Shown here one piece after another: positions 1 through 64,000 of a DNA stretch of 64,000 nucleotides (positions are counted from its first letter, which is position 1; each line of letters begins with the position of its first letter). Source of the stretch: Halogeometricum rufum. Lineage in GTDB: Archaea; Halobacteriota; Halobacteria; Halobacteriales; Haloferacaceae. The notes beneath the pieces are model-generated. The model saw only the letters and a list, made by a program, of their open reading frames with translations, did not search any database and was not told the origin of the DNA. The stretch spans positions 1,054,001 to 1,118,000 of the forward strand of contig NZ_FOYT01000001.1 of the NCBI RefSeq assembly GCF_900112175.1, read 5' to 3'. The position numbers and the translations under genes were made by a program.

Positions 1-247
1 CGTCCGCGGGGTGGTACGCCACGCAGTCGACCACGACGTCCGGTTCGACGGAGAGTTTCGCGGCCTTCAGCGCCGTGTCGTCCGTCCGGTCGCCCTCGAC
101 GTGGGTGACCCGGTCGTCCTCGGCGAACGGGTTCTCGTGGTTGCCGCGGTTGAAGATGGCGACGTCGTAGCCGTGGTCCAACAGGTCGTCGACGGCGTGC
201 CGGCCGATGAAGCGCGTCCCGCCGACGACGAGTGCGGTGTCGGTCAT
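1..247 (-). CDS. NAD-dependent epimerase/dehydratase, N-terminal part (cut by window edge)
   Basis: The 82 visible residues start at an ATG (complement of 245-247) and open with the dinucleotide-binding motif VVGGTRFIGRHAV (residues 7-19) of extended short-chain dehydrogenases. An acidic strand end and NRGN follow at about residues 34-37, where this family binds the NAD(P) ribose. The rest of the gene, including the catalytic YxxxK, lies outside the window. The family acts on sugar nucleotides or related substrates; the substrate cannot be told from this fragment. It is read in the same direction as gltB, which lies upstream of it with a gap of about 117 bases, so it could be read through from gltB. 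Confidence 0.85.
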   Translation of the reverse strand, partial: MTDTALVVGGTRFIGRHAVDDLLDHGYDVAIFNRGNHENPFAEDDRVTHVEGDRTDDTALKAAKLSVEPDVVVDCVAYHPAD

Positions 248-364
248 ACGACCCACTCTGCGGGCCGCGGTGAAAAGTGTGGAAGTACCGGAGTCGGCTA
301 CCGGGAGTGGGCGGCGTCCCGGGCGGCCTCTCCCCGTGCAAGTCCGGTCAGCGCCGCAGTCCGC

Positions 365-3300
365 TCAGTCGTCGCTGGTCTGCGCCAGCGTCCCGGACTC
401 GCCGTCGGGCGAGACGGCCGACGCCGACTCGGGGAGTTCGCGCCGCACGTCCGCCTCGGCGCGTTCCGCGACGATGTCGGCGTAGGCGTCGGGCATCACC
501 TTCACGAAGTCGTCCACGACGCTCGCCCAGTCGTCGAGCATCCACGACGCGCGCTCGGAGTCGGTGTACGCCGCGTGGTTCTCAACGAGACGGTGCAGCA
601 TCGCCTCGTCGGAGTCGTCGAGTGCGTCCGAGAGCGACACCATGCCGGTGTTCGCCTTCGCCTCGAACTCGTCGTCGGGGTCGTACACGTACGCGACGCC
701 GCCGGACATCCCCGCGGCGAAGTTGCGGCCGGTGTCGCCGAGGACGGCGACGACGCCGCCGGTCATGTACTCGCAGCCGTGGTCGCCGACGCCCTCGACG
801 ACCGCTTTCACGCCGGAGTTGCGGACGCAGAAGCGCTCGCCCGCGACGCCGTTGACGTACGCCTCGCCCTGCGTCGCCCCGTAGAAGGCGACGTTGCCGA
901 CGAGGACGTTCTCGTCGGCCTCGTAGGCGGCCGTTTCGGGCGTCGTGACGACGACTTTCCCGCCGGAGAGTCCCTTGCCGACGTAGTCGTTCGACGCGCC
1001 CGAGAGGCGCATCGTCACGCCGCTGGCGAGGAACGCGCCGAACGACTGGCCGGCGACGCCGGAGAACTCACAGCGGATGGTGTCGTCAGCGAGTCCCTCG
1101 CCGCCGTATCGGTTCGATATCTCGTTCGACAGCATCGCGCCGATGGCGCGGTCCACGTTCGACACCTCGCGGCGAATCTCGACCGGTTCGCCGCGTTCGA
1201 GCGCCGGTTCGGCCGCCTCGACGAGTTCGTGGTCGAGGCTCTCGGCCACGTCGCTGTGCGCCTGTTCTTCGGTCTTGTAGCGCGCGCCCGAGGCGGGCTC
1301 GGCGATGACCGACGAGAGGTCGAGATGCTTGGCCTTCTCGTGGTCCGTCTCGCGCTGGGAGAGCAGCGAGGGGCGGCCGATCATCTCCTCGACCGACCGG
1401 AAGCCGAGTTCGGCCAGTATCTCGCGGAGTTCCTCCGCGATGAACGTCATGTAGTTGATGACGTGGTCGGGCTGGCCGGGGAAGCGCTTGCGCAGGTCCT
1501 CCCGCTGGGTGGCGACGCCGACCGGACAGGTGTTCTCGTGGCACTGTCGGGCCATCACGCAGCCCGAGGTGACGAGCGATGCCGTCCCGAAGACGTACTC
1601 CTCGGCGCCGAGGAGGGCGGCGACGGCCACGTCGCGACCCGTCTTCATGCCGCCGTCGGCGGTGACGCGGATGCGCGAGCGCAGGTTCGTCGCGCGGAGC
1701 ATCTGGTTGGCCTCCGCGAGTCCGAGTTCCCACGGCAGGCCGGCGTTCTTGATGGACGTCTTCGGCGACGCGCCGGTGCCGCCGTCGTGGCCCGAGATGT
1801 GGACCACGTCGGCGTTCGCCTTCGCGACGCCGGCGGCGATGGTGCCGATGCCGGCTTCGGAGACGAGTTTCACGTTGACGTCCGCGTCGGGGTTGGCAGA
1901 CTTCAGGTCGTGGATGAGCTGCTTGAGGTCCTCGATGGAGTAGATGTCGTGCAGCGGCGGCGGCGAGATGAGACCGACGCCCGGCGTCGCGAAGCGGACG
2001 TGCGCTATCATCTCGTTGACCTTCTTGCCGGGCAGGTGGCCGCCCTCGCCGGGCTTGGACCCCTGCGCCATCTTTATCTGCAGTTCGTCGGCGCTGGAGA
2101 GGTAGTGACTGGTGACGCCGAACCGGCCGGACGCCACCTGCTTGACGTTACACTCCTTCTCCGTGCCGAACCGCTCGGGCGGTTCGCCGCCCTCGCCGGA
2201 GTTGGACTTCCCGCCGATGCGGTTCATCGCGATGGAGTTGTTCTCGTGCGCCTCCGGCGACAGGCTGCCGAGCGACATCGCCGCCGTCGAGAAGCGCTCG
2301 ACGATGTCCTCGACCGGTTCCACCTCGTCGAGGGGCACCGGGTCGCGGTCGGAGTCGAACTCCAGCAGACCCCGGAGCGTCTGGAGTTCCTTCGACTGGT
2401 CGTTGATGAGGTCGGCGAACTCCTGATACTTCTCGTAGTCGCCCGAGCGGACCGCCTGCTGGAGCGTCCCGACCGTCTTCGGGTTCCACTGGTGGTAGAT
2501 GCCGTTCGAGCGGTGCTCGTACTCGCCCTGATGCTGGAGTTGGGGGTCGGCGCCGTAGGCGACGGCGTGGCGGGTCAGCAGGTCCTGTTCGACGACGTCG
2601 ATGCCGATACCCTCGGTCCGAATCTCCGTCCCCTCGAAGTACTCGGCGACGAAGTCGGAGTCGAGCCCGACGGCCTCGAATATCTGCGCGCCCTGGTAGG
2701 AGGCGACGGTGGAGATGCCCATCTTCGCCATCGTCTTCAGCACGCCGTCTTCGAGCGCCTTCGTGTAGGCGGCGATGGCCTTCTCCTCGTCCGCGCCGTC
2801 GGGGCCGGCGACGATGTCGCCGATGGTCTGGTAGGCGAGGTAGGGGTTGACCGCTCCCGCGCCGTAGCCGACGAGCGTGGCCATGTGGTGCACCTCGCTC
2901 GGTTCGCCCGACTCGACGACGAGGCCGGCGTGGTTGCGCAGGCCGGTCCGGACGAGTTCGTGGTGGACCGCGCCCGTCGCGAGGAGACTCGGGACGGCCG
3001 CTCGGTCGGCGTCGAGGCTCCGGTCCGAGAGGACGACCACGTCCGCGCCGTCCTCGATGGCGGCCACCGCGTCGGCGCGGACGCGTTCGACGGCGTCCCG
3101 GAGGGCCGTCTCGGTGTCGAACGTGATGTCCACGACCGCCGAGGACATGTCGCCGTTCAGGTCCTTGATGGCGGCCGTCTCGGCGTCGGAGATAATTGGC
3201 GAGTCGAGGACGAGTTGCCGGGCGTGTTCCGGCGTCTCGTCCAGCAGGTTCCGCTCCGGTCCGAGACGCGACTCCAGCGAGGTGACGAGTTCCTCCCGGA

Positions 3301-4897
3301 TGTAGTCTAACGGCGGGTTCGTCACCTGCGCGAACAGTTGCTTGAAGTAGGTGAAGAGCGGGCGGTCGAAGTCCGACAGTACCGACAGCGGCGTGTCGTC
3401 GCCCATCGAGCCGACGGGGTCCTTCCCGTCTCTCGCCATCGGTTCGATGAGGTGGTTCAGCTGGTCGGTGGTGTAGCCGAAGGCGGCCTGCCGGGCGCGG
3501 AGGTCGTCGACGACGCCGCGCGGCGCGTAGTCGTCGGCGTCTGCGAGGTCGGACATCCGGCGCTGCTGGTCGTCGACCCACTCGCCGTACTTCTCGTCGG
3601 TCAGCGAGTCGAACACCTCCTCGTCGGGGATGACGCGCCCCTCTTCGGGGTCGGCGACGAACAGTTGGCCGGGCTGGAGCCGACCGCGTTCGCGAATCTC
3701 GGAGGGGTCGGTGTCCAGGGCGCCGACTTCGGAGGCCATCACGAGCGTGCCGTCCGTCGTCACGTCGTAGCGGCAGGGGCGGAGCCCGTTGCGGTCGAGG
3801 ACGGCCGCCACCCGGTCGCCGTCGGTCGCCGCCACGAGGGCGGGACCGTCCCACGGTTCGACCAGCGAGGCGTGGTAGTCGTACCACTCGCGGCGTTCCG
3901 CCGACATCGCGTCGTCGCCGCGGTAGGCCTCGGGGATGAGCATCCGCAGGACGTGCGGGAGTTCGCGGCCGCCCTGAAGCAGGAGTTCGACCGCGTTGTC
4001 GACAGAGGCGGTGTCGGACTGGTCGGCCTTCGTCACCGGCTTGACCGTGTCGATGTCGTCGCCGAAGTCGGGGTGTTCGAGGTCCGTCTCCCGCGCGCGC
4101 ATCCAGTTGACGTTGCCGCGGATGGTGTTTATCTCGCCGTTGTGGATGATGTGGCGGTACGGGTGCGCGAGGTGCCACGCGCCAAGCGTGTTGGTCGAGA
4201 ACCGCGCGTGGACGAGCGTGAGCGTCGTCTTCAGCCGTTCGTCCCGCAGGTCGGGGTAGTAGTCCGCGAGCTGTTCGCCCTTCAGGAGGCCCTTGTAGAC
4301 CAGCGTCTTCCGCGAGAGCGAACAGACGTAGAAGCGCGCGGCTCCCCGTTCGTCGAGTTCGTCCACCGCGTTCTCGACGGCGCGGCGCGCGAGGTAGAGC
4401 GCGCGGTCGAACTCGTCGTCGTCCATCTCGGTCTCCGGGACGACGAACGCCTGCCACACGTCGGGCTCGGAGTCGAGCGCCGTCTTCCCGAGGTCCGCGT
4501 TGTCCGTGGGCACGTCCCGCCAGGTCACGACCGTCAGCCCGTGCGCGGCGAGTTCGCGCTCGAACAGGTCGGTGAGCGTCTCGCGGGCGGCGTCGTCCGT
4601 CGGCATGAATATCGACCCGACGGCGTACTCGTCCGGTAACGCCGCGTCCACGACGGCGTCGAAGAACTCGTCGGGTCGCTGGACCATGATGCCGGCGCCG
4701 TCGCCGGTGTCCTCCTCCGCTCCGGTGGTGCCCCGGTGTTCGAGGTTCTCCAGTAGTTCGAGCCCGTCCGCGACCGTCTCGTGGCTTACCCCACCGTCGA
4801 GGTCGATTACGGCACCAACCCCGCAGTTCGAGCGTTCGTCGGTCGGGTCCGCGAGTCCGTCCGACGGAACAGGGGTGTCTCTATGTGGCTTGGTCAT
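365..4897 (-). CDS. gltB: Glutamate synthase, large subunit
   Basis: A 1510-residue glutamate synthase that moves the amide nitrogen of glutamine onto 2-oxoglutarate, giving two glutamates. The N-terminal class II glutaminase domain has its nucleophile Cys in SNCGVGAV (about Cys25), just after a short acidic propeptide. A central region, an FMN-binding synthase domain with a 3Fe-4S-type cysteine cluster (SGCVMARQCHENTCPVG, about residue 1115) and a C-terminal beta-helix domain follow in the usual order. Length matches the bacterial large subunit. I chose the ATG at 4895-4897; a GTG three codons upstream is also open. No small subunit gene is adjacent, so the electron donor could be ferredoxin or an NAD(P)H partner coded elsewhere; this is inference. 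Confidence 0.97.
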   Translation of the reverse strand: MTKPHRDTPVPSDGLADPTDERSNCGVGAVIDLDGGVSHETVADGLELLENLEHRGTTGAEEDTGDGAGIMVQRPDEFFDAVVDAALPDEYAVGSIFMPTDDAARETLTDLFERELAAHGLTVVTWRDVPTDNADLGKTALDSEPDVWQAFVVPETEMDDDEFDRALYLARRAVENAVDELDERGAARFYVCSLSRKTLVYKGLLKGEQLADYYPDLRDERLKTTLTLVHARFSTNTLGAWHLAHPYRHIIHNGEINTIRGNVNWMRARETDLEHPDFGDDIDTVKPVTKADQSDTASVDNAVELLLQGGRELPHVLRMLIPEAYRGDDAMSAERREWYDYHASLVEPWDGPALVAATDGDRVAAVLDRNGLRPCRYDVTTDGTLVMASEVGALDTDPSEIRERGRLQPGQLFVADPEEGRVIPDEEVFDSLTDEKYGEWVDDQQRRMSDLADADDYAPRGVVDDLRARQAAFGYTTDQLNHLIEPMARDGKDPVGSMGDDTPLSVLSDFDRPLFTYFKQLFAQVTNPPLDYIREELVTSLESRLGPERNLLDETPEHARQLVLDSPIISDAETAAIKDLNGDMSSAVVDITFDTETALRDAVERVRADAVAAIEDGADVVVLSDRSLDADRAAVPSLLATGAVHHELVRTGLRNHAGLVVESGEPSEVHHMATLVGYGAGAVNPYLAYQTIGDIVAGPDGADEEKAIAAYTKALEDGVLKTMAKMGISTVASYQGAQIFEAVGLDSDFVAEYFEGTEIRTEGIGIDVVEQDLLTRHAVAYGADPQLQHQGEYEHRSNGIYHQWNPKTVGTLQQAVRSGDYEKYQEFADLINDQSKELQTLRGLLEFDSDRDPVPLDEVEPVEDIVERFSTAAMSLGSLSPEAHENNSIAMNRIGGKSNSGEGGEPPERFGTEKECNVKQVASGRFGVTSHYLSSADELQIKMAQGSKPGEGGHLPGKKVNEMIAHVRFATPGVGLISPPPLHDIYSIEDLKQLIHDLKSANPDADVNVKLVSEAGIGTIAAGVAKANADVVHISGHDGGTGASPKTSIKNAGLPWELGLAEANQMLRATNLRSRIRVTADGGMKTGRDVAVAALLGAEEYVFGTASLVTSGCVMARQCHENTCPVGVATQREDLRKRFPGQPDHVINYMTFIAEELREILAELGFRSVEEMIGRPSLLSQRETDHEKAKHLDLSSVIAEPASGARYKTEEQAHSDVAESLDHELVEAAEPALERGEPVEIRREVSNVDRAIGAMLSNEISNRYGGEGLADDTIRCEFSGVAGQSFGAFLASGVTMRLSGASNDYVGKGLSGGKVVVTTPETAAYEADENVLVGNVAFYGATQGEAYVNGVAGERFCVRNSGVKAVVEGVGDHGCEYMTGGVVAVLGDTGRNFAAGMSGGVAYVYDPDDEFEAKANTGMVSLSDALDDSDEAMLHRLVENHAAYTDSERASWMLDDWASVVDDFVKVMPDAYADIVAERAEADVRRELPESASAVSPDGESGTLAQTSDD

Positions 4898-5067
4898 GTG
4901 TCCCACTTAGCCTCTCCATTTAAACGCGTTATCCTGAAAGCATAAGGGCATGTTTATCACATACTAGGAGATATAATGAATCGGTATTCTGCAGACAGAT
5001 GGTACTCGGAGGCGAAGAAATCGACAGACGCGACCGAAATAAAAGGTGTCTCGGAGACGCCCGTCGC

Positions 5068-5316
5068 TCAGGAGTGTCGTCGGAGTCGAACTCGGTCGTC
5101 GTCGTAGGAGTCGACGTGTTCGTCGCGGAGTTCGTTGTCGTCGTCGTCGTCGCCCCACCCGAGCATGTCCTTTATCTTGCCCGTCAGGCCGTCGCTGTCC
5201 TCGTCGCGTTCGACCGTCGCGCGCCCGTCGTTCACGTCGTGGATGGTGCCGATACGGTCGCCCTCGGCGGTCACTACTTCCTTGTTACGGTCGTCGTCTC
5301 TGAATTTTCGTGCCAT
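5068..5316 (-). CDS. Small acidic PRC-barrel-like protein, copy A
   Basis: An 82-residue acidic protein. Residues 14-35 read as a short beta-strand repeat with GDRIGTIHDV and GRATVE, the pattern seen in PRC-barrel-like small proteins. An MLGWGDDDDD segment follows, then an acidic tail ending in basic RVRLRRHS. It is clearly paralogous to the next gene upstream (5423-5677), sharing the same strand pattern and the MLGW-acidic motif. Its start is preceded by a T/A-rich TTAATTTT stretch (about 5324-5332), fitting its own promoter. The function is unknown; binding to RNA, ribosome or another protein is only a guess from the fold. Confidence 0.75.
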   Translation of the reverse strand: MARKFRDDDRNKEVVTAEGDRIGTIHDVNDGRATVERDEDSDGLTGKIKDMLGWGDDDDDNELRDEHVDSYDDDRVRLRRHS

Positions 5317-5422
5317 CGCGATAGAAAATTAACACGGCACTCGTAAGGAGGTGTTGGCCGCGAACCTGCTACGTCACCGGTCCGAGTAATTCAGCACGCG
5401 GTGAGAACGGCGGCGACGGCGA

Positions 5423-5677
5423 CTATCCGGTGTATCCGGGCAGTCGGATGCGGTTGCCGTCCTCGTACTCATCGACGTCGTCGCCGGTCAGTTCGTAGGT
5501 GTCGTCGTCGTCGCTCCAGCCGAGCATCTCCTTTATCTCGTCGGTGAGGCTCTCGTCGTCGTCGGTTCGTTCGACCGTCGCGCGGCCGTCCTCGACGCCG
5601 CGAACCGTCCCGACGGTGTCGCCGGCGGCGGTCACGATGCGTTTGTCCACGTCCTCCTGCGTGAAGGGGCGTACCAT
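5423..5677 (-). CDS. Small acidic PRC-barrel-like protein, copy B
   Basis: An 84-residue paralogue of the 82-residue gene just downstream on the same strand. It shares VTAAGDTVGTVRGVEDGRAT near the N-terminus and EIKEMLGWSDDDD near residue 50. It differs at its ends: the start is MVRPFTQEDV and the tail is RIRLPGYTG. The two genes are separated by 106 bases with no terminator-like structure I can see. The pair looks like a tandem duplication followed by divergence. The PRC-barrel assignment is by pattern only; no activity can be inferred. Confidence 0.75.
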   Translation of the reverse strand: MVRPFTQEDVDKRIVTAAGDTVGTVRGVEDGRATVERTDDDESLTDEIKEMLGWSDDDDTYELTGDDVDEYEDGNRIRLPGYTG

Positions 5678-5773
5678 CGCGTCGCCACGTTCGGTCGGTA
5701 CGAGTAAGGGACTGGTGGCCGTCCCGGCGGCGTCGGTGCCCGCCCGCCGGGACGCGTTTCTCCCGGAGTCCGC

Positions 5774-7240
5774 TCAGTACGACTTCGCGAAGTACGCCGT
5801 CTCCTCGGCGTCGTCGCCGCAGACGGCGCACTCCTCGCCGCCGTGAATCTCGGCCTCCTCGTCGTTGAGGGGGACCATCACTATCTCCGCGGCTATCTGG
5901 TCCTTTATCTCCGCCTCGCAGTCCTCGTCGCCGCACCACGGCGCCTTCACGTACCCGCCGTGCTGACCGATGGTGCCGAGGATGTCGGCACGGGAGTCCG
6001 CCTCGCGGACGTTCTCCGCGAGGTTCTCTTCGGCGGTGGCGTACAGTTTCGCGTACACCTCGTCGAACTCCGCGCGCACCGTCTCGGCGATGTCCTCGCG
6101 GGGGACTTCCTTCGACTCGCCGTCGGGGCGGTGGACAACCGTCACTACGTCGTCGTCCACCTCGTTCGGGCCGATTTCGAAGCGGACGGGGACGCCCTTC
6201 AGTTCCCACTCGTTGAACTTGAAGCCGGGATTCCGCTCGTCTCGGTCGTCGAGTTCGACGCGGATGCCGTCGGCCTCCAGTTCCTCGGTGATGGACTCGG
6301 CGTACTCGAGCACCTTCTCCTGCGTATCGGCCTGCCAGATGGGGACGACGACCACCTGTTCGGGCGCGACGGTGTGCGGCAGGACGAGTCCCTGGTCGTC
6401 GGAGTGCGTCATGATGAGCGCGCCGAGTGCGCGCCAGGAGAGGCCCCACGACGTGGTGTGCGTCGCCTGACTCTCCTCGTCCACGTCGGTGTAGGTGATG
6501 TCGAACGCCTCCGCGAAGGAGGTACCGAGGTGGTGGGAGGTGGCTCCCTGCACGGACTTGCCGTCGGGCATGAGTGCCTCCACCGTCGTCGTCGTGTGCG
6601 CGCCGGGGAACTTGTCGTGCTCGGGTTTCGCGCCGCGGAGGACCGGAATCGCCAGCAGGTCCTCGTACACCGACTCGTACTGTTCGAGACGCGTCATCGT
6701 CTCCTCCCACGCGTCGTCGTGCGTCGCGTGCGCGGTGTGTCCCTCCTGCCAGAGGAACTCCTTCGTGCGGAAGAACGGCTTCGTCTCGGTCGCCTCCCAC
6801 CGAACGACCGAGGCCCACTGGTTCACGCGCATGGGGAGGTCGCGGTGACTACGGACCCACTGCGCCATGTACGGCGCGATTATCGACTCGGAGGTGGGTC
6901 GGACGGCGAGTCGTTCCTCCAGTTCCTGGTGGCCGGCGTGCGTGACCCACGCGACTTCGGGGTCGAACCCCTCCACCACGTCCTTCTCGCGTTCGAGGTA
7001 GCTCTCGGGGATGAAGAGCGGGAAGTAGGCGTTCTGGACCCCCGTACTCTTGAACTTCGCGTCGAGGAACCCCTGCACTCGCTCCCAGAGCGCGTACGCC
7101 CGCGGACGCGTGACGATGAAACCGCTCATGCCTTCGGGACCGTAGTTGGCGAGACCTGCCTTCTGGACGACTTCGGCGTACCACTCGCCCGTGTTGTACT
7201 GCTTGGACTCGGTGATGCCGAGTTCCTGTTCGTCGCTCAT
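5774..7240 (-). CDS. proS: Prolyl-tRNA synthetase
   Basis: A 488-residue class II aminoacyl-tRNA synthetase that charges tRNA-Pro. It begins with the archaeal-type N-terminus containing KQYNTGEWYAEVVQKAGL. It carries motif 2 around RWEATETKPFFRTKEFLWQE and a motif 3 region with LSWRALGALIMTHSDDQGL. The C-terminal extension has paired cysteines (CGDEDC and CAVCG) typical of the zinc-binding domain of archaeal and eukaryotic ProRS. It ends in a tyrosine (AKSY), also typical of that group. Length is normal. It lies alone between small genes and is probably a single transcription unit. Confidence 0.97.
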   Translation of the reverse strand: MSDEQELGITESKQYNTGEWYAEVVQKAGLANYGPEGMSGFIVTRPRAYALWERVQGFLDAKFKSTGVQNAYFPLFIPESYLEREKDVVEGFDPEVAWVTHAGHQELEERLAVRPTSESIIAPYMAQWVRSHRDLPMRVNQWASVVRWEATETKPFFRTKEFLWQEGHTAHATHDDAWEETMTRLEQYESVYEDLLAIPVLRGAKPEHDKFPGAHTTTTVEALMPDGKSVQGATSHHLGTSFAEAFDITYTDVDEESQATHTTSWGLSWRALGALIMTHSDDQGLVLPHTVAPEQVVVVPIWQADTQEKVLEYAESITEELEADGIRVELDDRDERNPGFKFNEWELKGVPVRFEIGPNEVDDDVVTVVHRPDGESKEVPREDIAETVRAEFDEVYAKLYATAEENLAENVREADSRADILGTIGQHGGYVKAPWCGDEDCEAEIKDQIAAEIVMVPLNDEEAEIHGGEECAVCGDDAEETAYFAKSY

Positions 7241-7421
7241 TAGCGGTATTTCTCCCGACTGCGGCCTTAAATCTCCTGAAGCGTCGGAGGCTCATCGAAC
7301 CTGTCTCCCCGGTAGACTCCCCGTCGGCGGAGTGTTTCCGGACGCACGGATAGTTCGCTCAGCGGTGAGGAGGCGTCAGCTAGATGTGCCCCCACGATGT
7401 ACGATACGCTAGGTGGGTTCG

Positions 7422-7982
7422 ATGTTAACACGGGTCACTAAGCGACCGGAGAACCGAGAACGGACGACCGAACGGTCGGAACGTACCGGCGGGTCCGACC
7501 GGAACGAGACGCGGGTCGAACTGTGGCGCGAGGCGACGGAGACGGGCGGCCGAAACGAGTTCGACCGGGTGGCCGAACGCCTCCGTCACCTCGAGGAACG
7601 CGGCGACGTGGACGCCGCCGCCGTCGAGACGTGGGACCGGTACGTGGACGTCGCCGGCGGGTACCCCGACGACGAGGTGCCGCGGAGGACGCTGGACCGC
7701 CTCGGAAAACTGAAGCGCTGGGCGTGGCGACGCGGGAGCGACGCCTCCATCTCGACGGAGTCGCGGACGGTGGGTCGCGGACGGATGGGACCCCCCACGC
7801 AGATGCGGCGCGTCCCGCGCGCGGCACTCGTCGAGTTCGAGAACGGCGTCGTGACGAACGTCACCCTCTGCGACGAGTACACCGGGTGTCTCACCGAGCG
7901 ACTGCGAACCATCGCCGAACGCGAACGTCCGGCGACCGAGGAGCGCGACGACGGCGAACCCCTCGAACGGGTCCTCTCCTAA
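7422..7982 (+). CDS. Conserved haloarchaeal protein, possible helix-turn-helix
   Basis: A 186-residue hydrophilic protein that I do not recognise with certainty. The start ATG at 7422 is preferred over the GTG nine bases upstream. Residues around 25-75 (RVELWREATETGG then ERLRHLEERGDVDAA) resemble small haloarchaeal proteins annotated as HTH-like. A basic segment around LKRWAWRRGSD follows. The C-terminal third holds a hydrophobic strand and one Cys pair (CDEYTGC). Its stop codon overlaps the stop of the convergent gene at 7979 by four bases, so there is no terminator space between them. Function is unknown. Confidence 0.7.
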   Translation: MLTRVTKRPENRERTTERSERTGGSDRNETRVELWREATETGGRNEFDRVAERLRHLEERGDVDAAAVETWDRYVDVAGGYPDDEVPRRTLDRLGKLKRWAWRRGSDASISTESRTVGRGRMGPPTQMRRVPRAALVEFENGVVTNVTLCDEYTGCLTERLRTIAERERPATEERDDGEPLERVLS

Positions 7983-8461
7983 TCCGGCGTCACCGCGAAC
8001 GGGCTCTCCCGTTCGCGCCACTCCCAGCCGGGGAGTCGGGTCTGGAAGCCGGCCGCGAGGGCGGCGTCTAGGTCGTCCGCGCCGGCGACGCCGTCGGTGT
8101 GCGTCGCCGTGTCCGCGAAGTGGAACGTCGCCTGCGCGAGCAACGAGAGCGGTTGCCCGCCCGCGATGGTCGCCGCGAGTTCGCGGCCGAGAATCTCGTC
8201 GACGACGAACCCCGGATAGTCGTCTTGGACGTCCAACTCGCGCAGGATACCGACGTAGCCCGCGACGTTGACGGCCACGTCGCCGTCGGCGAACACCGTC
8301 GCGACTTCCTCGCGGTACTCCGCCTCCGTCACCGTCCCCACGTCGGTGTCGAACAGGTCGCCCAACCGCGTCCGCGTCTCGTTCAACAGGGGGACCACGA
8401 CGGTAGACCGGTCGCTCACCCACCGCGCCTCCTCGGCGACGGCGTCGGGTGTCAGTTCCAT
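7979..8461 (-). CDS. Conserved hypothetical acidic protein
   Basis: A 160-residue acidic protein starting at ATG (complement of 8459-8461) with MELTPDAVAEEARWVSDRST. A longer reading frame upstream has an arginine-rich, non-acidic composition and is unlikely to be coding. No catalytic motif is evident; there is a moderately hydrophobic middle (VAVNVAGYVGILREL) and a C-terminal GWEWRERESPF. A TATA-like stretch (8502-8510) lies between this gene and the divergent fttA unit and could serve either side. It converges on the 186-residue gene with a four-base stop overlap. Function unknown. Confidence 0.7.
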   Translation of the reverse strand: MELTPDAVAEEARWVSDRSTVVVPLLNETRTRLGDLFDTDVGTVTEAEYREEVATVFADGDVAVNVAGYVGILRELDVQDDYPGFVVDEILGRELAATIAGGQPLSLLAQATFHFADTATHTDGVAGADDLDAALAAGFQTRLPGWEWRERESPFAVTPD

Positions 8462-8602
8462 ACCCTCCCGAGGGGCTCGAACTGCTTCGACTTTGCGAAG
8501 GCTTTTATACCGAGGCAAGAATACGTCCGAGTAAGCGGGTTTTCCCTGCCTCTTCCCGCAGTCAGGATAGCCGGAGATAGCGATACGACCGCAGACTACC
8601 CT

Positions 8603-8737
8603 ATGCTCTCTCACGATTACATCCAGTCCGACCGTGCGGCCGTAGTGACCGTCTCGTCGGTCGACTTCCTGCGAGGCAGCGAGAGCCCGACCCCGCTACC
8701 GTCCGTCACGACACGGACGAGTGGTACTCACTTATGA
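8603..8737 (+). other. Possible 44-codon leader ORF of fttA
   Basis: An ATG at 8603 opens a 44-codon frame whose TGA stop (8735-8737) overlaps the fttA start in an ATGA arrangement. Third positions are less GC-rich than in neighbouring genes, so it may not be a conserved protein. Its position would allow translation coupling to fttA. The only good TATA-like element seen is at about 8502-8509, which would give fttA a leader of around 200 nt holding this frame. Confidence 0.35.
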
Positions 8738-10656
8738 GTTCAGTAGACAAGCAGCTCGAGGAACTGAAAGCAGAGATAACGAACGAACTCCCTTCGGACA
8801 TCTCGGTCTCCGACGTCAAGTACGAGGGACCGGAACTGGTCGTGTACACGCGCGACCCGAAGAAGTTCGCACAGAACGGCGACCTCATCCGAAAGCTCGC
8901 CAGCAAACTTCGAAAGCGAATCACGGTCCGACCCGACCCGGACGTCCTCTCGCCGCCGCGAGAGGCGGAGGAGCAGGTACTCGGCGTCATCCCCGACGAG
9001 GCCGGCGTCACGGACCTCGACTTCCACGAGGACACCGGCGAAGTCGTCATCGAGGCGGCCAAACCCGGGATGGTCATCGGCCGACACGGCTCGACGCTCC
9101 GCAAGATAACGCAGGAGGTCGGCTGGACGCCCGAAGTCGTCCGGACGCCGCCCATCGAGTCCTCGACGGTCTCGAACGTGCGGAACTTCCTGAAGCAAGA
9201 ACGCGACGAGCGACGGCAGATTCTCGAACGGGTCGGCCGGCAGATACACCGCGAACAACTCTCCGACGACGAGTGGGTCCGCATCTCCACGCTCGGATGT
9301 TGCCGCGAAGTCGGTCGCGCCTCGTTCATCCTCTCGACGCCGGAGACGCGCATCCTCGTCGACTGCGGTGACAAGCCGGGATCCGACGACGTGCCGTACC
9401 TGCAGGTGCCCGAAGCGCTCGGGTCCGGGGCGAACTCGCTCGACGCCGTCGTCCTCACCCACGCCCACCTCGACCACTCGGCGCTCATCCCGCTCCTGTT
9501 CAAGTACGGCTACGACGGCCCCATCTACACGACCGAACCGACGCGGGACCTGATGGGCCTGCTCACGCTCGACTACCTCGACGTGGCGGCCAAGGAGGGA
9601 CGGACGCCGCCCTACGAGTCCGAGATGGTCCGCGAGGCCATCAAGCACTGCATCCCGCTGGAATACGGCGACGTGACCGACATCGCGCCCGACGTGAAGC
9701 TCACGTTCCACAACGCGGGCCACATCCTCGGCTCGGCGGTGTCGCACTTCCACATCGGCGACGGCCTCTACAACGTGGCGTTCTCGGGCGACATCCACTA
9801 CGAGGACACGCGCCTGTTCAACGGCGCGGTCAACGACTTCCCGCGCGTGGAGACGCTCGTCCTCGAATCGACGTACGGCGGGCGCAACGACTACCAGACC
9901 GACCAAGAGGACTCCGAACAGAAGCTCATCGACGTCATCAACGAGACGCACGACCGCGGCGGGAAGGTCCTCATCCCGGCGTTCGCGGTCGGTCGCTCTC
10001 AGGAGATCATGCTCGTCCTCGAAGAGGCGATGCGCTCGGGCAAGATTCCGGAGATGCCCGTCCACCTCGACGGGATGATATGGGAGGCGACGGCCATCCA
10101 CACGACGTACCCCGAGTACCTCCGCGACGACCTGCGCGACCGCATCTTCCACGAGGACGAGAACCCGTTCCTCGCCGACGAGTTCAACCACATCGACGCC
10201 GGCGAGGACGAACGGCAGGAGGTCGCCGACGGCGGCCCGGCCATCGTCCTCTCCACCTCCGGGATGGTGACGGGCGGCCCCATCATGTCGTGGCTCCGCC
10301 ACGTCGGCCCCGACCCGAAATCGCGCCTCGTCTTCGTCGGCTACCAGGCGCAGGGAACGCTCGGCCGTCGCATCCAGAACGGGTGGGACGAGATTCCCAT
10401 GAACGACCGCGACAACATGGGTCGCTCGAACACGCTCACACTGAAGATGGACGTGGAGACGGTCGACGGCTTCTCCGGCCACGCCGACCGGGCCGGTCTG
10501 GAGAACTTCGTGAAGACGATGAACCCGCGTCCGGAGAAAGTGCTGTGCGTCCACGGCGACGAACGCTCCGTGCAGGACCTCTCCTCGGCGCTGTACCACA
10601 ACTACAACATGCGCACGTTCGCGCCGAAGAACCTCGAGACGTTCCGCTTCAAGTAA
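8734..10656 (+). CDS. fttA: aCPSF1/FttA beta-CASP ribonuclease, transcription termination factor
   Basis: A 640-residue archaeal homologue of the CPSF73 mRNA-cleavage nuclease. In archaea this family cuts nascent RNA and ends transcription. The first ~150 residues form the KH-type RNA-binding region, with [18 protein letters not shown] as the conserved GxxG loop. A metallo-beta-lactamase domain follows, with the metal motif H243-x-H245-x-D247-H248 ([11 protein letters not shown]). The beta-CASP domain includes [27 protein letters not shown] and the late FSGHADR histidine motif. The C-terminus holds CVHGDERS. Length is standard. It sits upstream of mgsA with a 70-base gap. A possible leader ORF overlaps its start. 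Confidence 0.97.
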
Positions 10657-10726
10657 CGCGCACCGCTCGACGCCTCGGCCGACGGCACCGCGCACCTTCT
10701 TACCGCTGCCACCCGCACGGTGTGGT

Positions 10727-11122
10727 ATGCGTCTCGCGCTCATCGCACACGACGAGAAGAAACCGGACCTCATCGAGTTCGCACAGAACCGGGAGGACGA
10801 CCTGGCACACTTCGACCTGACGGCGACGGGGACGACGGGCAAGCGCCTCGTCGACGCGACGGACCTGGACGTCGAACGCAAGCAGTCGGGCCCCCTCGGC
10901 GGCGACATGCAGATCGGCGCGGAGATCGCCAGCGAGGACTGCCACGGCGTCGTCTTCCTCCGCGACCCACTCACCGCGCAACCGCACGAACCCGACATCA
11001 CCGCGTTGCTCCGAATCTGCGACGTGCACGACGTGCCACTCGCCACCAACCTCGCCAGCGCGGACGCCGTCCTCGACGAACTGCTGTACCAACTCGACGT
11101 GGAGTTCGACCCCACCGAGTGA
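10727..11122 (+). CDS. mgsA: Methylglyoxal synthase
   Basis: A 131-residue enzyme converting dihydroxyacetone phosphate to methylglyoxal plus phosphate, a bypass of lower glycolysis. It has the N-terminal [15 protein letters not shown], the phosphate-binding TGTTGKRL and [11 protein letters not shown] segments (the latter with the catalytic Asp), and [20 protein letters not shown] with the His and Asp expected late in the chain. Length is slightly short of bacterial enzymes but complete. A two-domain glyoxalase-like gene at 53756 in this window could handle the toxic product; that link is inference. Confidence 0.93.
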
Positions 11123-11195
11123 GGCGCGCCCGTCGGATTCTCCCGACTGATAGTCGGTCCGAACGTTCAAGTCCGATTCGGGAGACAGTCTCCCT

Positions 11196-11648
11196 ATGCG
11201 ACATCTCGAGCGCGCGCTCGCGGCGGCTCTCGCCGTCGCCGTCCTCACCGCGGCCGTCGCGGCACCCGTCGCCGCGCAGGCGGGCGGTGACGACGGGTCC
11301 GAACCGGTGTGCTTCCCCGGCGGCGGCCACGAGTTGGACATCGGCACCGAGGGGCCGGGCATCGCCGTGACCGTCCACACCTCGCTGTTCACGAACCTCA
11401 CCGACGCCGGCGCACTCGGCATGGAGGCGCGCGGGACGGCGCTGAACGCGACGATAATCGAACTCCGCACGGGCGTCGTCTTCGACGGCGTCGGCCCGGC
11501 CGAGGAGTTCCTCGCGAACCCGTTCTCGCGGTTCGCCATCCTGTTCGACTACTCGTTCGAGTTGCCGATGTTCGCGGGGTTGGTGGACGACTCGAGTTAC
11601 GAGACGGACGAGTCGCCGGTGAGTGGCGTGGACTCGCGGGGCTGTTGA
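11196..11648 (+). CDS. Secreted haloarchaeal protein of unknown function
   Basis: A 150-residue protein with a clear Sec signal peptide (LERALAAALAVAVLTAAVAA, cleavage near VAAQA). The mature part is acidic and Gly-rich, with CFPGGGHELDIGTEGPG early, a hydrophobic strand pattern around FSRFAILFDYSFELPMFAGL and two predicted N-glycosylation sequons (NLT, NAT). The last residue is Cys, preceded by VDSRG; a disulfide to the early Cys is possible. It resembles an uncharacterised haloarchaeal exported family. It is probably on the cell surface or released. Confidence 0.75.
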   Translation: MRHLERALAAALAVAVLTAAVAAPVAAQAGGDDGSEPVCFPGGGHELDIGTEGPGIAVTVHTSLFTNLTDAGALGMEARGTALNATIIELRTGVVFDGVGPAEEFLANPFSRFAILFDYSFELPMFAGLVDDSSYETDESPVSGVDSRGC

Positions 11649-11726
11649 GGGGAGGGAACCTGTTCGACCCACCTACTCACCGACCTCTTCCGCGGACGAC
11701 CGGCTCGATGCGCGGGTCGACGAGGC

Positions 11727-13103
11727 TCACAGCAGCGTCCGGCCCTTCGTCTCGACTCCCCAGACCAACAGCGCGACCCCGGCGACGAAGAGCGACACCG
11801 CGACGGGAGCGAGCGCGACGAGATAGCCGAACTGTGCGAGCGTCCCGAAGAACACCGGGCCGGCGGCCGCGGCGACCTTCCCGATGGAGCCGGTGACCCC
11901 CAGACCCGTCGAGCGGACCTCCGTGGGGAACACCTCCGAGGTGTACGCGTACAGCACCGCCCACGCCCCGAGCACCGCGAACCCCATCACGAACAGGCCG
12001 AACAGGAACGCCTCCGTTCGGGCCGCGCCGAGGTCGATACCGGCGCCGGGAATCGCCGCCGCGAACAGCAACGTCCCGGCGCCGCCGAGGATGGTGAACC
12101 CGCCGAGCGTCCACTTGCGGCCGAGAACCTCGATGAGGTACGCCGCGCTGAGCTGTCCGGTCAACTGGAAGACGGTGACGACGAACAGGAAGCGGTAGAG
12201 GTCGTCGGCGTACCCCGCGTTCGCGACGGTGTCGGGGAGCCAGGTGAAGATGCCGTAGAACGCGAGGTTGACGACGACCCAGAGGCTCGCGAGCAGGACC
12301 GTCGTCCCGACCAACTCGGGGTCGAACAGCCGCCGATACCCCGTGTCGTCCGGGTCGGCGGCGCGCCACGGACCGGACGTCGACGGCGGTTCGACCCGGT
12401 TCAGGACGGCCATCGTTTCGAGCGCCTCGGTCGCGGCGTCCGTCCGGCCCTGTCGGGCGAGGAAGTACGGCGACCGCGGGAGCGAGCGGGCCGCGACGAC
12501 CGCGAGACCGAGCGGCAGGATACCGGCGGCGAAGAACACGCGCCACGCCGCCACGCCGCCGACCGTCCCGTCCGGACCGGTGAGAACCGAGAAGACGCCC
12601 CACGCGAGCGCCACCACCGCGATGCTGCCGACCGAGAAGCACGCTTCGAGGTACGTGACGAACCGACCGCGGACCTGCGAGGGGAGTTGCTCGGCGAGGT
12701 ACGACGCGCCCGCGACGAGTCCCCCGCCGAGGCCGATGCCCGTCACGAACCGGAGACCGATGGCCGAGTACAGGCCGACCGCGAGCGCGGTCAGCGCGGT
12801 GAAGACCGAGAACGTGACGACGGACGCGACGAGCGTGCGCTTGCGCCCCGCGCGGTCGGCGTACCACCCGCCGACGGTGTTGCCCACGAGCATCCCGAGC
12901 AGACTCGCGCTTCCGAGGACGCCCGCGGTGAACCCCGACAGGTTCCAGATCTCGATGAACGTCGGGAGCGCGAAGGAGACGGCGAGTATCGACATCGCCA
13001 TGGCGGCCCAGACGCCGCCCACGGTCGCCATCACCAGCCAGTGAAAGCGCCCCACCGGGATGGTATCGACGACGTCACCGATTCGCTGCCCCTGACCGTC
13101 CAT
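11727..13103 (-). CDS. Major facilitator superfamily transporter
   Basis: A 458-residue integral membrane carrier with about 12 hydrophobic segments. The MFS loop 2-3 signature appears as GWYADRAGRKRTLVA (about residues 79-93), and loop 4-5 has RFVTGIGLGGGLVAGASYLA. The arrangement resembles sugar-porter and SV2-like proton symporters for organic acids or aromatic compounds. The substrate is not predictable. It stands alone, convergent with the secreted-protein gene and about 67 bases upstream of nth on the other side of its start. Confidence 0.9.
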   Translation of the reverse strand: MDGQGQRIGDVVDTIPVGRFHWLVMATVGGVWAAMAMSILAVSFALPTFIEIWNLSGFTAGVLGSASLLGMLVGNTVGGWYADRAGRKRTLVASVVTFSVFTALTALAVGLYSAIGLRFVTGIGLGGGLVAGASYLAEQLPSQVRGRFVTYLEACFSVGSIAVVALAWGVFSVLTGPDGTVGGVAAWRVFFAAGILPLGLAVVAARSLPRSPYFLARQGRTDAATEALETMAVLNRVEPPSTSGPWRAADPDDTGYRRLFDPELVGTTVLLASLWVVVNLAFYGIFTWLPDTVANAGYADDLYRFLFVVTVFQLTGQLSAAYLIEVLGRKWTLGGFTILGGAGTLLFAAAIPGAGIDLGAARTEAFLFGLFVMGFAVLGAWAVLYAYTSEVFPTEVRSTGLGVTGSIGKVAAAAGPVFFGTLAQFGYLVALAPVAVSLFVAGVALLVWGVETKGRTLL

Positions 13104-13170
13104 GCTGCCGGTGGTCGCTCGCGGGCGTGTTAAACTCGGGGGAACGCGAACGCGACGCCTCGCCGACGGG

Positions 13171-13974
13171 TCACTCCTCCGCAGTCGAGGGGTCGACCAC
13201 CGTCTCGTCCACCTCGTCCACGCCCACGCGGTCGCACAGGTCGTACAGCGGACACGCCTCCGGCCCGTCGAGACACGCCGGCTTCCGCGCGGAGCAGTAC
13301 TCGCGGCCGAACTGAATCATCGCGGTGTGACCGAAACCGCACTTCTCGGCGGGCACGTCGCGTTCGAGGGCCTCGCGCACTCCCTCGTGGTCGGCGTCGG
13401 CGGGAGCGAGGCCCATGCGCCGCGCGATGCGGTGGACGTGGGTGTCGACGGGGAAGACGCCGCCGCGGCCGCCCGCGAACAGGAGGACGCAGTCTGCCGT
13501 CTTGGGCCCGACGCCGTGGATGTCGAGGAGTCGGTCTCTGACCGCGCCGGGGTCCTCGTCCTTCACGAAGTCGTCGAAGCCGTCGGCCCCGCCGAACTCG
13601 TCGCAGATTCGCTCGGCCGCGCCGAGTATCATCTCGGACTTCTGGTTGTAGAGCCCCGCCGAGGAGATGGTCTCGGCGAGTGCGGCCCGTTCGGCGTCGG
13701 CGAGTGCTTCTGCGAGGTCCGCTCGGCCGGCATACCGCTCCATCAACGCGTCGTGGGCGGGTTGGCTCGCCACGTCGCTGGTGTTCTGGCTGAGGATGGT
13801 CCGGACGAGGCACTCGAAGGCGTCCTGTCCGCCGTAGGCCTTCTGCCAGTACATCCGCCCCAACTCGTCGACGACGGCCTCCGCGCGGGAGTCGGCCTCG
13901 CCGGGCGCGAACGCCGCGGGCGTGCCGCCGCCGCCGTCGCCGCCGCTGATGTTCTCCGCAGGTTCCTCGGGCAT
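13171..13974 (-). CDS. nth: Endonuclease III-like DNA glycosylase/AP lyase
   Basis: A 267-residue base-excision-repair enzyme. The start used is the ATG at 13972-13974 (MPEEPAENISGG); an upstream extension overlaps poorly conserved sequence. The helix-hairpin-helix is LLDIHGVGPKTADCVLLF with the catalytic Lys after GVGP. The catalytic Asp is in FPVDTHVHRIARRMGL. The C-terminal cysteines are spaced C-x6-C-x6-C-x5-C (CSARKPACLDGPEACPLYDL plus C) rather than the classical C-x6-C-x2-C-x5-C. It still probably binds a 4Fe-4S cluster. A Gly-rich N-terminal linker of about 25 residues is haloarchaeal in style. Confidence 0.93.
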   Translation of the reverse strand: MPEEPAENISGGDGGGGTPAAFAPGEADSRAEAVVDELGRMYWQKAYGGQDAFECLVRTILSQNTSDVASQPAHDALMERYAGRADLAEALADAERAALAETISSAGLYNQKSEMILGAAERICDEFGGADGFDDFVKDEDPGAVRDRLLDIHGVGPKTADCVLLFAGGRGGVFPVDTHVHRIARRMGLAPADADHEGVREALERDVPAEKCGFGHTAMIQFGREYCSARKPACLDGPEACPLYDLCDRVGVDEVDETVVDPSTAEE

Positions 13975-14027
13975 GCTCGGAGGATAGGACGCCGTCTCGA
14001 AAAGCGGTCGGGATGCGGCCGTCGTCC

Positions 14028-14459
14028 TCACTCCACCCGGAGCGTGAACGTCACGTCGCCGCCGTCGGCCAGTGCCGACACGAGGTCACGGTCGAAGTCG
14101 GCCGCCGCGGCGTCTGCGCCGACCAGTATCGTGCGGTCGTCCACGTAGTCGCTGGTGCGCCCGACGTGACTGCGGTCCCCCGCGAAGCTCAGGTCGGGGT
14201 GGCCGCGCCCCTCGACGGTCTGTCGGTACGTCTCGCCGTCGGGGCCCTCGACTTCGACGGTGGCTGTGAGGGTCGCGTCGGCGTCCCGGCAGGCGTCCAC
14301 GAACGCCTCGTCGAAGTCGGCGGGGGTCCGGTCCGCCTCGACAGCGAGGATGCAGTCTCCTGCGGGGGTGAGCCAGTCGTCGGACGTGACCTCGAACGTG
14401 CTCTCGTGTTCGGCGGAGACGTTCTCGTGCCCGCGCGCGCGAACGACTTCTTCGTGCAT
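14028..14459 (-). CDS. DUF371 family protein
   Basis: A 143-residue acidic protein matching the archaeal DUF371 family by pattern: GHENVSAEHESTFEVTSDDW near the start and GDCILAVEADRTP just after it. The last third has SHVGRTSDYVDDRTILVGAD. It ends in a beta-rich segment (GDVTFTLRVE). The start is the ATG at 14457-14459; upstream sequence in frame is arginine-rich and not convincing. It has no known function and lies 53 bases upstream of nth on the same strand, so the two could be co-transcribed. Confidence 0.85.
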   Translation of the reverse strand: MHEEVVRARGHENVSAEHESTFEVTSDDWLTPAGDCILAVEADRTPADFDEAFVDACRDADATLTATVEVEGPDGETYRQTVEGRGHPDLSFAGDRSHVGRTSDYVDDRTILVGADAAAADFDRDLVSALADGGDVTFTLRVE

Positions 14460-14851
14460 ACTCCGAGGTGGCCGTCGCGGCGGTAAATCGCACTCGATTC
14501 GGCCGCGTCCGGCCATCGGCGCGGCCGCCGGCCCCCGAACGCCTGCTCGAAGCCGCGCCCACGCCGACGAACGCTAACCATGCGTGTTGTTACCACGGGA
14601 CTTTATATGCCCCGTCTCACACTCGAAACCGGGGTATCGTGCCGTTTCACGCCCCGTGGTAGCGGTTTTCAGGGGTCGGAACCACCGGAGGACTTATATA
14701 CTGCTACGTACAATGTGTAGGTACCAGAACGCCTCCGGCGTTCCGGCGGCACAGCACGCAGAATGATCGGGAATTCTTATCCACGGTCGGCAGCACCACC
14801 ACGAGCAGCCGCCACGCACGGAGTGGTAATGGTATCGAGGTTTGATCACGC
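14460..14851 (+). promoter_or_regulatory. 392-bp regulatory gap with two TATA-like boxes and a 9-bp inverted repeat
   Basis: No convincing gene is present. Two TATA-like elements precede the coiled-coil gene: CTTTATAT at 14601-14608 and CTTATATA at 14693-14700. A perfect inverted repeat, TACCACGGG at 14591-14599 and CCCGTGGTA at 14653-14661, brackets the upstream box. Either promoter would give a leader of more than 100 nt, unusual in haloarchaea, where leaderless mRNAs dominate. Confidence 0.5.
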
Positions 14852-15775
14852 ATGGTGACACAGCAAGACGTTCTCACGGAATACGACGTACAGGAGCTCA
14901 GCGATTCGGACAACGTTGAGCTCACGGACGACCAACTCGACAGCGGCTCCAAAGGTCAGCTCATCAAACTCGCGGGACAGCTCCGCGACCGACGAAACGA
15001 CCTGAACCAGATGGCCTCCGAGCGCGCTTCCAAGCGCGACGACCTGAACGCGAAGACTCGCGAGAAGGTCGACGAGGCCCAGGAGCACCGCGAGAAGCGC
15101 GACGAGCTGAACGAGCAGGTCCAAGAGCACAAGAACAAGCGAAACGAGCTGAACGCCGAGGCCAACGAACTGTTCGACAAGGTCGAACAGATGAAGGAGG
15201 ACCTCGAGCTCGACGACGGCAAGGACATCGAGGAGCTCAAAGAGGAGATCGAGCAGCTCGAATTCCGCCAGCAGACCGAAGTCCTCTCGACGGAGGACGA
15301 GCGCGAACTCATCGAGAAGATCGAGAACAAGCGCGAGGAACTCCGTCAGAAGAAGGACAAAGTCGAAGACAGCGGCGAGCTCGAGGAACTCATCGAGGAG
15401 GCCGAGGAGGTCCGCTCGGAGGCGTCCCAGCACCACCAGAAGGTGACGGAACTCGCCGACAAGGCGCAGGAACACCACAACCAGATGATCGAGGCCTACC
15501 GTGAGGCCGACGACATCCGCGACAAGGCCGACGCGATGCACGAACTGTTCGTGGAAGCGCAGGAGGCTGCCGACCGCCACCACGAGGACTTCGTCCGCGT
15601 CCAGAAGCGGCTCCGCGAACTCGACAAGCAGGAGGAAGAAGAGCGCGACGCCGAACGCGCCGAGAAGCGCGAGGCCGCCAAGGAAGAGGCCGAAGAGATC
15701 TACCAGAAGTTCAAGGAAGGCGAGACCCTCGACACCGAGGACCTGATGAAGCTCCAGAAGACGGGGCTTCTCTAA
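14852..15775 (+). CDS. Long coiled-coil protein (COG1340-like)
   Basis: A 307-residue protein that is almost entirely heptad-patterned, charged helix from about residue 28 to 290, rich in Glu, Lys, Arg and Asp. It resembles the euryarchaeal coiled-coil family grouped as COG1340, sometimes mis-annotated as phosphoserine phosphatase. No catalytic motif is present. The first ~27 residues (MVTQQDVLTEYDVQELSDSD) are not coiled coil, and the C-terminal ETLDTEDLMKLQKTGLL forms a conserved-looking tail. A structural or ribosome/chromosome-associated role is possible, but nothing here shows it. A T-rich TTTTCTC lies after the stop (about 15799-15805). Confidence 0.9.
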   Translation: MVTQQDVLTEYDVQELSDSDNVELTDDQLDSGSKGQLIKLAGQLRDRRNDLNQMASERASKRDDLNAKTREKVDEAQEHREKRDELNEQVQEHKNKRNELNAEANELFDKVEQMKEDLELDDGKDIEELKEEIEQLEFRQQTEVLSTEDERELIEKIENKREELRQKKDKVEDSGELEELIEEAEEVRSEASQHHQKVTELADKAQEHHNQMIEAYREADDIRDKADAMHELFVEAQEAADRHHEDFVRVQKRLRELDKQEEEERDAERAEKREAAKEEAEEIYQKFKEGETLDTEDLMKLQKTGLL

Positions 15776-15881
15776 GCGCCGGAGCGCGTATCTTCTACGT
15801 TTTCTCACGACCCCGAGCGGCCGCCACGCCGGCGGGCGCGACGCGACTATCTTTTATCACTACGGAGTCCCACCGACAGGC

Positions 15882-15908
15882 ATGACAGTCGTTGGTGAGA
15901 CGGCGTGA
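15882..15908 (+). other. 8-codon leader ORF before sppA
   Basis: ATG at 15882 opens MTVVGETA and stops at TGA 15906-15908, overlapping the GTG start of sppA (15905) as GTGA. A TATA-like TTTTATC at 15852-15858 lies about 27 nt upstream of this ATG, so a leaderless transcript would begin at the mini-ORF. GGTGAG (15894-15899) inside it can act as the ribosome-binding site of sppA. Confidence 0.5.
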
Positions 15909-16909
15909 CCGACCGAGAGCGGAGCCTCGAACGCGGCGTCCTCGTGGTCGCCGTCGCCGCCGTCGCTGGACTGGCGGGGTGGCTCCTGTTCTACGTCGTC
16001 CCGTACGACCTGGCGAGTCTGCTCGGCGTCCTTCTGGTCGTCGCGACGGTGTTCCTCGGCGTCCGACTCGGGAGTCGCGTCGCGTCCGCCCGATTCCCCG
16101 ACTACGACGTGGCCGAAGTCGGCGTCGAGGGTCCCATCACCCGCGACGGCGGGCCGACCGGCTTCCCGAACCGACCGGGCGGCGCGTCGAGCGACGACGT
16201 GGTCGAACAGATACGCGCGGCCGACGACGACGACGCCGTGTCGGCGCTGCTCGTCCGTCTGAACACGCCGGGCGGCGCGGTCCTCCCGAGCGACGATATC
16301 CGCCGGGCGGCGGCGGCGTTCGACGGGCCGACCGTCGCCTACGCGACCGATACCTGCGCCAGCGGCGGCTACTGGATCGCCAGCGTGTGCGACGAGATAT
16401 GGGCACACGACGTGAGCATCGTCGGGAGCATCGGCGTCATCGGGTCGTCGGTGAACGTCCACGAACTCGCCGAGCGACTCGGCGTCTCGTACGAGCGGTT
16501 CGCCGCCGGGAAGTACAAGGACGCGGGCACCGCGCTGAAGGAACCCTCGGAGGAGGAACGCGCCTACCTGCAGGGCATCGTCGACGACTACTACGACGAC
16601 TTCGTCGAACGGGTGGCCGAGGGGCGCGATATGGACCCCGAGACGGTTCGCGACACCGAAGCCCGCGTCTACCTCGGGTCCGACGCGCACGAACTCGGTC
16701 TCGTGGACGAACTCGGCACCCGCGAGGACGTCGAGGACCGACTCGCGGCACTGCTCGGCACGGAGGCGGTGTCCGTCCGGGAGTTCTCGTCCGGCGAGAG
16801 CCTCGTCTCGCGCCTCCGCGGTGGCACCGAACGGGTCGCCTTCGCACTCGGTGCGGGCGTCGCCTCGGCGTTCGACGACGAGGCGTCGGAGTTCCGGTTC
16901 CGCCTCTGA
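15905..16909 (+). CDS. sppA: Signal peptide peptidase SppA (peptidase S49)
   Basis: A 334-residue membrane serine protease that degrades cleaved signal peptides. Two N-terminal membrane segments cover about residues 11-30 and 38-54. The S49 domain has LLVRLNTPGGAVLPSDDI. The nucleophile is Ser153 in TCASGGYWIAS, and the general base is Lys205 in GKYKDAG. The 52-residue spacing equals that of the Bacillus-type short SppA. The GTG start is chosen because GGTGAG sits at a good distance upstream and a mini-ORF stop overlaps it. The C-terminal ~50 residues are variable. Confidence 0.92.
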   Translation: MTDRERSLERGVLVVAVAAVAGLAGWLLFYVVPYDLASLLGVLLVVATVFLGVRLGSRVASARFPDYDVAEVGVEGPITRDGGPTGFPNRPGGASSDDVVEQIRAADDDDAVSALLVRLNTPGGAVLPSDDIRRAAAAFDGPTVAYATDTCASGGYWIASVCDEIWAHDVSIVGSIGVIGSSVNVHELAERLGVSYERFAAGKYKDAGTALKEPSEEERAYLQGIVDDYYDDFVERVAEGRDMDPETVRDTEARVYLGSDAHELGLVDELGTREDVEDRLAALLGTEAVSVREFSSGESLVSRLRGGTERVAFALGAGVASAFDDEASEFRFRL

Positions 16910-17038
16910 GCGCCGGCGACCGGGGCGGTCCGCTCCGGAGTGCTCGGGAGGCGACGGGCCACCACGGGTTTAGGTCGGCCGTCCCTCAGCGGCGTACGGC
17001 GGCGCGCGTCCCCGCGCCCGTTCCCTTCGTCTGTCGCC

Positions 17039-18055
17039 ATGAACTCCGTCACGTCACTCGTTCCGATGGTCATCGTCGATGAGTTGAACGACCTCCGAGA
17101 CAGTCCGACCCGATGGGTGTTCCTCGTCGGCAGTCGCCCCATCCTCGGTATCTGCCTGTTCGTCGGCTTCCTGTTCGTCTTCTACGGGCTCTGGGCCGCC
17201 GGACTGGTCCGGTTCACCAACCAGACGGCCATCCTCTACATCCTGAGCAGTCTCGTCGGCGGCAACCTCACGCTCGTCACCCTCGTCATCTCCATCAATC
17301 AGGTCATCATCTCCCGGCAGTTGGGTTCCCCCGGCGAACTCCGCGAGGACATCGAGAAGGTCAACGAGTACCGCCGGCAGGCCATCGACCCCGACCGAAC
17401 GGAGGTGGTCCCGGTCACGCCGTCGGACTTCCTGAAACTCCTCCTCGAGAGCATCCGACGCGACCTGCAGCGACTCGGTGGGCTGACCGCGTCGGCGGAC
17501 GACGAGCAACTGCGGGCCGACACCGACGACATCGTCACCAACCTCACCGAACACGTCGACCGGGTGGACCGCCTCATCGAGGGGAACGGGGCGGGGACGT
17601 TCGACACCCTCTCGGCGCTGTTGACGACGAACTACGCGGACCGAATCTACCAGATACGCCGGCTCCGGTCCAGACACCGGGAGGCGCTCTCGGAGTCGGC
17701 CACGGACCTCACCGACGACATCGTCTCGAAACTGCAGGAGATAGACGTCGCGCGGCAGTACTTCAAGACGCTGTACATCCAGACGGAACTCGCCTACATC
17801 TCCCGCGTCCTCCTGTACGCCGGCGTCGTCGCCGAGGTGGTGCTCATCTCGTCGCTCCTGGTGCTGAGTTCGGCCGGCGAGACGGCCGCCGTCAGAGCGC
17901 TCCCGTCCGCCAGCGTCCCGGCGATAGCGGCCGTCGGACTGCTTCCGCTCGCCGTGCTGTTCTCGTACGCGCTCCGACTGGCCGTCGTCACGCAGCGAAC
18001 CATCGCCATCACGCCGTTCACGACGCCCGAACAGGAGGACGAACTCCACCTGTGA
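17039..18055 (+). CDS. Four-helix membrane protein of unknown function
   Basis: A 338-residue protein. Two hydrophobic helices lie at about residues 34-56 (ILGICLFVGFLFVFYGLWAA) and 65-95. A ~180-residue soluble, charged, mostly helical part follows. Two more helices lie near the C-terminus (SRVLLYAGVVAEVVLISSLL and VPAIAAVGLLPLAVLFSYAL). The start is the ATG at 17039; the frame is open further upstream but arginine-rich. It resembles haloarchaeal membrane proteins without assigned function. It could form a unit with the DUF373 gene 103 bases downstream. Confidence 0.8.
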   Translation: MNSVTSLVPMVIVDELNDLRDSPTRWVFLVGSRPILGICLFVGFLFVFYGLWAAGLVRFTNQTAILYILSSLVGGNLTLVTLVISINQVIISRQLGSPGELREDIEKVNEYRRQAIDPDRTEVVPVTPSDFLKLLLESIRRDLQRLGGLTASADDEQLRADTDDIVTNLTEHVDRVDRLIEGNGAGTFDTLSALLTTNYADRIYQIRRLRSRHREALSESATDLTDDIVSKLQEIDVARQYFKTLYIQTELAYISRVLLYAGVVAEVVLISSLLVLSSAGETAAVRALPSASVPAIAAVGLLPLAVLFSYALRLAVVTQRTIAITPFTTPEQEDELHL

Positions 18056-18158
18056 CGGCCGTCGGGTCCCGCCGACGGTTCGGCCGACCGGAACCGAAAC
18101 GCCGACGTTCCACCCCGCTACCGAGAATACTTTAACCCGGAGAGACGTTCGCACGGGT

Positions 18159-19277
18159 GTGACCACGCTCGTCCTCTGTGTGGACCGTTCGAACGACATC
18201 GGACGGAAGGCGGGTGTCCCGACGCCCGTCGTCGGGTGGGAGGCGGTCCGGTCGCTCGTCACCGACGTGGGACTGGCCGACCCGGAGGACTCCAACGTGA
18301 ACTGCCTGCTCGAAGCGCTCCGCGTCGCTCGCGACTTGCGCGACGAACACGAAGACTCCGTCGTCGCCGTCGTCTCCGGGGCGTCGGAGACGCTCGTCGG
18401 CGCGGACCGCTCGCTGGCCGCACAGGTGGACGAACTCGTCGCCGAGTACGAGCCCGAATCGGCCATCGTCGTCGTGGACAGCGCGGGCGACGAACGTGTC
18501 GTCCCCGTCATCGAGAGTCGACTCCGCGTCGACTCCGTCGACCGGGTGGTCGTCCGGCAGGCGCACGACATCGAATCGACGTACTACCTGCTCAAGCAGT
18601 TCCTCGCCGACGAGGAACTCCGCTCGACGGTGCTCGTCCCCCTCGGCGCGACGCTGCTCCTGATGCCGCTGCTGTTGACGCGCTTCTCGCCGGAGATCGC
18701 GCTGGCCGGACTCGGCTCCGTCCTCGGAGCGGTGTTGCTCTACAAGGGGTTGGCCATCGACCAACTGCTGGCCGAGTCGCCCGACAGAGTCCGGGACGCG
18801 CTCTACTCCGGGCAGGTATCCATCGTCACCTACGTCGTCGCCGCGGGCCTCACGCTCGTCGGCGCGTTCCTCGGCGCCCTCTCGGTGACCCCGCAGGCGA
18901 ACGCCGGCACGGGCGCGACGCTCATCTCGACGATGCAGTTCGTCTACCACGCCGTCCCGTGGCTGGCGCTGGCCGCGTTGACGGCCAGCGCCGGACGCCT
19001 CCTCGACGAACTCATCGGCGCCGACGGCGTGAGTCGGCAGTACATGAACCTCCCGTTCGGCGTCGTCGCCCTCGGACTCGTCGTCCGCGGCTTCGCCGGC
19101 TGGTTCCTCCAGCGAGAGGGGATTCTCGCGGACGCCGTCCTGTTCGGCTGGACCGTCTCGGCCCAGCAGCGACTCGCGCTGTTCATCGTCGGCGGTATCT
19201 TCGTCAGCGCCATCGGCGTCCGCGTCGCCGCCACGATGAGCGAGAGCGAGACGCTCGAGGACGCCGTCGAACAGTAG
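18159..19277 (+). CDS. DUF373 integral membrane protein
   Basis: A 372-residue archaeal DUF373 protein with a GTG start. The soluble N-terminal ~145 residues open with TTLVLCVDRSNDIGRKAGV and include VVAVVSGASETLVGADRSLA, a Rossmann-like alternation. From residue ~155 there are about six membrane helices. The family is conserved in euryarchaea with no proven activity. A TATA-like CTTTAACC just upstream (about 18130) fits a leaderless transcript. A 65-residue membrane protein gene converges on it with a 25-base gap. Confidence 0.88.
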   Translation: MTTLVLCVDRSNDIGRKAGVPTPVVGWEAVRSLVTDVGLADPEDSNVNCLLEALRVARDLRDEHEDSVVAVVSGASETLVGADRSLAAQVDELVAEYEPESAIVVVDSAGDERVVPVIESRLRVDSVDRVVVRQAHDIESTYYLLKQFLADEELRSTVLVPLGATLLLMPLLLTRFSPEIALAGLGSVLGAVLLYKGLAIDQLLAESPDRVRDALYSGQVSIVTYVVAAGLTLVGAFLGALSVTPQANAGTGATLISTMQFVYHAVPWLALAALTASAGRLLDELIGADGVSRQYMNLPFGVVALGLVVRGFAGWFLQREGILADAVLFGWTVSAQQRLALFIVGGIFVSAIGVRVAATMSESETLEDAVEQ

Positions 19278-19302
19278 AACGAACCGTCGACAGAAGGGGC
19301 AG

Positions 19303-19500
19303 TTACCGCGCGCCGCGAGCGCGGTACTCGCCGTGTTTGACTCCCAGTGCGAGGCAGATAGCGCCGAAGACGAGCATCGCCGGCGTCACCATCATCAGCA
19401 CCGTGCTCGTCGCCATGAATCCCATACCGACGAGCGCAACGGTTCCGAGGACGACGAGTCCTACGAGCGCTCCCACCGTCACCGTCAGGTCGAACTCCAT
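19303..19500 (-). CDS. Small two-helix membrane protein
   Basis: A 65-residue protein with two hydrophobic helices (LTVTVGALVGLVVLGTVALV and TSTVLMMVTPAMLVFGAICL) and a basic C-terminal tail (GVKHGEYRARGAR). The pattern, including LALGVKHGEYRA, matches small uncharacterised haloarchaeal membrane proteins. The ATG start is clear. It converges on the DUF373 gene. Function unknown. Confidence 0.75.
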   Translation of the reverse strand: MEFDLTVTVGALVGLVVLGTVALVGMGFMATSTVLMMVTPAMLVFGAICLALGVKHGEYRARGAR

Positions 19501-19614
19501 ACGCCGTCGTTAGGACGCCGTCGCCTAATCGGTTTCTCAATCGGACGCCGAAAGAGGGCGTGACGGGAGCCGAGAGTGGTTCGATGCTCGAAACGGGTGC
19601 GGTCGCGGTGCCGG

Positions 19615-20448
19615 TTACCAGGGAGCGAAGTCGGGGTCGACCTGCCGGTCGGTGCGGTCGATGGCGTCGATGCGCTCGACGTCCTCCGGTTCGAGTTCGA
19701 GGCGGAGCGAGTCCCAGTTGTCGTCGATGTGGTCCTCGCTCGTCGCCTTCGGGATGGCCGTGACGCCCTTCTCGCGGAGCCACGCCAGCGACACCTGCGC
19801 GGCGCTCACGCCGTGTTCGTCGGCAATCTCCTCGAGTTCGGGCACGTCGAACACCTCGCCGCGCGCCAGCGGCGAGTAGGCGACGACTTCGACGTCGTGT
19901 TCCGCGCACGCCTCGCGAAGTTCCTCCTGCGGGAGCAGGGGGTGCAGTTCGACCTGATTGGCGAAGACGGGCGCCTCGGTGTACTCGACGGCCGTCTCAA
20001 CGTGTTCGGGCTGGAAGTTGCTGACGCCGATGCGGTCGATGCGGCCCTCGTCGTACAGTTCGTCGAACGCGCGGAGCGTCTCCTCGGGGCTGTACTCGCC
20101 GGACGGCCAGTGGACGTACAGCAGGTCCACGGACTCGACGCCTAGTTTCTCCAGACTCTCCTCGGTCGATTCGATGACGTCGTCGTACGCGAGGTTGTCC
20201 GTCCACACTTTCGTCGCGAGGAAGACGTCCTCGCGGTCGACGTCGGCGTTCGCGATGCCCTCGCCGACCGCCTCCTCGTTACCGTATATCTGGGCGGTGT
20301 CGACGTGCCGATAGCCCATGTTCAGCGCCGTCTCGACGGACCGCGCACAGTCCGTCGGGTCGTCGTTCTGCCACGTGCCGAGACCGAGCATCGGCATACC
20401 GTTCGCTCGCGGCACGTCTTCGGGGGCGAGAGACTGCTGTTCAGACAT
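19615..20448 (-). CDS. Aldo/keto reductase
   Basis: A 277-residue NADPH-dependent reductase of the AKR superfamily. It has MLGLGTWQNDD at the N-terminus and GYRHVDTAQIYGNEEAVG with the catalytic Asp and Tyr. The catalytic Lys follows in FLATKVW and the His in LLYVHWPSGEY. The coenzyme segment near the C-terminus is TAIPKATSEDHIDDN. The start chosen (MSEQQSLAPEDV) is at 20446-20448; an in-frame extension of ten residues is less likely. It resembles the 2,5-diketogluconate reductase subgroup. The physiological substrate is unknown, and methylglyoxal-type aldehydes are plausible. Confidence 0.93.
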   Translation of the reverse strand: MSEQQSLAPEDVPRANGMPMLGLGTWQNDDPTDCARSVETALNMGYRHVDTAQIYGNEEAVGEGIANADVDREDVFLATKVWTDNLAYDDVIESTEESLEKLGVESVDLLYVHWPSGEYSPEETLRAFDELYDEGRIDRIGVSNFQPEHVETAVEYTEAPVFANQVELHPLLPQEELREACAEHDVEVVAYSPLARGEVFDVPELEEIADEHGVSAAQVSLAWLREKGVTAIPKATSEDHIDDNWDSLRLELEPEDVERIDAIDRTDRQVDPDFAPW

Positions 20449-20642
20449 AGTCAGACGAGAAGAGGGTCGTCGCGCCAAAAGACGTTGCGGCAGGGTGGTT
20501 CGTATGCCGGAAAGCGTGCGAACGTGTCGCGTCCGCGGAGCGGTTCGGACACCGCCGCGAACGAGGTCCGCGAACTGGACGGGACGGGGGAGACGGAGGA
20601 GGCGGAACGGGTCGTCGCCGGGACGACGGAAGGGAGGTGACG

Positions 20643-22010
20643 TCAGTACTTGGGGTCGGTGCCGACGAGTTCGTACAGGTCGTCCATCACGGCGTCGCGG
20701 GAGCGCTGCCAGCCCTCGAACCCGCGCGGCGAGGAGGGGTAGGCGTTGTAGAGCCGCGTTATCTCCTGCGCCCGCTTTCGGACGCTGTACAGTTCGTACA
20801 GGGCGTCCCAGTGACCGAACGTCTTCACCAGCGTCTGCAGTTGGAGCCCGAAGCTCATCTTCGAGGAGCCCTTACTGAGCGAGTCGAGGAGTTGCTGTCC
20901 CGGGAGCGAGGAGACGATTTCGACGAGTTCGTCCATCTCGTGGGCCATCCCCCAGATGTTGTAGAGGTCCACGGCGGCGAACCGCTTGCCGAAGTCCGTC
21001 ATCACGTCGCGGTTGTACTCCCAGAGGTTCGCCTCGCTCACGTCGCCGTCGGAGATGGCGTTCACGGCGTGTTTAGCCGCCCAGTGAGCGGACTGGGCCG
21101 CACCGGGGATGCCGCCGCCGGTGGTGGGGTTGACGTGGCCGGCGGAGTCCCCCGCGGCGATGAACCCCGGCGCGACGGCGGAGTCGTAGGGGCGGCGCGT
21201 CGGCAGGGCCGCGCCGAGTTTGTTCTTCACCGTCCCGCCCTGGAACTCGGGTCGGTTGCGGAGGTCACGCTTGAGTTCGTCCACCAGCTTCATCGGGTCC
21301 TCGGTCATCTGGAAGCCGAGACCGACGTTTATCTCCGTCGCGGTGCGCGGGAAGTACCAGAGGTAGCCGAGTTCCGCGGCCGGTTTGAACACGATGGCGT
21401 CCTCGTACTCGACCGGTTCGGGTACGTCGATGACCTCGCGGTACGCCGAGCAGAACTGCGAGTACGAGACGTTCGTGTCGAACGTCGTCCCCGAGAAGTC
21501 CGTCTTGTCCTGCAGAATAGAGAGCGCGCCGGCGCCGTCGATGGTCACCTCGGCCTCGTACTCGACGACGCTGCCGTTCCGCTTGGCGCGGACGCCGGTG
21601 ACGCGGCCGTCGTCGTCCTGCGTCACGTCCTGCACGACGGTCTCGAAGTGCATCTCCGTGCCCAGGCGCTCGGCCTCTTCGAGGATTATCTCGCCGTAGC
21701 GCTTCCGGTCGACGACCGCACCGGCACCGCGGAACGGGACGTCCAGGTCCTCGCCGCGGGGGTTCTCGAACACCGCGCGCGTGATGTTCTGGTTGGTGAA
21801 CGACTCGTCTTTCAGATAGTCGAGGTCGATGACGTCGGGGAAGGTGCTCGTGCCCTTGATGGCGTCGCCGCAGGCGATGTGGCCTGCTTCCTCCTCGGAC
21901 TTCCGTTCGAGGAGGACGACGTCGAGACCCTCGGACGCCGCGGTGGCCGCGGCGAAGGCTCCCGCCGTGCCCCCGCCGACGACGACCATGTCGTAGGCTT
22001 CCGCTGGCAT
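20643..22010 (-). CDS. Geranylgeranyl reductase family flavoprotein
   Basis: A 455-residue FAD enzyme of the family that saturates geranylgeranyl chains of archaeal lipids or isoprenoid quinones. The N-terminal FAD site is VVVGGGTAGAFAAATAAS followed by VVLLERK. The GYLWYFPRTATEINVGLG segment matches the conserved substrate-side motif, and GFIAAGDSAGHVNPTTGGGI is the second FAD motif. A helical C-terminal domain of about 130 residues completes it. Which isoprenoid it reduces cannot be decided from sequence; lipid core or menaquinone side chain are both possible. Confidence 0.88.
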   Translation of the reverse strand: MPAEAYDMVVVGGGTAGAFAAATAASEGLDVVLLERKSEEEAGHIACGDAIKGTSTFPDVIDLDYLKDESFTNQNITRAVFENPRGEDLDVPFRGAGAVVDRKRYGEIILEEAERLGTEMHFETVVQDVTQDDDGRVTGVRAKRNGSVVEYEAEVTIDGAGALSILQDKTDFSGTTFDTNVSYSQFCSAYREVIDVPEPVEYEDAIVFKPAAELGYLWYFPRTATEINVGLGFQMTEDPMKLVDELKRDLRNRPEFQGGTVKNKLGAALPTRRPYDSAVAPGFIAAGDSAGHVNPTTGGGIPGAAQSAHWAAKHAVNAISDGDVSEANLWEYNRDVMTDFGKRFAAVDLYNIWGMAHEMDELVEIVSSLPGQQLLDSLSKGSSKMSFGLQLQTLVKTFGHWDALYELYSVRKRAQEITRLYNAYPSSPRGFEGWQRSRDAVMDDLYELVGTDPKY

Positions 22011-22105
22011 GTTACCTCACGTTGTCCGTGCCGTCATAAAAATAAACCGTATCACCCCGCTGAACCGCATATTCTGCCTCTCTCGAAGGGACGAGAAACG
22101 GTCCC

Positions 22106-22134
22106 TTAGATTTACTACGTCACGTGTTGACGTA
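22106..22134 (+). promoter_or_regulatory. Promoter with inverted repeat at the start of transcription
   Basis: TTAGATTTA at 22106-22114 lies about 27 nt before the ATG at 22138, so transcription should begin at or near that ATG. Between them is a perfect 7-bp inverted repeat, TACGTCA (22116-22122) and TGACGTA (22128-22134), with a 5-bp spacer. A dimeric regulator bound there would block initiation; this is inference. Confidence 0.5.
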
Positions 22135-22137
22135 TTC

Positions 22138-22341
22138 ATGAGGTGGCAAATAATGTCGCAACTCACCACGGAGAACACCAACGCGTTCGCGCACCGAATC
22201 GCGGGCGATTCGCTCGTCTACGACTGCCCGGAGTGCGAGTTCGGCGAGGTGTTGGTCACGGAACTCATCGAGTCCGAGGACGCGCGCTGTCTCGACTGTG
22301 ACGCTCGGTACCGTCTGTACGCCGAACGCGTCGAGGACTGA
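22138..22341 (+). CDS. Small zinc-ribbon protein
   Basis: A 67-residue protein with one zinc ribbon: CPEC near residue 30 and CLDC near residue 53, followed by DARYRLYAERVED. The ATG at 22138 fits a leaderless message from the TATA-like box. An in-frame ATG at 22153 has AGGTGG upstream and would give 62 residues (MSQLTTENTNAFAH). The family is haloarchaeal and uncharacterised; transcription-related or redox roles are guesses. Confidence 0.75.
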   Translation: MRWQIMSQLTTENTNAFAHRIAGDSLVYDCPECEFGEVLVTELIESEDARCLDCDARYRLYAERVED

Positions 22342-22476
22342 CTCGTCGGACCCGCTTCATCCGACCCCCTCCCCCCGACGTTCTCCCGTCTCGCCGCGCT
22401 CTCGACGCCTCGCGTCCGCCCTTCCGGCAGACCGGGTGACAGCAACGGTCATGCTCTCGACAGTCGTATCGGAGTC

Positions 22477-23115
22477 ATGTTCCGCCGGTCGGTGCCGTTG
22501 TGCTGTGTCGTCGTCCTCGTCGCGCTCTCGGGGTGTCTCGGAACGCTAGTCGACGCGGACGCCGGCGCGACGACGATTCCGACGGCGGCGTCCGAACGCG
22601 AGGGCTACGTCGCGGGCAACGAGACGAGAGTCCCGTTCCGGATTCCCGTCGGCGGCGGCGGCGTCGGCGGGGAGGTGACCGTCACGGGGCACCTCGCGGG
22701 CCACTCTCGCACCGTCGCGGCCGACCGGACGGCCGCGCTCCTCCTCGTCACGACGCCGGACGTCCGCATCGCCGGCGCGTCGGTCAACCCGCTTCGCGGC
22801 GCGACGGACCCGAACGCCGTCCGGGCGGGACTCGCACTCGCGGGTCGGGCCCGCACGCTGGGCGGCGTCGAGAACGTGACCGACCTCCGCGAACAGTCCG
22901 TCCGGAACGTGACGTTCCTCGGGACGACGGCGCCGCTGACGACGTACGCCGGCGTCGTCGAGACGGACGCGGGGCGCGCGGACGTTCGGGTACACGCCGC
23001 CTCGGTCGAACACGAGGGCGACGTGGTCGTCGCCGTCTCGGTCCATCCGGCCACGATGGACGAACGCGACGCCGTGAGTCGGATGCTCGCCGCCGCGGAG
23101 TACCGCACGGTGTGA
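22477..23115 (+). CDS. Predicted lipoprotein
   Basis: A 212-residue protein with a signal sequence ending in a lipobox (VALSGCLG, lipidated Cys about residue 21), so it is predicted to be anchored at the outer face of the membrane. The mature part is beta-rich, with many Val and Thr and several sequons (NVT). It resembles uncharacterised haloarchaeal lipoproteins, possibly the DUF6517 group. The ATG start is well placed. No partner gene is obvious. Confidence 0.78.
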   Translation: MFRRSVPLCCVVVLVALSGCLGTLVDADAGATTIPTAASEREGYVAGNETRVPFRIPVGGGGVGGEVTVTGHLAGHSRTVAADRTAALLLVTTPDVRIAGASVNPLRGATDPNAVRAGLALAGRARTLGGVENVTDLREQSVRNVTFLGTTAPLTTYAGVVETDAGRADVRVHAASVEHEGDVVVAVSVHPATMDERDAVSRMLAAAEYRTV

Positions 23116-23187
23116 CCGAGTGACGGCGGGCGCGGACGGGGACGAGGGAGGCTCTGTGGCGGACCGTGGTCGGGGGACCTCTCGCGG

Positions 23188-23547
23188 CTAGCCGGTCGCG
23201 TCGGCGAGGACGCCGGAGACGAGGCGGACGAATCCGACGCCGGGGCCGGCGTCGCGACTCCAGACGACGGACTCCCGACCCGTCCCAACGCCGCCGTTCT
23301 CCCGGGCGGAGACGACCATCGCCGCCTCGTCGTCGAGACGGAGGGCGCGGGCGACGTACTCGCGGTCACCGCCGCCGCCGTCCGGTCGCAACGGCCGAAC
23401 CGACCGCTGCGGCGTCAGGACGGCCACGCCGTCGCCGAGTTCGGCCGTCGCGTCCCGTCCGGCCACCTCGCCGACCGGCGGGCTGTTGTCGTCGCCCTCC
23501 TCACAGGTGGTATTTGTATCGGCAGCGCGTGCGACTAATCGTGACAT
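23188..23547 (-). CDS. Hypothetical acidic protein
   Basis: A 119-residue frame with strongly GC-rich third positions, typical of real genes here. It starts at ATG (complement of 23545-23547) with GGAGG four bases upstream. No recognised domain; the C-terminal half contains VARALRLDDEAAMVVSAREN and VVWSRDAGPGVGFVRLVSGV, compatible with a small alpha/beta fold. Its start overlaps the start of the divergent gene by seven bases, which is unusual. A start further inside is possible. Confidence 0.5.
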   Translation of the reverse strand: MSRLVARAADTNTTCEEGDDNSPPVGEVAGRDATAELGDGVAVLTPQRSVRPLRPDGGGGDREYVARALRLDDEAAMVVSARENGGVGTGRESVVWSRDAGPGVGFVRLVSGVLADATG

Positions 23548-23906
23548 CCCCTCCTCTGGAACGAGATGCGGTTCTGTCCCTCCTGGGTAACCGCGTTCGA
23601 CGCGCAGTCGTGGACGCCGGCCGGACGCTCGACGCGCCCGTTTCGTTGCCACGGGTCGCAGACGCGGTGGCGGCATCGCTCTTCGCGCAGTCCGAGACGA
23701 CCACCGCCGAGACGGCGATGGTGACGAGCAGGCTCGAACTGCAACTCCACCACCGGCACCTCCCGAAACTGGACGCCGCGGGCGTCCTCACCTACCGGAC
23801 AGACGACAACGTGCTCGCCGAACTGGACGACTGCGCGCTCTCGCAACTGGCCACCGCGTCCGACGCGCTCACCGGCAGTCGCGGCGACACGCTCCTGGCC
23901 GAGTGA
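23541..23906 (+). CDS. DUF7344-type winged-helix-like protein
   Basis: A 121-residue protein starting at GTG 23541 with MTSPPLERDAVLSLLGNRVR. The segment RDAVLSLLGNRVRRAVVDAG, then LELQLHHRHLPKLDAAGVLT and DNVLAELDD, is the haloarchaeal DNA-binding-like domain (DUF7344 pattern) common in small regulators. The TATA-like TATTTGTA at 23511-23518 is about 27 nt upstream of the GTG, so the mRNA is likely leaderless. Its targets are unknown. Confidence 0.75.
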   Translation: MTSPPLERDAVLSLLGNRVRRAVVDAGRTLDAPVSLPRVADAVAASLFAQSETTTAETAMVTSRLELQLHHRHLPKLDAAGVLTYRTDDNVLAELDDCALSQLATASDALTGSRGDTLLAE

Positions 23907-23987
23907 CCGGCGTTCGACGCCGCCGTCGGTCGGCGCGGAGACGAAAGAAGAATCGGGTCGGGACGGTACCGCGCCCCCGGTCCCGCC

Positions 23988-24851
23988 TCAGTAGAACTCG
24001 CGGACGAGGTCCATCGCGCCCTCGGGCGCGCCCTCGTCTACCTCGGACATGTTCTCGGTCACGCCGTGTTTCTCGCCGTAGGAGACCGAAGACTCGTCCT
24101 GCCAGACGACGCCCTGGAACTCCTTGTCGGCGTCGAGGATGGCGTCCTTGGCGGCGTCGTAGTCGGTCGGGTCGTGGCCCTCCTCGGCGAGGTCGACGAG
24201 CGAGTCGCGGAAGTAGTCGTACGTGTCCACGTCGTTGAACGTGACGCACGGGCTGAACACGTTGACGAAGCCGAAGCCGTCGTGTTCGATGGCCTTCTCG
24301 ACGATTTCGGCGTGTCGCTGCGCGTCCGTCGAGAACGACTGAGCGATGAACGTCGCGCCCGAAGCGAGCGCCAGCGCCATCGGGTTGACGGGGGGTTGCT
24401 GCGGGCCCTCGGGCGTCGTGGACGTCTCGAAGTCCTCGCGCGAGGTGGGCGACGCCTGTCCCTTCGTCAGGCCGTAGATGCGGTTGTCCATCACGACGTA
24501 CGTCATGTCGACGTTCCGTCGGACGGCGTGGATGAAGTGGCCGGACCCGATGGAGTAGCCGTCGCCGTCGCCGCCCGCGACCATCACTTCGAGGTCGGGG
24601 TTGGCGAGTTTCACGCCGGCGCCGACGGGGAGCGCTCGCCCGTGGACGCCGTGCAGGGCGTACGAGTGCATGTACGTCCCGATTTTACCGGAACAGCCGA
24701 TACCGGCGACGACGAACGTGTTGTCGGGGTCGTTCCCCGTGTTCGCGAGGGCTTTCATCATCCCGTTCATCGTGCCGAAGTCCCCACAGCCGGGGCACCA
24801 CGTCGGTTGCTTGTCGGACTTGAAGTCCGTGAATCGGATTTCGGAGCTCAT
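23988..24851 (-). CDS. korB: 2-oxoacid:ferredoxin oxidoreductase, beta subunit
   Basis: A 287-residue thiamine-diphosphate subunit. The N-terminal TWCPGCGDFGTMNGMMKA and VAGIGCSGKIGTYMHSYALH carry the cysteines of this subgroup. The ThDP motif is GGDGDGYSIGSGH followed by YVVMDNRIYGLTKGQASP. Together with korA it oxidises 2-oxoglutarate or a related oxoacid to the acyl-CoA while reducing ferredoxin. This is the archaeal replacement of dehydrogenase complexes. It follows korA with a 3-base gap. A T-rich stretch on its sense strand (23937-23950) may end the transcript. Confidence 0.95.
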   Translation of the reverse strand: MSSEIRFTDFKSDKQPTWCPGCGDFGTMNGMMKALANTGNDPDNTFVVAGIGCSGKIGTYMHSYALHGVHGRALPVGAGVKLANPDLEVMVAGGDGDGYSIGSGHFIHAVRRNVDMTYVVMDNRIYGLTKGQASPTSREDFETSTTPEGPQQPPVNPMALALASGATFIAQSFSTDAQRHAEIVEKAIEHDGFGFVNVFSPCVTFNDVDTYDYFRDSLVDLAEEGHDPTDYDAAKDAILDADKEFQGVVWQDESSVSYGEKHGVTENMSEVDEGAPEGAMDLVREFY

Positions 24852-24854
24852 TGC

Positions 24855-26600
24855 TTAGGCCTCCAGCGTCTCTTTGATGTCCGCCGCGAGTTCGTCCGCC
24901 TTGAACCGGACACCGTTGTACTTGTTCACCCGCTTGACGCGTGTAAGTGTGTCGTGCTCGATGACGTCGGCGAACTGCCCCGTGGCGTTACACTCGACTA
25001 CGACGACGTCCTCGGCGTCCTCGAACTCGTCGGTCAGGTCGTAGCGCGGGAACATGTAGGGAATCGAGAGGAAGCGCACGTCGACGCCCTCGTCTTCGAG
25101 CATGTCGATGGCCTCGACCATCGCGCCCTCGTTCGACCCCCACGAGACGACGAGGTTGTCGGAGTCGGGGTTCCCGAACTCGCGGGGACTCCAGTCCTCT
25201 TCGGCCTTCGCCGTCTCGACCTTTCGGTTGCGTTTGTCCACCTGTTCGATGCGCATGTCCGTGTCCTCGGTCCGGCGGCCGAGTTCGTCGTGTTCGAGAC
25301 CGGTGGACATGTGTGCGCCCTCGGCCGTGCCGGGGAACGCGCGGGGGGAGACGCCGTCGTCGGTGACGGCGTGGGGCTGGAACTGCCCCTTCTCGTTCTG
25401 CCACTCGGAGATGGTGTCGTCGTCGACGACCTTGCCGCGGTCGATTTCGACCTCGTCCATGTCGAACGTCTCCGGCGAGAACGTCTGCTCCGTGACCGCC
25501 AGCGAGAGGTCCGCCGTCAGATAGACCGGCGTCTGGTACTTCTCGGCGAGGTTGAACGCCTCGACGGTCTTCCAGAAGCACTCCGAGATGGTCGTCGGCG
25601 CGAGGACGAAGCGCGGCACCTCGCCGTGGCCGCCGTAGAGGAGCATGTTCAGGTCGCCCTGCTCCTGCTTCGTCGGCATCCCCGTCGAGGGACCCGAACG
25701 CATCACGTCGCAGATGACGAGGGGCGTCTCGCTCGTGGCGACCAGCCCGAACGTCTCGGTCATCAGGTCGATACCGGGACCGGAGGTGGCGGTCATCGAC
25801 CGAGCGCCGGCGCGGGCGGCGCCCAGCGCCATGTTGATGGCCGACAGTTCGTCTTCCGCCTGGACGACGTGGCCGCCGAAGTTCTCGATGCGGCCCGTCA
25901 GGTACTCCATCACGTCCGTCGCGGGCGTGATGGGGTAGCCGGCGTAGAACTTACAGCCGGCGGCGATGGCGCCCATCCCGATGGCCTCGTCGCCGTTCAG
26001 GAGGACGTAGTCCTCGTCGGTCGTCTCGAGGTCGTAGTCGAAGTCGTGGTCGTACTCGTCGTCGACGTAGTTCTGGCCCTTCCGGGCGGCCTCCTTGTTG
26101 TTGTCGACGAGTTGCTGACCTTTCGACCCGAAGCGCTTCTCCAGTGCGCTGTCGAGGTTCTCGATGGGGAAGTCGGCGACTTCGCACGCCGCACCGAGTG
26201 CGACGACGTTGCGCATGATTGCCCCACCGGCTTCCTCGGCGAGTCGCTTGAGGGGAACGTCCAGCCCGATCATCCCCTCGGGTATCTCGACGTTCTCCAT
26301 CGTGGTCCGCTCACCGTCGTAGATGATGACGGAACCCTCGTGGAGTTCGTCGAGGTTCTCCTCGATAGTTCGGGGAGTCAGTGCGATGAGCACGTCGAGT
26401 CGGTCCACGACGCTCTGCACCGGGTCCACCGCTGTCCGGACCTTGTACGCCGTGTACCCACCGCGGATACGCGACGCGAAGTCCTTCGAGGTGAAGACGT
26501 GTCGTCCAGCCCGAGAGAGTGCCTGGGCGAAGATCTTCCCCGTCGAATCGATGCCATCGCCGGCTTCCCCGCCGATGGCCCAGTTGAAGTCCGCAGGCAT
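24855..26600 (-). CDS. korA: 2-oxoacid:ferredoxin oxidoreductase, alpha subunit (gamma-alpha fusion)
   Basis: A 581-residue subunit with the gamma domain first (NWAIGGEAGDGIDSTGKIFA and FTSKDFASRIRGGYTAYKVR). The alpha domain follows from about residue 195, with FYAGYPITPATDVMEYL, the conserved YPITP motif, and MTATSGPGIDLMTETFGLV. The start is the ATG at 26598-26600, preceded 26 nt upstream by a T-rich TATA-like box (26624-26634), consistent with a leaderless message. The set is probably the 2-oxoglutarate enzyme of the TCA cycle, although pyruvate or branched-chain oxoacids cannot be excluded. Confidence 0.95.
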   Translation of the reverse strand: MPADFNWAIGGEAGDGIDSTGKIFAQALSRAGRHVFTSKDFASRIRGGYTAYKVRTAVDPVQSVVDRLDVLIALTPRTIEENLDELHEGSVIIYDGERTTMENVEIPEGMIGLDVPLKRLAEEAGGAIMRNVVALGAACEVADFPIENLDSALEKRFGSKGQQLVDNNKEAARKGQNYVDDEYDHDFDYDLETTDEDYVLLNGDEAIGMGAIAAGCKFYAGYPITPATDVMEYLTGRIENFGGHVVQAEDELSAINMALGAARAGARSMTATSGPGIDLMTETFGLVATSETPLVICDVMRSGPSTGMPTKQEQGDLNMLLYGGHGEVPRFVLAPTTISECFWKTVEAFNLAEKYQTPVYLTADLSLAVTEQTFSPETFDMDEVEIDRGKVVDDDTISEWQNEKGQFQPHAVTDDGVSPRAFPGTAEGAHMSTGLEHDELGRRTEDTDMRIEQVDKRNRKVETAKAEEDWSPREFGNPDSDNLVVSWGSNEGAMVEAIDMLEDEGVDVRFLSIPYMFPRYDLTDEFEDAEDVVVVECNATGQFADVIEHDTLTRVKRVNKYNGVRFKADELAADIKETLEA

Positions 26601-26847
26601 GTGGTTGGGGGGTACCCGTGGCCCGATGAAAAGCCTTCTGAAAGGCATTGAAAACGATGAACGACTCTATCCGAGAAAATGCCGCAGTTCACCCGCCGTC
26701 CGGGCATTTCTCGACTCGGCAACGCCGCGTCTCGGTACGTCAATCGCAAATAATGACGGGTTCGTCAACCGAACCAGCGTGGGTGATGACTCCCCCCGCG
26801 CCGCCGCGATGGCAAGACCCTTCGGCGGCCCTCCCGAACCGGCGTCC

Positions 26848-27486
26848 ATGGATGCGACAGTCGCGGTCGCCGCGGTCCGAGAGGTCGGGCCGGGAACGGT
26901 CGCCATCGAGTTCGAGACGCCCGACGGCTTCGAGGCGGAACCCGGCCAGTTCGTGAAGCTCTCCGGGACCGTCGACGGCGAGGAGTACAGCCGATTCTAC
27001 ACGCTCTCCTCGCCGGGGGTCGAGGAGACGTTCGAGGTCACCGTCGGCGTCGACCCCGAGGAGGCCGGGCCGTTCAGCCGGCACCTCACCGACCTCCGAG
27101 AGGGCGACGAACTCGACGTCTCCGGGCCGTTCGGCCGGAGTTACTACCAGGAGGAGTCGTGCGTCGTCGTCCTCGCCGGCGGGCCGGGCGTGGGGCCCGC
27201 CGTCGGCATCGGCGAGGCGGCCGTCGCCGACGGCAACGAGGTGGCCGTCGTCTACCAGACGGACGCGCCCGCGCACGCAGAAAGACTAGACGCACTCCGC
27301 GACGCGGGCGCGTCCGTCGTCGTCACCGAGGGCGCAATCGGCTCCGCCGTCGCCGACGCGGTGACGGGCGAGGAGGCCGAACAGGTGTTCGTCTACGGCT
27401 TCGACGACTTCGTCGAGGAGGCCGAGGCGGCCATCGAGGCGGCCGGCGGCGACGCCGACGCCGCGAAAGTCGAGAACTTCGGCTGA
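26848..27486 (+). CDS. FNR-like FAD/NAD(P)-binding oxidoreductase
   Basis: A 212-residue flavoprotein of the ferredoxin-NADP reductase fold. The FAD site is SRFYTLSSPG (RxYS-like) after GQFVKLSG. The NAD(P) side starts at VVVLAGGPGVGPAVGIGEAA, and the C-terminal VFVYGFDDFVEEAEAAI replaces the usual CGP motif. There are no iron-sulfur cysteines. It is divergent from korAB, 247 bases apart. It could therefore pass electrons from reduced ferredoxin to NAD(P), but this is context inference only. Start ATG chosen at 26848; longer frames upstream are non-coding in style. Confidence 0.85.
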   Translation: MDATVAVAAVREVGPGTVAIEFETPDGFEAEPGQFVKLSGTVDGEEYSRFYTLSSPGVEETFEVTVGVDPEEAGPFSRHLTDLREGDELDVSGPFGRSYYQEESCVVVLAGGPGVGPAVGIGEAAVADGNEVAVVYQTDAPAHAERLDALRDAGASVVVTEGAIGSAVADAVTGEEAEQVFVYGFDDFVEEAEAAIEAAGGDADAAKVENFG

Positions 27487-27530
27487 ATAGCGGCCGGGTC
27501 GACGAGGCGGACGCGCGTGCCGGCCGACCC

Positions 27531-28367
27531 TCAGTCGCTCACGTCCTCGACGGCGGGCCAGACGCGCCAGACGGCGACGCCGAGGCCGACGGCCCACCAG
27601 ACGAACAGGCCGACGAGGTTCCAGAGAGGGTCGCCGGCGGCCACCTCCGCGCCGCCGACGACGCCGACGGCGGCCGACAGGACGAGCCCCCGGAACGCGC
27701 TGTTCGGGCTGAACGCGAGGAGCGCGCCGACGCCGTCCGCCGGCACGACGCCGGCCGCGAGGCCCGCCAACAGCGTCGTGTCGATGCCGAGGACGAACAG
27801 CGCGGCGAGGACGGCCGCCAGCGCGAACGCCGTCCGGACGGTCCGCGCCGCCGCGGAGACGGCGAGCGTCGCCGCGAGGACGACCAGCGTGAACGCCGCC
27901 GCGAGGACGACGAACCGGACGAACCGCAACGCCGAGTCGGCGGCCGTGTTCACCGCGAGGAACGTCGGCACGTCGGCGGTCAAGAGCGGCACGAGTGCGC
28001 CGCCGAGGACGAGGGCGACGACGACGGTGCCGACCAGCGCCACGCCGCGGCCGACGTAGACGCCGCCGACGTAGGCGAACCGGCTCACGTCGTACGTCCG
28101 GAGGACGTCGAGTTCGCCCGTCAGCCTGTCGTCCACGATGGTCCGGTAGCCGTAGGCGAACGCGAGCAACGGGACCAGCACCTCGACGAACGTCAGCAGG
28201 TCCAGCGTCAGCGGGACGAACCCGCCGCCGCCGCCCGTCCCGGCCCACGCGACGCCGACGACGCTGGCCGCGAACGCCGCCGAGAGCGCGAGGAGCGCGG
28301 GCGTCCGCACGACGGTCCGGAGTTCCCGCGTCGCCACGACGAACAGGTGTTCGACCGACTCGTTCAT
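27531..28367 (-). CDS. nosY: NosY-like ABC permease
   Basis: A 278-residue membrane protein with six helices, matching ABC-2-type permeases of the copper-site maturation system for nitrous oxide reductase. It starts MNESVEHLFVVATRELRT, has AFAYGYRTIVDDRLTGELDV in the first loop as in NosY proteins, and ends with VAVWRVWPAVEDVSD. Its ATG overlaps the stop of nosF by four bases (ATGA), so it is translated with it. It is the last gene of the operon. Confidence 0.88.
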   Translation of the reverse strand: MNESVEHLFVVATRELRTVVRTPALLALSAAFAASVVGVAWAGTGGGGGFVPLTLDLLTFVEVLVPLLAFAYGYRTIVDDRLTGELDVLRTYDVSRFAYVGGVYVGRGVALVGTVVVALVLGGALVPLLTADVPTFLAVNTAADSALRFVRFVVLAAAFTLVVLAATLAVSAAARTVRTAFALAAVLAALFVLGIDTTLLAGLAAGVVPADGVGALLAFSPNSAFRGLVLSAAVGVVGGAEVAAGDPLWNLVGLFVWWAVGLGVAVWRVWPAVEDVSD

Positions 28368-29215
28368 CGGTCGCCACCTCCCTCGGTCCCGCCCGTCGCC
28401 GCGGCGGCGTCCGCGCGCACGGTGACCGACCCGGCGTCGGCCTCGACGAGGCGGAGGAACGCCTCCGAGAGCGACGACGACTCCGTGGCCGTCAGGAGCG
28501 ACGCGGGCGCGTCGCGGGCGACGAACGACCCCCGGTCGAGGACGGCGACGGTGTCGGCGTGCGCCTCGATGGCCGGGAGTTCGTGGGAGGCGACGACGAC
28601 GGCCGACCCCGAGGCGGCGAGTTCGCCGACGACGGAGAACAGGCGCTCCACCATCGCCGGGTCGAGTCCGCTGCCGGGTTCGTCGAGGACGACCACCGCC
28701 GGGTCGCCCAGCACCGCCTGCCCGAGGCCGAGCAGTCGGGTCATCCCGCCCGAGAGCGACCCGACCTTCCGGTCGGCGACGCCGGCCAGTCCGACCCGTT
28801 CGAGCGTTTCGGTCACCTCGTCGTCGCCGACGCCGTCGAGGAACTGCGAGTAGAACTGGAGGGTGTCCCGGACGGAGAAGCCCGCGCGGAAGGCGGGTCG
28901 CTGCGGGAGGTAACCCACGTCGCGGACGCCCGCCGCCCGTCGCGAGACGGCCACCGACCCGGAGTCGGCCGGTCTGACGCCCGCCAGCACCTCCAGCAGC
29001 GTGGACTTCCCGGAGCCGTTCGGGCCGACGAGGGCGAACAGTTCCCCGCGCTCGACGGTGAACGAGAGGTCCGAGAAGACGCCGACGTCGCCGAACGACC
29101 GGGTCGCGTTCGAGACGGTCAGGGCGACGTTCGACGCGTCGTCGCCGGCCTCGTCGCCGTCGGATTCGCCGTCGGCGGCGTCGTCGCCGGTGGCTTCGGT
29201 CACGTCGTCGCTCAC
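28364..29215 (-). CDS. nosF: NosF-like ABC ATPase
   Basis: A 283-residue ATPase with Walker A GPNGSGKST, Q-loop LPQRPAF, signature LSGGM, Walker B VVVLDEPGSGLDP and switch His in ASHEL. An acidic N-terminal extension of about 30 residues precedes the domain. The GTG start overlaps the nosD stop as GTGA. With nosY it should form the ABC exporter of the Nos maturation set. The usual partner enzyme gene, nosZ, is not in the window. Confidence 0.9.
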   Translation of the reverse strand: MSDDVTEATGDDAADGESDGDEAGDDASNVALTVSNATRSFGDVGVFSDLSFTVERGELFALVGPNGSGKSTLLEVLAGVRPADSGSVAVSRRAAGVRDVGYLPQRPAFRAGFSVRDTLQFYSQFLDGVGDDEVTETLERVGLAGVADRKVGSLSGGMTRLLGLGQAVLGDPAVVVLDEPGSGLDPAMVERLFSVVGELAASGSAVVVASHELPAIEAHADTVAVLDRGSFVARDAPASLLTATESSSLSEAFLRLVEADAGSVTVRADAAAATGGTEGGGDR

Positions 29216-31167
29216 GCCGACGCACCTCCCCCCGTCGACGCCGTCTCGTTCCACTCGCCGGTCGCCGCGGCCACCGCCGCCGGGTCGAACGGCCGCGTCC
29301 GCGCCGCCGTGTCGACGACGCCCGTCTGTCGCAGTCCCGAGACCACGTCCCGGACGCGGCGGAGGGTCGCGGCGGCGGGCGACTGCGCCAGCGTCGTCGC
29401 GCCCGGCGTCTCGCCGAGGCGGCCGTCTACGGTCCCGGACGGGTAGTACGCCCGGTCGTAGACGCCGTCGCCGTTCGCGTCCGGGATGGGGAGGGCGCCC
29501 CAGTGGTTGCCGACGCCGTGTGTCGTCCACGTCCGCAGGGGGCCGAGGTTCGAGGAGACGCGTCGTTCGTTGTCCACCACGTCGTTGCGGACCACCCAGT
29601 TCGACGGCAGAATCTCCGCCGCGCGCATCCCCACCTCGTTGTCGACGACGACGTTCGAGTCGAACGTGTTCCGGTCGCCCGCGACCGTCAGACCGTACAC
29701 GTTGCCGACGAGGACGTTCTCGCCGTAGTAGGAGTCGCCGCCGGCGGGGACGACGCCGTAGGTGCTGTCTCGGACGACGTTGCCGACGACGAGGTTGTCC
29801 GTCGGTCGGGTCATCACGACGACGCCCATCTGCGCGTCGCGCACGGCGTTTTCTGCGACCAGCGTCCCGGAGGTGTACATCTCGTGGACGCCGTAGCGAC
29901 CGGGCGAAAAGCGGTTGTCTCTGACGACGCTCCCGTCCGCGCGGTGCGTGTAGACGCCGTCGCGGCCGCCGACGAACGTGGACTCCTCGACCACGCTCCG
30001 CCCGCCGATGAGGACGGCGCCCATGAACCCCTCCGAGGCGGTGTCGGCGCCGCGGACGGTCAGGTTCCGCAGCACGGAGTCGTCGCTGTCGCGGACGACG
30101 ACGCCGCTGGCGGGCGTGTCTATCGTCACGTCGGCGACGACGCCGCCGTCGACGCCGTCCAGCACGACGGCGGCGTCGCCGTAGCCGTATGCCAACTGGA
30201 CCGTGGTGTCCCAGTCCATCGACTCGTTTCGGCTGTCGACGCCGCGACTTCCGACGGGGCCGACGCCCTCGACGCGGAGGTTCCGAACCGCCGCGCCGTC
30301 CGCCCGGAGGACGAGGACGCTCCCCTCGCCGTCGCCGCGGACGACGGTGTCCGGCCCCGCGCCGGCGAGGGTGACGGAGTCGTTCACCTCGACGGCGTCC
30401 ACGTCGTACGTCCCCGGCGGCAGGTAGACGGTGGTGTTCGGCGGGGCCGCGGCGACGGCGGCGGCGACGGTGGGGGCGTCGCGGCCGACGACGACCGACC
30501 GCGGCCGGTCCGCGCGCGCCTCGGCCGCCGCCACCGTGTCGTTCGCCCACGCGTGCCGAGTCGCCTCCGCGCGTTCGAACCGGGCGAGGCGGTCCTGCAG
30601 GCGGTCGCCGAGGCGCGACTGGAGCGTCTCCCAGTCCACCACGCTGCCGCCGTGGGCCGCGGCGAACCGCCGGGCGTCCGCCGCCTCGGAGAACGGGAGC
30701 ACCGTCGGACCGGAGGGGACCCGGGCGTCGCTGCCGACGACGAAGTGGGCCGACGGCCCGGCCGTCCACCCGACGGCCCGGCCGCGTTCGGGGACGACGA
30801 ACCCCTCGTCGGTCAGCGTCGGCGTCACCGTCGAGAAGTCCGAGACGTAGACGGCCAACGGCCGCCCGAACTGTCGCTGCGTCCCCGGGTCGGCGAGTTC
30901 GCTCGCCGCGGTGTCGACGCCGACGTAGCCGACGACGTAGCGGTAGCCCGAGAAGAACACCTCCGCGCGCGGGATGGCGAACCCCTCCGCGTCGGCCCGA
31001 CGGGCGTCGACGCCCGTCCCGCCCATGCTCACGGTGTCGGAGAACGCCACGGGGCGCAGTTGCTCGCCGCTGACGGGCGTCAGGGCGAACGAGAGGCTGG
31101 CGAGGACGAGTACCGCCGCCACCGCGGCGACGACCCACTTCGTCTCCGACGGCGTGAGAAGCGCCAT
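29212..31167 (-). CDS. nosD: NosD-like copper-site maturation protein with NosL-like front domain
   Basis: A 651-residue exported protein. An N-terminal hydrophobic helix (VVAAVAAVLVLASLSFAL) acts as signal or anchor. From about residue 220, VYLPPGTYDVDAVEVNDSVT opens a long right-handed parallel beta-helix of repeated strands (VVRDNRFSPGRYGVHEMYTS, LVAENAVRDAQMGVVVMTRP), the NosD/CASH fold. Residues ~30-200 resemble the NosL-type domain coded by the next gene upstream: LAVYVSDFS and VLPFSEAADARRFAAAHGGS align with it, but without its CxxC. Its ATG overlaps the nosL stop by one base. Confidence 0.88.
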   Translation of the reverse strand: MALLTPSETKWVVAAVAAVLVLASLSFALTPVSGEQLRPVAFSDTVSMGGTGVDARRADAEGFAIPRAEVFFSGYRYVVGYVGVDTAASELADPGTQRQFGRPLAVYVSDFSTVTPTLTDEGFVVPERGRAVGWTAGPSAHFVVGSDARVPSGPTVLPFSEAADARRFAAAHGGSVVDWETLQSRLGDRLQDRLARFERAEATRHAWANDTVAAAEARADRPRSVVVGRDAPTVAAAVAAAPPNTTVYLPPGTYDVDAVEVNDSVTLAGAGPDTVVRGDGEGSVLVLRADGAAVRNLRVEGVGPVGSRGVDSRNESMDWDTTVQLAYGYGDAAVVLDGVDGGVVADVTIDTPASGVVVRDSDDSVLRNLTVRGADTASEGFMGAVLIGGRSVVEESTFVGGRDGVYTHRADGSVVRDNRFSPGRYGVHEMYTSGTLVAENAVRDAQMGVVVMTRPTDNLVVGNVVRDSTYGVVPAGGDSYYGENVLVGNVYGLTVAGDRNTFDSNVVVDNEVGMRAAEILPSNWVVRNDVVDNERRVSSNLGPLRTWTTHGVGNHWGALPIPDANGDGVYDRAYYPSGTVDGRLGETPGATTLAQSPAAATLRRVRDVVSGLRQTGVVDTAARTRPFDPAAVAAATGEWNETASTGGGASA

Positions 31168-31772
31168 CACCGCCCGAGGCCGGCGACGACTTCGGGCGTC
31201 ACCTCGTCGTGCGTCGCCAGCGACCCGCCCCACTCCGACCGGAACGACTCCGCGTCCGCCTCCTCGGTGAAGCCGACGAGGTCACGCCCCATCGCCCCCT
31301 TCACCTCGGAGTCCACGACGTACGTCACGTCCGCGGCCGGCACGAACGTCGACGCCTCGTAGTGCCGCGAGATGAACGTGTCGCCGCCGTCCTCGAACGT
31401 CCGGTAGTCCACCGCGGAGTGGTCGGTGACGTAGAAGGCGACGTCCTCCCACCCGGCGTCGTCCTTCTCGAACTCGTACTGGTAGGCCTCCCACGTGCTG
31501 TCGAACCGCGCGGGGTTCTCGTGGTCGTTCGGTCGCTGGTCGCGGTAGAAAATCTCCGCCGAGGGGCCGGGGTTCTGCCGAATGTTCATCCCGCACACCT
31601 CGCACGTCGCGCCCTCGGGTATCGTCTCCGCCGGCGGCGCCGACGCCCGGTCGCCGCCACCGCCGCCCCCGAGACATCCCGAGAGCGCCGCCGCCCCCAC
31701 GGCGGCACCGGCGAAGAGGACGCGCCGTCGTCGGAGTCCGGGACCGCCGTCCGCGTGTCGTCGGTTGCACAT
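31167..31772 (-). CDS. nosL: NosL-like copper lipoprotein
   Basis: A 201-residue protein whose start carries RRRRVLFAGAAVGAAALSGC, a Tat-like signal and lipobox, so it is predicted to be membrane-anchored outside. The copper site expected in NosL is present as CEVCGMNIRQNPG just after the linker. The rest (FYVTDHSAVDY, TFVPAADVTYVVDSEV, GFTEEADAESFRSEWGGS) matches the NosL fold. It is the first gene of the nosL-D-F-Y operon and is divergent from mutA, 106 bases apart. Confidence 0.9.
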   Translation of the reverse strand: MCNRRHADGGPGLRRRRVLFAGAAVGAAALSGCLGGGGGGDRASAPPAETIPEGATCEVCGMNIRQNPGPSAEIFYRDQRPNDHENPARFDSTWEAYQYEFEKDDAGWEDVAFYVTDHSAVDYRTFEDGGDTFISRHYEASTFVPAADVTYVVDSEVKGAMGRDLVGFTEEADAESFRSEWGGSLATHDEVTPEVVAGLGR

Positions 31773-31878
31773 ACGCTGACGTTCACGCCGGGCGGGGATA
31801 ACTGGCTTGTCGATTCGTCTCGCCGACCACCGCGCCGGGACCCGAATCCTTAATCATTTGCCCGGCAAATTCTGCGCC

Positions 31879-33579
31879 ATGTACGACGAGGACGAACTCG
31901 CGGACATCCGTGAGGCCCGCGAGGACTGGGAGTCGGAGACCCGCGACCCGACGCGAGAGCGGTTCGGGGAGCGAAAGGACCGATTCGCGACCGTCTCGAA
32001 CCTCGAAGTCGACGACCTGTACACCCCGAACGACGTGGCGGGCGTCGACTACGAGGAGGACCTCGGCTTCCCGGGTGAGTTCCCGTTCACCCGCGGCCCG
32101 TACCCGACGATGTACCGCGGTCGGACGTGGACGATGCGGCAGTTCGCCGGGTTCGGCACCGCGGAGGAGACGAACGACCGGTTCCACTTCCTCGTCGAGA
32201 ACGGCCAGACCGGACTGTCGACGGCGTTCGACATGCCCTCGCTGATGGGGAAGGACTCCGACGACCCCCTCTCGGACGGCGAAGTCGGAAAGGAGGGCGT
32301 CGCCGTCGACACCCTCCGCGACATGGAGATTCTGTTCGACGGCATCGACGTGGGCGAGGTGTCCACCTCGTTCACCATCAACCCCTCCGCGCCCGTGATA
32401 TACGCGATGTACGTCGCCCTCGCCGACCAGCAGGGCGTCCCGCGCGAGGAGATTCGCGGCACCCTCCAGAACGACATGCTGAAGGAGTTCATCGCGCAGA
32501 AGGAGTGGGTCATCCCGCCGGCGCCGTCGCTCGACATGGTGACCGACACCGTGGAGTTCGCGGCCGAACAGACGCCGAAGTTCCACCCCATCTCCGTCTC
32601 GGGCTACCACATCCGCGAGGCGGGTTCGACGGCGGTGCAGGAACTCGCCTTCACCCTCGCCGACGGCTTCGCGTACGTCGAGGACGCCCTCGAACGCGGG
32701 ATGGACATCGACACCGTCGCGCCCCTGCTCTCCTTCTTCTTCAACTCGCACAACTCCATCTTCGAGGAGGTGGCGAAGTTCCGCGCCGCCAGACGCATCT
32801 ACGCGCGCGTGATGGAGGAGTGGTACGACGCCGAGGACGACGCGTCCAAGCGCCTGAAGTTCCACACGCAGACGGCGGGGCAGTCGCTGACCGCCCAGCA
32901 ACCGCTGAACAACATCGTCCGCGTGACGATTCAGGCGCTGGCGGGCGTCCTCGGCGGGACGCAGAGCCTCCACACGAACAGCTTCGACGAGGCACTCGCG
33001 CTCCCCGGCGAGGAGGCGGTTCGCGTCGCCCTCCGCACCCAGCAGATAATCGCCGAGGAGTCGGGCGCGGCGGACGTCATCGACCCCCTCGGCGGCAGTT
33101 TCTTCGTCGAGTCGCTCACCGACGAAGTGGAGGCGGAGGCGATGGCCTACATCGAGGAGATACGCGAGATGGGCGACGGCTCCGTCCGCGACGGCGTCCT
33201 CGCCGGCATCGACGAGGGCTACTTCCACCGCGAGATTCAGGGGGCGTCCTACGAGTACCAAGAGCGCGTCGAGGAGGGCGAGGAGATAGTCGTCGGCGTC
33301 AACAAGTACACGATGGAGGAGGACACCCGCCCGGACATCCTCACCGTCGACGAGGACACGCAGGACCGACAGTTGGAGCGTCTCGCCGCGGTCAAGGACG
33401 AACGCGACGACGAGGCGGTCGAAGCCGCACTGGACGACGTCCGCGCGGCCGTCGAAGCGGGCGAGAACGTCATGCCGTCGCTCGTCGAGGCGGTGAAGGC
33501 GTACGCCACGATGGGCGAGATCATGGACGTGTTCGCCGAGGAGCACGGCACGTACCGCGAGACGGTCGGCGTGGTGTGA
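31879..33579 (+). CDS. mutA: Methylmalonyl-CoA mutase, large (catalytic) subunit
   Basis: A 566-residue mutase domain that interconverts methylmalonyl-CoA and succinyl-CoA, in separate-subunit form without the B12-binding domain. Recognisable parts include FPFTRGPYPTMYRGRTWTMR, STAFDMPSLMGKDSDDP, VSTSFTINPSAPVIYAMYVA and SVSGYHIREAGSTAVQELA. The C-terminal third carries LGGTQSLHTNSFDEALALP and DPLGGSFFVESLTDEV. The start is the ATG at 31879, about 27 nt after a CTTAATCA TATA-like box, so the mRNA is leaderless. The B12-binding small subunit is not in the window. Confidence 0.95.
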   Translation: MYDEDELADIREAREDWESETRDPTRERFGERKDRFATVSNLEVDDLYTPNDVAGVDYEEDLGFPGEFPFTRGPYPTMYRGRTWTMRQFAGFGTAEETNDRFHFLVENGQTGLSTAFDMPSLMGKDSDDPLSDGEVGKEGVAVDTLRDMEILFDGIDVGEVSTSFTINPSAPVIYAMYVALADQQGVPREEIRGTLQNDMLKEFIAQKEWVIPPAPSLDMVTDTVEFAAEQTPKFHPISVSGYHIREAGSTAVQELAFTLADGFAYVEDALERGMDIDTVAPLLSFFFNSHNSIFEEVAKFRAARRIYARVMEEWYDAEDDASKRLKFHTQTAGQSLTAQQPLNNIVRVTIQALAGVLGGTQSLHTNSFDEALALPGEEAVRVALRTQQIIAEESGAADVIDPLGGSFFVESLTDEVEAEAMAYIEEIREMGDGSVRDGVLAGIDEGYFHREIQGASYEYQERVEEGEEIVVGVNKYTMEEDTRPDILTVDEDTQDRQLERLAAVKDERDDEAVEAALDDVRAAVEAGENVMPSLVEAVKAYATMGEIMDVFAEEHGTYRETVGVV

Positions 33580-33643
33580 GGCCGGGCGCGGCGGAGACGA
33601 CTGTCCCCCGACCGACGCCCGTCTGACCGCCGAGCGATGCACC

Positions 33644-33649
33644 TTTTTT
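33644..33649 (+). terminator. U-tract terminator after mutA
   Basis: Six consecutive T residues 65 bases after the mutA stop, with no strong hairpin before them. Archaeal RNA polymerase with FttA ends transcription at such U-rich tracts. Confidence 0.4.
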
Positions 33650-33718
33650 GCAACCCCTCACGCACGTACGGCAGACGGAGAAACGGCGTTCTCCCCTCGC
33701 TATCCCTCCGCAGTCGGT

Positions 33719-33755
33719 CGATTAATCGTATTGTGCGTTCACATAGATTTATCAT
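33719..33755 (+). promoter_or_regulatory. acs promoter region with palindrome
   Basis: CGATTAATCG (33719-33728) is a perfect 10-bp palindrome just upstream of AGATTTATCATGG, which holds a TATA-like TTTATC about 30 nt before the acs ATG. A very similar GTATTTATCATCG precedes the acyl-CoA ligase at 36252. The shared ATTTATCAT may only reflect common basal elements. Confidence 0.4.
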
Positions 33756-33782
33756 GGAGGATTCGGTAGGTTTGCACGACCT

Positions 33783-35762
33783 ATGTCAGACGGTGACGGA
33801 GAACTCGAGGCACGGCTAGTTGAACAGGAGGAGTTCGAACCCACCGAGGAGTTCGTCGAACAGGCGAACGTGTCCGACCCGGGCATCTACGACGAGTTCG
33901 AGGAGAACTGGCCGCACAGTTGGGAGCGCGCGGCGGAGATGCTCGACTGGTTCGACGACTACGACCAGGTGCTGGACGACTCCGACGAACCGTTCTACGA
34001 GTGGTTCGTGAACGGGAAGCTGAACGCGTCGTACAACTGCGTCGACCGGCACGTCGAGAACGGCGACAAGAACCGCGTCGCCATCAAGTGGGAGGGCGAA
34101 CACGGCGACACGCGCACCTACACCTATCAGGACCTCTATCGCGAGGTGAACGAGTTCGCGGCCGCCCTCCGTGAACTGGGCGTCGAGGAGGACGACGTCG
34201 TCACGCTCTACATGCCGATGGTGCCCGAACTCCCCATCGCCATGCTCGCCTGCGCCCGCATCGGCGCGCCGCACTCGGTGGTGTTCGCCGGCTTCTCCGC
34301 GGACGCGCTCGCCACTCGGATGAACTCTGCGGACTCTCGCTTCCTCGTGACGTGCGACGGCTACTACCGCCGCGGCGACGCCCTCGACCACATGGAGAAG
34401 GCCAACGAGGGCCTCGACGGCGTCGACCACGGCGTGGACGCCACCGTCGTCGTGGACCGACTGGGCGACGACGGCTTCGGGCACGACCTGAAGGGCAACC
34501 AGCACGACTGGGACGACCTGATGGCCGACCACGACGGTGACCGCGTCGACCCCGTCGAACGCGACGCCGAGGACATGCTGTTCCTCATGTACACCTCGGG
34601 GACGACGGGCGAACCGAAGGGGGTCAAGCACACGACGGGCGGTTACCTCGCGTACACGTCGTGGACCTCCCACTCCGTCCTCGACCTGAAGCCCGAGGAC
34701 ACCTACTGGTGCTCGGCGGACATCGGCTGGATCACGGGCCACTCGTACATCGTCTACGGCCCCCTCTCGCTGGGGACGACGACGGTGATGTACGAGGGGA
34801 CGCCGGATTACCCCCAGCGCGACCGTCTGTGGGAGATCGTCGAGAAGTACGCCGTAGACGTGTTCTACACCGCGCCGACGGCCATCCGAGCGTTCATGAA
34901 GTGGGGGTCGCAGTTCCCCGAACGCCGCGACCTGTCGTCGCTCCGCCTCCTCGGTACGGTGGGCGAACCCATCAACCCGCGCGCGTGGAAGTGGTACTAC
35001 CAGCACATCGGCGACGAGGAGTGCCCCGTCGTCGACACGTGGTGGCAGACGGAGACGGGCGGGATGATGGTCACCACCCTGCCCGGCGTCGGGACGATGA
35101 AGCCCGGGTCGGCCGGGCCGCCGCTTCCGGGCATCGACGCGCGCGTCGTCGACACGAACGGCAAGGAAGTCGAGGCCGGCCGCGCCGGCTACATCACGGT
35201 GAACAAGCCGTGGCCGGGGATGCTCCGGACGCTGTACGACAACGACGAGCGGTTCATCTCCGAGTACTGGCAGGAGTACTCCGACTCCGACGAGGGCGAG
35301 TGGGTGTACTTCCCCGAGGACGGCGCGAAGATAGACGACGACGGCTACATCACCATCCTCGGCCGGGTGGACGACGTGCTCAACGTCTCGGGGCACCGCC
35401 TCGGGACGATGGAGATAGAGTCCGCCATCGTCGGCGTCGAGGGCGTCGCCGAGGCGGCGGTCGTCGGCGGCGACCACGAGGTGAAGGGCGAGGCCGTCTA
35501 CGCCTACGTCATCCTCGAGGACGGCTACGAGGAGACCGAGGAGATGCGCGGGAAGATAATCGAGGGCGTCGAGGACGCCATCGGTCCCATCGCCCGCCCC
35601 GAACAGGTCGTCTTCACGCCCGAACTGCCGAAGACGCGGTCGGGGAAGATAATGCGTCGGCTCCTCGAAGAGATCGCCAACGACGAGGAACTCGGCGACA
35701 CCACGACGCTGCGGAACCCCGACATCGTCGAGGACATCCAGACGAAGGTCCGCGGCGACTGA
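33783..35762 (+). CDS. acs: Acetyl-CoA synthetase (AMP-forming)
   Basis: A 659-residue enzyme making acetyl-CoA from acetate, ATP and CoA through acetyl-AMP. The N-terminal ACS domain has YNCVDRHVENGDKNRVAIKW. The AMP-binding signature is YTSGTTGEPKGVKHTTGGYL. Further family motifs are TYWCSADIGWITGHSYIVYG, DTWWQTETGGMMVTTLPG and NVSGHRLGTMEIESA. The lysine acetylation motif near the end is KTRSGKIMRRLLE. Length is typical. Its neighbours (methylmalonyl-CoA mutase, another ligase) leave propionate as a possible alternative substrate. Confidence 0.95.
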   Translation: MSDGDGELEARLVEQEEFEPTEEFVEQANVSDPGIYDEFEENWPHSWERAAEMLDWFDDYDQVLDDSDEPFYEWFVNGKLNASYNCVDRHVENGDKNRVAIKWEGEHGDTRTYTYQDLYREVNEFAAALRELGVEEDDVVTLYMPMVPELPIAMLACARIGAPHSVVFAGFSADALATRMNSADSRFLVTCDGYYRRGDALDHMEKANEGLDGVDHGVDATVVVDRLGDDGFGHDLKGNQHDWDDLMADHDGDRVDPVERDAEDMLFLMYTSGTTGEPKGVKHTTGGYLAYTSWTSHSVLDLKPEDTYWCSADIGWITGHSYIVYGPLSLGTTTVMYEGTPDYPQRDRLWEIVEKYAVDVFYTAPTAIRAFMKWGSQFPERRDLSSLRLLGTVGEPINPRAWKWYYQHIGDEECPVVDTWWQTETGGMMVTTLPGVGTMKPGSAGPPLPGIDARVVDTNGKEVEAGRAGYITVNKPWPGMLRTLYDNDERFISEYWQEYSDSDEGEWVYFPEDGAKIDDDGYITILGRVDDVLNVSGHRLGTMEIESAIVGVEGVAEAAVVGGDHEVKGEAVYAYVILEDGYEETEEMRGKIIEGVEDAIGPIARPEQVVFTPELPKTRSGKIMRRLLEEIANDEELGDTTTLRNPDIVEDIQTKVRGD

Positions 35763-35821
35763 GAGGAGCGACCGCTACCTGACGCCCGACCGGCGACGGC
35801 CCTCGGGCCTCACCTCGGCCG

Positions 35822-36076
35822 TCACTCCACTCCCGCCTCGGCGTCCAACCACGCGCGGACGCACGACTCCTCGCGGAAGTAGCGTCGCGTCCGCGTCCCT
35901 CGTTCGTCGAGGACGACGAGCAGGTGTTCTTCGGAGAGGACGAGTTCGTCGCCGCAGTTCGCGCAGGGTTCCGTCCGGGTGCGGCCGGGTTGCCAGAGTC
36001 GGTGCGGCGCGACGCGGACGACCGTCGCGTCCTCGTTACCGACGGGCGACTGCCCGGTGTAGTCTGAGAGCGCCAT
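35822..36076 (-). CDS. Small cysteine-cluster protein
   Basis: An 84-residue protein beginning MALSDYTGQSPVGNEDATVV. It has CANCGDELVLSEEHLLVV near the middle and FREESCVRAWLDAEAG at the end, so three cysteines and a His could bind zinc. The start at 36074-36076 is preferred because the upstream extension is rich in uncharged residues and crosses promoter-like sequence. It matches a common small haloarchaeal zinc-binding family of unknown function. It lies convergent to acs. Confidence 0.75.
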   Translation of the reverse strand: MALSDYTGQSPVGNEDATVVRVAPHRLWQPGRTRTEPCANCGDELVLSEEHLLVVLDERGTRTRRYFREESCVRAWLDAEAGVE

Positions 36077-36251
36077 TGCACCCGTGTTCGAGCGACTGCC
36101 TAAAGTTATTTTCTCCACTCTGATATGTTGGAATATACTCGGCTTCCCAGCGTACCGTCGCCCTCGGTAGCGGTAATAGCCGTGGGGAGACGTCGGGAGC
36201 GATTGCGTCGACCCTTGTATTTATCATCGACGTTGGTGAATTACTCACGCG

Positions 36252-37865
36252 ATGGAGAAACCACTGCTCGTCACGGACTTTCTGGACCGAGCACGGCGTT
36301 ACTACGGCGACCAGGAAGCGGTCGTCGCGACGACCGGCGAACGATTCACCTACGACGAACTCGGGGACCGCGCGGACGGATTCTCCGCGGCCATGGCGGC
36401 CCGGGGCGTCGAGAAGGGCGACCGGGTGGCCGTGTTGGACCCGAACACCCACTACCACCTCGAGGCGGCGTACGGGTCGATGCAACTCGGCGCGGTCCAC
36501 ACGCCGTTGAACTACCGACTCGTCCCCGCCGACTACGAGTACATCCTGAACGACGCCGAGGTGACGGCGGTGTTCGCGGACTACGAGTACGCCGAGAAGA
36601 TAGAGGAGATACGCGACGACGTGCCGACGGAGATATTCGTCACGAACGACGCGGACGCGGTGGAGGGCGACTGGCTCTCGTTCGACGAGATAATCGCCGA
36701 CGCCACCGACTACGACCGCCCGGAGATGTCCGAGGACGAACTCATCACCATCAACTACACCTCCGGCACGACGGGCGACCCGAAGGGCGTCTGCCGGACG
36801 CACCGGACGGAGACGCTGCACGCCTACCTCGTCACGTCCCATCAGGACATCGCCGACGACGACGTCTACCTGTGGACCCTCCCGATGTTCCACGTCAACG
36901 GCTGGGGCCACATCTACGCCGTCACCGGGGCCGGGGCGAAGCACGTCTGTACGCGGGGCGTCGACGCCGAGTGGATATTCGACACCGTGCGCGAGGAGGA
37001 CGTCTCGTACATGTGCGCCGCGCCGACGGTGTTGAACATGCTGATGGACCACTACGACAAACAGGGCGGCGTGGAGACGTCGGGCGACGCGCCCGTGCGG
37101 GCGGCCACCGCGGGCGCGGCCCCGCCCGAGGCGACCATCCGGACCGTCGAGGACGAGTTCGGCTGGTACCTCATGCACGTCTACGGCGCGACGGAGACGG
37201 GACCGCTCATCACCACCTCCGACGCCCGGCGCTTCTTCGACGACGACAGCGACGAGCGGTTCGAGGTGAAGAAACAGCAAGGCATCGGCTACCTCGGCAC
37301 CGACGTGCGCGTCGTGGACGAGGACGGCGAAGAGGTGACCCGCGACGGGCAGACCGTCGGCGAAATCGTCGTCCGCGGCAACCAGGTGATGGACCGCTAC
37401 TGGAACAAACCCGAGGAGACCGAGGAGGCGTTCACCGACCGTCTGGAGGGCTACTACCACATGGGTGACCTCGCCGTCGTGGACGAGAACGGCTTCGTCA
37501 CCATCCAGGACAGGAAGAAGGACATCATCATCTCCGGCGGCGAGAACATCTCCTCCATCGAGTTGGAGGACACGCTGTTCGACCACGACGCCGTCGGCGA
37601 CGTGGCGGTCGTTCCGATGCCCTCCGACGAGTGGGGCGAGTCGCCGAAGGCGTTCGTCGTCCCGGCGAACGGCGACGTGGACGACCCCGGCGTGACCGAG
37701 GCGGACCTCATCGACTACACGCGCGAACGCATCGCGACGTACAAGGTGCCCAAGGAGATCGAGTTCGTCGACGAACTGCCGAAGACGGCCACCGGGAAGA
37801 TACAGAAGTACGAACTCCGCGAACGCGAGTGGGAGGACGAAGACCGGATGGTCGGGCAGGGCTGA
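36252..37865 (+). CDS. Acyl-CoA synthetase (fatty-acid/AMP-binding family)
   Basis: A 537-residue AMP-forming ligase of the medium- and long-chain acyl-CoA synthetase group. It has INYTSGTTGDPKGVCRTHR, TLPMFHVNGWGHIYAVTGAG, a YGATETGPL motif, GDLAVVDENGFVTIQDRKKD and IISGGENISSIELED, and it ends with KTATGKIQKYELRER. The VDELPKTATGK lysine is the conserved catalytic and acetylated one. A TATA-like TATTTATC sits about 30 nt upstream of the ATG. The acyl chain cannot be fixed; alkK-like medium-chain acids are plausible. Confidence 0.93.
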   Translation: MEKPLLVTDFLDRARRYYGDQEAVVATTGERFTYDELGDRADGFSAAMAARGVEKGDRVAVLDPNTHYHLEAAYGSMQLGAVHTPLNYRLVPADYEYILNDAEVTAVFADYEYAEKIEEIRDDVPTEIFVTNDADAVEGDWLSFDEIIADATDYDRPEMSEDELITINYTSGTTGDPKGVCRTHRTETLHAYLVTSHQDIADDDVYLWTLPMFHVNGWGHIYAVTGAGAKHVCTRGVDAEWIFDTVREEDVSYMCAAPTVLNMLMDHYDKQGGVETSGDAPVRAATAGAAPPEATIRTVEDEFGWYLMHVYGATETGPLITTSDARRFFDDDSDERFEVKKQQGIGYLGTDVRVVDEDGEEVTRDGQTVGEIVVRGNQVMDRYWNKPEETEEAFTDRLEGYYHMGDLAVVDENGFVTIQDRKKDIIISGGENISSIELEDTLFDHDAVGDVAVVPMPSDEWGESPKAFVVPANGDVDDPGVTEADLIDYTRERIATYKVPKEIEFVDELPKTATGKIQKYELREREWEDEDRMVGQG

Positions 37866-37892
37866 CGACGGACAGTCGTCGAACGGGGCCGA

Positions 37893-38648
37893 CTACAGGT
37901 AGGCGGCGTCCCAGCGGGCCGCCTTCCGCCGGTTCCCGCAGGTGTTGCACTCGATTCGTTCCATCGTGTCCATCGCGATGTCGAAGCTCTCGTCCTCGCC
38001 GCACATCCACCCGTAGCGCTCGCTCCGTTCCGGGTCGAGGAAGACGGCGTAGAACGGCGCCTCCTTCCCCCGGACCGCCTCGTCGTAGGCCACGTACACC
38101 GTCTCCCCGTCGTCGAGGGTCCGTTCCTCGGTGACGATTCGCTCCCCCTCGGCGTCGAGTCGCTTCGCGTACGTCTGCTCCTCGAAGGACTCGCCGCCGA
38201 TTTCGATGCGTCGGTCGTCGGTCCGCTCGTACCCCTGTTCGGCGTAGAAGTCCGCGCCGGCCTCGTTGTCCGCGAGTACGCTCCCCTCGATGCGGTCCAC
38301 GCCGCGGTTCGTCAGTTCCTGTTCGGCGCGCTTGAGCAGTTGCGACCCGACGCCCTCGCTCCGGTGGTCCGGACTGACGTGGAGCCAGTCTATCTCGCCC
38401 ACCGTCTCGCGTCCCTCCGAGACGTACGACTGGACGAACCCGACCACGTCGCCGTCCTCGACTGCGACGACGAACACCACGGCGTCGTCCGAGAGCCAGT
38501 CCGAAAGCGTGTCGGCGTCGTACCAGGTCTCGACGGCGTCCGCGATGGTCTCCTCGCCTATCGCGTGCCCGTACGAGGCCTGCATCGACCCGTTCGCGAC
38601 GGTCCGAATCTGTTCGATGTCCGACGTGGTTGCGTCTCGAAGGTCCAT
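37893..38648 (-). CDS. GNAT N-acetyltransferase fused to a C-terminal zinc domain
   Basis: A 251-residue protein. Residues 1-~165 form a GNAT domain with the acetyl-CoA loop in DHRSEGVGSQLLKRAEQEL and a late ADNEAGADFYAEQGYERT. After a linker, residues ~180-251 hold YVAYDEAVRGKEAPFYAVFL, MCGEDESFDIAMDTMERIEC and NTCGNRRKAARWDAAYL, a haloarchaeal zinc-binding domain (DUF5816 pattern) with Cys pairs. The fusion suggests the second part recognises the acetyl acceptor. The substrate is unknown. Confidence 0.85.
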   Translation of the reverse strand: MDLRDATTSDIEQIRTVANGSMQASYGHAIGEETIADAVETWYDADTLSDWLSDDAVVFVVAVEDGDVVGFVQSYVSEGRETVGEIDWLHVSPDHRSEGVGSQLLKRAEQELTNRGVDRIEGSVLADNEAGADFYAEQGYERTDDRRIEIGGESFEEQTYAKRLDAEGERIVTEERTLDDGETVYVAYDEAVRGKEAPFYAVFLDPERSERYGWMCGEDESFDIAMDTMERIECNTCGNRRKAARWDAAYL

Positions 38649-38765
38649 GACACGTGGTACACAGTCACGTCACTTCACGTTCGTGGTCGTCGTCGTCCGG
38701 TGGAACCGACTCGCGGACGCCGCGGCGGCCCCCTCTTTCTTGCGCCTGCGCATCGACAGCACGGT

Positions 38766-39440
38766 ATGGCGCGCGCGCTCTGCTTCGACATGTACGGGAC
38801 GCTCTGCGACACGACGACGGTCACGGCGCGACTGGCGGCGGAACTCGACGCCTCGGGCGCCGTCGTCGACGGCGTCGAGGCACTGTGGCGGGAACGACAG
38901 CTTCGATACTCCACGCACGCGGCGTTGATGGACGCGTACGAACCGTTCTGGGACCTCACGTCGCGCGGACTCGACTACGCGCTCGCCGTCTACGGGCTGG
39001 ACCCCGACTCTGCGACGCGCCGCCGCATCCTCGAAGCGTACGACGAACTGGACCCGTTTCCGGACGCCGCAGAGACGCTTCGCCGTCTCTCGGACGCGGG
39101 GCGAGAACTCGTGGTCCTCTCGAACGGCGACCCGGCGATGCTGGACCGTCTCGCCGAGAACGCGGGACTGGCGGACCATCTCGACGGCATCGTCAGCGCC
39201 GACGAGGTAGCGACGTTCAAACCCGACCCCGCGGTGTACGAACACGCCGCCGACAGACTCGACCGGTCCGTCGGCGACTGCCGTCTCGTCTCCTCGAACG
39301 CGTGGGACGTCGCGGGCGCGGGCGCGGCGGGGATGCGGACGGCGTGGGTGAACCGCCGGAACGACCCGCCGGAGGAACTCGGCGCGGACCCCGACGTGGA
39401 ACTCGCTTCGCTGGCGGAACTGCCCGACACAATCGTGTGA
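38766..39440 (+). CDS. HAD-superfamily hydrolase, haloacid dehalogenase type II-like
   Basis: A 224-residue HAD enzyme starting at ATG 38766. The nucleophile Asp8 is in LCFDMYGTLCDTT; motif II is VVLSNGDPAMLDR. The conserved Lys is in VATFKPDPAVYEHAA and the final acidic motif region is RLVSSNAWDVAGAGAAGMRT. The second Asp of phosphatases (DxD) is replaced by Tyr, as in L-2-haloacid dehalogenases. The true substrate is not evident. It is followed by an AT-rich gap before the liv operon. Confidence 0.88.
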   Translation: MARALCFDMYGTLCDTTTVTARLAAELDASGAVVDGVEALWRERQLRYSTHAALMDAYEPFWDLTSRGLDYALAVYGLDPDSATRRRILEAYDELDPFPDAAETLRRLSDAGRELVVLSNGDPAMLDRLAENAGLADHLDGIVSADEVATFKPDPAVYEHAADRLDRSVGDCRLVSSNAWDVAGAGAAGMRTAWVNRRNDPPEELGADPDVELASLAELPDTIV

Positions 39441-39590
39441 ATAGATACCACTTCATACTAGAACATCATCCCATATCATTGTCTGGTAAATATTATCATA
39501 CCCAACATTCCATGTTCCTTTGACAACTATAACGAGTGGGTAAGGCACATTATACAAAACAATTATTAACAATCGATAAAGCGTTAGCCC
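39441..39590 (+). promoter_or_regulatory. AT-rich upstream region of the liv operon
   Basis: 150 bases that are strikingly AT-rich beside GC-rich genes. Candidate basal elements are ATTATAC (about 39550-39556) and AATTATTAAC (about 39561-39570), followed by the ATG at 39591. GTAAATATTATCATACC lies further upstream. The stretch probably carries the promoter and regulator sites of the transporter operon. Confidence 0.5.
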
Positions 39591-40997
39591 ATGGCACGGG
39601 ATAACAGGTCCCTCAATAGACGAGACTTGTTGAAAGCGGCAGGCGCCAGCACCGTCGGAATCGCGGGACTGGCCGGCTGCTCAGGAAACGGCGGGGAACA
39701 GACCGACGGGGGTGGTGGCGACCAGACGGGCGGGGGCGACACCGACTCCGGCGGCGACGGCGGGAGCGAAGACTACCCGGCGCTCGGCAACTACCCCATC
39801 GAGGGCGACACGGCCATCTTCGGGTTCAACGTCCCGCAGTCCGGACCGTACGCCTCGGAGGGGCAAGACGAGCTTCGAGCGTATGAGCTCGCGGTCAAGC
39901 ACCTGAACGAGGGCGGGGGCTGGGTCGACAGCCAGTTCGACGACCTGTCGGGCGACGGCGTCCTCGACTACACCATCGACTACGTGGACGGGGACACCGC
40001 GACGGACGCCGACACCGCGCGGCAGTCGGCGTCGCGGATGATCCAGCGTGACAACGCCATCATGGTGTCCGGCGGCTCGTCCTCGGCGGTGGCCATCGCC
40101 GTTCAGGGGCTGTGTCAGAACGAGAACGTCCTGTTCATGGCGTGTCTGACGCACTCGAACGACACCACCGGCAAGGACTGCGCCCGCTACGGGTTCCGCG
40201 AGATGTTCAACGCCTACATGACCGGACAGGCGCTGGCACCCGTGGTCGCAGAGGAGTACGGCGAGGACCTCACGTTCTACCAGTTGTACGCGGACTACAG
40301 TTGGGGGCAGACCCAGCAGGCGTCGATGGAGAAGTTCATGACCGAAGTCGCGGGCTGGGAACAGGCCAACTCCGTGGCGACGCCGCTCGGGACCAGCGAC
40401 TACCAGTCGTACCTCTCGGAGGCGGCCAACTCCGGCGCGGACGTGCTCATCCTGAACCACTACGGGCTGGACGGCGCGAACTCGGTGCAGCAGGCTGTCG
40501 ACGCCGGCATCGACGAGGACATGGAGATTCTCGTCCCGCTCTACAATCGGCCGATGGCCGAAGCGGCGGGCGGCGCCATCGAGGGCATCTACGGCACGGT
40601 GGCGTGGGACTCCCAGATAGACAACGAGCCGTCCAACCAGTTCACGCAGGCCTTCCAGGACGAGTACGACCGGGTCCCGTCCGGTCCGGCGCAGTTGGCG
40701 TACGCACAGACGCTGCAGTACGCCGCCGCCGTCGAGCGTGCGGGGACGTTCTACCCGCCGGAGGTAATCAAGCAACTCGAAGACTACGAGTACGACAACA
40801 TCGGCATGGGCGCGGAGACGATGCGCGCCTGCGACCACCAGGCGCAACGCGACGTGCCCGTCGTGCAGGGGCTCCCGGAGTCCGAACAGGAGAGCGGCCG
40901 GTACTTCGACATCATCAACATCACCAGCCGAGAGGAACTCGGCTACGCGTGTGACGAGGGGCCCGCGGCGGAGTGCGAACTCGGACCGGCCGAGTAG
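39591..40997 (+). CDS. livJ: Branched-chain amino acid/urea-type ABC substrate-binding lipoprotein
   Basis: A 468-residue solute-binding protein. The N-terminus has a Tat motif and lipobox (NRRDLLKAAGASTVGIAGLA then GC), so it is exported folded and lipid-anchored. A Gly/Asp-rich linker follows, then a type I periplasmic-binding fold with FGFNVPQSGPYASEGQDELR and MVSGGSSSAVAIAVQGLC, and DVLILNHYGLDGANSVQQAV later. Family members bind branched-chain amino acids, urea, short amides or other carboxylates; the ligand is not resolved. It heads the livJHMGF operon, with the permease genes 123 bases downstream. Confidence 0.9.
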   Translation: MARDNRSLNRRDLLKAAGASTVGIAGLAGCSGNGGEQTDGGGGDQTGGGDTDSGGDGGSEDYPALGNYPIEGDTAIFGFNVPQSGPYASEGQDELRAYELAVKHLNEGGGWVDSQFDDLSGDGVLDYTIDYVDGDTATDADTARQSASRMIQRDNAIMVSGGSSSAVAIAVQGLCQNENVLFMACLTHSNDTTGKDCARYGFREMFNAYMTGQALAPVVAEEYGEDLTFYQLYADYSWGQTQQASMEKFMTEVAGWEQANSVATPLGTSDYQSYLSEAANSGADVLILNHYGLDGANSVQQAVDAGIDEDMEILVPLYNRPMAEAAGGAIEGIYGTVAWDSQIDNEPSNQFTQAFQDEYDRVPSGPAQLAYAQTLQYAAAVERAGTFYPPEVIKQLEDYEYDNIGMGAETMRACDHQAQRDVPVVQGLPESEQESGRYFDIINITSREELGYACDEGPAAECELGPAE

Positions 40998-41031
40998 TAG
41001 GTTCGCCCGTAACGCCACCTTCATAATCTTT

Positions 41032-41124
41032 AGACCGAAACCCGAACTCGATACTGTCATGATAACTCACACCACGAACCGGACGGAGCGTATTTCGATA
41101 CGGACTCCGGGGAGGGCGCGATGA
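41032..41124 (+). other. Internal promoter and 21-codon leader ORF before livH
   Basis: A TATA-like ATAATCTTTAG at about 41032 lies 27 nt before an ATG at 41059. That ATG opens 21 codons (MITHTTNRTERISIRTPGRA plus R), stopping at TGA 41122-41124 inside the livH start (ATGA). GGGGAGGG (about 41109-41116) can serve livH as ribosome-binding site. The layout suggests an internal promoter with a leaderless mini-ORF coupled to livH. Confidence 0.5.
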
Positions 41125-42107
41125 GCGTCGTCTCCCAGTTGGCCACCATCCTGTTGAACGGGCTTCAGCAGGGCGCCATCTACGTGCTCTTGGCCGTCGG
41201 ACTCTCTATCATCCTCGGGACGCTGAAGTTCGTCAACTTCGCGCACGGGGCGCTCTACCTCATCGGAACGTACGCAGGACTGTTCATCGCGCTCGACATC
41301 ACGCTCTCCTCGGGGAAGCTTCAAGAGTGGGGATACGCCGACTTCGGCCTCGGCTGGGGGTTCCTCGCGGCCCTCGTGTTGGTCCCGCTCTTCGTCTTCG
41401 CCATCGGTCTCCTGATGGAGCGGTTCCTCGCGCGCCCGTTCTACGACCGGCCGGACACCGACCAGATTCTGGTCACGTTCGGACTGGCCATCGTCGTCCA
41501 GGAACTGTTCCGCATCCTGTTCGGGAGCAACAGCCTCCCGTTCAACCAGCCCGAGTACATCCTCTCGGTCATCCCCGTCTCCGGGCCGATGCAACTGCCC
41601 ATCGTCGGGAACTTCCCGCGGTGGCGGCTCTGGGTCATCGGCATCACGGCCGTCCTCGTCGGCATCGTCTACCTGCTGGTCGAGCACACCGACTTCGGCC
41701 TGGTCGTCCGGGCCGGGACGCGCGACGCCGAGATGGTCCGACTCCTCGGCATCAAGATATCGCGACCGTACCTCGTCGTCTTCGGCATCGGCGCGGCCCT
41801 CGCGGGCGTCGCCGGCGTCGTCGGCGGTCCGCTGAACGTCGTCAACCCCACCGTCGGCATGAACATCCTCGTCCCCGCGTTCCTCACCGTCGTCATCGGC
41901 GGCGTCGGCACCATCGCGGGCGCGGTGGTGGGCGGCCTCATCATCGGACTGGTACAGGCGACGCTCATCGGCCTGCCGTCGGTGACCATCGCGTCGTTCA
42001 CGCTGAACTTCTCGCCGTGGTCGCAGGTGGGGCTGTACGCCATCGCGGCCATCATCCTACTCGTCAGACCGCAGGGCATCCTCGGTGACGAGGAGGTGGC
42101 CCCATGA
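41121..42107 (+). CDS. livH: Branched-chain amino acid-type ABC permease LivH
   Basis: A 328-residue inner permease with about eight to nine helices. It begins SVVSQLATILLNGLQQGAIY and has the family motif LGTLKFVNFAHGALYLIGTY, plus VRAGTRDAEMVRLLGIKISR in the ATPase-coupling loop. LVPAFLTVVIGGVGTIAGAV follows near the C-terminus. It overlaps livM by ATGA. With livM it forms the membrane channel of the importer. Confidence 0.93.
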   Translation: MSVVSQLATILLNGLQQGAIYVLLAVGLSIILGTLKFVNFAHGALYLIGTYAGLFIALDITLSSGKLQEWGYADFGLGWGFLAALVLVPLFVFAIGLLMERFLARPFYDRPDTDQILVTFGLAIVVQELFRILFGSNSLPFNQPEYILSVIPVSGPMQLPIVGNFPRWRLWVIGITAVLVGIVYLLVEHTDFGLVVRAGTRDAEMVRLLGIKISRPYLVVFGIGAALAGVAGVVGGPLNVVNPTVGMNILVPAFLTVVIGGVGTIAGAVVGGLIIGLVQATLIGLPSVTIASFTLNFSPWSQVGLYAIAAIILLVRPQGILGDEEVAP

Positions 42108-43270
42108 GCGACCGAAACACGACCGGCGAGGGAAGCGCCAACGCCACGAGCGACGGCGGCGCCGTCATCAGCGACGGCTCGCTCGTCGCCCGCTGGGAGG
42201 CGATTCGAGAGCGCGAGGTGACGGTGGTCGGACTGACCGTCATCGCCGTCGCCCTCTTCCCGTGGCTGTTCTCCCGCGCGCCGGTGGTCAGCGACCTGCT
42301 GCTCGGCTACCAGTCGCTGGCGACGCTGATGCTCATCTGGGGCATCTTCGCCGTCGGCTTCGACCTGCTGCTCGGTTACACCGGCCTGCTGTCGTTCGGC
42401 CACGCGGCGTTCTGGGGCGGGGCGGCGTACGTCGCCGGCATCGTGGCGAACAACGTCTCCGCGGACCCCATCGTGATGGTCGTCTCGGGGACGGTGTTCG
42501 CCATCCTGCTGGCGTGGGTTCTCGGGTTCCTGTCGCTGCGACGCGGCGGCATCTACTTCAGCATCCTCACGCTGGCGTTCGGACAGATGCTCTACTACAT
42601 GTCCGCGGCACCGCTGGCGTTCCTCACGGGCGGGGAGAACGGGCTGACCGGCATCTCGGTCGGTGCGCTGTTCGGCCAGTTCCACCTCGAGTCCGAACTG
42701 CCGTCGGTCGCGGGCACGCTGCTCGGTAACTGGATGTACCTGTTCGTCGCCGTCTTCGCCGTCCTCGCCGTCGCGGCGGCCTATCGCATCCTCAACTCGC
42801 CGTACGGGATGGTGTTCCGCGCCATCCGCGAGAACGAACAGCGCGCGGAGTTCGTCGGACTCAACGTCTGGCGCTACAAGCTGATGGCGTTCATCATCTC
42901 CGGCGCGTTCGCGGGCGTCGCGGGGAGCCTGTTCACCATCCACGGATCGTACGTTCCGCTCCAGTCGCTCTACTGGACGGAGTCCGGCGAAATCGTCATC
43001 ATGACCGTCCTCGGCGGCACCGCCTCGCTGTTCGGCCCGATAGCCGGCGCGGGGCTCTACCTCTACGTCGAGAACATCGTCAGCGGGGTCCAGACGCTCT
43101 ACCTGCCGTTCACGCAGGTCGTCCTCGTTCAGGACTTCGGGACGTACTGGCACCTGCTGCTCGGACTGGTGTTCGTCGTGGTCATCTGGGTGGCCCCCAG
43201 CGGTATCTGGGGCGGGGTGTCCGACCTGCGCTCGTCCGTCCGCAACCTCGTGGGAGGTGACCGTCGATGA
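42104..43270 (+). CDS. livM: Branched-chain amino acid-type ABC permease LivM
   Basis: A 388-residue permease with an unusually long hydrophilic N-terminal tail (~35 residues, Asn/Ser/Gly-rich) before about ten helices. Family features are DLLLGYTGLLSFGHAAFWGG and GGIYFSILTLAFGQMLYYMS, then AIRENEQRAEFVGLNVWRYK, the coupling-loop signature. It overlaps livG by four bases (ATGA), so translation is coupled. Confidence 0.93.
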   Translation: MSDRNTTGEGSANATSDGGAVISDGSLVARWEAIREREVTVVGLTVIAVALFPWLFSRAPVVSDLLLGYQSLATLMLIWGIFAVGFDLLLGYTGLLSFGHAAFWGGAAYVAGIVANNVSADPIVMVVSGTVFAILLAWVLGFLSLRRGGIYFSILTLAFGQMLYYMSAAPLAFLTGGENGLTGISVGALFGQFHLESELPSVAGTLLGNWMYLFVAVFAVLAVAAAYRILNSPYGMVFRAIRENEQRAEFVGLNVWRYKLMAFIISGAFAGVAGSLFTIHGSYVPLQSLYWTESGEIVIMTVLGGTASLFGPIAGAGLYLYVENIVSGVQTLYLPFTQVVLVQDFGTYWHLLLGLVFVVVIWVAPSGIWGGVSDLRSSVRNLVGGDRR

Positions 43271-44094
43271 GTTCCGACGCCGGAGACGGCTCCGACCGCG
43301 AGTCGACGCCGACGCCGACCCCCGATGCAGGTTCGGAACCGCTGTTGCAGACGCACGGTCTCACGAAGGAATTCGGCGGCCTCGTCGCCACCGACGACGT
43401 CGACCTGACGGTCGAACGCGGCGAACGCGTCTCCATCATCGGACCGAACGGCGCGGGCAAGTCCACGCTCATCAACCTCATCACGCGGCGTCTCGACCCG
43501 ACCGAAGGCGACATCCGGTTCAAGGGCGAGTCCATCGTCGGGATGGAACCGCACGAGGTGGTGCAACGAGGCGTCTCGAAGTCGTTCCAGACCGCCTCCA
43601 TCTTCCCCGACCTGACGGTGAGAGAGAACGCAGAGATAGCGGCGCTCGCCGCCGAACAGGGCGACTTCGGATTCAACTTCTTCACCCACCGGAACAAACT
43701 GACCGACGTCCACGAGCGCACCGAGAACACGCTGGACGCGGTCGGCCTGTTGAACCAAGCGCACACGGACGCCGAGGACCTCCCCTACGGCGACAAGCGC
43801 CGCCTCGAAATCGGCATCGCCCTCGCGGCCGAACCGGACCTGCTCCTCATGGACGAACCCACGGCCGGGATGTCGCCCGAGGAGACCAAGGCGACGGTCG
43901 ACCTCATCGAGGAGGTCAAAGAGGAACTCGGGCTCACGTTCGTCCTCGTCGAGCACGACATGGAGATCGTGTTCAGCATCTCCGACCGCATCGTCGTGCT
44001 GAACCGCGGGCAGGTCATCGCCGAGGGGACGCCGGAGGAGATTCGCGGCAACCCCGACGTGCAGGAGGCCTACCTCGGAGGTGTCGAACTGTGA
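43267..44094 (+). CDS. livG: Branched-chain amino acid-type ABC ATPase LivG
   Basis: A 275-residue ATPase. An acidic, Ser/Thr-rich tail of about 25 residues precedes LLQTHGLTKEFGGLVATDDV. Walker A is GPNGAGKSTL and the Q-loop region is VSKSFQTASIFPDLTVREN. The signature is atypical, LPYGDKRRLEIGIAL, as in LivG proteins; Walker B is LLLMDEPTAGMSPEET. The switch His is in LVEHDMEIVF. It overlaps livF as GTGA. Confidence 0.94.
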   Translation: MSSDAGDGSDRESTPTPTPDAGSEPLLQTHGLTKEFGGLVATDDVDLTVERGERVSIIGPNGAGKSTLINLITRRLDPTEGDIRFKGESIVGMEPHEVVQRGVSKSFQTASIFPDLTVRENAEIAALAAEQGDFGFNFFTHRNKLTDVHERTENTLDAVGLLNQAHTDAEDLPYGDKRRLEIGIALAAEPDLLLMDEPTAGMSPEETKATVDLIEEVKEELGLTFVLVEHDMEIVFSISDRIVVLNRGQVIAEGTPEEIRGNPDVQEAYLGGVEL

Positions 44095-44834
44095 GTCTGC
44101 TCGAACTCTCGAACGTGGACTCCTACTACGGGGAGAGCCACATCCTCCGCGACGTGACGATGAACGTCGAGGAGGGCGAGATATGCGCGCTCCTCGGTCG
44201 CAACGGTGCGGGCAAGACGACGACGCTCCGCTCCATCGCGGGCGCGACGCCGCCGGAGGTCCGCGACGGGACCGTCTCGTTCAAGGGCAGGGATATCACC
44301 GGTACCCCGGCCGAGGACGTCTCCGCCGGCGGCATCTCGCTCGTCCCCGAGGAACGCCGCATCTTCCCGAACCTCACCGTCGCCGAGAACCTCCACCTCG
44401 CGGAGGTGGTTCGCAACAAGTCGAACACGTGGGGTCGGTCGCTCTCGTTCGACCGCGAGGGGATGTCCACGGAGGAGGTGTACGCGCAGTTCCCCCGCCT
44501 CGACGAACGGCGGGGACAGAAGGCCGGGACGCTCTCGGGCGGCGAACAGCAGATGCTGGCCATCGCCCGCGCGCTGAAGCAGAACACCGACCTGCTCCTC
44601 CTCGACGAACCGTACGAGGGACTCGCGCCGAAGATAATCGAGGACGTCGAAGACGCCGTCGAGCGCATCAGCGACGACGGCACGACCATCCTGCTGGTCG
44701 AGCAGAACGCGGCGGCGGCGATCAAACTCGCCGACCGGGCGTACGTCATCGACCAGGGCGGCATCGTCTTCGACGGCACCGCCGAGGAACTCCGCGACGA
44801 CGAAGAGACGCGCGAACGCTACCTGGGGGTGTGA
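44091..44834 (+). CDS. livF: Branched-chain amino acid-type ABC ATPase LivF
   Basis: A 247-residue ATPase starting at GTG 44091 (MSLLELSNVDSYYGESHIL). Walker A is GRNGAGKTTTLRSIAG, the LivF-specific LVPEERRIFPNLTVAENL is present, the signature is LSGGEQQMLAIARAL and Walker B is LLLLDEPYEGLAPKI. The start overlaps the livG stop, and its stop is two bases before the thioredoxin-like gene. It completes the ABC transporter. Confidence 0.94.
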   Translation: MSLLELSNVDSYYGESHILRDVTMNVEEGEICALLGRNGAGKTTTLRSIAGATPPEVRDGTVSFKGRDITGTPAEDVSAGGISLVPEERRIFPNLTVAENLHLAEVVRNKSNTWGRSLSFDREGMSTEEVYAQFPRLDERRGQKAGTLSGGEQQMLAIARALKQNTDLLLLDEPYEGLAPKIIEDVEDAVERISDDGTTILLVEQNAAAAIKLADRAYVIDQGGIVFDGTAEELRDDEETRERYLGV

Positions 44835-44836
44835 CG

Positions 44837-45538
44837 ATGTCGACGGACACCCCTCCCCACGGACGCGCGGACCCCGAGGCGGCCCTCGACAGACTCGTCG
44901 AACTCGGCGCGGTGGCGGAGGACGAAGACGGCAGTCTCTCCACCACGCCCGCCTTCGAGAGCGACCGCCGGGTCTACCGGAACACGTACGACTACATGGG
45001 AGACGACGGCGTCGCCGACACCGTCGCGGACCTGTTCGGCGTCGAGAAGGAGGCGGCGCTCGACCTCCTCGAACGCGGCGAGGTGACGAGCGAGGACGTC
45101 GTCGCGTACCTCGCCATCCAATCGTTCGCCGACGAGTCGCTCGAAACGGCCGAACACGCCATGATGGCGGAACTGCTCGTCCGACTCGGTCCGGACACGC
45201 CCGTTCCGGCCGACGTCGAGGAGGTCGACGACGACTCCTACCGAGCGTTCCTCGACGACAACCCGCACGCGGTGCTCACGGTGTGGAAGCACGACTGCGA
45301 CCCCTGCGAGGCGATGAAGGGCGACGTCGCGGCGATTCTCGAACTCGTGCCCGACGGCGTCGCAGTCGCGGGCGTCGACGGTGAGAACGTGCCCGAGTTC
45401 CGCGCGGCGTTCGACGTCGACGCCGCGCCCGCGGTGCTCTGTTTCCGAGACGGCACGCTCGACGCGGTTGCGACCGGACGAAAACGACCGGGCGAACTCG
45501 GTGCACTGTTCGCCGACGTGTACGACGCGCCGGCGTAA
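44837..45538 (+). CDS. Thioredoxin-like protein with N-terminal extension, end of liv operon
   Basis: A 233-residue protein. The C-terminal ~110 residues are a thioredoxin fold with the redox motif HDCDPCEAMKGDVAA (CxxC), the region FRAAFDVDAAPAVLCFRDGT carrying the cis-Pro, and a GRKRPGELGALFADV end. The first ~125 residues form a separate acidic domain with RNTYDYMGDDGVADTVADLF and LLERGEVTSEDVVAYLAIQS; I do not recognise it. It begins two bases after livF, so it is very likely co-transcribed. Why a redox protein sits in a nutrient-import operon is unclear. Confidence 0.85.
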   Translation: MSTDTPPHGRADPEAALDRLVELGAVAEDEDGSLSTTPAFESDRRVYRNTYDYMGDDGVADTVADLFGVEKEAALDLLERGEVTSEDVVAYLAIQSFADESLETAEHAMMAELLVRLGPDTPVPADVEEVDDDSYRAFLDDNPHAVLTVWKHDCDPCEAMKGDVAAILELVPDGVAVAGVDGENVPEFRAAFDVDAAPAVLCFRDGTLDAVATGRKRPGELGALFADVYDAPA

Positions 45539-45567
45539 CCGCCCGCCCGCGCCCGTCTGTTCTCAGT

Positions 45568-45963
45568 TCAGTCTTCGACGCCGGTAGCCATCACCGGTCG
45601 GTTCGCACCGAGGATGACCGACTGGGTGACGCTCCCGAACAGGGCCTTCCCCGCGGGCGACCGCTTCCGACCGCCGACCACGATGAGGTCCGCGTCCAAC
45701 TCGTCCGCCGTCGAGACGATGGCGTCGGCGGGGTCGCCGCTGGACTCCTCGACGTCGTAGTCGATACCCGCCTCGTCCAGCATCTCGCCCGCCTCGCGGA
45801 CGGAGTGGACCTGCGTCGCCGACGCCCCACTCGGGTTGTCGCTGAAACTGTGGATGAGCGTCACGTGCTTCTCTGCGGGGTCCCCCGGGAGGTTCACGAC
45901 GGCTTCGATGCACCGCCGGACGTGCGACTCCTTCTCGTCGATACCGACTACTACATGATACAT
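45568..45963 (-). CDS. Universal stress protein (UspA family)
   Basis: A 131-residue single-domain USP starting MYHVVVGIDEKESHVRRCIE. The ATP-binding pattern GGRKRSPAGKALFGSVTQSV is complete, and it ends with the strand RPVMATGVED. The ATG at 45961-45963 is chosen; the longer frame runs through a tandem repeat and is not coding. The upstream region holds two copies of a 25-bp repeat. Confidence 0.9.
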   Translation of the reverse strand: MYHVVVGIDEKESHVRRCIEAVVNLPGDPAEKHVTLIHSFSDNPSGASATQVHSVREAGEMLDEAGIDYDVEESSGDPADAIVSTADELDADLIVVGGRKRSPAGKALFGSVTQSVILGANRPVMATGVED

Positions 45964-46042
45964 AAGGATAAATTCCGTGCCGCGGAGCTTAGTCTTTTGG
46001 GGGACGGCGGCGCCGTTCGAGGGTTCTTCCCCGAGTTCGGGC

Positions 46043-46100
46043 CGATACGTGCGCGGTGTCGTCACACCACCGCGTCGATACGTGCGCGGTGTCGTCACAC
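46043..46100. repeat. Two tandem copies of a 25-bp repeat, 33-bp period
   Basis: The identical 25-bp sequence beginning CGATACGTGCGCGGTGTCGT and ending CACAC occupies 46043-46067 and 46076-46100. The second copy touches the 3' end of the small membrane-protein gene. Both are 80-137 bases upstream of the universal stress protein start, where a regulator could bind. Confidence 0.85.
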
Positions 46101-46409
46101 TCCCTCGTCGTCGACGTGCCGCGACACGAACGCGACGAGAGCCAGCGGAATCCCGAGGACGACGGCGATGGTCAACGCGCCGTACGCCGCGAATCCGAGT
46201 AGCGTCGGCGGGAACGGGACGAGAAACAGGAAGCGCGGCGCGCGCAGACCGCCCACGAAGACGGAGACGAGTGCGCCGGCGACGCCGGCGACGACGACGA
46301 GTGCGAAGTAGACGATACCGACGAGTCGAGGGCCGCGGATGCTCCGCTGTCCGGCGACGCGTCCGCCTCCGTCGCTACGTTCGCTCACGTTCTTCGGTCG
46401 GGTTGCCAC
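46095..46409 (-). CDS. Small membrane protein
   Basis: A 104-residue protein with a basic, polar N-terminus (ATRPKNVSERSDGGGR) and two to three hydrophobic helices (VGIVYFALVVVAGVAGALVS and LLGFAAYGALTIAVVLGIPL). It ends with a short SRHVDDEGV tail. The start is a GTG at 46407-46409; no ATG is available. The family is an uncharacterised haloarchaeal one. It is divergent from the 27-residue gene near cytochrome oxidase. Confidence 0.65.
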   Translation of the reverse strand: MATRPKNVSERSDGGGRVAGQRSIRGPRLVGIVYFALVVVAGVAGALVSVFVGGLRAPRFLFLVPFPPTLLGFAAYGALTIAVVLGIPLALVAFVSRHVDDEGV

Positions 46410-46478
46410 TCGGTTAGCCGTTCCGCTCTCGGCGTCGCACCGACGACTCTTTGCCCGTGGAACCCCGACCGTTCGGGT

Positions 46479-46562
46479 ATGTCCGACAGAGACCTACTCG
46501 GTCTTCTCCTCGCCGGCGTGGCGGTACTGATGTCCGTGACGGGCATCCTCCTCGCCGTCTGA
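46479..46562 (+). CDS. 27-residue single-helix membrane microprotein (candidate)
   Basis: ATG at 46479, TGA at 46560-46562. It encodes MSDRDLLGLLLAGVAVLMSV plus seven more residues (TGILLAV): a charged start and one ideal membrane helix. Codon third positions are GC-rich like real genes here. It lies between the small membrane protein and coxA, an area rich in small membrane-protein genes, so an accessory role in the respiratory complex is possible. No homologue is known to me. Confidence 0.5.
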   Translation: MSDRDLLGLLLAGVAVLMSVTGILLAV

Positions 46563-46694
46563 CCCGTTCGGTCGACGCGGTTCGCTCCGTCCGCCGAGCG
46601 ACTGCGTTCGGCGACGGCGCTCGGATTCGACCCCGAGAGCAGTCGCTCGGGGGCGTGAGTCACGAACCAAAAAACCGCGAGCGGGCGGGAGCGT

Positions 46695-48473
46695 CTACTT
46701 CGACTGGTCGTCGTCGTTCTCGGGGACGCCGCCGTCGGTGAGCGTCTCCTCTTCCTCGCCGCCGTCCGCGATTGCGGTCTTTATCTTGCGGTCGTACCAC
46801 TCCCACTCGGCGGTGTAGAGTCCCTCTTCCTTGAGGTTCCACGGGTCGCCGTCCTCGACGACGGGGCCTTCGAGCCACGACTGGACGAAGTTCCAGACGA
46901 AGATTATCTGGCCGACGAGGAGGATGAGCGCTCCGAGCGTCGCTATCTGGTGGAGCGTGGCGAACTCGGGCAGGTACGTCGCGTACCGGCGCGGCATGCC
47001 GCCGTAGCCGAGCAGCACCATGGCGAAGAACGTCACGTTCGTCCCGACCATGGAGAGCCAGAAGTGCGCCTTCCCGAGCGTCTTCTGGTACATCCGACCG
47101 GTGTAGATGGGGAACCAGTAGTAGATGCCGGCGAACCCGGCGAACGCGATGGCGCCCATGACGACGTAGTGGAAGTGCCCGACGACGTAGTACGTGTCGT
47201 GCAGGATGAGGTCGACGGGCACCGAGGCGAGGAACACGCCGGTGACGCCGCCGATGATGAAGTTCGAGACGAAGCCGATGCAGTAGAGCATCGGCGTCGT
47301 GAGGCGGACGTTCCCGTTCCACATCGTGGTTATCCAGTTGAACGTCTTGACTGCGCTCGGGATGGCGATGGCCAGCGAGACGGCCATGAACGAGGCGCTG
47401 AGGCGCGGGTCGATACCCGTCGCGAACATGTGGTGCGCCCAGACGCCGAACGAGAGCACGCCGATGGCCAGCGTGGAGTAGACGACGAACTTGAAGCCGA
47501 ACAGCCGGCGCCCGGAGAACCGCGGCAGGACGTAGCTGACGATGCCCATCGGGGGCAACACGAGGATGTAGACTTCGGGATGACCGAAGAACCAGAACAG
47601 GTGCTGCCAGAGGATGGGGTCGCCGCCGTTGACGAAGAACGACGTGGCGAAGTTCCGGTCGAGCAGCAGCATCAGGATGGCGCTCCCGAGGAGGGGGAAC
47701 GCGAACAGGATGAGTCCCGACTGGGTGAGGATGGTCCACGAGAAGATGTCGAGGTTCGCCCAGGTGACCTTCTCGGCGCGCTCGGTGAAGATGGTCGCGA
47801 TGAAGTTGATGGCACCCATCGTGGCGGAGACGCCCGTGAGGTGCAGACCGAGCAGCATCAGGTCCACGCCGGCGTTCATCTGGTTTCCGTTGCCGACACC
47901 GGCCGACAGCGGGGTGTACATCGTCCACGCCGTCTGCGCCGGGATGACGTCCGGGAGTGGGAAGAAGCCCGCCCAGATGAGGAGCGCGCCCGGCGGCAGG
48001 AGCCAGAACGCGATGGCGTTGATGCGCGGGAACGCCATGTCGTCGGCGTCGATGAGCAACGGCACGAAGTAGTTACCGAACGCCGCGATGATGGGCGTCC
48101 CGAACAGGAAGAGCATCGTGATTCCGTGGCTGGTCAGGAGCGAGTTGTAGTACGTGTTCGAGATGAACGTCATCCCGGGGTCGGCCAGTTCGATCCGCAT
48201 CACCACGACCATGAGGCCGCCGACGGCGAACGCGACGAGCGCGTACGCGCCGTACAGAATCCCGATGTCTTTGTGATCGACGGTGGTCAGCCAGCGGATG
48301 ATTCCGGCCGGCTTCTCTTCGGAGGTGTATCCCTCCCCTTGCCCGAAGGCGCCCCCGCCCCCCGCGAGCGGTGTGTACGTGCGCCAGTTTTCGACCCGCG
48401 CGAGCCACGCGGCGACGACCACGAGGAAGACCCCCATGAGAATCGTCAGTGCGAGCTGTCCGTTAACCTGCAT
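46695..48473 (-). CDS. coxA: Heme-copper oxidase subunit I
   Basis: A 592-residue terminal-oxidase subunit with about 13 helices. After an extra N-terminal helix and a Gly-rich linker, GIIRWLTTVDHKDIGILYGA opens the conserved core. The low-spin heme ligand is in LLTSHGITMLF. The CuB and crosslinked Tyr motif is FWFFGHPEVYILVLP, HHMFATG supplies the other CuB histidines, and HDTYYVVGHFHYV carries the high-spin and low-spin heme ligands. The tail is acidic and ends VPENDDDQSK. A TATA-like ATTACG stretch ~28 nt upstream fits a leaderless mRNA. Subunit II is not adjacent. Confidence 0.95.
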   Translation of the reverse strand: MQVNGQLALTILMGVFLVVVAAWLARVENWRTYTPLAGGGGAFGQGEGYTSEEKPAGIIRWLTTVDHKDIGILYGAYALVAFAVGGLMVVVMRIELADPGMTFISNTYYNSLLTSHGITMLFLFGTPIIAAFGNYFVPLLIDADDMAFPRINAIAFWLLPPGALLIWAGFFPLPDVIPAQTAWTMYTPLSAGVGNGNQMNAGVDLMLLGLHLTGVSATMGAINFIATIFTERAEKVTWANLDIFSWTILTQSGLILFAFPLLGSAILMLLLDRNFATSFFVNGGDPILWQHLFWFFGHPEVYILVLPPMGIVSYVLPRFSGRRLFGFKFVVYSTLAIGVLSFGVWAHHMFATGIDPRLSASFMAVSLAIAIPSAVKTFNWITTMWNGNVRLTTPMLYCIGFVSNFIIGGVTGVFLASVPVDLILHDTYYVVGHFHYVVMGAIAFAGFAGIYYWFPIYTGRMYQKTLGKAHFWLSMVGTNVTFFAMVLLGYGGMPRRYATYLPEFATLHQIATLGALILLVGQIIFVWNFVQSWLEGPVVEDGDPWNLKEEGLYTAEWEWYDRKIKTAIADGGEEEETLTDGGVPENDDDQSK

Positions 48474-48563
48474 GGCTGTGACTGAGGAACGGAGCGTAAT
48501 GAAAGGTTCGGGAACGGTCCGGCGGTTCGAACGAAGGGTCGGCGAACTGACCGCTGCCCGGCG

Positions 48564-48935
48564 TTATTCGTCGTCTTCGTCGGTCAGTTCGGCGGCGCTC
48601 TCGTCGTCGTCCTCGACTGCCGCCGCCTCGGCGGCCTCGGCCTGTTCTTCGTACTCTTCGAGCGTCGTCGCGTTCTCGACCGTCGCCTGTCCGGGCAGGT
48701 AGACGGGCGCGCGCTTCTCGTCGCCCGCGATGGCCTTCCCCGAGAGGTACGTCAGGATGGCGAGGAACACGAACGGGACGGCGAGCAGTCCGAACTGCAC
48801 CGCCGACGCGAGCGGTTCGACGCCGAACGCCGGGAAGACGGCGAAAGCGACGACGAAGAAGGCGATGATGAACAGCGGGATGATGTTGACCGTGAGGTCG
48901 AGCAGGGTTTCCCTGTCGAATATCTCGTTCGCCAT
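48564..48935 (-). CDS. Two-helix membrane protein next to coxA
   Basis: A 123-residue protein starting MANEIFDRETLLDLTVNIIP. Two membrane helices follow (LFIIAFFVVAFAVFPAFGVE and LLAVPFVFLAILTYLSGKAI) and a strongly acidic Glu/Ala tail. The pattern fits a haloarchaeal family regularly found beside cytochrome oxidase genes (DUF6684-like). It lies 90 bases upstream of coxA on the same strand, so it may be a small subunit or assembly factor of the oxidase; this is context inference. Confidence 0.8.
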   Translation of the reverse strand: MANEIFDRETLLDLTVNIIPLFIIAFFVVAFAVFPAFGVEPLASAVQFGLLAVPFVFLAILTYLSGKAIAGDEKRAPVYLPGQATVENATTLEEYEEQAEAAEAAAVEDDDESAAELTDEDDE

Positions 48936-48993
48936 ACCCGTCCGTTTCGGTGCGGAATCAAATAGGTTGTTGGTTCGCCGGTGCCGGCCGCCG

Positions 48994-49359
48994 TCAGTAG
49001 CCGGGGTCGCGGTTCTGCACGAACAGGTGACCGACGACGGCACCGAACAGCAGGAGGACCCCGCTCGTCACGATTGCGAGTCCGCGCGTCTGTAGGTCGA
49101 GCGCGGTGAACAGGAAGGCACCGCCGAGGGCGAGGAGGCCGACGCCGATGACGGCGAGCGGTCCCCACGGGGTCTCCGCGTAGCCGGACTCCCGCGTCAT
49201 GCCGGCGACGCTCCCGGAGAACAACAGGAGACCGCCGACGGCGATGGGGAACAGGTCGAACAGAATTCCGATTTCGGAGATGGGGATGCCCAGCGCGACG
49301 AACATCGGCCACGGGCTTGCCATCCGATACTGGTCGGAGAGTCCCGGCGCGTCGTCCAT
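48994..49359 (-). CDS. Four-helix membrane protein in the oxidase cluster
   Basis: A 121-residue protein starting MDDAPGLSDQYRMASPWPMF with four hydrophobic helices; the last two are GPLAVIGVGLLALGGAFLFT and LAIVTSGVLLLFGAVVGHLF. The C-terminus is VQNRDPGY. It resembles small uncharacterised haloarchaeal proteins of oxidase clusters. It precedes the two-helix protein and coxA on the same strand with short gaps, suggesting co-transcription. Confidence 0.78.
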   Translation of the reverse strand: MDDAPGLSDQYRMASPWPMFVALGIPISEIGILFDLFPIAVGGLLLFSGSVAGMTRESGYAETPWGPLAVIGVGLLALGGAFLFTALDLQTRGLAIVTSGVLLLFGAVVGHLFVQNRDPGY

Positions 49360-49412
49360 ACCGCACGTAGGTGTCGCGTCGTACAAAGCGCTTCGGAAGG
49401 CGCTCGTCCCGG

Positions 49413-49613
49413 TCAGGGAATCGTCACGCCGTGTCGGGTGAGGAACTGGTTGACGGCCTTTATCTCGACGGGGCTCCCGATTATCTTGCACGTCCCGTTC
49501 ACCGGAAAGACCGTCACCGTGAACTCCCGTTCTAGCTGGTCTCGCACGTCGTCCAGCGAGGAACACGGAACGACTATCTGTGTACTGTCCCGGAGTTTGG
49601 ACGGGTCGGGCAT
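49413..49613 (-). CDS. Small VNG_1110C-like protein
   Basis: A 66-residue protein beginning MPDPSKLRDSTQIVVPCSSL, with a beta-alpha pattern and the end IGSPVEIKAVNQFLTRHGVT. This matches the small haloarchaeal family named after VNG_1110C as I remember it. It has no known function. The ATG start is clear. It stands 119 bases from the divergent GTPase gene. Confidence 0.8.
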   Translation of the reverse strand: MPDPSKLRDSTQIVVPCSSLDDVRDQLEREFTVTVFPVNGTCKIIGSPVEIKAVNQFLTRHGVTIP

Positions 49614-49732
49614 ACTACTCCGTGCATCCTCTCACGAGTTCGAGTGATAACGGTGTCGAAGTCTTCGCGCGTGCGCGCGAGCCGACGAGCGAAGGAACAA
49701 CTTTTTCGACGTACGTGGCCGAGAAGTAGCCG

Positions 49733-50845
49733 ATGGGACTGGAGGAGGAAATCGACGAACTCCGCGAGGAGATCGCGAACACGCCGTACAACAAGTCGAC
49801 CGAGTCGCACATCGGTCGGTTGAAGGCGAAACTCGCGGAGAAAAAAGAGAAACTGGAGAATCAGTCCTCCAGCGGAGGCGGTCACGGCTACGCCGTCGAG
49901 AAGACGGGCGACGTGACCGTCGCACTCGTCGGGTTCCCGAGCGTCGGCAAGTCGACGCTCATCAACGCCCTCACGAACGCGGAGAGCGAAGTCGGCGAGT
50001 ACGAGTTCACGACGCTGAACGTCAACCCCGGCATGCTCCACTACAACGGCGCGAACATCCAGATTCTCGACGTGCCGGGTCTCATCGAGGGTGCCGCCGG
50101 CGGCCGCGGCGGCGGGAAGGAAGTCCTCTCCGTCGTGCGGACGGCGGACCTCGTCGTCTTCATGCTCTCGGTGGTCGAACTCGAACGCTACGAGCGACTG
50201 CAGGAGGAACTGTACCAGAACAAGATTCGGCTCGACACCACGCCGCCGAACCTCTCCATCTCGAAGAAGCACAAGGGCGGCATCCAGGTGACGATGACCG
50301 ACGACGTGTCGCTGGAGGCGGACACCATCAAGGACGTGCTCCGCGAGTACGGCTACGTCAACGCCGACGTCACCATCCGCGGCGACCTGACCATCGACGA
50401 ACTCATCGACGGCATCATGGACAACCGGGTGTATCTCCCCTCGATGGTGACCGTCAACAAGGTGGACCTCATCGACGAGGACTACCTCCCCACGGTGAAC
50501 GAACAGCTCCGAGAGCTTGACATCGACCCCGACGAGGCCGTCTTCATCAGCGCCGAGGCCGAGAAAGGCCTCGAGAGCCTGAAAGAGACGATGTGGGAGC
50601 GCCTCGGACTCATCCGCGTCTACATGGACAAACCCGGCCGCGGCGTCGACTACGAGGAACCACTCGTCCTCCGAGAGGGCGAGAACACCGTCGACGACGC
50701 CCTCGGTAAACTCGGCGGCACGCTCGACGAGCGGTTCCGGTTCGCCCGCGTCACCGGCCCGAGCGCGAAACACGACGAGCAACAGGTCGGCCGCGACCAC
50801 GAACTCCTGGACGAAGATATCATGCGAGTCGTCGCCCAGCGGTAA
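49733..50845 (+). CDS. drg: DRG-family GTP-binding protein
   Basis: A 370-residue OBG/DRG GTPase linked to ribosome function. The N-terminal helix-turn-helix region is EEIDELREEIANTPYNKSTE. G1 is GFPSVGKST (about residues 67-75), the switch region FTTLNVNPGML, G3 DVPGLIEGAAGGRGGG, G4 VNKVDLI, and G5 around FISAEAEKG. The TGS domain at the C-terminus has GRGVDYEEPLVLREGENTVD. Length is typical. A T-run directly after the stop (50848-50852) may terminate it or feed the next gene. Confidence 0.95.
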   Translation: MGLEEEIDELREEIANTPYNKSTESHIGRLKAKLAEKKEKLENQSSSGGGHGYAVEKTGDVTVALVGFPSVGKSTLINALTNAESEVGEYEFTTLNVNPGMLHYNGANIQILDVPGLIEGAAGGRGGGKEVLSVVRTADLVVFMLSVVELERYERLQEELYQNKIRLDTTPPNLSISKKHKGGIQVTMTDDVSLEADTIKDVLREYGYVNADVTIRGDLTIDELIDGIMDNRVYLPSMVTVNKVDLIDEDYLPTVNEQLRELDIDPDEAVFISAEAEKGLESLKETMWERLGLIRVYMDKPGRGVDYEEPLVLREGENTVDDALGKLGGTLDERFRFARVTGPSAKHDEQQVGRDHELLDEDIMRVVAQR

Positions 50846-50878
50846 GGTTTTTCTCCCGATACCGAACATCGTTCGACC

Positions 50879-51691
50879 GTGCCCTCCACCAGACGCCTCG
50901 CCGTCGCCGGCCTCCTCGTCGCCCTCGCTCTCGGCGCGGCGTGGGCCGGCGGCGCGTTCGACCGCCGTCCACCGAGCGACCCGGCCGCAGAGCGACTCGC
51001 GAATCGAACCGCCGCGGCGACGGCGGACGTGCCCGCGTACTCGTTCACCGTCGGCGGGAGCGTCGTCGTCGAACGGGGCGACGAGCGTCGGACGGCCGCC
51101 TACGACGGCCGCGGCGCGTTCAACCGCTCCGAGCGGGCGTACCGCATCGAAATCGCCCTCGGCGAAGCCGGCGGCGGCTTCGACGCCGACAGCGAGACGC
51201 GGTTCGTCCGCGGTCACACGCTCTACACGCCGTGCCCGTACTCGCGGTACGTCAACGTCGAGGACGTCTCGTACGCGACGGCGCTCCCGGAGAATCGGTC
51301 GTGGACCGCGTACACGATGCTCGGCGGCCAGCGACGCCTGTTCGGCGTCTCGCGCGTCTACGACCGCGGGACCGACACGGTGGACGGCGAGCGAGCCCGC
51401 GTCGTCGAAGTCGTCCCCGACCGCTCGAAACTGTCGTCGTTGTCGGCGGGCGTCCCGGGCGACGACGAGGTGCGGCGGACGAACGCCGGGGCCGGGAACC
51501 TCCACGCGACGCTCTATCTCGCTCCCGACTCCGCGCTCCCCCTCCGCGTCGTCGTCGAACGCGAACGCGGCGGCGGGTTCGGCGGTCCGACGGTGCGAGA
51601 GCGAATCATCTACGACTTCGACTACGGGCCGACGACAGTCGAGCCACCGGAGCGGACCGTACGGAGCGAGGACGCCTGCCCGAGGCCGTGA
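50879..51691 (+). CDS. Secreted haloarchaeal protein
   Basis: A 270-residue protein with a GTG start and a signal sequence (RRLAVAGLLVALALGAAWAG). The mature part is acidic and beta-rich, with TPCPYSRYVNVEDVSYATAL in the middle and LHATLYLAPDSALPLRVVVE late. That pattern recalls LolA-like or outer-membrane-sorting folds seen in many haloarchaeal lipoprotein-like proteins, but no lipobox is present. Two cysteines (CPYSR and the final ACPRP) might pair. Function unknown. Confidence 0.75.
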   Translation: MPSTRRLAVAGLLVALALGAAWAGGAFDRRPPSDPAAERLANRTAAATADVPAYSFTVGGSVVVERGDERRTAAYDGRGAFNRSERAYRIEIALGEAGGGFDADSETRFVRGHTLYTPCPYSRYVNVEDVSYATALPENRSWTAYTMLGGQRRLFGVSRVYDRGTDTVDGERARVVEVVPDRSKLSSLSAGVPGDDEVRRTNAGAGNLHATLYLAPDSALPLRVVVERERGGGFGGPTVRERIIYDFDYGPTTVEPPERTVRSEDACPRP

Positions 51692-51718
51692 CGCCGGTGC
51701 GTCGCCTCGACCCGGACC

Positions 51719-52186
51719 GTGCCCTTCTTCTCGCGCCGCACCCGACGTTCGGACGTGTCTCGAACGCCCGACTGGACCGTCCCCGCACTCCTCGCACTCC
51801 TCCTCGTCCCGTGGTCCGTGCAGGTGTTCTCGGGCCGGGACGCCACGCTCGTCTTCGCGTGGGGGCTGGTCAACACGAATCCGCTCGGCGTGACGACGCT
51901 CACCGACTTCCTGTTCGTCTACACCGCCGGACTGCCCGACTACATCCACTCGTGGCCGCTGTCGGTGGCGCTCTACCTCCTCGCACTCGGGTTCGCCGTC
52001 GTCGGCCCGCGGGTCGGCTACGACGACAGGCGCGTCGTCGCGGGACTCCTCGCCGTCGCGGGCGTCGCCCAGTTGTCGCTGGCGCGGGGGTTCTCGGTCC
52101 AACCCGGCCGGATGGCGTGGCCCGTCGGGACGCTCCTCCTGTTCGGCGTCGCGGCGTACGTCTACGGCGTCGGCCGCGGCGATTAA
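51719..52186 (+). CDS. TIGR04206-like membrane protein
   Basis: A 155-residue protein with a GTG start, a basic N-terminus and about four helices (WTVPALLALLLVPWSVQVFS, LSVALYLLALGFAVVGPRVG, VGTLLLFGVAAYVYGVGRGD). The pattern matches a haloarchaeal family catalogued as TIGR04206. Function unknown. It follows the secreted protein by 27 bases, so the two are probably one unit, and its stop overlaps the stop of the convergent MATE gene by four bases. Confidence 0.75.
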   Translation: MPFFSRRTRRSDVSRTPDWTVPALLALLLVPWSVQVFSGRDATLVFAWGLVNTNPLGVTTLTDFLFVYTAGLPDYIHSWPLSVALYLLALGFAVVGPRVGYDDRRVVAGLLAVAGVAQLSLARGFSVQPGRMAWPVGTLLLFGVAAYVYGVGRGD

Positions 52187-53622
52187 TCGCCCGCCGACGC
52201 GCCGGGGCGGTACTTCTGACTCACCTGCTTCCACTTCCCGGTGGTGAAGCGGTAGTAGTTGATGGCGGCCGGCACCGTCGTCTCCGCGAGGAACGCGACG
52301 TACAGCGCTTCGATGTGCCCGGTCTGCGCGCCGAGGTAGGCGATGGGGATGGAACAGCCGAACATGCCGAGCAGTTGGCTGTAGAACGGCACGCGGGTGT
52401 CGCCGCTGGCGTCCAGCGGTCCGGCGGCGGCGCCGGAGACGCCCTGCATCACCACCGCGAGGCAGGCGGCGTAGACGAGCGACACCGCGACGGGAATCGC
52501 GGGCGACGACGGGTCGTTCACGAACAGGCGGACGATGGATTCGGCGAAGACGGCGACGAGAACCGCGCTGACGACGTACGTGGCGACGGCGAACCGCACT
52601 ATCTCGCGGCCGTACGCCTCGGCGGTGTCCTCGTCGTCGCCGCCGAGGCTCTGCCCGACGAGACTCGAGGACGCCAGTCCGAAGCCCCACCCGGGCGTGT
52701 TCATCAGCCCCCAGATGCGCCGCGCGATGACGAACGCCGCGACGACGTTCTCGCCGAAGCCGTCGACGATGGCGAGCATCGGGAACTCCGCGACGGTCCA
52801 GACCAGCGAGCGTCCGAAGACGGGCAGTCCGATGGAGACGATGTCGGAGACGGTGTCCCGGTCGACGTACCGTCCGAACGGGTCGATTCGGATGGGGAAC
52901 TCGCCGACGACGGGGAGGCCGCCGCGCGCCAGTCCGAGGACGAACGCGGCCGTGACGACGACGTTCGAGAGGACGGTTCCGACCGCCGCGCCCTCGACGC
53001 CCATCCCGAGGCCGAAGATGAGCGTCGCGCTGAGGACGACGTTGACGACGGCACCGCCGGAGCGGAGCAGCATGGCGATGTAGGCGTCGTCCGCGCCGAC
53101 GAGCGTGCGACTCCCGACGAGGTTCAGCCCCGCGAACGGGACGCCGATACCGACGAGTCGGAGGTAGCGCGCGCCCAGTTCGACCGCCTCGGCGTTGTCC
53201 GTCAGCACGGCGATGAACTGCGTCGAGAACAGCCAGAAGGCGGCCGTCACGGGGAGACTGGCGAGGAGGACGAGCAGCGAACTGGACCGGACGGCGAGTC
53301 CGAGTCCGTCCGAACGCCCCGCGCCGTAGCGCTGTGAGACGAGGGCGAGGGTTCCGGCCGCGACGCCGCCGCCGAGGGCGAACGCGACACCCCAGTACGG
53401 CCCGGCGAAGCCGACGCCGGTGATGGCGGCGGTGCCCGAGGCGATGCCGACCATGGCGACGTCCACCGCGTTCTTCGACATGCGCGCGATGCCGGTGACG
53501 ATGCGGGGCCACGCGAGTTCGGCCGTTCTGACGGCTCTCTCGCGGTCGACGACGCCGAAGTGGGCGAGGACGAGACCGATGACGACGATGCTGCGCCTGA
53601 TTGGGTTGGGGAGTCGAGACAC
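52183..53622 (-). CDS. MATE family efflux transporter
   Basis: A ~479-residue carrier with 12 helices of the multidrug and toxin extrusion family, normally driven by Na+ or H+. It has RMSKNAVDVAMVGIASGTAA near helix 1, VSQRYGAGRSDGLGLAVRSS, and the second-half repeat GFGLASSSLVGQSLGGDDED. The start is uncertain: a GTG at 53620-53622 is used here, while the frame is open to an ATG at 53757 that overlaps the divergent gene start. The extra 45 residues are polar and not typical of the family. Confidence 0.88.
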   Translation of the reverse strand: MSRLPNPIRRSIVVIGLVLAHFGVVDRERAVRTAELAWPRIVTGIARMSKNAVDVAMVGIASGTAAITGVGFAGPYWGVAFALGGGVAAGTLALVSQRYGAGRSDGLGLAVRSSSLLVLLASLPVTAAFWLFSTQFIAVLTDNAEAVELGARYLRLVGIGVPFAGLNLVGSRTLVGADDAYIAMLLRSGGAVVNVVLSATLIFGLGMGVEGAAVGTVLSNVVVTAAFVLGLARGGLPVVGEFPIRIDPFGRYVDRDTVSDIVSIGLPVFGRSLVWTVAEFPMLAIVDGFGENVVAAFVIARRIWGLMNTPGWGFGLASSSLVGQSLGGDDEDTAEAYGREIVRFAVATYVVSAVLVAVFAESIVRLFVNDPSSPAIPVAVSLVYAACLAVVMQGVSGAAAGPLDASGDTRVPFYSQLLGMFGCSIPIAYLGAQTGHIEALYVAFLAETTVPAAINYYRFTTGKWKQVSQKYRPGASAGD

Positions 53623-53755
53623 GTCGGAGGGACACCTATTTCGATTCGATACACCCCCTTTCGATTCGACCGTCTTGTGCGTATCGAAGCGGTCGTTCCC
53701 GCCCGTCGCTTCCTCGTTCGGTACCCTTTTCGACGCGCCGTGCGTCGTCTCGACC

Positions 53756-54532
53756 ATGTCCGGAGTACTCGACCACGTGATGATGCGCGTCGAAGATCTA
53801 GAGGAGTCGCTCGACTGGTACCAGACGCATCTCGGCTACGAGGAGAAGGGTCGCTGGGAGGCGGACACGTTCACCAACGTCTACCTCGGTCCCGAGGAGA
53901 TGCACGAGGAGGGCGCGATGCTCGAACTGACGTACAACCACGACGACCGGACGTACGAGATGGGCGACGCGTGGGGGCACATCGCCGTCCGCGTCCCCGA
54001 GGGCGAACTGGAGTCCTCCTACCAGCAGTTGATGGACGAGGGCGTCGAGGACTACCGCGACCCCGAGTCCTGCGGCGGCCGGTACGCCTTCGTGAAGGAC
54101 CCCGACGGTCACGAGATAGAGATCGTCAAGCGCGACCCCGACCTCGGGTCGAAGTGGAGCATCGACCACACCATGATTCGCGTCGAGGACGCCGACGAGG
54201 CCCTCGGGTTCTGGACGCGGAAGTTCGAGTACGAACACACGGGTCGCTGGGAGTCCGACACCTTCGCCAACTACTTCGTGAAGCCCGAGGGTGCCTCCGA
54301 CGAGGCGATGGCCGTCGAACTCACCTACAACTACGACGGCCGGACCTACGACCTGGGCGACGCGTGGGGTCACCTCTGCGTGCGCGCGGACGACCTCGGC
54401 GACTACTGGGAGACGCTCATGGAACGCGAGGCCGAGGACTACCGCGACCCCGAGTCCTGCGACAACCGCTACGCGTTCACCAAGGACCAGGACGGCCACG
54501 AGATAGAGGTTCTCGAACCGAGCGACGACTGA
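53756..54532 (+). CDS. Two-domain VOC/glyoxalase-like protein
   Basis: A 258-residue protein made of two tandem VOC domains of about 125 residues each (residues ~5-127 and ~134-255). Each keeps a metal-ligand set: DHVMMRVED / MLELTYN / GHIAVRV / DGHEIEIVK in the first and DHTMIRVED / AVELTYN / GHLCVRA / DGHEIEVLE in the second. Both resemble lactoylglutathione lyase, including GRWEADTF and GRWESDTF. Haloarchaea use other thiols than glutathione, so the cofactor thiol is open. A role in methylglyoxal removal is likely but unproven. Confidence 0.92.
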   Translation: MSGVLDHVMMRVEDLEESLDWYQTHLGYEEKGRWEADTFTNVYLGPEEMHEEGAMLELTYNHDDRTYEMGDAWGHIAVRVPEGELESSYQQLMDEGVEDYRDPESCGGRYAFVKDPDGHEIEIVKRDPDLGSKWSIDHTMIRVEDADEALGFWTRKFEYEHTGRWESDTFANYFVKPEGASDEAMAVELTYNYDGRTYDLGDAWGHLCVRADDLGDYWETLMEREAEDYRDPESCDNRYAFTKDQDGHEIEVLEPSDD

Positions 54533-54854
54533 CGACCCCGCTCCGTCTTCCGCTTTTCTCCGACCCGTCCGCAGGTGCCGACGAGTCTCGCGGCACGTGA
54601 CTCGGGGATGACATTCTCTGCGGAATGCTGTTTCGTTACGAACAGTTACGGCGGGAAACAAGTATTTTTCTCGGAAATTTACTAGATAGAGTCATTCAGG
54701 AACACAAGACATTTATCCGGGTGGTAATAGACTTGCATCGTACCCCTACCCAAGGTGACACAGTGAGTACCGCCGTGCAAGTCCGGTCTATCCGGGCGTC
54801 AGCGCTCAGGACGGCCGAAAGGTGTCGTTGCCACTGCAACACTACTAACAAAAC
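54533..54854 (+). promoter_or_regulatory. 322-bp upstream region of the S-layer gene
   Basis: No gene seen. It is AT-rich at 54640-54735, with TATA-like candidates at about 54662-54669 and 54711-54716. GACTTGCA (54730-54737) and TGCAAGTC (54776-54783) form a perfect 8-bp inverted repeat, with an inner GTAC pair (54740-54743 and 54767-54770), so the RNA or DNA could fold into a two-part stem. A leader of at least 100 nt is implied, as known for haloarchaeal S-layer genes. Confidence 0.5.
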
Positions 54855-57563
54855 ATGACACGGAAATCACAACAGTTCCGCGCTGTCGTGCTCGCGGCGC
54901 TGATGGTTCTGTCGGTCTTCGCCGGCACCATCGCGTTCACGGGTTCGGCTGCTGCGGCTGCTGCCGATGGCAATATCGACCTCGGGGCAGGCAACGGGAC
55001 GCAGGTCTCTGTCGAGGCCGGTCCTTCTGCCACCCTGACGACTGTAGAAATTGGAGACACCGACCCCTCGTCCAACAGCCGCGCGGTTGTTTGGGTTGAC
55101 GAGAACGAGGACGGTTACTGGAACTCGTCCGAGCCTCAGGTCAACGTGACCACGAACGGCAACGGACTCATTGACGTTGGCGACCTTGATGTCTCGTCCC
55201 TGTCGGCTGGTACGTACAACGTATCCGCTGCGGACGAGCCCAACGACAATGCCTACGACGGCATGATGGCTAACACGACCGTCGAGGATCAGCTCGAAGT
55301 TACGTCCTCGAAGGCTCCGGTGCTCCAGAGCGCCGTTCACTACGACAACGACACGACGTCGTCCGTCGACGCCGAGGTCGAACTCGCGTTCAACGAGGAC
55401 GTCACCGTCGACGAGCTGAACGTCTCTGTCGAGGGCGAGAGCTCGAACCTCACGCAGGACGTCATCGACGTGAAGAACGGCCGCGTCGTCGCGACGCTCG
55501 GTCAGGTCTACACGCAGGACCTCGAAGTCACCTACAAGGTGACGGACACGCAGGGTAACACCTACTCCAACGCGAAGACCGAAGAGGTCGACTTCGCCGC
55601 CGTCTCGGTGAAGGCCGACGACACGAAGAACGCCTACAAGGGCTCGACGGCCGCCGTCATCGCGGGTAACGCGAGCGCCGACGTCGAGATTACCGGCACG
55701 GACGACGACAACAACTTCTTCCGCTCCGGTTCCACGGGCACGAACAGCCACGTCTACACGTTCGACACGACGAACCGTGACCTCGGCGACTACGAAGTCG
55801 TCTTCGACGGCGGTCAGATCGCGAACGTCACGATTCGTGACCTCGGCCTCGGTGTCTCCATCGAGGACCTGACGGTCACGAACGCCGACGACAGCGTCAT
55901 CGAGGGCACGGTCTCCGCGAACGCGGGCGACCGCCCGGTCACGATCGAACTCCTGGACTCCGACGAGGACGTTCAGATGACCATCGGCGCTGACCTCACG
56001 GGTCAGGCCGAGTACGACTTCGAGTTCAACGCCTCGGACCTCGACACTGGCAACTACACGGTTCTGGTGACGGACAACCAGTCCAGCGTCGAGACCGAGT
56101 CCTCGTCTATCGAGGTCTCGAAGGCCGGCAAGGGCAGTGCAGACATCGGTGGCACGGGCATCGTCACCGAACAGCGCGGTGACATCGCGAACATCACCGT
56201 CACGCTCTCGAACACCGACTACGCGACCCTGACGTTCGGGTCCGAGGACGTCGGCTTCGTCAGCAACGTGACGGTCGAAGACGTCAACGGTGACGGGCAG
56301 GTCAACGTCCTGTTCAACACCCACGCCGCGACCGGCGTGACCAACCTCGCCAACGACGGCGGCAAGGTCTACGACGTCCCCAGCCTCGAGGGTGACGACG
56401 ACGACATCACCAAGGCTGACATCAGCGAAGACGTCAGCACGCTCCTCGACGCGGGCGAGTACGACGTCGAAGTCCGCTCCGGCGAGGACGCCAGCGACGA
56501 CTCGCAGGGCGTCGGCACGCTCGTTCTCGAGGAACGCAACACGACGTCCCTCGCGAGCTGGACGGCTCCCTCGGGCACGACGCTCGAAGACACGGACGAC
56601 GTCTACGAAGCGATCAGCAACAACAACGTCACGCAGGACAACGGCATCGCCTACGGCGACCTCGCCGTCCACCAGATTCAGGCCTCCGGTCTCTACGGTG
56701 CGATCGAGGCAGACGGTGACGCGACGGACGTCGCCTTCTACGACGTCGCAGACACCGGTGCGTTCAACTTCTCGGTCGAGCAGGTCGACCCCGGTGCGAA
56801 CCGCGACCCGTACAGCCTCATCCTGAACGAGACGAACACGGACGTGTTCGCTGACGAGGAGAACGACACGTACTTCATCGTCTACGACACGGACGACAGC
56901 GACATCGACACGACCGAGCGTAGCATCGAGAACGACCACACGCTCGAAGCCAACTTCACGGTCGCCGAGGACGAGGGTAACCTCGCCGACGACCGCCAGA
57001 CGGTCCTCGACGAGTACGACCTCGTCGAAGGCGAGCACTCGCTCGGCGAGCCCGTGAACGTCTCGGCGTCCGCGACCCAGACGATCTCCGGTGAGACGAC
57101 CGTCGCGCCCGGTACGGAACTCAGCCTGCGCGTCCGCTCTAGCGGCGACACGCAGCCGAGCTTCCTGAAGACCGCGACCGTCTACGTCACCGAGAACAAC
57201 ACGTTCTCGGGCACGTTCGACTTCAGCGAGCAGGAAGTCGGCGACACGTTCGAGGTCACGGTCCGTAACGGTCCCGCAGACTCGGTTTCGGTCGACGGTA
57301 ACGTCGTCGAAGGCGGCGCTGCGACCGAGACGGCGATGACCGAGACGGACGCGCCGGACACGGCCACGGAAGCGCCGGACACGGCCACGGAAGCGCCGGA
57401 CACGGCCACGGAAGCGCCGGACACGGCCACGGAAGCGCCGGACACGGCCACCGAGGAACCGGCTGACGACACGGAGACGAGCACGGGTACGCCCGGGTTC
57501 GGTGCCGTCGTCGCAGTCACGGCACTCCTCGCCGCCGCGCTCCTCGCCGTCCGCCGCGACTAA
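54855..57563 (+). CDS. csg: S-layer glycoprotein with PGF-CTERM tail
   Basis: A 902-residue cell-surface protein that would form the main outer lattice. The N-terminal signal peptide is about 34 residues (KSQQFRAVVLAALMVLSVFA, cleavage after the Ala run). The mature protein is acidic, beta-rich and has many N-glycosylation sequons (NGT, NVT, NVS, NLT). Near the end are five APDTATE repeats rich in Thr, a likely O-glycosylated spacer. The last residues form a PGF-CTERM signal: TPGFGAVVAVTALLAAALLA then VRRD. Archaeosortase A should cut here and attach lipid. The gene for that enzyme is directly downstream. Confidence 0.93.
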   Translation: MTRKSQQFRAVVLAALMVLSVFAGTIAFTGSAAAAAADGNIDLGAGNGTQVSVEAGPSATLTTVEIGDTDPSSNSRAVVWVDENEDGYWNSSEPQVNVTTNGNGLIDVGDLDVSSLSAGTYNVSAADEPNDNAYDGMMANTTVEDQLEVTSSKAPVLQSAVHYDNDTTSSVDAEVELAFNEDVTVDELNVSVEGESSNLTQDVIDVKNGRVVATLGQVYTQDLEVTYKVTDTQGNTYSNAKTEEVDFAAVSVKADDTKNAYKGSTAAVIAGNASADVEITGTDDDNNFFRSGSTGTNSHVYTFDTTNRDLGDYEVVFDGGQIANVTIRDLGLGVSIEDLTVTNADDSVIEGTVSANAGDRPVTIELLDSDEDVQMTIGADLTGQAEYDFEFNASDLDTGNYTVLVTDNQSSVETESSSIEVSKAGKGSADIGGTGIVTEQRGDIANITVTLSNTDYATLTFGSEDVGFVSNVTVEDVNGDGQVNVLFNTHAATGVTNLANDGGKVYDVPSLEGDDDDITKADISEDVSTLLDAGEYDVEVRSGEDASDDSQGVGTLVLEERNTTSLASWTAPSGTTLEDTDDVYEAISNNNVTQDNGIAYGDLAVHQIQASGLYGAIEADGDATDVAFYDVADTGAFNFSVEQVDPGANRDPYSLILNETNTDVFADEENDTYFIVYDTDDSDIDTTERSIENDHTLEANFTVAEDEGNLADDRQTVLDEYDLVEGEHSLGEPVNVSASATQTISGETTVAPGTELSLRVRSSGDTQPSFLKTATVYVTENNTFSGTFDFSEQEVGDTFEVTVRNGPADSVSVDGNVVEGGAATETAMTETDAPDTATEAPDTATEAPDTATEAPDTATEAPDTATEEPADDTETSTGTPGFGAVVAVTALLAAALLAVRRD
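57352..57456 (+). repeat. Five 21-bp coding repeats in the S-layer gene
   Basis: Units at 57352, 57373, 57394, 57415 and 57436 each encode APDTATE. The first four are identical at the DNA level and the fifth differs at two bases. Such exact copies can change number by slippage or recombination. They make the Thr-rich spacer between the ectodomain and the PGF-CTERM membrane tail. Confidence 0.95.
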
Positions 57564-57573
57564 CGTCTGAACC

Positions 57574-57612
57574 ACCGGCTCACGCCGGTCACCTCACTTC
57601 ACCTTTCTTTCG
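57574..57612 (+). terminator. Hairpin plus T-rich tract after the S-layer gene
   Basis: ACCGGC-TCAC-GCCGGT (57574-57589) forms a 6-bp stem with a 4-base loop. It is followed by pyrimidine-rich sequence ending in CACCTTTCTTTC. It lies 11 bases after the stop and would suit a highly expressed gene. Confidence 0.5.
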
Positions 57613-57746
57613 ACGCCACGGCCCGAGAGCGGTCGCGCCGGTCCGACCGCCGGAGGACAGTCCGCCACGGGCGACACTCCCGCGGTCTGACTGGAGGGGC
57701 GCACGGAACGACAAGGGATTTAGTCGGGGCACTCCATCTGTGCTGT

Positions 57747-58691
57747 ATGCCCGGATTGCTGTCTGACGCCCTCGCGTGGGCGGCTATCGTCACGTTCGTC
57801 TCCGGTGCCCTCCTCGTCCGGCGAAACGACCGCGCGGCGCGGTACGTCACCGCCGCCGCGTGGGGGCTCTTCGCCGTCTTCTGGCTCCAGTTGGTTCCAC
57901 ACTTCGCGTTCGAGCACAAGAGCTACATCGAGGGGTTCCTCTCGCTGGCCGCGGTCCCGGCGTGTCTGTACGCCGGCTACCTGCTCTACGCCGGACGCGA
58001 CACGCTGTTCGTCCTCTCGAAAGCCGTCGCCGTGATGGGCGTCATCTACCTCCCGTTCGAGACGATTCCGGCGTTCACGCTACTCGGTCTCTCCGTGCCG
58101 GCCCCCAGAGGCGTGCTGATGGAAACCGTCGCCGCACAGACCAAGTTCCTCGTGAACGCGTTCGGCTACCACCCCGAGTTCATCACGGGCGACCAGGGCT
58201 ACCTCAACACGTTCCTGTTCATGGACGGCGACCACCGACTGAGCGTCTCCGTCGTCCTCGCGTGTACCGGACTGGGTAGCATGGCCATCTTCGCGGGTCT
58301 GGTCGCGGCCGTCGAGGCACCGCTTCGTCGGAAGTTCCGCGCGCTGGCCATCGCAATCCCGATCATCTACGCGCTGAACCTCCTCCGGACGACGTTCATC
58401 ACCATCACGTTCGGCAAGCAGTACTTCCAGTTCTTCGTGGACGAGATACTGCTGCTGTTCGGGTCGAGCGACCCGTACATGGTCTCCTTCTTCATCTCCG
58501 ACCGCATCATCAGCCAGTTCCTCGCCGTCGTCGCACTCGTCGGCATCACCTACCTCGTCGTCCGCGAGGTGCCGGAACTCCTCACGGTCATCGAGGACGT
58601 CCTCTACATGGTCACCGGCGACGAGTACGACCTCAGAGACGCACTCGATCTCGACGCGCCGGCGGGCCGCGGCGGGAGCGGCAGCGTCTGA
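57747..58691 (+). CDS. artA: Archaeosortase A
   Basis: A 314-residue integral membrane protease/transpeptidase of the exosortase superfamily, with about eight helices. It recognises PGF-CTERM tails and replaces them with a lipid anchor. The catalytic Cys173 is in VVLACTGLGSMAIFAG, Arg214 in LNLLRTTFITI and Arg253 in ISDRIISQ; these match the active-site residues reported for the Haloferax volcanii enzyme. The C-terminal ~50 residues are acidic and cytosolic. It follows the S-layer gene by 183 bases and converges on dph5. Confidence 0.95.
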   Translation: MPGLLSDALAWAAIVTFVSGALLVRRNDRAARYVTAAAWGLFAVFWLQLVPHFAFEHKSYIEGFLSLAAVPACLYAGYLLYAGRDTLFVLSKAVAVMGVIYLPFETIPAFTLLGLSVPAPRGVLMETVAAQTKFLVNAFGYHPEFITGDQGYLNTFLFMDGDHRLSVSVVLACTGLGSMAIFAGLVAAVEAPLRRKFRALAIAIPIIYALNLLRTTFITITFGKQYFQFFVDEILLLFGSSDPYMVSFFISDRIISQFLAVVALVGITYLVVREVPELLTVIEDVLYMVTGDEYDLRDALDLDAPAGRGGSGSV

Positions 58692-58706
58692 CCGGTCGTC
58701 TGCGTT

Positions 58707-59486
58707 TCAGACTTCGCTCTCGGCGACCACGTCGTCCGGTGCGCCGCCCAGCGTCCGGAGCGCATCGGCTTCGACGTGGTGGACGTCGCCGGGAATCACG
58801 AGCATGTGTAGCGGGTCGCCGAACTCCCGGTCGGCCAGCGCAGACAGACGGTCCGCGACGACCACGGGGTTCTCGCTGCCGGCGCGTGCGACGGCGACGC
58901 CGAGGACGTCTCTCCACCCCTCGGCCAGCATCTCCGCGGCGTAGTCGGCGCTCATGTACTCCTCGCGGTCGGCCTTGATGTCGAGGTAGACCAGCGTGTG
59001 CAGGCCGCGTTCGCGGTTCGCCTCGATTGAGTCGGTCACGCTCTGGGGGACGCCGTCGGCCCCGTGAGCGTAGGGGAACGGCAGCGTCACGGCCTTCCCG
59101 AAGCGGTAGTTCTGCAGGCCGGTCAGTCCGCTCGCGGCGGACTGCGCGGTGACGCCGTGTATCAGTCGCGTCTCGATGCCGCGTTCGACGGCGCGGAGAC
59201 GCAGGTCCACGTGCGTCGTCGAAATCATCGTGTCGCCCGCGGTGAGAAAGACGACGTGGTCGTCCGCGGCGGCGTCGAGAATCTCTTCGGGGTGTTGTTC
59301 GACGCCCGCCCGGTCGCGGACTTCGATTTCGACGTCGTGGTACGCTTCGAGGTCCGCCACCGTCGCGCCGACGAGGTGGCTCGTGTAGAACTCCGCGAAC
59401 GCCCGGTCCGCGTCGGCGAGGGCGTCGCGCCCCTCGACGGTTATCGAGCGCTCGTCGTACAGTCCGAGTCCGACGAAAGTGAGCAT
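58707..59486 (-). CDS. dph5: Diphthine synthase
   Basis: A 259-residue SAM-dependent methyltransferase in the diphthamide modification of elongation factor 2. The start MLTFVGLGLYDERSITVEG is diagnostic. LTAGDTMISTTHVDLRLRAV carries the SAM-site loop, with Thr where many homologues have Pro after GD. HGVTAQSAASGLTGLQNYRF and LPFPYAHG follow. The C-terminal part has FGDPLHMLVIPGDVHHVEAD. Length is typical. The ATG at 59484-59486 is clear; upstream extensions are not coding. Confidence 0.95.
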   Translation of the reverse strand: MLTFVGLGLYDERSITVEGRDALADADRAFAEFYTSHLVGATVADLEAYHDVEIEVRDRAGVEQHPEEILDAAADDHVVFLTAGDTMISTTHVDLRLRAVERGIETRLIHGVTAQSAASGLTGLQNYRFGKAVTLPFPYAHGADGVPQSVTDSIEANRERGLHTLVYLDIKADREEYMSADYAAEMLAEGWRDVLGVAVARAGSENPVVVADRLSALADREFGDPLHMLVIPGDVHHVEADALRTLGGAPDDVVAESEV

Positions 59487-59637
59487 ACTCTCCCTGTGCC
59501 GCCGTCCGGGATAAGTGGCCTGTCCCGACGCGCGTCGTATTGACGAACCGACACGACTAAGAGGGCGGGTGGCAGTTCCACGCACGGGTGCAGTTCTGTC
59601 GTTACTGCGACGACCGCACCTTGGTTTGTTCGGTTGA

Positions 59638-59898
59638 CACCCTCGCTGCCGGCGCGACTGGTCATCGCGCCGCCGGGGTGTCTTTGGTCGGGTCTGGAGG
59701 TTCAGCACTGACGGTGGCGACGGGCACGACCGCTCGGTAGGTTCTTCCTCGACGCTGAATCAGGCCGCCGCCAGCCACGACCTCGTGGTGATGGGCGAGA
59801 CGCAGGACCCGTCGTTCGCCAGCGTGTTCGGGGACGCGTACCAACGCGTCGCCGACGCGACGGACCATCCCGTCATCGTCGTACGGGAACACGAGTGA
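59638..59898 (+). pseudogene. Remnant of a universal-stress-protein domain
   Basis: The open frame ending at TGA 59896-59898 encodes a clear USP C-terminus: AAASHDLVVMGETQDPSF, then the expected last strand HPVIVVREHE. Its front half (before about 59755) does not resemble a USP, has no start codon with a signal, and follows a stop at 59635-59637. The ATP-binding loop is degenerate. It is probably the tail of a truncated USP or of a transporter with a USP domain, left beside an integration hotspot. Confidence 0.7.
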
Positions 59899-59919
59899 CG
59901 GGCGTTCGCAGGAGAGTGA

Positions 59920-60035
59920 AGCCGGTGGAGGGGATTGTGAACCACGGTCGCTCACTTCGTTCGCTCCCTGCTTCAAGTCCCTCCACGCAGGGCTGTTCAG
60001 TCTCACTTCGTTCGACAGAAAGAGCCGGTGGAGGG
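59920..60035. repeat. Candidate attachment-site region with short repeats and a hairpin
   Basis: AGCCGGTGGAGGG occurs at 59920-59932 and 60023-60035. CTCACTTCGTTCG occurs at 59951-59963 and 60002-60014. CCCTGC and GCAGGG (59966-59992) form a stem with a 15-base loop holding TTCAAGTCCCT. The right end of the element is outside the window, so the att core cannot be confirmed. Confidence 0.45.
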
Positions 60036-60079
60036 CTTTCAGCCAAACCCTTACCAGCCCATGGATAAACGGTGGTGGT

Positions 60080-61381
60080 ATGCCGAAGCCGAAGCGTGCC
60101 ATCGAGACGCTCCGCGACAAGCTCGAATCGGACGACCGTGGTGGGTGCGACCGTGACCGTGAGCTGCTCGTTGACTTCTCCGACGAACTCCGCCTCCGGC
60201 GGGAGGACTACGGCCACCACCGCCACGAGAAGCTCCTCCGCCACTGCGTCCGGATGAGCGAACACGCGGAGGCCTGTCTCCACGCCACGCTCGTTCGCGA
60301 GCGAGATGGTGATCCCGACGACGAAGAGACGTTCTACGCCGCGAAGGACGCCGCGAAGGACGTGGTCGGATGGATCCACGAGACGTACGACGTCGAGGAC
60401 GGCTCCCAGGAGACGAACCGCGACTACCGCGTCGCGTTCCGTCTGTTCGGCAAGCACATCACGCGCGGTGACGAGATCCCCGACACGCACGACTGGATCT
60501 CGACGAAGACGACGCGCGACTACGACCCCGCGCCCGACGAGGCCGACATGCTCGACCGCGAAGCGGACGTCGAACCGATGGTGGAGATGGCGCGAAACCC
60601 GCGCGACGCGGCCGCGATCTATCTCCAGTTCGAGGGTGGGTTCCGCGGCGGCGAACTGTACGACATGCGCGTGCGCGACCTCACGGACGGCGAGCACTCG
60701 CTGAAGGTGCGCGCCGACGGGAAGCGTGGCGAACACGACGTCCACCTCATCGTCGCCGTCCCGTACATCCAGCAGTGGCTCGCCGACCACCCTGGTGGTC
60801 CGGACGACTACCTGTGGACGAAACTCGACGAGCCCGATCGGCTCTCCTACCAGCGCTTTCTGCAGATGTTCCGCGCCCCGGCCGAGCGGGCGGAGATTTC
60901 CAAGCCCGTCACGCCGACGAACTTCCGGAAGTCGAACGCATACTGGCTCGCGACGCGCGAGAAGTCCCAGGCGTTCATCGAGGACCGCCAGGGGCGCGCC
61001 CGCGGGTCGCCCGTCATCTCCCGGTACGTCGCCATGTTCTCCGGTGAAACCCAGGAGAAGCAGTACGCGGCGATGCACGGCCGCGATATCGTCGAGGACG
61101 AACCCGAGGACGTCGCACCCGTCCCGTGCCCGCGCTGCGAGAAGGACACGCCCCGCGGGAAGGATTTCTGCATCCACTGCAACATGTCGCTCGACGCCGA
61201 GGCGAAGCAACTGCTCGACGCGGTCAGCGAGATGCTCGACGACCGCGCCGTCGAGGCCGACGATCCCGAGGTCCGGAAGGATCTGCTCCGGGCCCGCCGG
61301 ACGATCCGCGAGAAGCCGAACGCGATGGACGCCGACGAGCTTCATGAGTTCGCCTCCTCGCTCGGCGTGTCCGAGGACTGA
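60080..61381 (+). CDS. Tyrosine recombinase/integrase with C-terminal zinc ribbon
   Basis: A 433-residue site-specific recombinase. The N-terminal helical core-binding half covers residues ~1-165. The catalytic half has the first Arg in IYLQFEGGFRGGELYDMRVR. The second box reads TPTNFRKSNAYWLATREKSQ, with Asn-Phe-Arg where HxxR is usual. The nucleophile Tyr is probably in SPVISRYVAMFSG. C350-C353 and C364-C367 (CPRCEKDTPRGKDFCIHC) form a zinc ribbon, and a helical tail follows. The ATG at 60080 has GGTGGTGGT before it. It should drive insertion and excision of the element. Confidence 0.88.
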   Translation: MPKPKRAIETLRDKLESDDRGGCDRDRELLVDFSDELRLRREDYGHHRHEKLLRHCVRMSEHAEACLHATLVRERDGDPDDEETFYAAKDAAKDVVGWIHETYDVEDGSQETNRDYRVAFRLFGKHITRGDEIPDTHDWISTKTTRDYDPAPDEADMLDREADVEPMVEMARNPRDAAAIYLQFEGGFRGGELYDMRVRDLTDGEHSLKVRADGKRGEHDVHLIVAVPYIQQWLADHPGGPDDYLWTKLDEPDRLSYQRFLQMFRAPAERAEISKPVTPTNFRKSNAYWLATREKSQAFIEDRQGRARGSPVISRYVAMFSGETQEKQYAAMHGRDIVEDEPEDVAPVPCPRCEKDTPRGKDFCIHCNMSLDAEAKQLLDAVSEMLDDRAVEADDPEVRKDLLRARRTIREKPNAMDADELHEFASSLGVSED

Positions 61382-61506
61382 AGGACGAGTTCGCACAGCC
61401 GCGACATCTCGTCGTCGTCCTCGTACTCGTCGGCGAGTCGCTCGAACAACTCGCGGTCGTCATCGGTCAGTGCGTCTGTCTGCGCGGGGGGTGCGGGATT
61501 ACTCAT
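61342..61506 (-). CDS. 54-residue acidic protein, antisense-overlapping the integrase end
   Basis: ATG at 61504-61506, TGA at 61342-61344. The protein starts MSNPAPPAQTDALTDDDREL and continues with acidic helix (LADEYEDDDEMSRLCELVLQ). Its first eight bases overlap the stop of the gene upstream, and its last 40 bases overlap the 3' end of the integrase on the other strand. It is the last gene of the operon. Unrecognised; an antisense or convergent-transcription effect on the integrase is possible. Confidence 0.65.
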   Translation of the reverse strand: MSNPAPPAQTDALTDDDRELFERLADEYEDDDEMSRLCELVLQSSDTPSEEANS

Positions 61507-61807
61507 GGCTCAGGGTGATACCGAATTGGGTCTCGATCGCTTGCTGCAGGACGATGCTCCGCTCGGTCTGTGGCCCCGCCATCGTGAGGACGGTCCGCAG
61601 CGCCGCGCCACTCCGTAGGAGCGCGACGCGTTCGGGGTGGTAGTACCGGATCTCGTCGACGTGGTTGTACTCGGGCGTCGGGGGCGTGACGTGCCAGCCC
61701 GTCTGCCACGCTTCTTCAGGCGTGACGCTCTCGGGCGATGTGCGCTCGGTCCAGCGCCGGTAGCCTTTGCCCCGGACGACGAGGTCGTCGTACCGCTGGA
61801 TGGCCAT
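61499..61807 (-). CDS. 102-residue hypothetical protein of the element
   Basis: Starts MAIQRYDDLVVRGKGYRRWT, contains EEAWQTGWHVTPPTPEYNHV and DEIRYYHPERVALLRSGAAL, and ends QFGITLSHE. It is soluble, mixed alpha/beta in pattern, with no Cys or membrane segment. Its ATG shares one base with the stop of the zinc-finger gene upstream (TGATG), and its stop overlaps the 54-residue gene. Unrecognised; the coding assignment rests on the overlap pattern and codon use. Confidence 0.7.
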   Translation of the reverse strand: MAIQRYDDLVVRGKGYRRWTERTSPESVTPEEAWQTGWHVTPPTPEYNHVDEIRYYHPERVALLRSGAALRTVLTMAGPQTERSIVLQQAIETQFGITLSHE

Positions 61808-62244
61808 CAGACGATCCCTCCCGAGAACATCGCGAGGGCGTACGCGGCGCCGAGCGCCAGCAGGATCATCGCGACCAGACAGAGCAGCGGGCGCTGGATC
61901 AGGAGTTGCCCGCGGTCACGCGGTGGGCGAATCCCGCCGTCGAGTGTGGCCTGACCGTCTCCAACGGACCCGTCGAGTCCTTGCTGGCGGAGGAATGCCT
62001 GGTCGTCGTGGTCTTCGAGCGCCGGGAGCTGCCAGTATTCACAGTTGCCGCACTCGGGCCCGTCGACCGACTCGTGTCGGGGGACGACCGTTCCGGCGTG
62101 CCCGCAGTCGGGGTTCCGGTGCTTTCGACCGGTCCGGACGTCGACGTACACCGTCTCCCGACAGTCGTGTGCCTCGAGTTCGTCGCGGTCGTCGAACTCG
62201 CGGTCGCAGTTGGTGCAGCTCGCGGTGATGCGGCGCTTAGGCAT
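61807..62244 (-). CDS. Zinc-finger protein with C-terminal membrane anchor
   Basis: A 145-residue protein. It opens PKRRITASCTNCDREFDDRD followed by ELEAHDC, a C2H2/C2HC-like finger. Further Cys/His (PDCGHAGTV and ECGNCEYW) suggest a second metal site. A linker leads to one C-terminal hydrophobic helix (LLCLVAMILLALGAAYALAM). It would be tail-anchored with the fingers in the cytosol. The start is the ATG at 62242-62244, eight bases inside the upstream microgene. Unrecognised family; it may tether DNA or a protein to the membrane. Confidence 0.72.
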   Translation of the reverse strand: MPKRRITASCTNCDREFDDRDELEAHDCRETVYVDVRTGRKHRNPDCGHAGTVVPRHESVDGPECGNCEYWQLPALEDHDDQAFLRQQGLDGSVGDGQATLDGGIRPPRDRGQLLIQRPLLCLVAMILLALGAAYALAMFSGGIV

Positions 62245-62356
62245 CTTCGCCCTCCCGCGGGACGAGATGGCCGGGCAGACGATCCTCCAAGAGACGTGTC
62301 TCGACATCCGCGTCCCAGTCGGCGGGCGAAAGCCGTCGAGAGTAGCGCCGAGTCAC
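62237..62356 (-). CDS. 39-residue microprotein of the element
   Basis: A GTG at 62354-62356 overlaps the upstream stop as GTGA, and the TAA at 62237-62239 overlaps the next start by eight bases. It encodes MTRRYSRRLSPADWDADVET and then 19 residues ending PGHLVPREGEDA: a basic start and an acidic helix. The other gene borders in the operon have the same style of overlap, which is the main argument that it is translated. Confidence 0.6.
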   Translation of the reverse strand: MTRRYSRRLSPADWDADVETRLLEDRLPGHLVPREGEDA

Positions 62357-62730
62357 GACTCACGCACCTCCTCCAAGAGAGGGGCGAGGTCGGCAACGAG
62401 CAGGCCTTCGTCCGGGTCATGTTCGAGCGGCAGCCGAACGCTTTCGTCGATGTCGCCGGCCTGAATTCCGAACTTCCCCAATGCGCTCCGAAGCGTGACT
62501 GACGCACCGATGCCGCTGTCTCGGACAGTATAGGCGTCGGGGCCCGTACCACCACGGGCGATTCCGAGGCGGTTTGACTCGATGTCGACGTAGAACTCGA
62601 CGCAGTCGACGTCCTTGAAGAACTGCTCGGTCGCGGTCTTGTTGAACCGGCCTTTCAGTTGCGTGTAGACGGCCAGTTGCGGCGTCTCGTGCGTGTTCCC
62701 GCCTTTCTTCCGGACGCGCTCGAAGCTCAC
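62353..62730 (-). CDS. 125-residue protein of the element
   Basis: Starts MSFERVRKKGGNTHETPQLA and continues with AVYTQLKGRFNKTATEQFF, VEFYVDIESNRLGIARGGTG and a C-terminal helix LVADLAPLLEEVRES. The fold looks like a small alpha/beta protein. It resembles, by memory only, uncharacterised proteins coded in haloarchaeal proviruses and plasmids. Its ATG overlaps the stop of the 242-residue gene (ATGA). No function can be given. Confidence 0.75.
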   Translation of the reverse strand: MSFERVRKKGGNTHETPQLAVYTQLKGRFNKTATEQFFKDVDCVEFYVDIESNRLGIARGGTGPDAYTVRDSGIGASVTLRSALGKFGIQAGDIDESVRLPLEHDPDEGLLVADLAPLLEEVRES

Positions 62731-63455
62731 GCCTCTTCACCTCCTTCGAGCGTCGCCTGCTCGCTCTTGTCGTCAGTTTCGGGGACGAATGCGACAGGGA
62801 GCAGTTCTTCGTCGACGAATCGGGCGAACTGCTCGGGCGTCCACGAAGAGTTGTGGATGGCGACGTAGCCGCTCTGATAGAGCACGCCGGTGGCCACGCG
62901 GCCCCGCCACGTCGTCTCGAACCCGATACCGATCTCCGACTGGATGGCGTCCTTCTTTGTCGCGTTGTCCCCGTATGCGATGTTCGTGTGGTCGACCTCG
63001 TAGTCGCTGTCGGCCGCCTGTTTCCGCCCAGCCATCCAGACGTCCCAGTTGCGGTCGTCGGCGTCACGCTGGTTTCGGACGAACTGTGGGACGTCGAACT
63101 GCACGCGGTCGACGTCGCGGTTCGTACGGGCGCGGATCGTCTCGAACGGGAACGTCGGATTCGTCCCACGCGTTTGCTCGGCGACGAACCAGCCCCCATC
63201 GTCAACGTCGGCGATCCACTCGGTCCAGACCTGCTCGCGTTCGGGGATACGCTCGGTCTCGATGCTGCCGTCGACGATGTGGATCTCTTCCTGTTCAGCG
63301 TCGACGAGCGACGCGACGCGGCCTTGCTGGACCTGTTTGTCATCGAGGTATCCGAACGTATCGCGGACGTCCAGCGTCGTGAAGCCGACCGCGCGGTAGT
63401 CTTCGAGCGGATCGGCGGCGGGACGACTGAGGAGTGCCATCGTCCCGGCGATCAT
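62727..63455 (-). CDS. 242-residue protein of the element
   Basis: Starts MIAGTMALLSRPAADPLEDY. The middle has SIETERIPEREQVWTEWIAD and FPFETIRARTNRDVDRVQFD, with WDVWMAGRKQAADSDYEVDH further on. The last third is VATGVLYQSGYVAIHNSSWT and a C-terminal EQATLEGGEEA. It is soluble, with many aromatic residues and no Cys. I do not recognise it. Both its ends overlap neighbours by four bases, showing tight translational coupling in the operon. Confidence 0.75.
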   Translation of the reverse strand: MIAGTMALLSRPAADPLEDYRAVGFTTLDVRDTFGYLDDKQVQQGRVASLVDAEQEEIHIVDGSIETERIPEREQVWTEWIADVDDGGWFVAEQTRGTNPTFPFETIRARTNRDVDRVQFDVPQFVRNQRDADDRNWDVWMAGRKQAADSDYEVDHTNIAYGDNATKKDAIQSEIGIGFETTWRGRVATGVLYQSGYVAIHNSSWTPEQFARFVDEELLPVAFVPETDDKSEQATLEGGEEA

Positions 63456-64000
63456 GCCGCATCGACCTCCACGCGGACGCCGACGACTTGCTCGCAGTCG
63501 GGGCACTCGTAGCCGCCGTCCGAACGGCGTTGCATCTCGGCACCGTCGTTCCGACAGACCAACGCAACGTCCTGCCCGCCGTCGGTGGGCGTCACGCGCA
63601 CCAGCCCGTCACCTGGGCGGTACACCTCGCCGCGGCGCTCGAGTTCGTCGAGGACTTCCTCGGCACGGTCGGGCGTGATGTCGATGCGCTCGGCCGCGTT
63701 CGAGACGACGTCGGCGACGGGCGCGCCCCGGTCGATGGTGTGGTCCGCGACCGCGTCCAGGACGGCCCGGGACGGGTTGACGGTCTGCCCGCCGTCGGTG
63801 ACCAGGTCGTCGTACCGACGCGCTGACTCGTTATCGGTCGGGGAGACTTCGATACCCTCGGCGGCCGGGTGCCGCGCACGCGAACTGTGGCGGGCGTGGA
63901 CGAGATCGAGTTCGTCACCCACATCCCAACTGCCATCCGGGAGTACGGCCTTCGCGTCGCCGTCGTCGTCCTGGTCGTCCTCGTCCGAGCCGTCACGCTC
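63452..64000 (-). CDS. Winged-helix/zinc-ribbon protein, N-terminus outside window
   Basis: The frame is open to the window edge, so the true start is not seen; a GTG at 63922 is only an internal possibility. The visible 182 residues begin acidic (DGSDEDDQDDDGDAK). A winged-helix-like segment (SRAVLDAVADHTIDRGAPVA then ITPDRAEEVLDELERRGEVY and RPGDGLVRV) resembles the C-terminal helix-wing of MCM helicases. It ends with a zinc ribbon, CRNDGAEM to ECPDCEQ. It could be the tail of a replication protein of the element; this is inference. Confidence 0.65.
   Translation of the reverse strand, partial: ERDGSDEDDQDDDGDAKAVLPDGSWDVGDELDLVHARHSSRARHPAAEGIEVSPTDNESARRYDDLVTDGGQTVNPSRAVLDAVADHTIDRGAPVADVVSNAAERIDITPDRAEEVLDELERRGEVYRPGDGLVRVTPTDGGQDVALVCRNDGAEMQRRSDGGYECPDCEQVVGVRVEVDAA

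Follow-up and report, generated by a model that had tools for sequence, protein, structure and literature searches.

In the genome of Halogeometricum rufum, the gap between livJ and livH contains a mini-cistron of 21 codons, whose stop codon overlaps the start codon of livH and which has counterparts in related genomes. Our preferred interpretation, to which we assign a probability of about 0.72, is that this mini-cistron is kept as a ribosome relay and not for the peptide it encodes. The relay is favoured because the reading frame and the overlap are kept while the peptide and its length are free to vary, and because livH exhibits an excess of Shine-Dalgarno-like signals. The mini-cistron is probably leaderless. 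According to the proposed mechanism, an internal promoter with a TTTAGA box would start a transcript at the ATG of the mini-ORF or within a few bases of it, and the 5'-terminal AUG would load a ribosome by the leaderless route that is usual in haloarchaea. The ribosome would cross ~20 codons and reach the end of the mini-ORF, which contains the Shine-Dalgarno-like GGAGG of livH, and termination at the TGA would lead to reinitiation at the overlapping livH AUG. Overlaps of 4 nt would then pass the ribosomes on through livM, livG and livF.

The window, i.e. the whole stretch of 64,000 nucleotides analysed here, carries livJ, livH, livM, livG and livF in this order on one stretch, as a haloarchaeal liv operon. 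It comprises a gene for a livJ-type substrate-binding protein (39591..40997, forward strand; PF13458, E=5.5e-70), the permease gene livH (41121..42107, forward strand; PF02653, E=7e-31), livM (42104-43270) and livG (43267-44094), the last two delineated from their ORFs and Pfam matches, and the Pfam matches agree with the identities of all four genes. In the comparison of LivH sequences the closest named relatives were found in Halogeometricum limi and H. pallidum. The gap between livJ and livH is 123 nt long, and the genes that follow overlap one another on the forward strand, livH and livM by ATGA (42104..42107), livM and livG by ATGA (43267..43270), and, in this window, livG and livF by GTGA (44091..44094). 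An RTGA motif is present at the livH/livM junction in 68 of 69 testable loci, its frame agreeing with that of the LivM match in 62 of them, and an in-frame RTGA was found at the livM/livG junction in 26 of 44. Close behind livF there is an ORF ending at 45538, whose protein contains CDPCEAMKG and appears thioredoxin-like by eye, and which may also belong to the operon.

The mini-cistron MITHTTNRTERISIRTPGRAR (41059..41124, forward strand) was delineated from the sequence and from its counterparts in relatives, with a predicted leaderless start at 41059. Its ATG is read at 41059-41061 and its TGA at 41122-41124, so that the TGA overlaps the ATG of livH (41121-41123) in the tetranucleotide ATGA (41121..41124, forward strand), which is there because the second codon of livH encodes Ser. 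The 3' end of the mini-ORF includes the Shine-Dalgarno-like sequence GGGGAGGG (41109..41116, forward strand), whose GGAGG agrees with the complement of the anti-Shine-Dalgarno sequence over 5 nt. Upstream, a TATA-like box TTTAGA (41029..41034, forward strand) is placed such that its first T precedes the A of the mini-ORF ATG by 30 nt. The preliminary description had noticed a TATA-like box, a start codon, a Shine-Dalgarno-like sequence and an ATGA overlap together in the livJ-livH gap, and these were borne out to within a few bases; the position from which it counted the element, 41032, falls inside the TTTAGA box. Its proposal that a promoter-like element and livH are separated by an ORF that is coupled and probably leaderless is likewise supported.

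A Shine-Dalgarno match of at least 5 nt was found in 19 of the 32 livH representatives (defined below). Among genes of the own genome such a match occurs in 24 of 241 that follow a gap of at least 55 nt, and in 35 of 73 that follow a gene on the same strand at 10 nt or less. By its match rate livH therefore resembles an operon-internal gene, although livJ ends ~120 nt away. The sequence GGGGAGGG is best read as the reinitiation signal of livH itself.

The anatomy of a single gap is a poor guide, since one frame of a promoter-containing spacer may be open by accident and the ATGA may be provided by Ser or Thr at the second codon of livH, which indeed accounts for this tetranucleotide. In dinucleotide shuffles the probability of a coupled ORF ranged from 0 to 27% over individual gaps and amounted to 6% for the gap in the window, which alone is unconvincing, and therefore livJ-livH gaps were gathered from relatives. 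Of 60 related genomes searched at the DNA level 33 yielded matches, a named collection contributed 51 loci, and among 392 genomes of the order a search with the protein identified 104 with a LivH at E<=1e-60; 77 additional stretches were retrieved. The total came to 128 distinct loci, including 108 with at least 50% LivH identity; loci below this threshold were kept apart from the main count, from which the unrelated L022 and L025 were discarded altogether.

The overlap of stop and start that characterizes a translationally coupled pair is present at 41121-41124 and in 97 of the 108 livJ-livH gaps, if one counts ATG-initiated ORFs of at least 10 codons with the stop overlapping the livH start (at +1 or -2), the remaining 11 livH starts falling outside this strict rule. 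With the stop allowed anywhere from -12 to +14, a mini-ORF was found in 103 of 108 loci. Even under the relaxed rule there was no such ORF in five of the 108 loci (L013, L014, L050, L061 and L171), in three of which (L050, L061 and L171) the livH start may be wrongly assigned. Over the main set the mini-ORFs comprise 10-77 codons, the commonest lengths being 18, 21 and 22. The loci were grouped at 80% nucleotide identity over the first 300 nt of livH into 32 clusters, which are not fully independent, and a coupled ORF was found in 24 of the 32 cluster representatives, compared with 3.94 expected from dinucleotide shuffles. Among the eight representatives that fail the strict rule, L114, L160, L161 and L170 have the stop at +14, +7, -5 and +4, respectively, while L013, L014, L050 and L171 have no ORF.

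The frame itself is strongly biased. ATG triplets in the gaps of the representatives fall 40 times in the relay frame and six times in each of the other two (p=1.5e-10), and if a single ATG per cluster is considered, namely the first one beyond -20, 28 of the 30 clusters that possess one have it in the relay frame (p=9e-12; two clusters have none). Moreover, the distance from the mini-ORF ATG to livH changes between lineages by multiples of three. The excess over the shuffles, the frame bias and the stepwise change in length all argue against a fortuitously open frame, which we consider extremely improbable and have rejected; the mini-ORF goes beyond chance because it is conserved across clusters. 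Conservation of the frame upstream of livH in relatives had been set as a check in the preliminary description, and was found. Between lineages the length and the peptide vary while the frame and the overlap stay. In two loci (L021 and L059) the livJ-livH gap is extended to 573 nt, compared with ~125 nt, and an 18-codon coupled ORF is still present. In L064, ~50 nt before livH, an apparent GTG is found in the same frame, at the position where Halorussus relatives have the ATG of an inner start, and a start codon may have been kept there through a change.

Such an element could be a general property of genes preceded by a spacer. A control was made in 400 kb of the own genome, comprising 365 genes predicted by a home-made gene caller whose start choices are rough. 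Of the 171 genes there whose gap measures 55-250 nt, 10 have a coupled ORF, livH being among the ten (9 of 170 others), and so have 10 of 60 genes whose start overlaps a stop. The difference between livH clusters and other spaced genes (24/32 vs 9/170) is significant by the Fisher test (p=3e-17), also with the comparison restricted to starts that overlap a stop (24/28 vs 9/59, p=3e-10). The genome has 41 matches to permeases of the PF00528 family, 30 of which were examined as loci, and a coupled ORF outside a longer open frame was found in three of these 30, with 7 codons in L227, 7 or 11 in L230, and 43, at an internal start, in L231. As the element is missing from most of these own-genome loci, a general architecture of spaced genes was rejected. 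Among the 11 PF02653 permeases of the genome, a short coupled ORF is present at livH and at its counterpart in a second liv operon (L213). A search of a plasmid collection for an annotated relative of LivH gave no match.

If the frame is kept, one has to ask whether the peptide is kept with it. The mini-ORF might encode a functional microprotein, for instance a partner of LivH, and the substitution pattern offers some encouragement: among 27 disjoint close pairs, in which in-frame stop changes are absent by construction, the synonymous fraction of single-change codons in frame is 37/100, compared with 0.25 expected and with 0.21 and 0.28 when either of the other frames is read, differences at third positions number 69 vs 51 and 54, and the N-termini are well preserved within genera. 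This amounts to mild amino-acid constraint within clusters, and it exceeds what a pure relay would need (0.37 vs 0.25 synonymous). On the other hand, the peptides, as judged by eye, resemble one another inside each genus but seem unrelated from one genus to the next, their lengths range over 5-77 codons, the C-terminal end of the peptide coincides with the Shine-Dalgarno region, and the 21-residue peptide of the window is without a Pfam match. With weak constraint confined to clusters and no conservation of residues across genera, the microprotein was rejected as a very improbable explanation.

A different role for the peptide would be that of an attenuator, in which the rate of translation through the mini-ORF reports the supply of Thr and Arg or of branched-chain amino acids and sets the expression of livH. 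The position upstream of a transporter of the branched-chain type and the composition of the window peptide, with five Thr, five Arg and three Ile, speak in favour of such a mechanism, and the preliminary description had envisaged control by a Thr/Arg-rich leader. This part of the description was not supported. In 25 representatives (445 residues), Ile, Leu and Val together number 55 vs 56.7 expected from dinucleotide shuffles, Thr 52 vs 55.3, and Arg 72 vs 65.9 (z 0.9), and the peptide differs from genus to genus; the versions found at paralogues have as few as 5-8 codons. Nor was an unusual RNA fold found, the folding z of the mini-ORF with the livH start being on average -0.4 in the same number of representatives (range -3.1 to +1.7), and a scan of the bacterial type revealed no terminator-like site in 40900-41200. 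With no enrichment of Ile, Leu, Val, Thr or Arg and no unusual fold found, amino-acid-sensing attenuation is unsupported; having gained nothing from the tests of composition and folding, it was rejected as quite unlikely.

With the peptide set aside, we turn to how ribosomes would enter the mini-ORF. The profile of AT content around its ATG displays a modest peak and is weakly informative, and because of that a hexamer-spacing profile was adopted, with weights of our own and after the spacing had been noticed by eye. For the analyses of spacing and composition the 3'-most in-frame ATG giving 16 or more codons was chosen. The TATA-like score, averaged over 64 loci, has its maximum 30 nt before the chosen ATG, and the best hexamer (score of at least 9.5) lies 28-34 nt before it in 19 of 39 loci and 37-45 nt before it in 15 of 39. 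The latter spacing suggests a short 5' leader, and therefore not every mini-ORF need be leaderless. In the alignment, an 18-nt promoter-like block CTTCATAATCTTTAGACC (41019..41036, forward strand; columns C22-C39 of the window row) shows no change among five genomes from two genera, while the sequence of the mini-ORF varies; as the block is longer than a TATA box, it may include the site of a regulator. A promoter and terminator scan of the bacterial type gave no matches, as expected for an archaeon. In Haloferax volcanii, leaderless mRNAs make up 72% of the total according to a review (PMC7531240).

The same anatomy could also serve the opposite end. Ribosomes bound to the 5'-terminal AUG might block direct initiation at livH, the mini-ORF acting as a repressive uORF that damps the permease gene, and in E. 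coli mutations of 5'-terminal uORFs are reported to alter downstream expression to varying degrees (PMC4965119). We consider this unlikely, as the overlap and the Shine-Dalgarno match favour reinitiation, and overlapping gene pairs of such kind in Haloferax are described as positively coupled (PMC6728339). For Haloferax volcanii, termination-reinitiation has been demonstrated, and how much the Shine-Dalgarno sequence contributes differs from one gene pair to another (PMC6728339).

The relay we favour can be compared with several known systems. The 4-nt overlaps described for Haloferax volcanii (PMC6728339, PMC10666635) exhibit the same stop/start overlap and a Shine-Dalgarno-like motif in the upstream frame, but they join two ordinary genes at least on the upstream side, whereas the mini-cistron is a short frame that lacks a product conserved across genera and seems to be retained for the sake of its overlap. 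Small ORFs (15-31 aa) before normal genes have also been reported in Haloferax volcanii, from a search among 97 transcripts whose long 5' UTRs measure 150-250 nt (PMC4983044). A 62-nt leader falls outside this range; livH is absent from its uORF table, and the section concerned describes no overlap or cross-genus conservation. The uORFs with 5'-terminal AUG in E. coli (PMC4965119) share the leaderless-type AUG and the separate downstream gene with a Shine-Dalgarno sequence, but they are bacterial and the abstract states no conserved stop/start overlap. A short ORF that delivers ribosomes is a known concept (PMC12548453), and in such ORFs as well as in the bicistronic design (PMC5995908) a short first cistron likewise feeds the second, but the systems described there are engineered or bacterial, whereas the livH element is natural, archaeal and located upstream of one gene family. 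No earlier description of the livH mini-cistron was found in the open-licence literature, and the brevity of the element makes it likely to escape ordinary gene calling. Its retention across Halobacteria with a drifting peptide suggests that the delivery of ribosomes, and not a product, can be what selection preserves a frame for.

The second liv operon of the own genome (L213, C1 at ~1459278) encodes a LivH that is 28% identical to that of the window. Here a bridge ORF of 16 codons connects livJ2 and livH2: its ATG follows the stop of livJ2 at a distance of 1 nt (TAAgATG), and its TGA overlaps the GTG of livH2. Bridge ORFs of 9-26 codons that start 1-2 nt past the livJ2 stop were found in L251-L256, and none in L257-L267. 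A promoter upstream in one operon and the stop of a neighbour in the other, combined with the same downstream end, are what a relay would need.

A further and more tentative suggestion, which we regard as possible but rather doubtful, is that the mini-cistron acts as a transcript-specific gate of translation, its AUG being active solely as the 5' end of an mRNA, such that livHMGF would be translated from the transcript of the internal promoter but poorly from mRNA reading through from livJ. If so, the binding protein would be made in excess and the permease placed under a separate switch, with all four permease and ATPase genes fed via one ribosome entry point, and the bridge ORF of the second operon would represent the opposite setting, in which ribosomes from livJ2 are passed straight to livH2. 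The livH mini-cistron offers a natural test of a leaderless AUG gating two transcripts of one operon.

Distant paralogues of LivH (42-48% identity), which were kept apart from the main set, have a coupled ORF before them in 14 of 18 loci, with lengths of 5-23 codons, and the ATG triplets in their gaps are distributed among the three frames as 23:4:3. In the last 80 nt before livH in L172-L188, the ORFs that end in the overlap mostly comprise 5-13 codons, and some of them 5-8.
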